Virus record (IMG/VR): IMGVR_UViG_3300028388_003048
Span: 1-20,290 of that record
DNA from: a virus
DNA: 20,290 bases
Reading direction: 5' to 3' (one strand)
This document shows positions 1 through 20,290 of the stretch, in pieces (positions within the stretch are counted from its first letter, which is position 1; each line of letters starts with the position of its first letter). Under the pieces are notes generated by a model. The model was not told where the DNA came from. It worked only from the letters and a program-made list of their open reading frames with translations, and did no database searches. Position numbers and translations under genes: made by a program.

Positions 1-780
1 ACGATCACGTCCGGTGAGGCGGGAGACGACGTGCGGGTGCAGGAGACGCTGGCCGACAATGGCGGGTCGCGCACGGTCAGCAGCGCGGCAGTTAGTGTGG
101 CGGCATCGGCAGTATGGACGCCTGCCAGCCTTGGCTCAAAGCTGATTGTATGGCTTGATTTCACCGATCCAGCCGCCATGAACACGGCAGCGGATGGGTC
201 GGGCAGCGCGCCGTCTGATACAGACACAGTTCACCGTGTCAACGACAAGTCCACTCAAGGCAATGATTTCAACAGCGCCAATGGCTTCGGCACCTACGAC
301 AGCACCAACAACTGCATCGTCACAACTACTACCGACGATGATCTGCCCGTGCCTGCTGGCACCCTAACCGGCACGACGACAGACATGATTGTTGCCGCAG
401 TTATGAACAGCAACGGTGACAACAGCTTCGTGCTGACCGGAGTGCGAGGCCCGTTGATCTACTTAGGGCAGGCGAACCTTGGCGCCTTGAACACAACCAT
501 TTCCTCACCGGAGTATGGATCGTCCCTTGAATACTACGACGATGGTGTTCTGATTTCCCCCAACACTCGAAACGACCTGTTCAACGAGTGGGGTAATAAA
601 TGGGCTTATCCAGAAGTTCATGGCGTGGACATCAACTCGAACGACCCCGATGTATCACCGTTCTATTACCCGTCGATTTCTTTGAACAATGGTCTTGTGC
701 GACATTACCTCCTTCTTACGAACAACCTCACGGCGGGCGAACTGTCTGATCTTCGTGCTTGGTTTGCAGGGGAGACGTGA
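1..780 (+). CDS. Tail fibre/adhesin C-terminal part with lectin-like domain (5' end outside window)
   Basis: The frame is open from base 1, so the true start lies upstream. A GTG at 31 would cut into an Ig-like beta segment (VQETLADNGG..SSAAVSV), so I treat the gene as partial. After that segment comes a region with the layout of concanavalin A/LamG-like phage adhesin domains: a hydrophobic strand IVWLDFTD, then VNDKSTQGNDF, and near the end LTAGELSDLRAWFAG, which matches the usual closing helix of such domains. The likely role is a structural tail fibre or receptor-binding component acting outside the virion. Its stop overlaps the next start (TGATG at 778-782), so the two fibre genes are probably translationally coupled. 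Lectin-like fold is inferred from pattern, not from an alignment; other beta-sandwich folds are possible. Confidence 0.65.
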   Translation, partial: TITSGEAGDDVRVQETLADNGGSRTVSSAAVSVAASAVWTPASLGSKLIVWLDFTDPAAMNTAADGSGSAPSDTDTVHRVNDKSTQGNDFNSANGFGTYDSTNNCIVTTTTDDDLPVPAGTLTGTTTDMIVAAVMNSNGDNSFVLTGVRGPLIYLGQANLGALNTTISSPEYGSSLEYYDDGVLISPNTRNDLFNEWGNKWAYPEVHGVDINSNDPDVSPFYYPSISLNNGLVRHYLLLTNNLTAGELSDLRAWFAGET

Positions 781-3089
781 TGTCACGCAAAATCCGATTT
801 AGCGGCTTTCCTACAGGCGAGACCGTTTCCCTCTCGGCCTCTCAGAATGGTGTGACATCCGGTCCCGTAAGCGTAAGCGCATGGAAGGCTGCCGTTTCCG
901 TATCGATCAGCCGCCACCCAACCGGCAATGTCCTGCCGGGTGAGGTCGTTATTTTCTACGTCACAGGAACCTCCGGCTTCACCGGCTCTGACGAATACGA
1001 GGAACTGGACTTCGAGTGGGACTTCGGTGACAGCGGGGCAACCTATTCCGTCGCACAAAACCTACCGTATTCGGACGGCAATACGGAATATGGCCGGATC
1101 GTCTCCCACGCCTACACCACGACCGGCGCAAAGACGATCACGGTCACGTTGCGCGACCACGCTACCGGACAGGTCGGCACTGCGACCATTCCCGTTACCG
1201 TGGACGATCCCGACAGCGACATCACATGGGACAACGACATTTACGTGGACTTCGGGGAGATTTCAGGCACACCGGATTTCACTGGCGCTGCTCCGCAGGG
1301 CGGGGGCGTTGTTCACGTCTCGTCCATCGCCGAATTGCAGAACCTTTCCCTGAACGGGAGCGCAGCCACCCGAAATACACGCATCACCTTTAAGAAAGGC
1401 GAGACGTTCACCTGGAACGCAAGCAGCTTCGGATGCGCGGGTCGCACCTACATCACATCGAGTGACAGCTTCGGCTCCGGCGCACGACCGAAGATCATTT
1501 CCGGCGAGCCGGATTTCAACGATTTCAACGGGGAACTGGAAACGCTCAAACTTTTCAACCCCGGCAATACGGGAGGGCAAAGTCACTTCGCGGTCTACGG
1601 CGTAGATTTCGACGGAACGTATGATCCAGTCACGGGAACGCATAACGGCGGAGGTTGGACGATTGTCTGCGGAGGTCTCAAGGCGGACGACGGCGACCTG
1701 TATCGCTCCTTTTGCCAGTGTAACCTCACGGGCATGAGGGCCGTCTTTATGTCGGAAGGCGCGGACGACATCGGAGCAACCGAGCGAACGTTTTTCGCAA
1801 TGCATGATACGAACGTGCAGGACTGGTCGGACTTCGGCGTTGCCGTATTCGGCACACACCTTATTGCCGGGATTGGCGGGTGCAGCATCCACCAGAACCC
1901 GTTGGCACACACGCGGGATGGCAAGCCTGTTCAACCCTACACGACCGACGACCTGAACAGATCGGCAGACCACGGCCCGCTGCGTCTACACAACACTGAA
2001 TACATCGGTATCACCAACTGCTTCATCGCTAACAGCACGGGCTGGTCTGCCCTATTGCCCAACGACCGTTCTATCCAGCCGATCCTGCGGTTGTCCACGC
2101 CGTATATCGACATGGGAGCCGACAATCCGTTCTCGCTGGTTACGGGCAATATCCAGCGGAACCGGACCATCGGGCATGGGGGCTGGCAGCTTGGGCGCAG
2201 GGAAATCAACAACGCGGGCGGGCTGGTCATGGGTTATTTCCCACGGCACGCCATGATCATAGACCGAAACGAGCATACAATTACCCGCCAGCACGCCGAT
2301 CATTTCATTGTCTCGTCTGGCGTTACCGGGATCTACGCCCGCAACAATGTCTACTACTGCGCTGATGTCTACTCGGCATCCAACCAATTCACAGTCTTTT
2401 TCCGAAACACACCAGCCAATGCGGATTGGTATGTGTTTGCAGGAGGGGCACAAACTGACCCAAGCTATGTTAGGTTTAACACTATGGTCTCAGACCGCTC
2501 TCTCGCCTCTGGTGACAACAAGGCGGTAGAGTTTATTGACGCCGACGCTAGCTCGCTTCCAACCCCGATATCCGAGAACAACATCGTCTGGGCTCCAAAC
2601 CACACCAACGCGGGCGATTTCACCGACTACACGCCACTTGACCGTTCGGACAACTTCAAGCCCGTCACCGGCTCGGCGGCCATCGACGCGGTGTCCTCGG
2701 GCACCATCCCCGTTCGTGACTTCGAGGGCAATCTGCGTGGGGCGACAACGAACTTGGGCGCGCATGACACGGAGAACGCATCGGCGGGAACAGTCGCGGC
2801 TCCGTCCTATACGTCTGGCCTCACCATTGCGGAGCTTTCTTGGGCGGCTGGCGACTACCACGTCAACGATTGGGGCACCTGGGACCACTGGCCCCTCGAA
2901 GACCGCTACATGGTAGAATGGAACTGGGAAGTCGATGGTTTCGGCCTGACTGATGGCGGCGAGCCTGCTCACTTCCGCAACTGGGCGAGGATCACGACCG
3001 AAACCGGAGACCTCACCTGCACGATCACCGCCACGAACCGCTCGGGGGTGAGGGAGCCTGCAACCTCGAACCCACTTACGCTGACGTGA
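780..3089 (+). CDS. Tailspike/fibre with PKD domain and parallel beta-helix
   Basis: The protein has 769 residues from the ATG at 780, which follows GGGGAG at a proper distance; an upstream in-frame TTG at 759 lacks this support. Residues 42-142 look like a PKD/Ig-like domain, with FEWDFGD at 78-84 and SHAYTTTGAKTITVTL at 109-124. The middle (about 180-660) has repeated short strand-turn units and ends with GSAAIDA, VRDFEGNLRG and NLGAHD, the pattern seen at the end of many right-handed beta-helix surface proteins. A tryptophan-rich beta domain (WAAGDYHVNDWGTWDHW) closes the protein. Beta-helix spikes of phages commonly bind and sometimes cleave surface polysaccharide; no catalytic residues can be assigned here. 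It sits between two other fibre-like genes, which supports a role in adsorption. Confidence 0.75.
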   Translation: MSRKIRFSGFPTGETVSLSASQNGVTSGPVSVSAWKAAVSVSISRHPTGNVLPGEVVIFYVTGTSGFTGSDEYEELDFEWDFGDSGATYSVAQNLPYSDGNTEYGRIVSHAYTTTGAKTITVTLRDHATGQVGTATIPVTVDDPDSDITWDNDIYVDFGEISGTPDFTGAAPQGGGVVHVSSIAELQNLSLNGSAATRNTRITFKKGETFTWNASSFGCAGRTYITSSDSFGSGARPKIISGEPDFNDFNGELETLKLFNPGNTGGQSHFAVYGVDFDGTYDPVTGTHNGGGWTIVCGGLKADDGDLYRSFCQCNLTGMRAVFMSEGADDIGATERTFFAMHDTNVQDWSDFGVAVFGTHLIAGIGGCSIHQNPLAHTRDGKPVQPYTTDDLNRSADHGPLRLHNTEYIGITNCFIANSTGWSALLPNDRSIQPILRLSTPYIDMGADNPFSLVTGNIQRNRTIGHGGWQLGRREINNAGGLVMGYFPRHAMIIDRNEHTITRQHADHFIVSSGVTGIYARNNVYYCADVYSASNQFTVFFRNTPANADWYVFAGGAQTDPSYVRFNTMVSDRSLASGDNKAVEFIDADASSLPTPISENNIVWAPNHTNAGDFTDYTPLDRSDNFKPVTGSAAIDAVSSGTIPVRDFEGNLRGATTNLGAHDTENASAGTVAAPSYTSGLTIAELSWAAGDYHVNDWGTWDHWPLEDRYMVEWNWEVDGFGLTDGGEPAHFRNWARITTETGDLTCTITATNRSGVREPATSNPLTLT

Positions 3090-3116
3090 GGTGAGCGATA
3101 AGCTTAGGAGACTAAA

Positions 3117-4265
3117 ATGAGTCTTTGTGCTATAACAGGAACACTTCATGATCGGTCGGGTACACCGCTCGCACACACCAATCTTGTCGTAGTCCCACGA
3201 CAGCCTGTCACAGGCGATGACGTTACGCTCATTCCGTTGGAGGAAACATTTACCTCCAATGCCGTAGGAGAAGTCTCCTTCAGCCTCTATCCCGGCAGGT
3301 ACCTCGGCGAGATCGCCAACGGCACGGAGATTATTCGTTTTCCGTTCACCGTGCCCTCACAAGATACTGCAACCCTTGCTGACCTCGTCCGTGCCAATGG
3401 CACCATCGAGCCTTCAATTCTATCTTCTGCCCGCAGTGAAGCCGACATAGCTGCGGCCAGCGCCGCCATCGCCTCTGCGCAAGCCGCAGTCGTTTTAACC
3501 TACGCAAACATTTCAATAGAAAACGAGGGCCTGTGGGTTTCCGGAACATCCTATACCGCAGGCGATGTCGTTTGGTCGCCCACCGATTTCCAAAACTACC
3601 GAGCCAAGACGGATCATTCATCATCCACCGATCCGGCGGCCGATACGACAAACTGGCAAAAGATCACCGTCGGCACGGGAATGGACCCGAATGATAATCT
3701 TTCGCAGCTTTCCGACTACGCTGCCGCCCGCAGCAATCTAAACGTACCAGGGAAAGCCTCTGACGAGGCCATCACAGGCAACTGGACTATCTCAAATACC
3801 TGGACCTTCAGCGGCGTCCTTAACGTCACCGGCGACCTTCAACTTGGCGGCACTGCCGTTACTGCCGTAGGCGAAGCCGTTATGACAGCCGCGGATGCCG
3901 CTGCAGGCCGTTCCGCAGTCGGTGCCGTTGGCCTTTCCGACGCTCAAACATTGAGCAATAAGACTTTCGGCGACGGAACCGCTGTCGTCACCGATGCTGT
4001 TTCGTGGACAGGCGCCGTAACCCTCGATCCTGCTAATGGCCTTATTCAAACAGTCACTCTTACCGGAAATGTCAGTGGCATCACCGACTCCCTCGTAGAC
4101 GGCGAAGGAGTTCTTCTCGCTATAGATGACGGCGCGGGCTACACAATCACGTGGCCTACGATGACGTGGCTTGACGGCTCGGCGCCCGTTCTAGCTACAA
4201 CCGGCCTGACGTGGGTAAGCGTCTGGAAAGTCGACACGACGCTTTATGGGGTTCAGATAAGATAA
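3117..4265 (+). CDS. Tail fibre protein with chitin-binding-like module
   Basis: The protein has 382 residues; the start at 3117 follows TAGGAG. Residues 1-80 resemble a transthyretin/carboxypeptidase-regulatory-like beta sandwich found at the N-termini of phage fibres (SLYPGRYLGEI). Residues 105-128 are an Ala-rich helical stretch. Residues 139-183 match the layout of CBM5/12 chitin-binding modules: LWVSGTSYTAGDVVW, then Y, H, and TTNWQKI. Segments such as NLSQLSDYAAARSNL (194-208) and SDAQTLSNKTF (274-284) are typical of fibre shafts. The last 70 residues (VTLTGNVSG, GYTITWP, TWVSVWKVD) form a common fibre-tip beta domain. It is probably a trimeric side fibre contacting host glycans. The next gene overlaps its stop (TAATG). 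Function is inferred from domain patterns. Confidence 0.75.
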   Translation: MSLCAITGTLHDRSGTPLAHTNLVVVPRQPVTGDDVTLIPLEETFTSNAVGEVSFSLYPGRYLGEIANGTEIIRFPFTVPSQDTATLADLVRANGTIEPSILSSARSEADIAAASAAIASAQAAVVLTYANISIENEGLWVSGTSYTAGDVVWSPTDFQNYRAKTDHSSSTDPAADTTNWQKITVGTGMDPNDNLSQLSDYAAARSNLNVPGKASDEAITGNWTISNTWTFSGVLNVTGDLQLGGTAVTAVGEAVMTAADAAAGRSAVGAVGLSDAQTLSNKTFGDGTAVVTDAVSWTGAVTLDPANGLIQTVTLTGNVSGITDSLVDGEGVLLAIDDGAGYTITWPTMTWLDGSAPVLATTGLTWVSVWKVDTTLYGVQIR

Positions 4266-5116
4266 TGCTTTTTCTCCCTTATTTCAACCTGTTGCCTCGA
4301 AGAGAGCCGGATATTTCTCGGCTGGCTTTCGAGCCGACACAGGAACTCGATCCGACAGACTACGCACCGTCAAAACGTTCTATTTCTGTTCAACCTGGCG
4401 GTGACAGTGTAATTTGCTGGGGGTATACGGAAGATTATCTAGCCCAATACGATCTTTCCGTGCCGTATGACTTAACGAGCGGAAGCCTGACATATGACGG
4501 GTTTTCTGGAACATTAACTGGAGGCCAAGGAGTATTTACTCCTAGTGGTGTGTTCTATTTTCCTAGGGGTGTGGCAGGAGGTTTTGACGATAATATTCTT
4601 ATAAACAATGGCAGTACTACAACTCCATTTCGTATAGGAGGAACTAACTCTTCTGCAGCTGATATAGGCGTGGCAAGAGACTATTCCGCTATAGTTTGGG
4701 CCGACGAAGGAAACGCCATTCTTTCGTTGGAAAGAGCACCCGGCTACGTTCGTTACCACACATTAGCCGCCGCATATGACCTGTCAAGCGGTGCTACTGT
4801 AACCGAAGATACGGCAAAAGAATTAGATGTTGAAGCTTTGCTTCCCGCGCTTAGCTATACACCATATTTCTCTGGCCTATCTCTTTCCAGCTCAGGCAGA
4901 AAAATGTTTATTTCGGAACTTTCGGTCAGCCGCCTTTTTCAATTCACCCTTTCTATCCCATACGACCCGAGTACTGCTACATACGACGACCAATACATCC
5001 TTGAAGACGACACCGGCGGCGTCGAAGTCCGCGCCGCTGTCCTTACCGACAACGACCGCTACCTTATCGGCGTCGTAGACGGCACAATTGACGGCTTCCA
5101 ACGTTGGAGATTCTGA
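4265..5116 (+). CDS. Phage structural repeat protein, possibly beta-propeller-like
   Basis: The protein has 283 residues from ATG 4265, which overlaps the preceding stop as TAATG. A GTG at 4211 in the same frame would give a 54-base overlap and is less likely. Three related units are visible: QYDLSVPYDL (61-70), YHTLAAAYDL (163-172) and QFTLSIPYDP (225-234), each followed by a short Ser/Thr-rich strand. The spacing and the SSSGRKMFIS segment (208-217) match repeat proteins of marine and environmental phages in which each unit carries the phrase L-x-x-x-Y-D-x-S-x-A; these are thought to form beta-propeller blades. Position among the fibre genes suggests a fibre or fibre-tip part. The stretch around 4550-4800 is visibly richer in A/T than its neighbours, which fits modular exchange. 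No enzymatic residues were recognised. Confidence 0.6.
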   Translation: MLFLPYFNLLPRREPDISRLAFEPTQELDPTDYAPSKRSISVQPGGDSVICWGYTEDYLAQYDLSVPYDLTSGSLTYDGFSGTLTGGQGVFTPSGVFYFPRGVAGGFDDNILINNGSTTTPFRIGGTNSSAADIGVARDYSAIVWADEGNAILSLERAPGYVRYHTLAAAYDLSSGATVTEDTAKELDVEALLPALSYTPYFSGLSLSSSGRKMFISELSVSRLFQFTLSIPYDPSTATYDDQYILEDDTGGVEVRAAVLTDNDRYLIGVVDGTIDGFQRWRF

Positions 5117-5117
5117 T

Positions 5118-5624
5118 ATGCAACTGCTTCGCGTAGTCAACGGAGCCCCGGAACCCTACACCACCTCACGGCTCCGACAGGACAATCCGAACGTTTCGTT
5201 TCCTGCCTCGTATCCGGCGGCGCTACTCGCCGAGTACGACGTCTTCCAGTACGTTACGGACGACCCTCCGGCCTACGACCAGGTCCTCGAGCAGATCGTC
5301 CCCGGAAACTTCTACGAGGACGCTGGAACATGGCGGCGCGGGTGGACTATCGAGCCCTCTCCGGTTCCCGAGTACGTCACTAAGGTAGGCCTTAAACGAG
5401 CTTGCGAGCAGCAAGCCGATTGGGACGGCGCCGGAAACAACCTTTGGCAGGTGGCGAAGGCCGCGATCGCCACCCTGTCTGACAGCGAACAGGACGAGTG
5501 GAACCTTGCTACGCAGGTTCCCCGTGAAAACTCTGCCTTCGTCGCCCTCGCAACATCGCCCGCAATCGGCGCTACCGAGCAGCAGATAGACGACGTGTTC
5601 CGCCTAGGAAAGTTTCTCGAATGA
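5118..5624 (+). CDS. Conserved-type phage protein after fibre genes, function unknown
   Basis: The protein has 168 residues. ATG 5118 follows GGAGA with about seven bases spacing and lies one base after the previous stop; an in-frame TTG at 5088 has no better site. The N-terminal half carries NPNVSFPASYPAALLAEYDVFQY, summarised as a P-N-x-S-F-P motif then an L-x-x-Y-x-V motif at residues 24-44, a layout common in small phage proteins encoded just behind tail fibres. The C-terminal half (about 85-168) is mostly helical, with KVGLKRACEQQ and a closing QQIDDVFRLGKF. It may be a fibre-associated or fibre-assembly factor, but that rests only on position. Its stop overlaps the next start (ATGA at 5621-5624). 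Confidence 0.6.
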   Translation: MQLLRVVNGAPEPYTTSRLRQDNPNVSFPASYPAALLAEYDVFQYVTDDPPAYDQVLEQIVPGNFYEDAGTWRRGWTIEPSPVPEYVTKVGLKRACEQQADWDGAGNNLWQVAKAAIATLSDSEQDEWNLATQVPRENSAFVALATSPAIGATEQQIDDVFRLGKFLE

Positions 5625-5935
5625 TCCTCTACTTCCTCAAAACCCCATCAAGTTTCGAGAAAGATTGGCGCGGCTTTGCAATCAACGCGGCGGGCCATGC
5701 GCTAGCCGTAGGCGCCCTTCCAATTCTTTGGTGGCCTCCACTTCTAGCCGTCACCCTCACCCTTTACGCTGTTTGGGAGGCTGTTCAGTGGAACCAATAT
5801 AACGCTGAGTTATGGGACTGCTTCCACGATTGGGCCTTCGTAGCCATTGGCGCGGCCTTAGCTTTCGCGCCGACAATCCCCCTAGCCCTCGCTATCGTAG
5901 CCTTTTACCTAGCTGGAGTTTTTAGGAGGTTATAA
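5621..5935 (+). CDS. Small multi-pass membrane protein at head of lysis region
   Basis: The protein has 104 residues and starts within the preceding stop (ATGA), so it is probably coupled to it. Hydrophobic spans are visible at about 18-36, 38-56 and 70-100, giving three or four membrane segments. Between them lies WEAVQWNQYNAELWDCFHDW (51-70), with acidic residues bracketed by tryptophans, which recalls small VanZ-like phage membrane proteins that carry E-x-x-Q and D-x-x-x-D motifs. It precedes a coiled-coil membrane protein, a holin candidate and the endolysin, so a role in lysis is plausible, but it could equally be an unrelated membrane protein. I do not recognise a named family with certainty. 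Confidence 0.6.
   Translation: MILYFLKTPSSFEKDWRGFAINAAGHALAVGALPILWWPPLLAVTLTLYAVWEAVQWNQYNAELWDCFHDWAFVAIGAALAFAPTIPLALAIVAFYLAGVFRRL
5924..5930 (+). promoter_or_regulatory. Strong ribosome-binding site deciding a TTG start
   Basis: AGGAGGT ends six bases before TTG at 5937. This near-perfect site, still inside the upstream membrane-protein gene, is the reason for accepting the rare TTG start; the next in-frame ATG is 51 codons further on and would remove the coiled coil. Confidence 0.75.
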
Positions 5936-5936
5936 A

Positions 5937-6293
5937 TTGACCGAGCACGACGTTAGTGGACGAGTAAAAGCGTTGGAAGCTTTACGAGATGCAGATGTGA
6001 GACAGATAGAAAGACTCGATAACCACATTCGGCAACTTTCGGAGGCGACAAATACGCTTACCGGAGAGGTAAAAGTACTGTCTTCGAAAATGACCGATCT
6101 TTCTTCTCTTCCAGCTAGGGTAGATGAAAACGCCACGGCGGAACAAGTTAACGATGCTTTGCGAAAGCAAAAGAATGAACAGCAAGAAGAGTTCCGCGTC
6201 CACATTAACACACTCGTAAGCCGCATCAGCATGGCAGTCGGCGGGATTGTCAGCCTCGTCACCATAGGAGTTCAAATATGGCTAAACGTCTAA
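5937..6293 (+). CDS. Coiled-coil protein with C-terminal membrane anchor (XhlA/holin-accessory-like)
   Basis: The protein has 118 residues from a TTG start backed by a strong ribosome-binding site. Residues 1-60 form charged heptad-like repeats (VKALEALRDADVRQIERLDN), residues 65-92 are a second charged helix, and residues 96-116 are a single hydrophobic span ending in WLNV. This architecture, soluble coiled coil followed by one C-terminal membrane span, is that of XhlA-type and related lysis-accessory proteins. Its last 16 bases overlap the next gene, the holin candidate. A role in setting or helping holin function is an inference from shape and position; sequence similarity to a named family cannot be confirmed by eye. 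Confidence 0.65.
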   Translation: MTEHDVSGRVKALEALRDADVRQIERLDNHIRQLSEATNTLTGEVKVLSSKMTDLSSLPARVDENATAEQVNDALRKQKNEQQEEFRVHINTLVSRISMAVGGIVSLVTIGVQIWLNV

Positions 6294-6505
6294 GCCTCGT
6301 CCCCAACTGGAAGGCCATCTTGAAGAGGTCCTACAGCATCTGGTTTGGCGCCTACCTTCCACTCCTTTGGCTGCTGATCCCGGAGATAGTCTTCTACCTT
6401 ACCGGCCGCGATTGGTCGCCTACCTTCGTCTGGATCGTGGCCTTCCTTCTCGCCTCCATCACCCCAATCGTCCGCATCCTTCGACAGGGTATCGACTATG
6501 ATTGA
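6278..6505 (+). CDS. Putative holin, two membrane spans
   Basis: The protein has 75 residues; ATG 6278 follows AGGAG with seven bases spacing. A short basic N-terminus with LVPNWKAILKRSYSI (7-21) precedes hydrophobic spans at about 22-42 and 48-67, then a basic tail RILRQ. The phrase VPNWK..LKR-S followed by two membrane spans is typical of a family of small phage proteins annotated as holins (DUF7940-like). Two spans with a short hairpin would make it a class II-type holin. It ends inside the endolysin start region (8-base overlap), the classical holin-endolysin order. Expected role: forming lesions in the inner membrane at the end of the infection cycle. Confidence 0.7.
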   Translation: MAKRLSLVPNWKAILKRSYSIWFGAYLPLLWLLIPEIVFYLTGRDWSPTFVWIVAFLLASITPIVRILRQGIDYD

Positions 6506-7016
6506 GTGGCTCCTTTGCGCACTTTTCGCGGTCTGCGGCTCCACCGCCCCGGACAGCGCGCCTTCGTGGTCGGAGACGGCTGTTCACGCTGTCCCGCTTG
6601 TAGCCCGTTGGGAGGGCCTTCGTACCGAAGCCTACCTCGACACAATCGCCGAGCCGCCCGTCTGGACGATTTGTTACGGCGAAACGCAGGGAGTCCAACC
6701 CAATGAAGTCCGCACGGAAGAAGAATGTGAGCGTGGGCTCCGTCAAGGCTTGCAAGTCTATTGGCACCACTATCGCGGCTATGTTGAGGACGCTCGGGTG
6801 CTCGAGTCGGAAAGTGATGCGGCCTTCACGTCTCTGACGTGGAACATTGGATGGGGCGCGATAGGCCGCTCTACAGCCATGCGGCGGATCAATGCGGGCG
6901 ACGTGGCCGGAGGCTGCGAGGCGTTGACTTGGTGGAACAAAGCTGGAGGCCGCGTTATCCGTGGCCTCGTCAACCGGCGGCAGGACGAATACCGCCTTTG
7001 TCTGGAGGGAACCTGA
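6498..7016 (+). CDS. Endolysin, GH24 (T4/P21-type) lysozyme
   Basis: The protein has 172 residues and hydrolyses the glycan strands of peptidoglycan. Catalytic residues of the family can be placed: E39 in RWEGLRTEAYLD, D48 in the same segment, and T57 in WTICYGET. The Glu-to-Asp spacing equals that of P21 R; the Asp-to-Thr spacing is three residues longer. The WNIGWGAIG and RRINAGD stretches in the second half also fit the family. Residues 3-16 are weakly hydrophobic (WLLCALFAVCGS), so it may be exported as a signal-anchor-release enzyme; Cys7, Cys13 and Cys59 could take part in activation as in P1/P21 relatives. However, the extreme N-terminus has Glu3 and no Lys/Arg, which is odd for an export signal. 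It overlaps the holin gene and is followed by spanins. Confidence 0.9.
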   Translation: MIEWLLCALFAVCGSTAPDSAPSWSETAVHAVPLVARWEGLRTEAYLDTIAEPPVWTICYGETQGVQPNEVRTEEECERGLRQGLQVYWHHYRGYVEDARVLESESDAAFTSLTWNIGWGAIGRSTAMRRINAGDVAGGCEALTWWNKAGGRVIRGLVNRRQDEYRLCLEGT

Positions 7017-7120
7017 TGTGGGAACTTTTAGTAAATATCTTCGCAGGCGCTTTGATGATGCTAGTCGTCGTCGGCGCCTTCGGTATCCTCTACGCCTATT
7101 TTACGAAAGGTAAGTGGTGA
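7016..7120 (+). CDS. 34-residue single-span membrane peptide
   Basis: This short gene starts at ATG 7016, sharing its A with the endolysin stop (TGATG), and follows GGAGG with a normal distance. The peptide is one hydrophobic helix (about residues 4-28, NIFAGALMMLVVVGAFG) with a short basic tail YFTKGKW. It sits between endolysin and i-spanin and its stop overlaps the next start. Tight packing and a ribosome-binding site argue that it is real. It might be a second holin, an antiholin or a pinholin-like regulator; nothing in the sequence decides between these. Confidence 0.6.
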   Translation: MWELLVNIFAGALMMLVVVGAFGILYAYFTKGKW

Positions 7121-7374
7121 TAGAAAAGATCATCATACTTGCAGGCGCCGGAATGCTTCTATTCCTCGGCTACCAAGCCTATACCATCCAAAGCCTGCAA
7201 CAAGAACTAGCCTTTACCTCGGAGACCCTTTCATCGTGCCGCGCAACTCTCGCGGCCTATTTAGAAGGAGAGGACATCGATGATGACATCCCGCTTGACC
7301 TTGATGGCTTCCCTATTCCTCCTGAGTGGCTGCGAGGCGATCCTGTCCCGCGAGCCCCCTCCACTGGACCCTAA
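7117..7374 (+). CDS. Putative i-spanin (Rz-like inner membrane spanin)
   Basis: The protein has 85 residues from GTG 7117, which overlaps the previous stop (GTGA); a second GTG directly before it at 7114 is an alternative, both served by AAAGG. An N-terminal membrane anchor (about 4-20, IIILAGAGMLLFLGY) is followed by a short helix (QSLQQELAFTSETLSSCRATL, split here as residues 25-45) and a Pro/Asp-rich periplasmic tail with PIPPEWLR. This is the layout of an inner-membrane spanin that would bridge to an outer-membrane lipoprotein. The following lipoprotein gene starts within its last third in another frame, the hallmark of Rz/Rz1 pairs. The periplasmic helix is shorter than in lambda Rz. Confidence 0.65.
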   Translation: MIEKIIILAGAGMLLFLGYQAYTIQSLQQELAFTSETLSSCRATLAAYLEGEDIDDDIPLDLDGFPIPPEWLRGDPVPRAPSTGP

Positions 7375-7501
7375 GGAATTTTTCTGCCTCAACACGGAAG
7401 ACTTCCGTTACCTACAGGAAGAACTCGATGCCCGACAACCATGGCCTGCCAACCTCGCACGAGAGTTCCGCATCAACTCGCGGCGAGACCTCTGGTGTTA
7501 A
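7280..7501 (+). CDS. Putative o-spanin (Rz1-like outer membrane lipoprotein)
   Basis: The protein has 73 residues (72 if the ATG at 7283 is used). AAGGAGAGG lies just upstream inside the i-spanin gene. A basic start, hydrophobic core and lipobox LLSGC are clear; the lipidated residue would be Cys18. The mature part begins with EAILSREPPPLDP, Pro-rich as in many Rz1 proteins, but continues with a charged helix (YLQEELDARQPWPANL) and ends in a second cysteine, longer than the usual Rz1. It overlaps the i-spanin by 95 bases and the next gene by 74 bases. Expected role: outer membrane disruption together with the i-spanin in the last step of lysis of a Gram-negative cell. Confidence 0.75.
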   Translation: MMTSRLTLMASLFLLSGCEAILSREPPPLDPKEFFCLNTEDFRYLQEELDARQPWPANLAREFRINSRRDLWC

Positions 7502-7661
7502 CACCTTCCGTGTTCACTTCAGCTTCAACGAGCGGGAACTCGTGGCCTTCGGCGTATCCAGCTCGAATACGAAAGAACTATGGCTAGTCTTCAGCGTCTT
7601 CCTGATGTTTGCAGTGGCCGAACTCGCACAAAGTTTGTGGCCGATATTGCAGACGCTGTAA
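7428..7661 (+). CDS. Small membrane protein overlapping the o-spanin gene
   Basis: The protein has 77 residues from ATG 7428, which follows AGGAAGA. Residues 1-25 are hydrophilic and Ser/Thr-rich, residues 26-50 include FRVHFSFNERELVAFGV, and residues 51-73 are one hydrophobic span (LWLVFSVFLMFAVAELAQSL). Longer upstream extensions in this frame would run deep through both spanin genes and have no better ribosome site. The first 74 bases are also coding for the o-spanin C-terminus. It is the last gene before the terminase. No family was recognised; a lysis-related role is suggested only by position and membrane span. It is not a small terminase by its features. Confidence 0.5.
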   Translation: MPDNHGLPTSHESSASTRGETSGVNTFRVHFSFNERELVAFGVSSSNTKELWLVFSVFLMFAVAELAQSLWPILQTL

Positions 7662-7675
7662 GAGTGTGATACGAT
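7647..7675 (+). promoter_or_regulatory. Possible sigma70-like promoter before the terminase
   Basis: TTGCAG at 7647-7652 and TACGAT at 7670-7675 are separated by 17 bases, and TG stands one base before the -10 as in extended -10 promoters. Initiation near 7682 would place the start just upstream of the terminase ribosome site (GGGAAG at 7697-7702). The -35 matches consensus at only three positions, so this is a weak call, strengthened by lying in one of the two widest gaps of the window. Confidence 0.3.
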
Positions 7676-7708
7676 GAAAAACGGGCAAAGTTTCTTGGGA
7701 AGCACCAT

Positions 7709-9208
7709 ATGAGCGACGAAATCATAGACGAGTTGGGCACCTACGCCTACGACCCGGTTTCGTTCGTCTATTGGGCGTTTCCGTGGGGCGAGCCGGGGGA
7801 ACTTCTCAGCGAGACAGGCCCCGACAAGTGGCAGCTTTGGGTGCTCGAGCAGGTTCGCGACGGCTTGCTTACGCTTGATGAGGCCATTCAAATAGCAGTC
7901 ACCTCCGGCCACGGAGTTGGAAAATCTGCGCTCGTCGCTTGGCTGGTCTGGTGGGGCTTTTCCACGTTCCCTGGAACTCGTGGAGTCGTCACGGCCAACA
8001 CCGAGAACCAGCTGAAGACGAAGACGTGGGTTGAAATTTCTAAGTGGTATCGCCTTTTCATCGCCCGCCATCTCTTTAAGTGTACCGCAACGGCACTTTT
8101 CGCGGCCGATGAGGACATGGCCCGCGAGTGGCGGATCGATATTGTTCCGTGGTCGGAGCGAAACACGGAAGCTTTCGCGGGCCTCCACAATGCGGGCAAA
8201 CGTATCCTCATCATCTTCGATGAGGGCTCCGCTATTCCCGATGTGATTTGGGAAGTCACTGAGGGCGCGACGACCGACGAAGACACTGAGATTATGTGGT
8301 TCGTTTTCGGCAACCCTACTCGAAATACAGGCCGTTTTCGCGAGTGTTTTGGAGACGGCAAGTTCGCCCATCGGTGGATCAACAAAGAGGTTGACTCCCG
8401 AGAGGTCAAACGGACAAATAAGGAGCAGCTTCAGCGCTGGATCGACGACTACGGTGAGGACTCTGACTTTTGCCGCGTCCGCATTTTTGGAAAGTTTCCG
8501 CGGACGGACGAAAACTCCTTCATCAACCGCGACCTTGCGGTAGCCGCGGTCAATCGTATCGTCCACGAGCAGAATGTTCCTTGGGTTCTCGGGGTCGATG
8601 TAGCCCGCTTCGGCGACGACTTCTCTGTTATCTACCCACGCAAAGGCCGTGATGCATCCTCGATCGAGCCGAAACTCTACCAAGGCCTCGACACGATGCA
8701 ACTTTCAACTCGAGTAATGGAGCTGTACTATGAACTTGATGCTGCTGTTATTTTCGTGGACGGTGGTGGCGTGGGCGGCGGTGTCGTTGACCGGCTGGGC
8801 TCTCTTGGTCTACCTGTAGTCGAAGTCCAATTCGGGGGAAAACCGGACGGCGTTAATATGCGCGACCCCTCCGTTTCCTACGGAAATAAACGAGCGGAAA
8901 TTTGGGGCGCGATGCGGGACTTCCTTCGTACGGGTTCCATTCCTGACGCAGTCCGCGGAACCGATTTGTCGCTCGTCAAGGAACTGATAACACCGACCTA
9001 CTCCTTTAACTCTCGTGATCAGATCGTACTCGAGCCGAAGGAGGCCATCAAGCGTCGTGGCGAGCGGAGCCCCGATATTGCTGATGCGCTGGCCGTCACC
9101 TTCGCCTATCCTATCCCGGCAGTAAAGCAAACTGCCGAACTCGACTCTAAACCTGAAGACTACAACCCGTTTGCAGAGGAGAGACTCTATGGGGTTCTTG
9201 AAGCCTAA
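7709..9208 (+). CDS. Terminase large subunit (packaging ATPase/nuclease)
   Basis: The protein has 499 residues and drives DNA into the procapsid, then cuts it. Walker A is SGHGVGKS at 66-73. Walker B with catalytic Glu is LIIFDE at 167-172, with the following VTEGA and the coupling segment FVFGNPTRNTGRF (198-210). The RNase H-like nuclease part starts with VLGVDVARFGDD (Asp297), continues with FVDGGGVGGGVVDRL (Asp351) and ends with RSPDIADALAVTF (Asp456/Asp460), the three expected metal-binding acidic sites. The length is normal for the family. The gene follows GGGAAG at good spacing. No small-subunit gene lies directly upstream, where it is often found. Its last 20 bases overlap the next gene. 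Confidence 0.95.
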   Translation: MSDEIIDELGTYAYDPVSFVYWAFPWGEPGELLSETGPDKWQLWVLEQVRDGLLTLDEAIQIAVTSGHGVGKSALVAWLVWWGFSTFPGTRGVVTANTENQLKTKTWVEISKWYRLFIARHLFKCTATALFAADEDMAREWRIDIVPWSERNTEAFAGLHNAGKRILIIFDEGSAIPDVIWEVTEGATTDEDTEIMWFVFGNPTRNTGRFRECFGDGKFAHRWINKEVDSREVKRTNKEQLQRWIDDYGEDSDFCRVRIFGKFPRTDENSFINRDLAVAAVNRIVHEQNVPWVLGVDVARFGDDFSVIYPRKGRDASSIEPKLYQGLDTMQLSTRVMELYYELDAAVIFVDGGGVGGGVVDRLGSLGLPVVEVQFGGKPDGVNMRDPSVSYGNKRAEIWGAMRDFLRTGSIPDAVRGTDLSLVKELITPTYSFNSRDQIVLEPKEAIKRRGERSPDIADALAVTFAYPIPAVKQTAELDSKPEDYNPFAEERLYGVLEA

Positions 9209-9443
9209 GACGCCGAAGATGCCAGAGATGCCAGAGACGCCTAAGCCGCCACCGCCGAAACTCGGCCCGCTGCCGCCCACGTCAGCGTCCGCCCGGCCTG
9301 ACGGCAGCCAATTCAGCAGCCAGCGGTCGTTCGAAATGCCGGGGGTGGCGACTTCCTCGCTCGGTCTTATCAATCCGAATCTGCTGAAACGTAACACAGG
9401 CGGCGGAACTCCCGTCCGTCAATATATCGGAGGTCAGGCGTGA
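9189..9443 (+). CDS. Small proline-rich protein between terminase and portal
   Basis: The protein has 84 residues; ATG 9189 follows GAGGAG and lies inside the terminase 3' end. Residues 5-36 are almost entirely Lys, Pro, Glu and Met repeats (KPKTPKMPEMPETPKPPPP), so no globular fold is expected there. The rest is Ser/Gly-rich with LGLINPNLLKRN. Short Pro-rich proteins at this place, starting MGF- or MG-K-P, are common in podovirus genomes and are of unknown function; some may be minor virion parts. Its stop overlaps the portal start (GTGA), and it contains the portal ribosome site GGAGGT at 9429-9434. Confidence 0.7.
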   Translation: MGFLKPKTPKMPEMPETPKPPPPKLGPLPPTSASARPDGSQFSSQRSFEMPGVATSSLGLINPNLLKRNTGGGTPVRQYIGGQA

Positions 9444-11137
9444 AAAAACTTCCCATAGACGCACTCAAGCGGCTACAGGGAACTGTTGCGGCCGCTGAGG
9501 ATGAGTTCTCCTATTGGCGGCCTCATTTTCAAGAGATTGCGAAATACATCATGCCTCGGCGATACGTTTGGCTCGCCGAGCAGTCGCCGCTGAAAGGCAA
9601 CCTGCAGTCTAAGGGAACCCGCGCTTCGAAGCAGAGAAACAATCGCATTCTCGATCCGACAGGAACGACGGCTCTGCGCGACATGTCGGCGGGCCTTTTG
9701 AACGGTATCACCTCGCCCGCCCGTCCGTGGTTACGCCTCCGTGTCAGCGGATTCGAGTACGAGGAGCAAGAACGCGAGGTCCGCGCCTACATGGACGAGT
9801 GCGCCCGTCGGATGCAGATTGTCCTAGCTGAGTCAAACTTCTACAACGCTATGGCGGTGCTCTACCTCGATCTCGGTTGCTTTGGCACCGCTTCTATGCT
9901 CGTCTACGAAGATTTTGAAGAGGTTGTCCGCTTCTACAATTCCCCGATGGGGGAGTATCGGCTCGCGCAAGATCATCGGCGAATGGTCGATACCTTTACG
10001 CGGACCTTCGTTATGACGCTCCGCCAACTCGTTCAGATGTTTGGCGAGGAAAACGTCGATCCAAAACACAAACCTAAGATTAAAGAGGGCGGACAGGCAA
10101 TGGCGCAGCCCGTTGTAGTCTGCCATCTGATCGAACCTAACACGGACAACGGTGGCCCCGAATACCTCAAGGGCGGCTTCGATTACCGGGAGTTCTATTG
10201 GGAAAAAGACTGCCAAAGCGGGCAGCTTCTCGCCCACAACGGCTTCTATGAAAAGCCAGGTGCGTGGCCTCGGTGGGAAGTTACGGCAAATGACATCTAC
10301 GGAACGTCACCCGCGATGGACGCGCTGCCTGACATCATTCAGCTTCAGCAAGAAACGCTTCGAAAAGGGCAGTCGCTTGACTACCTCGTGCGCCCGCCGG
10401 TGGCCCTTGAAGGTTTCATGGCCAACCGCCCGACATCGCTCCTACCGGGCGGAAAAACCGCAGTTCCTTCCGGCGCCTCCTTCGGCGCGAAACCTATCTA
10501 CACGGTTCAGCCGCCGCTTGACGCTATGACCCTCGACATCCGCGACATCCAGATGCGGATACAAAAGCTCTTCTACAACGATTTGTTCCGTATGATTTCG
10601 AACCTCGACACGGTTCGGACGGCCACGGAAATTGATGCTCGAAAGGAAGAGAAGCTAGTCCTTCTCGGCGCAGTGCTCGAGCGGTTTGAAAACGAGGCGC
10701 TCGATCCAGTCATCCGTCGAGTCTTCCGCATCATGCAGCGCAAGCAACTCTTTCCGGAGCCGCCGGAAGGGCTCGACGAGGCGCAGATCGAAGTCGAATA
10801 CGTTTCGATCTTGACGGAGGCGCAGAAGGCTGTCGGCACCGCCACGACCGAACGGTTCCTGCAGGTCTACGGCAACACGCTTGCTATCGCCCCCGAGTTG
10901 AAGGCCACCGTCAACATGGATGAAATCATGCGGGACTATGGAGATCGTCTCAGCGTACCGGCTCAGTACTTCTATACCCGCGAAGAGGCCGCGGCTGCCC
11001 GGCAGCAGGACAATCAGAACGCCGAAGCCCGCGAAGCCGCGTTGGTCGGAAACGAGCTTACACAAGCCGCGAAGAATCTCAGCGAGACTGACGTGGGTGG
11101 AGGCGCCAATGCGATGCAAAGACTTCTTGGAGGCTGA
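9440..11137 (+). CDS. Portal protein (head-tail connecting protein family)
   Basis: The protein has 565 residues and forms the dodecameric ring through which DNA enters and leaves the head. The GTG start overlaps the previous stop and has GGAGGT five bases upstream. Family marks of the podovirus head-to-tail connecting protein are clear: FWRP-like opening YWRPHFQEIAKYIMPRR, DMSAGLLNGITSPARPWLRL (about residues 75-94), GTSPAMDALPDI, DYLVRPPVALEGF, and RTATEIDARKEEKLVLLGAV followed by RFENEALDPVIRRVF and VEYVSILTEAQKA. The C-terminus is rich in Ala/Gln/Glu, as often in barrel-forming portals. It sits between terminase and scaffold as expected. Confidence 0.93.
   Translation: MKKLPIDALKRLQGTVAAAEDEFSYWRPHFQEIAKYIMPRRYVWLAEQSPLKGNLQSKGTRASKQRNNRILDPTGTTALRDMSAGLLNGITSPARPWLRLRVSGFEYEEQEREVRAYMDECARRMQIVLAESNFYNAMAVLYLDLGCFGTASMLVYEDFEEVVRFYNSPMGEYRLAQDHRRMVDTFTRTFVMTLRQLVQMFGEENVDPKHKPKIKEGGQAMAQPVVVCHLIEPNTDNGGPEYLKGGFDYREFYWEKDCQSGQLLAHNGFYEKPGAWPRWEVTANDIYGTSPAMDALPDIIQLQQETLRKGQSLDYLVRPPVALEGFMANRPTSLLPGGKTAVPSGASFGAKPIYTVQPPLDAMTLDIRDIQMRIQKLFYNDLFRMISNLDTVRTATEIDARKEEKLVLLGAVLERFENEALDPVIRRVFRIMQRKQLFPEPPEGLDEAQIEVEYVSILTEAQKAVGTATTERFLQVYGNTLAIAPELKATVNMDEIMRDYGDRLSVPAQYFYTREEAAAARQQDNQNAEAREAALVGNELTQAAKNLSETDVGGGANAMQRLLGG
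11129..11133 (+). promoter_or_regulatory. Orphan ribosome-binding site at the portal 3' end
   Basis: GGAGG encodes the final Gly-Gly of the portal. It is followed after five bases by an ATG (11139) that opens only an 11-codon frame. The same TTGGAGGCT string at the end of the scaffold gene serves the capsid start, so here the site seems to lack its gene. A leader peptide is possible. Confidence 0.35.
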
Positions 11138-11169
11138 TATGGTCGCATCATGTTGCGTGATCGCCATAT
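11137..11169 (+). other. Imperfect hairpin in the portal/Bbp19-like gap
   Basis: ATATGG at 11137-11142 pairs perfectly with CCATAT at 11164-11169, and CGCA/TGCG can pair inside the loop. There is no following T-run, so it is not a typical rho-independent terminator. It may be an RNA processing or regulatory hairpin in the widest gap of the window; chance cannot be excluded. Confidence 0.35.
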
Positions 11170-11170
11170 G

Positions 11171-11199
11171 TTGACTCCATAAAAAATAGGCTGTACGAT
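11171..11199 (+). promoter_or_regulatory. Possible sigma70-like promoter before capsid genes
   Basis: TTGACT at 11171-11176 matches the -35 consensus at five of six positions; TACGAT at 11194-11199 lies 17 bases downstream. The -10 overlaps the start codon of the Bbp19-like gene, so a transcript from here would serve scaffold, capsid and later genes rather than that gene. The -10 hexamer is identical to the one before the terminase. Confidence 0.3.
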
Positions 11200-11554
11200 G
11201 TCAGAGAAGAGAAAAAATAGGATTACAGACCGCCATACGAGGGACGATGAGCTTGTTCAAAAACAAGCACTGCAGAGACTTCTTGCAACTGCTGATGGGC
11301 GTCGGTTGTTTTGGGGTATCTTGTCGGATACGGGATTGTTCTCCAATCCTCATTCCGGCAATGCTCTCGACTCCGCATTCAAGGCGGGAATGATGAACGT
11401 TGGACAGTCTATCTTGGAAAGAATTGAGGCCGCGGATCGGCGGGCTTTCCTGCAGATGCAAGAGGAAAACATACAAATCGTAGAGGCACTTGAGGCCAAA
11501 CTAGCAACCGTAGAGGATGAACAAGATGAATATGCTGCTGATGACGGGGACTGA
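11198..11554 (+). CDS. Bbp19-like phage protein
   Basis: The protein has 118 residues. After a basic N-terminus, residues 28-87 carry the family pattern: LLATADGRRLFWGILSDTGLF, then GNALDSAFKAGMMNVGQSIL and a helix ending in AFLQM. This matches the small helical proteins found between portal and scaffold in BPP-1-like phages (Bbp19 family), whose exact role is not known; a head-assembly function is assumed from synteny. The tail is very acidic (EDEQDEYAADDGD). The gene follows a 60-base gap and a weak site (ATAGG), and its sequence is visibly richer in A than the flanking genes. It overlaps the scaffold start. Confidence 0.75.
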   Translation: MSEKRKNRITDRHTRDDELVQKQALQRLLATADGRRLFWGILSDTGLFSNPHSGNALDSAFKAGMMNVGQSILERIEAADRRAFLQMQEENIQIVEALEAKLATVEDEQDEYAADDGD

Positions 11555-12233
11555 CTTTTTCGCGCAGTTCCTTCGGAAGCCGGAAGGTGAAGAGGGTTCG
11601 GGTGAGACTCCTCCAGCGAGCCAAGAAGGGACGAGTGAAGGTGGCTCCCTTCTTGGTGAAGGCGATAAAGCCGAAGATGGAGATGATGGCTCCCCGAAGT
11701 CGCTCCTTGGGGAGAGCGACGATGGCGAGGGCGGCGGTTCTTCTGAGGGTGCGGAACCGCCGCCCGAGCTGAATAAGGATGGTGTGATCGAGTCCCTCGG
11801 CGAAGATTTCGTCGTACAGGACCAAGAGAAAATTGACGAATTCTTTGAGCTTCTCAGCAACGAAAAAGACCCAAACAAGGTCGCCGAGAACGCTCTTCGG
11901 ATGCTGACTGACGTGCAAAGCCAGTGGATGACGGAGATCAGTGAAAACTGGAATAGCACGCAGGCAGAGTGGCAGCAGGCCGCGAAAGAACACCCCGAGT
12001 TCGGAGGTGAGAATTTCGATCGTTCGTTGGCTACCGCCAAAGAAGTCGCTTTGAAGTATGGGGGGAACGAGTTTTTGGGCCTCCTTAACCTGACAGGCGC
12101 GGGCAATCATCCTGAGATGATCGCTTTTCTCAACAAGGTCTACAAGGACCTGCCACATGAAGGCAGTCCCGTGACCGGCTCACCAACCGATACGCAGGAG
12201 AAATCTCTTGCGGACAAACTCTTTGGAGGCTAA
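11526..12233 (+). CDS. Scaffolding protein (capsid assembly)
   Basis: The protein has about 235 residues. ATGs at 11517, 11526, 11532 and 11541 are all in frame; I chose 11526 because AGAGG at 11512-11516 then lies nine bases upstream. The first 90 residues are Gly/Glu/Ser-rich and probably disordered (two SLLGE motifs). The second half is helical with VAENALRMLTDVQSQW, EHPEFGG, and LNLTGAGNHPEMIAFLNKV, the last being a conserved phrase of podovirus scaffold/head assembly proteins. The acidic character and the place directly before the capsid gene support the role. Scaffolds direct procapsid growth and leave before DNA packaging. It ends in KLFGG, whose codons contain the capsid ribosome site. 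Confidence 0.82.
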   Translation: MNMLLMTGTDFFAQFLRKPEGEEGSGETPPASQEGTSEGGSLLGEGDKAEDGDDGSPKSLLGESDDGEGGGSSEGAEPPPELNKDGVIESLGEDFVVQDQEKIDEFFELLSNEKDPNKVAENALRMLTDVQSQWMTEISENWNSTQAEWQQAAKEHPEFGGENFDRSLATAKEVALKYGGNEFLGLLNLTGAGNHPEMIAFLNKVYKDLPHEGSPVTGSPTDTQEKSLADKLFGG

Positions 12234-12237
12234 CTAA

Positions 12238-13236
12238 ATGGCAACACTAGCAGCCCAAAACCCGACGCTGCTGGATCACGCGAAGTCGCTTGATCCGGAC
12301 GGTCAGGTGGCGGCGGTGGTTGAAATTCTCAATCAGACGAACGAAATGCTCGCTGACATGACGTTCGTTGAGGGCAACCTGCCGACCGGCCATCGCACGA
12401 CGATCCGTACTGGTATTCCGGCACCGACATGGCGGAAGCTCTACGGCGGAGTGCAGCCCACGAAAACGACCCGTGAGCAAGTCACGGATACCTGTGGGAT
12501 GCTCGAGGCCTACAACGAGATCGACAAGGCGCTTGCCGACCTTAACGGCAACACAACTGAGTTCCGCCTCAGTGAAGCCCGCGGGACGCTCGAGGGCATT
12601 ACGCAAGAATTGCAGCAGACGGCAATCTATGGTGACACCGAGGTGAACCCGGAACGGTTCGACGGCCTCGAGGTCCGCTACAATTCGCTGTCCGCCGACA
12701 ATGCTGACAACATCATCGACGCCGGCGGGACAGGTTCGGACAACCGTTCCATCTGGCTTGTTGTTTGGGGTCAGGAGACGTGCCACGGGATCATCCCGAA
12801 AGGCTCGACCGCAGGCATCCAAGTCAACGATAAGGGCCAAGTCACCATCGAAAACGCAGATGGGAACCAAGGCCGGATGGAAGGCTACCGTATGCACTTC
12901 CGCGTTGATGCGGGGCTGTGTCTGAAAGACTGGCGCTATGTAGTCCGTATCGCCAACGTCGATAGGTCATCTCTTGCAGGCGATCTTTCGACCGGCGCAA
13001 ACCTGCCGAACCTGATGTTCGAGGCGATGGAGCGTGTTCCGTCTCTCGACATGGGGCGGGCTACGTTCTACATGAGCCGTGACGTGCGGACAATCTTCCG
13101 TCAGCAGCTTGCCAACGAGACGAAGCAGTCGACTCTTTCCTACGAAAATGTCGGCGGCATCCGCTCGATGATGTTCAACGAAGTGCCGATCCGCCGAGTG
13201 GACAAGCTGGCGGTCGATGAAGCCCGCGTAACCTAA
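12238..13236 (+). CDS. Major capsid protein (Bbp17/GP7-like)
   Basis: The protein has 332 residues, with GGAGG upstream. Recognisable segments of the GP7-type podovirus capsid family are VVEILNQTNEMLADMTFVEGN (about 22-42), GIPAPTWRKLYGGVQPTKTT, CGMLEAYNEIDKALADLNG, GLEVRYNSL, SIWLVVWGQETCHGIIPKGS, GLCLKDWRYVVRIANVD and the C-terminal FNEVPIRRVDKL. Length and gene order agree with BPP-1 Bbp17, whose structure is known to be an HK97-type fold with a permuted topology. It builds the icosahedral shell. It is followed after 12 bases by the cement protein gene, with AAGGAG overlapping its stop. Confidence 0.92.
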   Translation: MATLAAQNPTLLDHAKSLDPDGQVAAVVEILNQTNEMLADMTFVEGNLPTGHRTTIRTGIPAPTWRKLYGGVQPTKTTREQVTDTCGMLEAYNEIDKALADLNGNTTEFRLSEARGTLEGITQELQQTAIYGDTEVNPERFDGLEVRYNSLSADNADNIIDAGGTGSDNRSIWLVVWGQETCHGIIPKGSTAGIQVNDKGQVTIENADGNQGRMEGYRMHFRVDAGLCLKDWRYVVRIANVDRSSLAGDLSTGANLPNLMFEAMERVPSLDMGRATFYMSRDVRTIFRQQLANETKQSTLSYENVGGIRSMMFNEVPIRRVDKLAVDEARVT

Positions 13237-13248
13237 GGAGAACGCCTG

Positions 13249-13686
13249 ATGATTATGGATGAAACACTAGAGTTCGCTGACGGAGCCGATGTCTCCGGCG
13301 CGGCGGGCACGGCCTTGGTCGGCGATGTTGTCGATCTTGGGGCCAACGTAAAGAATGTTGGCCGCGGCGAGCATCTTTATCTGGTCATTCAGGTAGAGAC
13401 TGCTGCTTCGGGTGGCACCTCTATCGCCTTCGAGTTGGCCTCGGATGCGGCGGCGGGAATTGCTACGGATGGCTCGGCCACAACCCATTGGACCTCCGGG
13501 GCTGTGGCGGTGGCCGATCTTACCGCCGGAAAGCGGTTCATTGTGCCTCTGCCGGAAGGCGTGGACTACGAGCGGTACCTCGGTATCCTCGCCACCCGAG
13601 TCGGCACGGTATCGACCTGCGACATCTCTGCTTTCCTCACGGATCGTCCGCAAAATTGGGCATCGTATCCTGACGCGGTGAACTAA
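13249..13686 (+). CDS. Capsid cement/decoration protein (Bbp16-like)
   Basis: The protein has 145 residues; ATG 13249 follows AAGGAG with eight bases spacing. It opens with IMDETLEFADGADVSG and VVDLGANVKNVGRGEHLYLVIQV, continues with a beta-rich body (AFELASDAAAGI, KRFIVPLPEGVDYERYLGI) and ends CDISAFLTDRPQNW. The phrase D-L-G followed by G-x-G-E-x-L-Y-L-V and the AFLT closing strand are typical of Bbp16-family jelly-roll cement proteins that clamp capsid subunits in BPP-1-like heads. Its place right behind the capsid gene fits that role. Confidence 0.85.
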   Translation: MIMDETLEFADGADVSGAAGTALVGDVVDLGANVKNVGRGEHLYLVIQVETAASGGTSIAFELASDAAAGIATDGSATTHWTSGAVAVADLTAGKRFIVPLPEGVDYERYLGILATRVGTVSTCDISAFLTDRPQNWASYPDAVN

Positions 13687-13687
13687 G

Positions 13688-13900
13688 ATGAAGGCTAAGC
13701 TTCGTTTCGCGGCTTTCATTCCGAAGGTGGGCGTCGTTGGGCCGGGCATCGTTGACTGGCCTGACGACCGTCCACTTCCGTCTTCGGCGGAGAAGCTTTC
13801 AGCGGCTGAGGCCAAGAAGGCGGAAGAGCCAAAGAAAGAAGAGAAGCAAGAAGAGCTTCCCTTGAAGGACGTGAACCCGGCTACCGGAGGCAAGAAGTAA
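13688..13900 (+). CDS. Small Lys/Glu-rich protein, function unknown
   Basis: The protein has 70 residues, beginning one base after the previous stop. Residues 1-30 could form short strands (AKLRFAAFIPKVGVVGPG); residues 34-60 are a low-complexity run of Lys, Glu and Ala expected to be helical or disordered. The ribosome site is weak, so translation may depend on coupling to the cement gene. Small proteins of this kind between capsid and tail-tube genes are frequent in podoviruses, but I recognise no family. Confidence 0.6.
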   Translation: MKAKLRFAAFIPKVGVVGPGIVDWPDDRPLPSSAEKLSAAEAKKAEEPKKEEKQEELPLKDVNPATGGKK

Positions 13901-14494
13901 ATGCAAGAGTCGGCCCTTGATATTTGGAACCTAGCCCTTTCGGCGGTCCACGCTAAGGGCCGGCTCACCTCACTTACGGACAATAAAAAAGAACGCTACG
14001 AGTGTGAAACGTGGTATGACATCACTGTTCGTACGGTTCAAGAGGCCGCGTTCTGGCCGAGCAGCAAGCGCTCGAGTGTCCTTGAAGACCAGCAGGAAGT
14101 GACAGATACGACGGAGACCTCGACACACTTTTCGTACAGCTATCGCCTGCCGTATGACCTTATCAGGCCGCGGTATCTTGTGTCGTATCTGCCGTTCGAG
14201 TTACTCTACGATTGGAACACCGTCGAAGTCCGCCTTCATACGAATGACGACAACGCTCGGCTCGTCTACACGGCCCTCCAAGAAGACGTTAAAATGTGGA
14301 CTCCGGGTCAGGTAATGGCTACGGCTTATGGCCTAGCCGGGCAGATCGCTGGTCCACTTACAGGCCGCGGAGAGTTGATTCAGAAGAACTTTCGCCTAGC
14401 CAACGGCTACCTTATGGACGCACAGGCGTCTGTGTTGAACTCCGAAGCCCTTGCGATGGAGACATCTACCCATTCGGTGGAATGTTTGGAGTGA
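13901..14494 (+). CDS. Tail tubular protein A-like head-tail adaptor (T7 gp11-type)
   Basis: The protein has 197 residues, starting directly after the previous stop with GGAGG ten bases upstream. The opening ALDIWNLALSAVHAKGRLTSL followed by ERYECETWYDITVRTVQEAAFWP is the helical start of T7 gp11-type adaptors, which carry an A-x-x-C/W-Y-D-x-x-R-x-x-L pattern and a Trp. YSYRLPYDLIRPRYL and the later helices (QVMATAYGLAGQIAGPLTGR) also fit. Such proteins form the ring between portal and nozzle. Position directly before the nozzle gene supports the assignment. Confidence 0.85.
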   Translation: MQESALDIWNLALSAVHAKGRLTSLTDNKKERYECETWYDITVRTVQEAAFWPSSKRSSVLEDQQEVTDTTETSTHFSYSYRLPYDLIRPRYLVSYLPFELLYDWNTVEVRLHTNDDNARLVYTALQEDVKMWTPGQVMATAYGLAGQIAGPLTGRGELIQKNFRLANGYLMDAQASVLNSEALAMETSTHSVECLE

Positions 14495-14497
14495 ACG

Positions 14498-17329
14498 ATG
14501 CCTGAGTCTTTCATTTCGTTTGCTTTTTCGGCGGGCGTCCTGTCGCCGGGATTGCTTTCGCGGCCCGACCTTGAAAAGTACGACCTCGCCCTTAGAAAAG
14601 GCCATAATTGGATTGTGGACTATCGAGGCGGTATCTTCGTTCGACCGCCTTCGGAATACTGCGTGCCAACGAAGAACGGAAACGAGGCTGTTAAGCTTTA
14701 TCCTTTCCGCTTTAACCTCTTTCAAGGAAACATCTATACTATTGTCTTCGGAGATGAGTATATTCGGTTCCTGCAAGATGGCCGCTACGTGACCGATGTT
14801 TCTACGGAGGCTACGGTAACGGATATTTCGACAGACGCGCCTGCAGTAGTGACGACGGACGGCGCTCACGGCTACTCCAACGGCGACTGGATTTACCTTT
14901 CGACGGGCTACTATTACCTCGACAGCTTTCCATTCATCGTAAGCGATGCAACGTCTACGACATTCCAGCTACAAATTCCTAACTCGTCAGAAAAAGTGGA
15001 CCTTGCCCACTTGAACGGAGTCGCTACAGTAAGCGGAACCGTGAAAAAAGTCTACGAAATCTCTTCCCCCTATACCCTTGCAAACCTATCTACCCTCGAC
15101 TTCGACCAATACCGGGATGAGGTCTACATAACGAGCACGGAGTACTTTCCGCGAAAGCTTGTGCGGGCGGCGGACAACGACTGGACCATCGACCTTGTTG
15201 ACTTTTCCGGTAACAGAAATGCTCCCGGAGCACCGACGATTATAGTAGGGAAACAGAATAATGGTACAACTTACAACCCCGATACCGCCTCTACCGATGC
15301 AGGCGTCCTATACGGAGTCACCGCGGTTAATGCCGAAGGTCAAGAAAGCTACCTAAAAGACATTGGCATGGCGCTGAATGTCATCGACATCACTACCGAG
15401 CGCGGCTTTATCACTCTTGAGTGGACGGCCGTTTCTGACGCAATTCGCTACAACGTCTACCGAAGCCTATTCCTCGTCAAAAGTCAAGCGATGACCTTTG
15501 CGCAGGAACTTGGCTATATTGGAAAGACTCAGGCGCCGATCTTCCAAGATAATAATATTGTGCCAGACTTTACACAGACACCGCTGGTAATAGACAACCC
15601 CTTTACCGATGGTGCAATACTCGTCGTGAACGTTACGGCACCCGGAAGCGGCTACGGAAAAACTGACACTACTATTTCCATCACCAATGGTACTGGCTTT
15701 GAAGGCAAGGTCATCGTCAATGATGATGGTGAGGTCATCGGCGTCCGAATACTCAACCCCGGAAAAGATTACGCAAACGGGGCAGTAACTTTCGGAGGCG
15801 CCGGAACCGGGGCGACTGCCACGATCAATACAAGCCCTGTTGGAGGAAACAATCCGTCAGCCACTGCGCAGCTTCAGCAACGCCGCATCTACGCAGGCAC
15901 GCTTAACTTGCCTATGACTATCTTTGCTTCTCGTGTAGGGCAGCCTGACAGCTTCGACTTTTCTTCTCTCGTTGTCGCGGACGACGCGTACGACCTATCA
16001 ATGGACTCGCCACAGCTAACACCTATCGCCCACCTAGTTAAGGCGGACCTCGGCTTGCTTGTCTTTAGCGCTCAGCAGGTTATGCAGGTTCGTTCGACCG
16101 AAGACGGGATCATAACGCCGACGACATCGAAAGCGGAAAATATTTCAGACCTTGGGGCGGAGCCCATTAAACCGATCCGAGCGGAGGACAACACGCTTTA
16201 TATAGCCTACGGCTCGCATTCAATTCTTTCTATTGAACCGACTCAGCTTCGTAACTATTATCAGGTCCGTGATATTTCCGTCTTCTCCAATCACTTCTTC
16301 ACGCCCTATAATAAGGTAGTGAACTGGACGCTCTCGAAAATTCCGCAGAGCATCGTGTGGACGGTGCGGGAAGATGGCAGCCTCGTGACGATGGCCTACA
16401 AACCGGAGCAGAACGTCTACGCTTGGACAGACCACTCGACCGACGGTTTCTACCTCGACGTGGTGTCGGTTACGGAAGATAGTCAAGATGTTGTCTATAC
16501 GGCTGTCGAGCGGGAAGGCAACGTCTACATTGAGCGGTTCGTGCCGTTTGATCCAGAATTTGAATATGATAACTATGCTACGGACTCCTTCTTCGCGTTG
16601 CCCGCCGAAACCAACAATGACGCTGTGACTGTCTCCGACAGGAAAGGCTCTGACGTTACAGTTTCCTCCGCGACGAGCAGTGCTATTTTTACTGACGTCG
16701 TTGAGGGAGACCACATCATGTTCGGCGGCGGATTGCTTGAAGTCCTTAATATCGCCGCGGATAAGAAAAGCCTACAGGCGGACTACATATATCCACTCGA
16801 GATAGTCGATCGCCAAACTTATCAGCCTTATTCCTCATATGCATCGTGGAAACGGCTGCCTCAGATCAACCGTGTTCGTGGACTTTGGCACCTTGAGGGC
16901 AAGACGTTGAAGGCTATCGTAGGCACCGAAAGCTATGACGTAACAGTTTCTGATGGGGAGGCCCTGCTTCCCGAGTCTCTGCCTGTTCGTGCCGTGGGCC
17001 TCGATTATCAAAGTGACCTCGTAACGTTGCCGCTGAAATTGCAGGGCGCTGTTGTCGAAGACAAGAAAAAGAATATCACGGACGTCAGTCTCCGAGTGCA
17101 AGGCGCGCGAAGTTTTGCTGCTGGCACTCTTTCCGCGGGCGAGTTCTTCGACATCGAAGATCAGAACTACGATGACTTTGAACTCGATCAGTATATAAAC
17201 ACAAGCATCTATGAGATGGCTGTCAGCAGTGACTGGAGGGATGATGACTCAATCGTTCTCAGAAAAACCAAGCCTTTCAGAGGAAAGCTTCTTGGTCTTG
17301 TCACAAACGCGGAGTTCGGACTTGATTGA
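14498..17329 (+). CDS. Tail nozzle protein (T7 gp12/tail tubular B-type) with inserted domains
   Basis: The protein has 943 residues. The N-terminus has the nozzle pattern: FSAGVLSPGLLSRPDLEKYDLALRKGHNWIVDYRGGIFVRPPSEY (positions about 9-53), then YPFRFNLFQGNIYTIVFGDEYIRFLQDGRYV. Segments DQYRDEVYITSTEYFPRKLVR, QRRIYAGTLNLPMTIFASRVGQPDSFDF and VRGLWHLEGKTLKAIVG are also conserved in the family. Inserted parts are visible: a VTTDGAHGYSNGDWIYL unit near 125-165, an FN3-like segment (FITLEWTAVSDAIRYNVYRS) near 303-325, and GSGY-type repeats near 375-450. The protein is longer than T7 gp12 (about 794 residues), which these insertions can explain. It forms the terminal tail tube. Confidence 0.88.
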   Translation: MPESFISFAFSAGVLSPGLLSRPDLEKYDLALRKGHNWIVDYRGGIFVRPPSEYCVPTKNGNEAVKLYPFRFNLFQGNIYTIVFGDEYIRFLQDGRYVTDVSTEATVTDISTDAPAVVTTDGAHGYSNGDWIYLSTGYYYLDSFPFIVSDATSTTFQLQIPNSSEKVDLAHLNGVATVSGTVKKVYEISSPYTLANLSTLDFDQYRDEVYITSTEYFPRKLVRAADNDWTIDLVDFSGNRNAPGAPTIIVGKQNNGTTYNPDTASTDAGVLYGVTAVNAEGQESYLKDIGMALNVIDITTERGFITLEWTAVSDAIRYNVYRSLFLVKSQAMTFAQELGYIGKTQAPIFQDNNIVPDFTQTPLVIDNPFTDGAILVVNVTAPGSGYGKTDTTISITNGTGFEGKVIVNDDGEVIGVRILNPGKDYANGAVTFGGAGTGATATINTSPVGGNNPSATAQLQQRRIYAGTLNLPMTIFASRVGQPDSFDFSSLVVADDAYDLSMDSPQLTPIAHLVKADLGLLVFSAQQVMQVRSTEDGIITPTTSKAENISDLGAEPIKPIRAEDNTLYIAYGSHSILSIEPTQLRNYYQVRDISVFSNHFFTPYNKVVNWTLSKIPQSIVWTVREDGSLVTMAYKPEQNVYAWTDHSTDGFYLDVVSVTEDSQDVVYTAVEREGNVYIERFVPFDPEFEYDNYATDSFFALPAETNNDAVTVSDRKGSDVTVSSATSSAIFTDVVEGDHIMFGGGLLEVLNIAADKKSLQADYIYPLEIVDRQTYQPYSSYASWKRLPQINRVRGLWHLEGKTLKAIVGTESYDVTVSDGEALLPESLPVRAVGLDYQSDLVTLPLKLQGAVVEDKKKNITDVSLRVQGARSFAAGTLSAGEFFDIEDQNYDDFELDQYINTSIYEMAVSSDWRDDDSIVLRKTKPFRGKLLGLVTNAEFGLD

Positions 17330-17645
17330 GGTCACGGCTGAACAACCTCCGGAATGGGGTACGGAAATGTGGCAGGTCTCGAGTGAACGAGGGCCGCTGC
17401 TTTTGTTCGGATATACACAGCTTAGTCTCATTGCGAATGAGGTATACCTATTTTTGAAGCTGCTAGAAAAACCGCGGCCGTCGGAATTGAAAAGGTTGAG
17501 GCCACTTTTCATCCAATGGGCTGAAGGCTCTCGCGCCGTCATGTCGGTCAAGGGTGAGAAGGAACGACGCTTTGCAGAGTTCTTTGGGCTCTACGATACC
17601 GGATGGGACGGGCCTGACGGTGACATCTATGTAGGAGTATTCTGA
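17322..17645 (+). CDS. Small phage protein, possibly GNAT-related (T7 gp13 position)
   Basis: The protein has 107 residues from TTG 17322, which gives MIEVTAEQPPEWG and has GGAG at 17311-17314 with seven bases spacing and an 8-base overlap with the nozzle gene. ATGs at 17211, 17241 and 17244 are alternatives with much longer overlaps; ATG 17367 would give a shorter form. A helix ANEVYLFLKLLEKPRPSEL is followed by RAVMSVKGEKERRFAEFFGLYDTG, which resembles the end of an acetyltransferase-like fold (strand, RRF-E-FFG helix, strand). T7 gp13 at the same locus has such distant likeness and is needed for virion assembly. Catalytic activity is not supported, because no acetyl-CoA-binding loop is visible. 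Confidence 0.6.
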   Translation: MIEVTAEQPPEWGTEMWQVSSERGPLLLFGYTQLSLIANEVYLFLKLLEKPRPSELKRLRPLFIQWAEGSRAVMSVKGEKERRFAEFFGLYDTGWDGPDGDIYVGVF

Positions 17646-18247
17646 TGGGTTTCTTAGCTCCAGCAGCGGGGGCGGCTGCCGGGGGCGGCTCTATGCTTGG
17701 CACTATTGCCAATGTCGTAGGCATTGGCGCGACGATTGCCTCCACCGTTGTCGGAATGCAGGCCGCTCAAGCGCAGGCGCAGGCTCAATATCAGATGGCG
17801 ATGTATCAGGCTAAGGTGGCCGAAAACAACGCTATCGTGGCTCAAGATAATGCCAAACAACAGCGGCAGGTCGGCGCGATAGACCAGCAAGAGCAAGACT
17901 TTGAAGCACTTGCGGTTCTTGCAGAGGAACGAGCTAAACAGGGGGCCTCCGGCTTTACGTTAAATTCGACGGCCTTCCAACGACGAAACGCCACACTTCG
18001 GATGCTTGCTCGCCGGGATGCTCTCCGCATCCGGGATGACGCGGAACGAAAAGCTATCGCCTTCGAAAATCAAGCCTCCGGCGAACTTGCGTCAGCCCGT
18101 ATGAGTGAAATGGAAGCGGACAATGCGTTGACGGCGGGGAAATACAACAGCCTTTCAACCCTGATTGGCGGCGCCAGCATGATAAGCAATCAATTCTCCT
18201 CGATGCTTTCGCGTCGGGCCAGAGCGGTGAGTATGCCTTATGCCTGA
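17645..18247 (+). CDS. Internal virion/ejection protein (T7 gp14-like)
   Basis: The protein has 200 residues; the start overlaps the previous stop (TGATG). The N-terminus is a Gly/Ala-rich hydrophobic segment (about 5-37, MLGTIANVVGIGATIASTVVG), followed by a long Ala/Gln-rich helix (39-100) with repeated QA units, then ASGFTLNSTAFQRRNATLRM (101-120), a conserved phrase of gp14-type proteins, and more helix to the C-terminus. In T7-like phages such proteins leave the head first and form an outer-membrane channel for DNA entry. It precedes the large ejection protein, the standard order. Confidence 0.8.
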   Translation: MGFLAPAAGAAAGGGSMLGTIANVVGIGATIASTVVGMQAAQAQAQAQYQMAMYQAKVAENNAIVAQDNAKQQRQVGAIDQQEQDFEALAVLAEERAKQGASGFTLNSTAFQRRNATLRMLARRDALRIRDDAERKAIAFENQASGELASARMSEMEADNALTAGKYNSLSTLIGGASMISNQFSSMLSRRARAVSMPYA

Positions 18248-20290
18248 ACCTCTTGGACGTATTCGTTCCTCGCAGCAGATGAACCGAGCGCCCGCGCCAC
18301 GGGCTAATGCAAATGCTTTCGGTGCAGGCATTGCCCGTGCCATGAGCGGAATGGCCTCGTCGTTGGCGGATTTAGGCGCCTCGGCTCAGACCCTCGCAGA
18401 CGCAGAACAGCAACTACGTCGTGCTCATGAAGCGAGGCAAAATCGTCGGGTTCGAGCAGATGCACAGGTGGCTATCGAACGTGCGCGAGCTACGCTGGCG
18501 ATGGAGACGGAAGAACTACGGCGCCAGATGCCCGCAGACGGCTCGGGCTTTACAGAAGCCGTACACGGTCTGGTTACGGAACAGGTCTCGCAGCTTCGCT
18601 CGCAGATACCGGATGCTATCCGACCTGAATTTGATGCCCGCCTCGAAGACCTTGTCACCTCCTTCTCTGTATCGGCGTATGAAACGGAACTATTGCAGGC
18701 GGACGAGGCCTATACCAACTCGGTGTCGGAACTGTTACAGCAGGCGCAGAATGAGATTGTCCTGAACGAGGGCGACCCGACCATTATCGAAGAATGGCGC
18801 GGACGTCTTGCAGGGCTGCTGTCTACCTCACCGCTCGACGCGGCGGCTACGGAAATACTCACGGATCAGGTAAATAGTACCCTCGATGTTCTCGCCTTTA
18901 CGCGAGAAGCTCGGGCGGCTGTGGAAAATCCGGCGGCGGATATGGGCTCCCTTCCGGGCGGTACAAATGGAGGCCGCGATATTGCTGCGACAGGTGTTCC
19001 GGGACCAATCCGTGGAATGCTTAATGCGGGTACCGGAGAGTTTACCTCACCGAGCCCGAATGTTCAGATCGACATAAATCCGGGGACGGGTAGGCCGCAA
19101 CAAGAGTTGCTTAATATCCTCTCTCATACGGTTGAGCAGGTCTTCGGCCCCGGTGCTCGCATCGGTATTTCCTCGGGTCACGAAGGGCGCTCGACCGGCA
19201 CTCGACGGCACCCGGCAGGAACTGCTGCGGACTTCGTTATCCACCTGCCGAACGGAGAGGTCCTGCCTTACATGGACCCACAAGGCAACAATGTTGTTCG
19301 TGAGTTTCTTTTGCAGGCGGCACGGAACGGTATCCAAGGAATGGGCTACGGCTCCAATTATATGGGCAATGCCTTTCACATGGACATCTTTCCGCCAGAG
19401 GAGTATCGCGGTGAATGGCACGTTTGGGCGGAACTCGGGAGCGATAGTGAATTAGTTCAAACGATTCAAAATCGTGGCTTGAGCGGGGAAGGTGCTTATC
19501 AAGCGCAGCAGACTTTTGATCCTGTCTATGGACAGTACTCTGAAGGAACGTTCGACGATTTCTCGCAGCATCCCGGAGGCAATGCTGGCCGCTACATGAT
19601 GTCTCCGGAAGCGTGGGAGGAGGCGCGCCTTCAACTTGGCCTCAGCGATTTCAGCCCGGCCTCGCAGGATCGGGCGGCTTGGTGGCTTGCCCGACGGGAG
19701 TATGAGGAGGCCACCGGACGGAGCCTTGAGGCGGACATTGCGTCAAGCGATCCGGCTAGGATTGAAGAGGTTCGGCAGACGCTGATTGAATTTTCTGACG
19801 GCTTCAGTCTACCCGGTATCGAAGATATGTCGCCGCAGGACTTCTACAATCAGGTTACGCTCAGCGACGCTACCCTACCGGGCGTGATGTATGACGAGCG
19901 TTTTCAAGATATTCCAGTCGGCGACCGAATTGAAATCTTTGAGGGACAGCAGCAGGCGTATATAGAACGGGTGACAGCGCGACAGCAACAAGCGGACGCT
20001 GAGCGGGCCTCGTTCCTCGACCAACTTGAGGCGAACATTCAACTCGGCAATGCCGGAATGGCCGAGATACAGCAGGCGCAACAACGGTATAATCTGCTGC
20101 CTACGGAAATGGTTGGGCTCGTTGATGCGTTTGAAAGTGCTAATGCTCAGCAAATGCAGATGGCGCGGTTTGCTGGGCAGATAAATGATCCCAATGCCTT
20201 TATCGATATGTCGCGTGACGGTACTCGGCAGGCGTATAATCAGTACTCGAGCGCCGTGCACTCACCGATCCTCGATGAACAGAATATGGA
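18240..20290 (+). CDS. Large ejection protein with M15-type peptidase and GH104-like transglycosylase domains (3' end outside window)
   Basis: ATG 18240 overlaps the preceding stop by eight bases, and the frame stays open to the window end (at least 683 residues). Residues 40-210 are helical. At 300-385 lies a zinc-peptidase motif set: H324-P-A-G-T-A-A-D331 fits the M15 pattern H-x-x-G-x-A-x-D, and FHMD (His380, Asp382) fits the third ligand; GMGYG precedes it. At about 410-500 a lambda-lysozyme-like (GH104) domain follows: SGEGAYQ with Glu417 at the place of lambda R Glu19, FDDFSQHP (His444), AGRYMM (450-455), LQLGLSDFSPASQDRAA (464-480). The rest is helical with Gln/Ala repeats. The likely role is local digestion of peptidoglycan during DNA entry, as for T7 gp16, though domain types differ. 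Activities are inferred from motifs. Confidence 0.82.
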   Translation, partial: MPEPLGRIRSSQQMNRAPAPRANANAFGAGIARAMSGMASSLADLGASAQTLADAEQQLRRAHEARQNRRVRADAQVAIERARATLAMETEELRRQMPADGSGFTEAVHGLVTEQVSQLRSQIPDAIRPEFDARLEDLVTSFSVSAYETELLQADEAYTNSVSELLQQAQNEIVLNEGDPTIIEEWRGRLAGLLSTSPLDAAATEILTDQVNSTLDVLAFTREARAAVENPAADMGSLPGGTNGGRDIAATGVPGPIRGMLNAGTGEFTSPSPNVQIDINPGTGRPQQELLNILSHTVEQVFGPGARIGISSGHEGRSTGTRRHPAGTAADFVIHLPNGEVLPYMDPQGNNVVREFLLQAARNGIQGMGYGSNYMGNAFHMDIFPPEEYRGEWHVWAELGSDSELVQTIQNRGLSGEGAYQAQQTFDPVYGQYSEGTFDDFSQHPGGNAGRYMMSPEAWEEARLQLGLSDFSPASQDRAAWWLARREYEEATGRSLEADIASSDPARIEEVRQTLIEFSDGFSLPGIEDMSPQDFYNQVTLSDATLPGVMYDERFQDIPVGDRIEIFEGQQQAYIERVTARQQQADAERASFLDQLEANIQLGNAGMAEIQQAQQRYNLLPTEMVGLVDAFESANAQQMQMARFAGQINDPNAFIDMSRDGTRQAYNQYSSAVHSPILDEQNM

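Follow-up and report, generated by a model that had tools for sequence, protein, structure and literature searches.

Genes of the contig

The window analysed here is a single IMG/VR virus record of 20,290 bases, a metagenome contig that represents a fragment. From left to right it carries a PKD-containing gene and further spike-like genes, a lysis cassette, a spanin-like pair and the large terminase, followed rightwards by the portal, the major capsid protein and tail tubes A and B; the series closes with a gp14-like internal virion protein and, last, the two-domain open reading frame (hereafter, the ORF). The PKD-containing protein (776 aa; positions 759-3089, upstream of the lysis genes) has no PHROG match and is possibly a tailspike or a surface-degrading protein. 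The lysis cassette includes a separate GH24 endolysin (6498..7016, plus strand; Pfam Phage_lysozyme, E 1.7e-32), so that the ORF protein is not needed for lysis. An Rz-like frame at 7114-7374 (phrog_739, E 0.0045) is overlapped, in a different frame, by a 65-aa frame with the lipobox MASLFLLSGC (7304-7501), the two being a probable overlapping spanin pair. Together with the type of phage, this spanin-like pair suggests that the host is probably Gram-negative.

The structural genes, all on the plus strand, indicate the type of phage. The portal or head-tail connector (9440..11137; phrog_332, E 8.2e-132) is of the epsilon15-BPP-1-Rauchvirus type, being 35-38% identical by tblastn to those of epsilon15, BPP-1, Caulobacter Rauchvirus and Cobetia Carin1-type podophages. 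It is followed by the major capsid protein (12238..13236; phrog_212, E 1e-88), a tail tubular protein A-like gene (13901..14494; phrog_394, E 1.5e-25) and a tail tubular protein B-like gene, or tail nozzle (14498..17329; phrog_376, E 4.9e-114). A 144-aa protein that matches no family (17211-17645) occupies the place of epsilon15 gp13, which is annotated as a GNAT-like internal virion protein. The gp14-like internal virion protein comes next (17645..18247; phrog_418 internal virion protein, E 9.4e-11, and a weak T7_gp14 Pfam match).

The ORF itself (18240..20288, plus strand) begins with the ATG at 18240 and stays open to the end of the window, where the contig end cuts the frame; 683 aa can be read, and about 370 C-terminal residues are unseen, as judged from a 1049-aa homolog. 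This closest relative, the sole close homolog found, is encoded in an independent IMG/VR contig of 44,795 bp (IMGVR_UViG_2911509878_000001, hereafter L013) and shows 49% identity over aa 4-676 of the ORF (E 1.7e-183). Identity reaches 75% in the M15-like segment, the best conserved part of the protein, 47% in the GH104 domain, and 34-48% in two N-terminal blocks and the C-terminal part. Neither the whole-protein scan, nor that with the M15 piece only, nor the A1/A2 profile searches of GTDB genomes found a relative. Apart from L013, a search with degenerate DNA encoding RHPxGxAADF returned only chance matches. The fusion of the two domains might be regarded as an assembly or frameshift artefact of two genes, as it comes from one metagenome contig with a frame reaching the contig end; however, the uninterrupted and identical architecture in the independent L013 rules out an assembly artefact, and the probability of this explanation is negligible.

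Two candidate wall-cutting domains

The original prediction had recognised in the ORF the metal-binding pattern of M15 peptidases (H324...D331 / H380-x-D382) and the motifs of GH104 lytic transglycosylases (SGEG / DFSQHP / AGRYMM / DFSPASQD), and in both cases closer analysis agreed. H324, D331, H380, D382, E417 and H444 are placed exactly in the ORF, the GH104 motifs lie at aa 415-418, 440-445, 449-454 and 470-477, respectively, and all these residues are unchanged in L013.

The first domain, a predicted zinc peptidase of M15-like (clan MD) type, covers aa 286-400 (19095..19439, plus strand). Its metal pattern, H324-x6-D331 plus H380-x-D382 with S312-G313 preceding, is the one of M15_2/M15_3, and comprises the predicted zinc ligands H324 (19209..19211) and D331 (19230..19232) and a third metal or catalytic motif, H380-M-D382 (19377..19385), all on the plus strand. 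The R-H, H-x6-D, H-x-D and S-G motifs are invariant across the six sequences with this domain; homologous domains with 29-35% identity occur in Rhizobium and Sinorhizobium phages, and also in four more IMG/VR contigs. No Pfam or NCBIfam family matched the domain, including PF08291, PF05951 and PF13539, the cut-offs of which were not reached; membership of a curated M15 family by Pfam was thus rejected, and the domain is filed as M15-like, outside those families. A deep hhalign comparison with known M15_2/M15_3 proteins (MepK and six phage M15 proteins) gave an E-value of 3e-5 and a score of 35.3, versus a top score of 20.8 among 300 column shuffles. In this comparison the S-G, H-x6-D and H-x-D motifs fall in register with MepK and the phage M15 enzymes, with H324, D331 and H380-x-D382 aligned to H133, D140 and H173-x-D175 of Escherichia coli MepK. 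An earlier and shallower comparison, of six versus seven sequences, had yielded E 0.034 (0.008 when trimmed), one of 200 shuffles scoring higher, before the profile was deepened with sequences of Rhizobium jumbo phages, phiM6 and Atu_ph03. MepK is the best-aligned named cellular relative of the M15-like family, which, as a working hypothesis drawn from sequence, may be of the same L,D-endopeptidase kind.

Structure prediction, the check that had been proposed for both folds, pointed in the same direction. Since a joint MAFFT alignment misaligned the two domains, they were modelled one by one with AlphaFold. The nearest PDB folds to the M15-like model (pLDDT 75) were Sonic hedgehog, LysECD7, VanX and Ply500, all of them clan-MD/LAS folds, with modest Z-scores of 4.7-5.6. 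H324 corresponds to model residue 57 and adjoins a low-confidence stretch (50-55); as the metal-site positions lie in or beside such parts, their assignment rests on sequence conservation. Moreover, Sonic hedgehog is a zinc-binding non-enzyme, so the fold of the M15-like domain does not prove catalysis. It could be argued from this that only the GH104 domain is enzymatic and that its M15-like neighbour is a non-catalytic, hedgehog-like module binding zinc or the wall, which positions the transglycosylase; Sonic, Indian and Desert hedgehog are indeed the nearest PDB folds, and the sequence is distant from the curated M15 families. Such a proposal looks unlikely, however, given the metal-ligand motifs, the S-G and the H-x-D that are invariant in six sequences and coincide in the alignment with those of MepK and further M15 enzymes, the canonical M15_3 domain found in a protein of like kind from the phage Atu_ph03, and the M15-like segment being better conserved than any other part of the protein.

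The second domain, a GH104 or lambda-R-like transglycosylase domain, extends over aa 405-550 (19452..19889, plus strand). It matches PHROG 17230, annotated as 'tail fiber/lysozyme' (E 1.1e-7), and its best PDB match by sequence is lambda lysozyme (E 0.002), whereas hhalign of the window and L013 sequences against seven independent GH104 sequences reached E 1.7e-14. E-G, HP and AGRY are invariant, and LxDFSPxSQD is conserved, across tail and endolysin GH104 proteins. E417 (19488..19490, plus strand), the predicted catalytic Glu at the position of lambda R E19, belongs to the E-G that is invariant in the seven-sequence GH104 alignment, and is in register in hhalign. The lambda lysozyme structures 3d3d and 1am7 rank first and second against the GH104 model (pLDDT 70), with Z-scores of 5.9 and 5.7, again modest, the next match reaching at most 3.4. 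The confidence of both domain models is moderate. Model confidence is low in the first 26 residues at the N-terminal end, and E417 is inside such a stretch, so this residue was assigned by sequence.

The converse possibility, that only the M15-like domain cuts and that the GH104-like part is an inactive relic or a binding module with a diverged C-terminal lobe and a shifted Glu, has to be weighed here. The C-terminal lobe has diverged and is not alike in the window and L013, nor is the loop around E417, which changes in length; conservation amounts to 47% versus 75% for the M15-like domain, and the position of lambda R D34 is lost. Nevertheless, E417, H444, AGRY and most of LxDFSPxSQD are kept in both proteins, and D34 is variable in other GH104 proteins as well, which makes inactivity of this domain quite unlikely.

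The gp15-like slot

Genes of the ejection operon in podophages are arranged in the order gp14-like, gp15-like and gp16-like (PMC8954989). In L013, a gp14-like gene (phrog_418) is followed by the 1049-aa homolog and then by a 1320-aa protein that matches phrog_342 in its C-terminal half only, phrog_342 being the T7 gp16-type family of internal virion proteins with an endolysin domain. The window ends before this gene, and the gp16-like gene downstream is known from L013. By synteny, the ORF occupies the gp15-like slot, and this gene order with its gp14-like and gp16-like flanks upholds the original reading of an ejection protein, which presumably is present in virions. The slot is not that of T7 gp16, with which the protein had been compared: a PHROG search of the ORF gave no match to phrog_342, which in L013 belongs to the next gene, and equivalence to T7 gp16 was rejected on the evidence of both slot and PHROG. 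T7 gp16 is likewise an ejected wall cutter, but with a single SLT domain at its N-terminus.

The N-terminal region of the ORF protein (aa 1-257; 18240..19010, plus strand) is Ala/Glu-rich and probably a structural or tunnel part. By hhalign it resembles the SLT-type ejection proteins of MW202473 and MW202478, a marginal match (E 2.7e-4 over 114 columns) that was the best of four comparisons, and the comparison gave no match to the slot proteins of epsilon15, Carin1 and SR18. The slot of related podophages holds an SLT domain, detected by Pfam in SR18, Carin1, MW202473 and MW202478 and recorded as an HHpred note in epsilon15. Thus epsilon15 gp15, SR18 gp41, Carin1 gp33 and the 'transglycosylase slt domain' protein of MW202473 share the gene slot with the ORF, in phages with related portals, but contain one SLT domain (or its HHpred equivalent) without M15. 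The simplest reading is that the wall-cutting module has been exchanged within a gp15-like scaffold; hydrolase domains can swap between the gp16 and gp15 ejection proteins (PMC8954989).

A different view would make the ORF protein an ordinary tail- or lysis-associated enzyme, as could be read from the 'tail fiber/lysozyme' label of its PHROG match, from the GH104 domains that tape-measure-like proteins carry too, and from the 'endolysin' label given in databases to the counterpart in Atu_ph03. We find this very improbable: the window has its own GH24 endolysin and spanin-like genes, the order gp14-like, ORF and gp16-like is that of podophage ejection operons (PMC8954989), and the N-terminus marginally resembles SLT-type ejection proteins.

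Altogether, the ORF quite probably encodes a gp15-like ejection protein of an epsilon15/BPP-1-type podophage in which a divergent M15 peptidase and a GH104 domain replace the SLT domain, giving a putative two-enzyme wall opener. In such a scenario, opening of the outer membrane would fall to the gp14-like protein, and the two-domain protein would exit after it through the tail, refold in the periplasm and bind zinc there. The M15-like domain might then cleave a stem-peptide bond or a cross-link and the GH104 domain the MurNAc-GlcNAc bond, so that the adjacent domains would make a small hole in the wall, whereupon the helical ends of the protein could build, with the gp16-like protein, a periplasmic channel for the DNA. 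A peptidase placed beside a transglycosylase may need fewer cuts to open a hole in a cross-linked wall. What the sequences show directly is the homology of both domains, the preserved active-site residues and the position of the gene. The channel role is what we infer for this protein, and catalysis by each domain, bond specificity and virion location are drawn from the families concerned.

Paired wall enzymes in other phages

The idea of a two-blade wall-opening device is not without precedent. When viral models were searched by structure, a match emerged in the Agrobacterium phage Atu_ph03, where a T7_gp14-family gene is followed by a 1191-aa protein with SleB (PF07486, E 2e-18) and M15_3 (PF08291, E 2.6e-19) domains, and then by a 1254-aa protein. 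The SleB and M15 pair was at least 80% covered in ten phage records, including Atu_ph02, Alfirin and Nostoc phage NMeng1, as well as the DarB-like proteins of POI1126 and Atu_ph08. The 'cell wall hydrolyse' of Atu_ph03 (ASV44586.1; Autographiviridae, Atuphduovirus) and its counterparts in Atu_ph02, Alfirin and NMeng1 likewise sit in the podophage gp15 slot, as proteins of ~1200 aa combining M15 with a glycan cutter, with a gp14-like gene upstream and a large gp16-like gene downstream. In contrast to the window, where a divergent M15 precedes GH104, their SleB (Hydrolase_2) is N-terminal to a canonical M15_3. This gp15-slot protein of Atu_ph02/03, Alfirin and NMeng1 (L119:930-4505, H165-H169) is labelled 'endolysin' in some records (RefSeq NC_047845/NC_047846, Alfirin and NMeng1), although it lies in the ejection slot, with gp14-like and gp16-like flanks.

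For Atu_ph08, a 2019 paper had already noted a 'cell wall hydrolase + peptidase' in DarB (PMC6630229); that pairing is part of a giant antirestriction protein of DarB type, which also has a methyltransferase and a helicase, whereas in the window it belongs to a gp15-like protein. The nearest kin of the M15-like domain itself are found in proteins of 678-812 aa from Rhizobium RHph_N3_19-type and Sinorhizobium phiM6 68-kb phages, which likewise pair it with a wall hydrolase, there SleB-like, but without GH104, in another type of phage and in a gene that adjoins the portal. These portal-adjoining proteins of Rhizobium and Sinorhizobium phages are annotated as 'hypothetical' (L002:8815-10851, L011:7173-9611, L014-L017), and consist of the M15-like and SleB-like domains plus a Gly/Ser-rich tail. 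A pairing of Phage_lysozyme2 with an M15-like domain is present in 193-kb Rhizobium phages; in RHph_N28_1 (193 kb; L118:2626-5286), a tail protein holds Phage_lysozyme2 at aa 468-597 and, from aa 625, an unannotated M15-like domain.

Other known systems are more distant. The PhiM1 ejectosome (PMC11440229), also of a Gram-negative podophage, has two wall-directed domains as in the window, but split over OEP and TEP and both glycan-directed. On the other hand, phi29 gp13 (PMC9863714) is a podophage virion protein that joins lysozyme-like and endopeptidase domains, but its host is Gram-positive and the protein belongs to the tail tip and not to an ejection operon. The pairing of a peptidase with a glycan cutter is therefore not unique, being found with other glycan cutters in a few phages of soil bacteria; the M15-like plus GH104 protein, seen in a gp15-like protein in the window and L013 only, is a new combination of a known but little-noticed design.

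Reviews describe the virion-associated wall enzymes of Gram-negative phages as single-domain, and two-domain ones as typical of Gram-positive phages (PMC9863714, PMC5380687). The two-domain ORF and its sequenced relatives of like design argue against this rule. They also indicate that standard databases overlook a family of peptidases. A broader reading, which we hold as doubtful though conceivable, is that phages whose hosts are Rhizobiales-type or related Gram-negative bacteria have repeatedly and independently paired M15 with GH104, SleB or phage lysozyme, in proteins opening the wall during infection, because the walls of their hosts need both cross-link and glycan strand to be cut, the divergent M15 being the cross-link cutter. 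If true, the divergent M15 family common to the window and the Rhizobium phages would perhaps cut 3-3 links. These proteins, some of them from isolated phages, make up a defined set for testing whether DNA entry needs both bonds to be cut.
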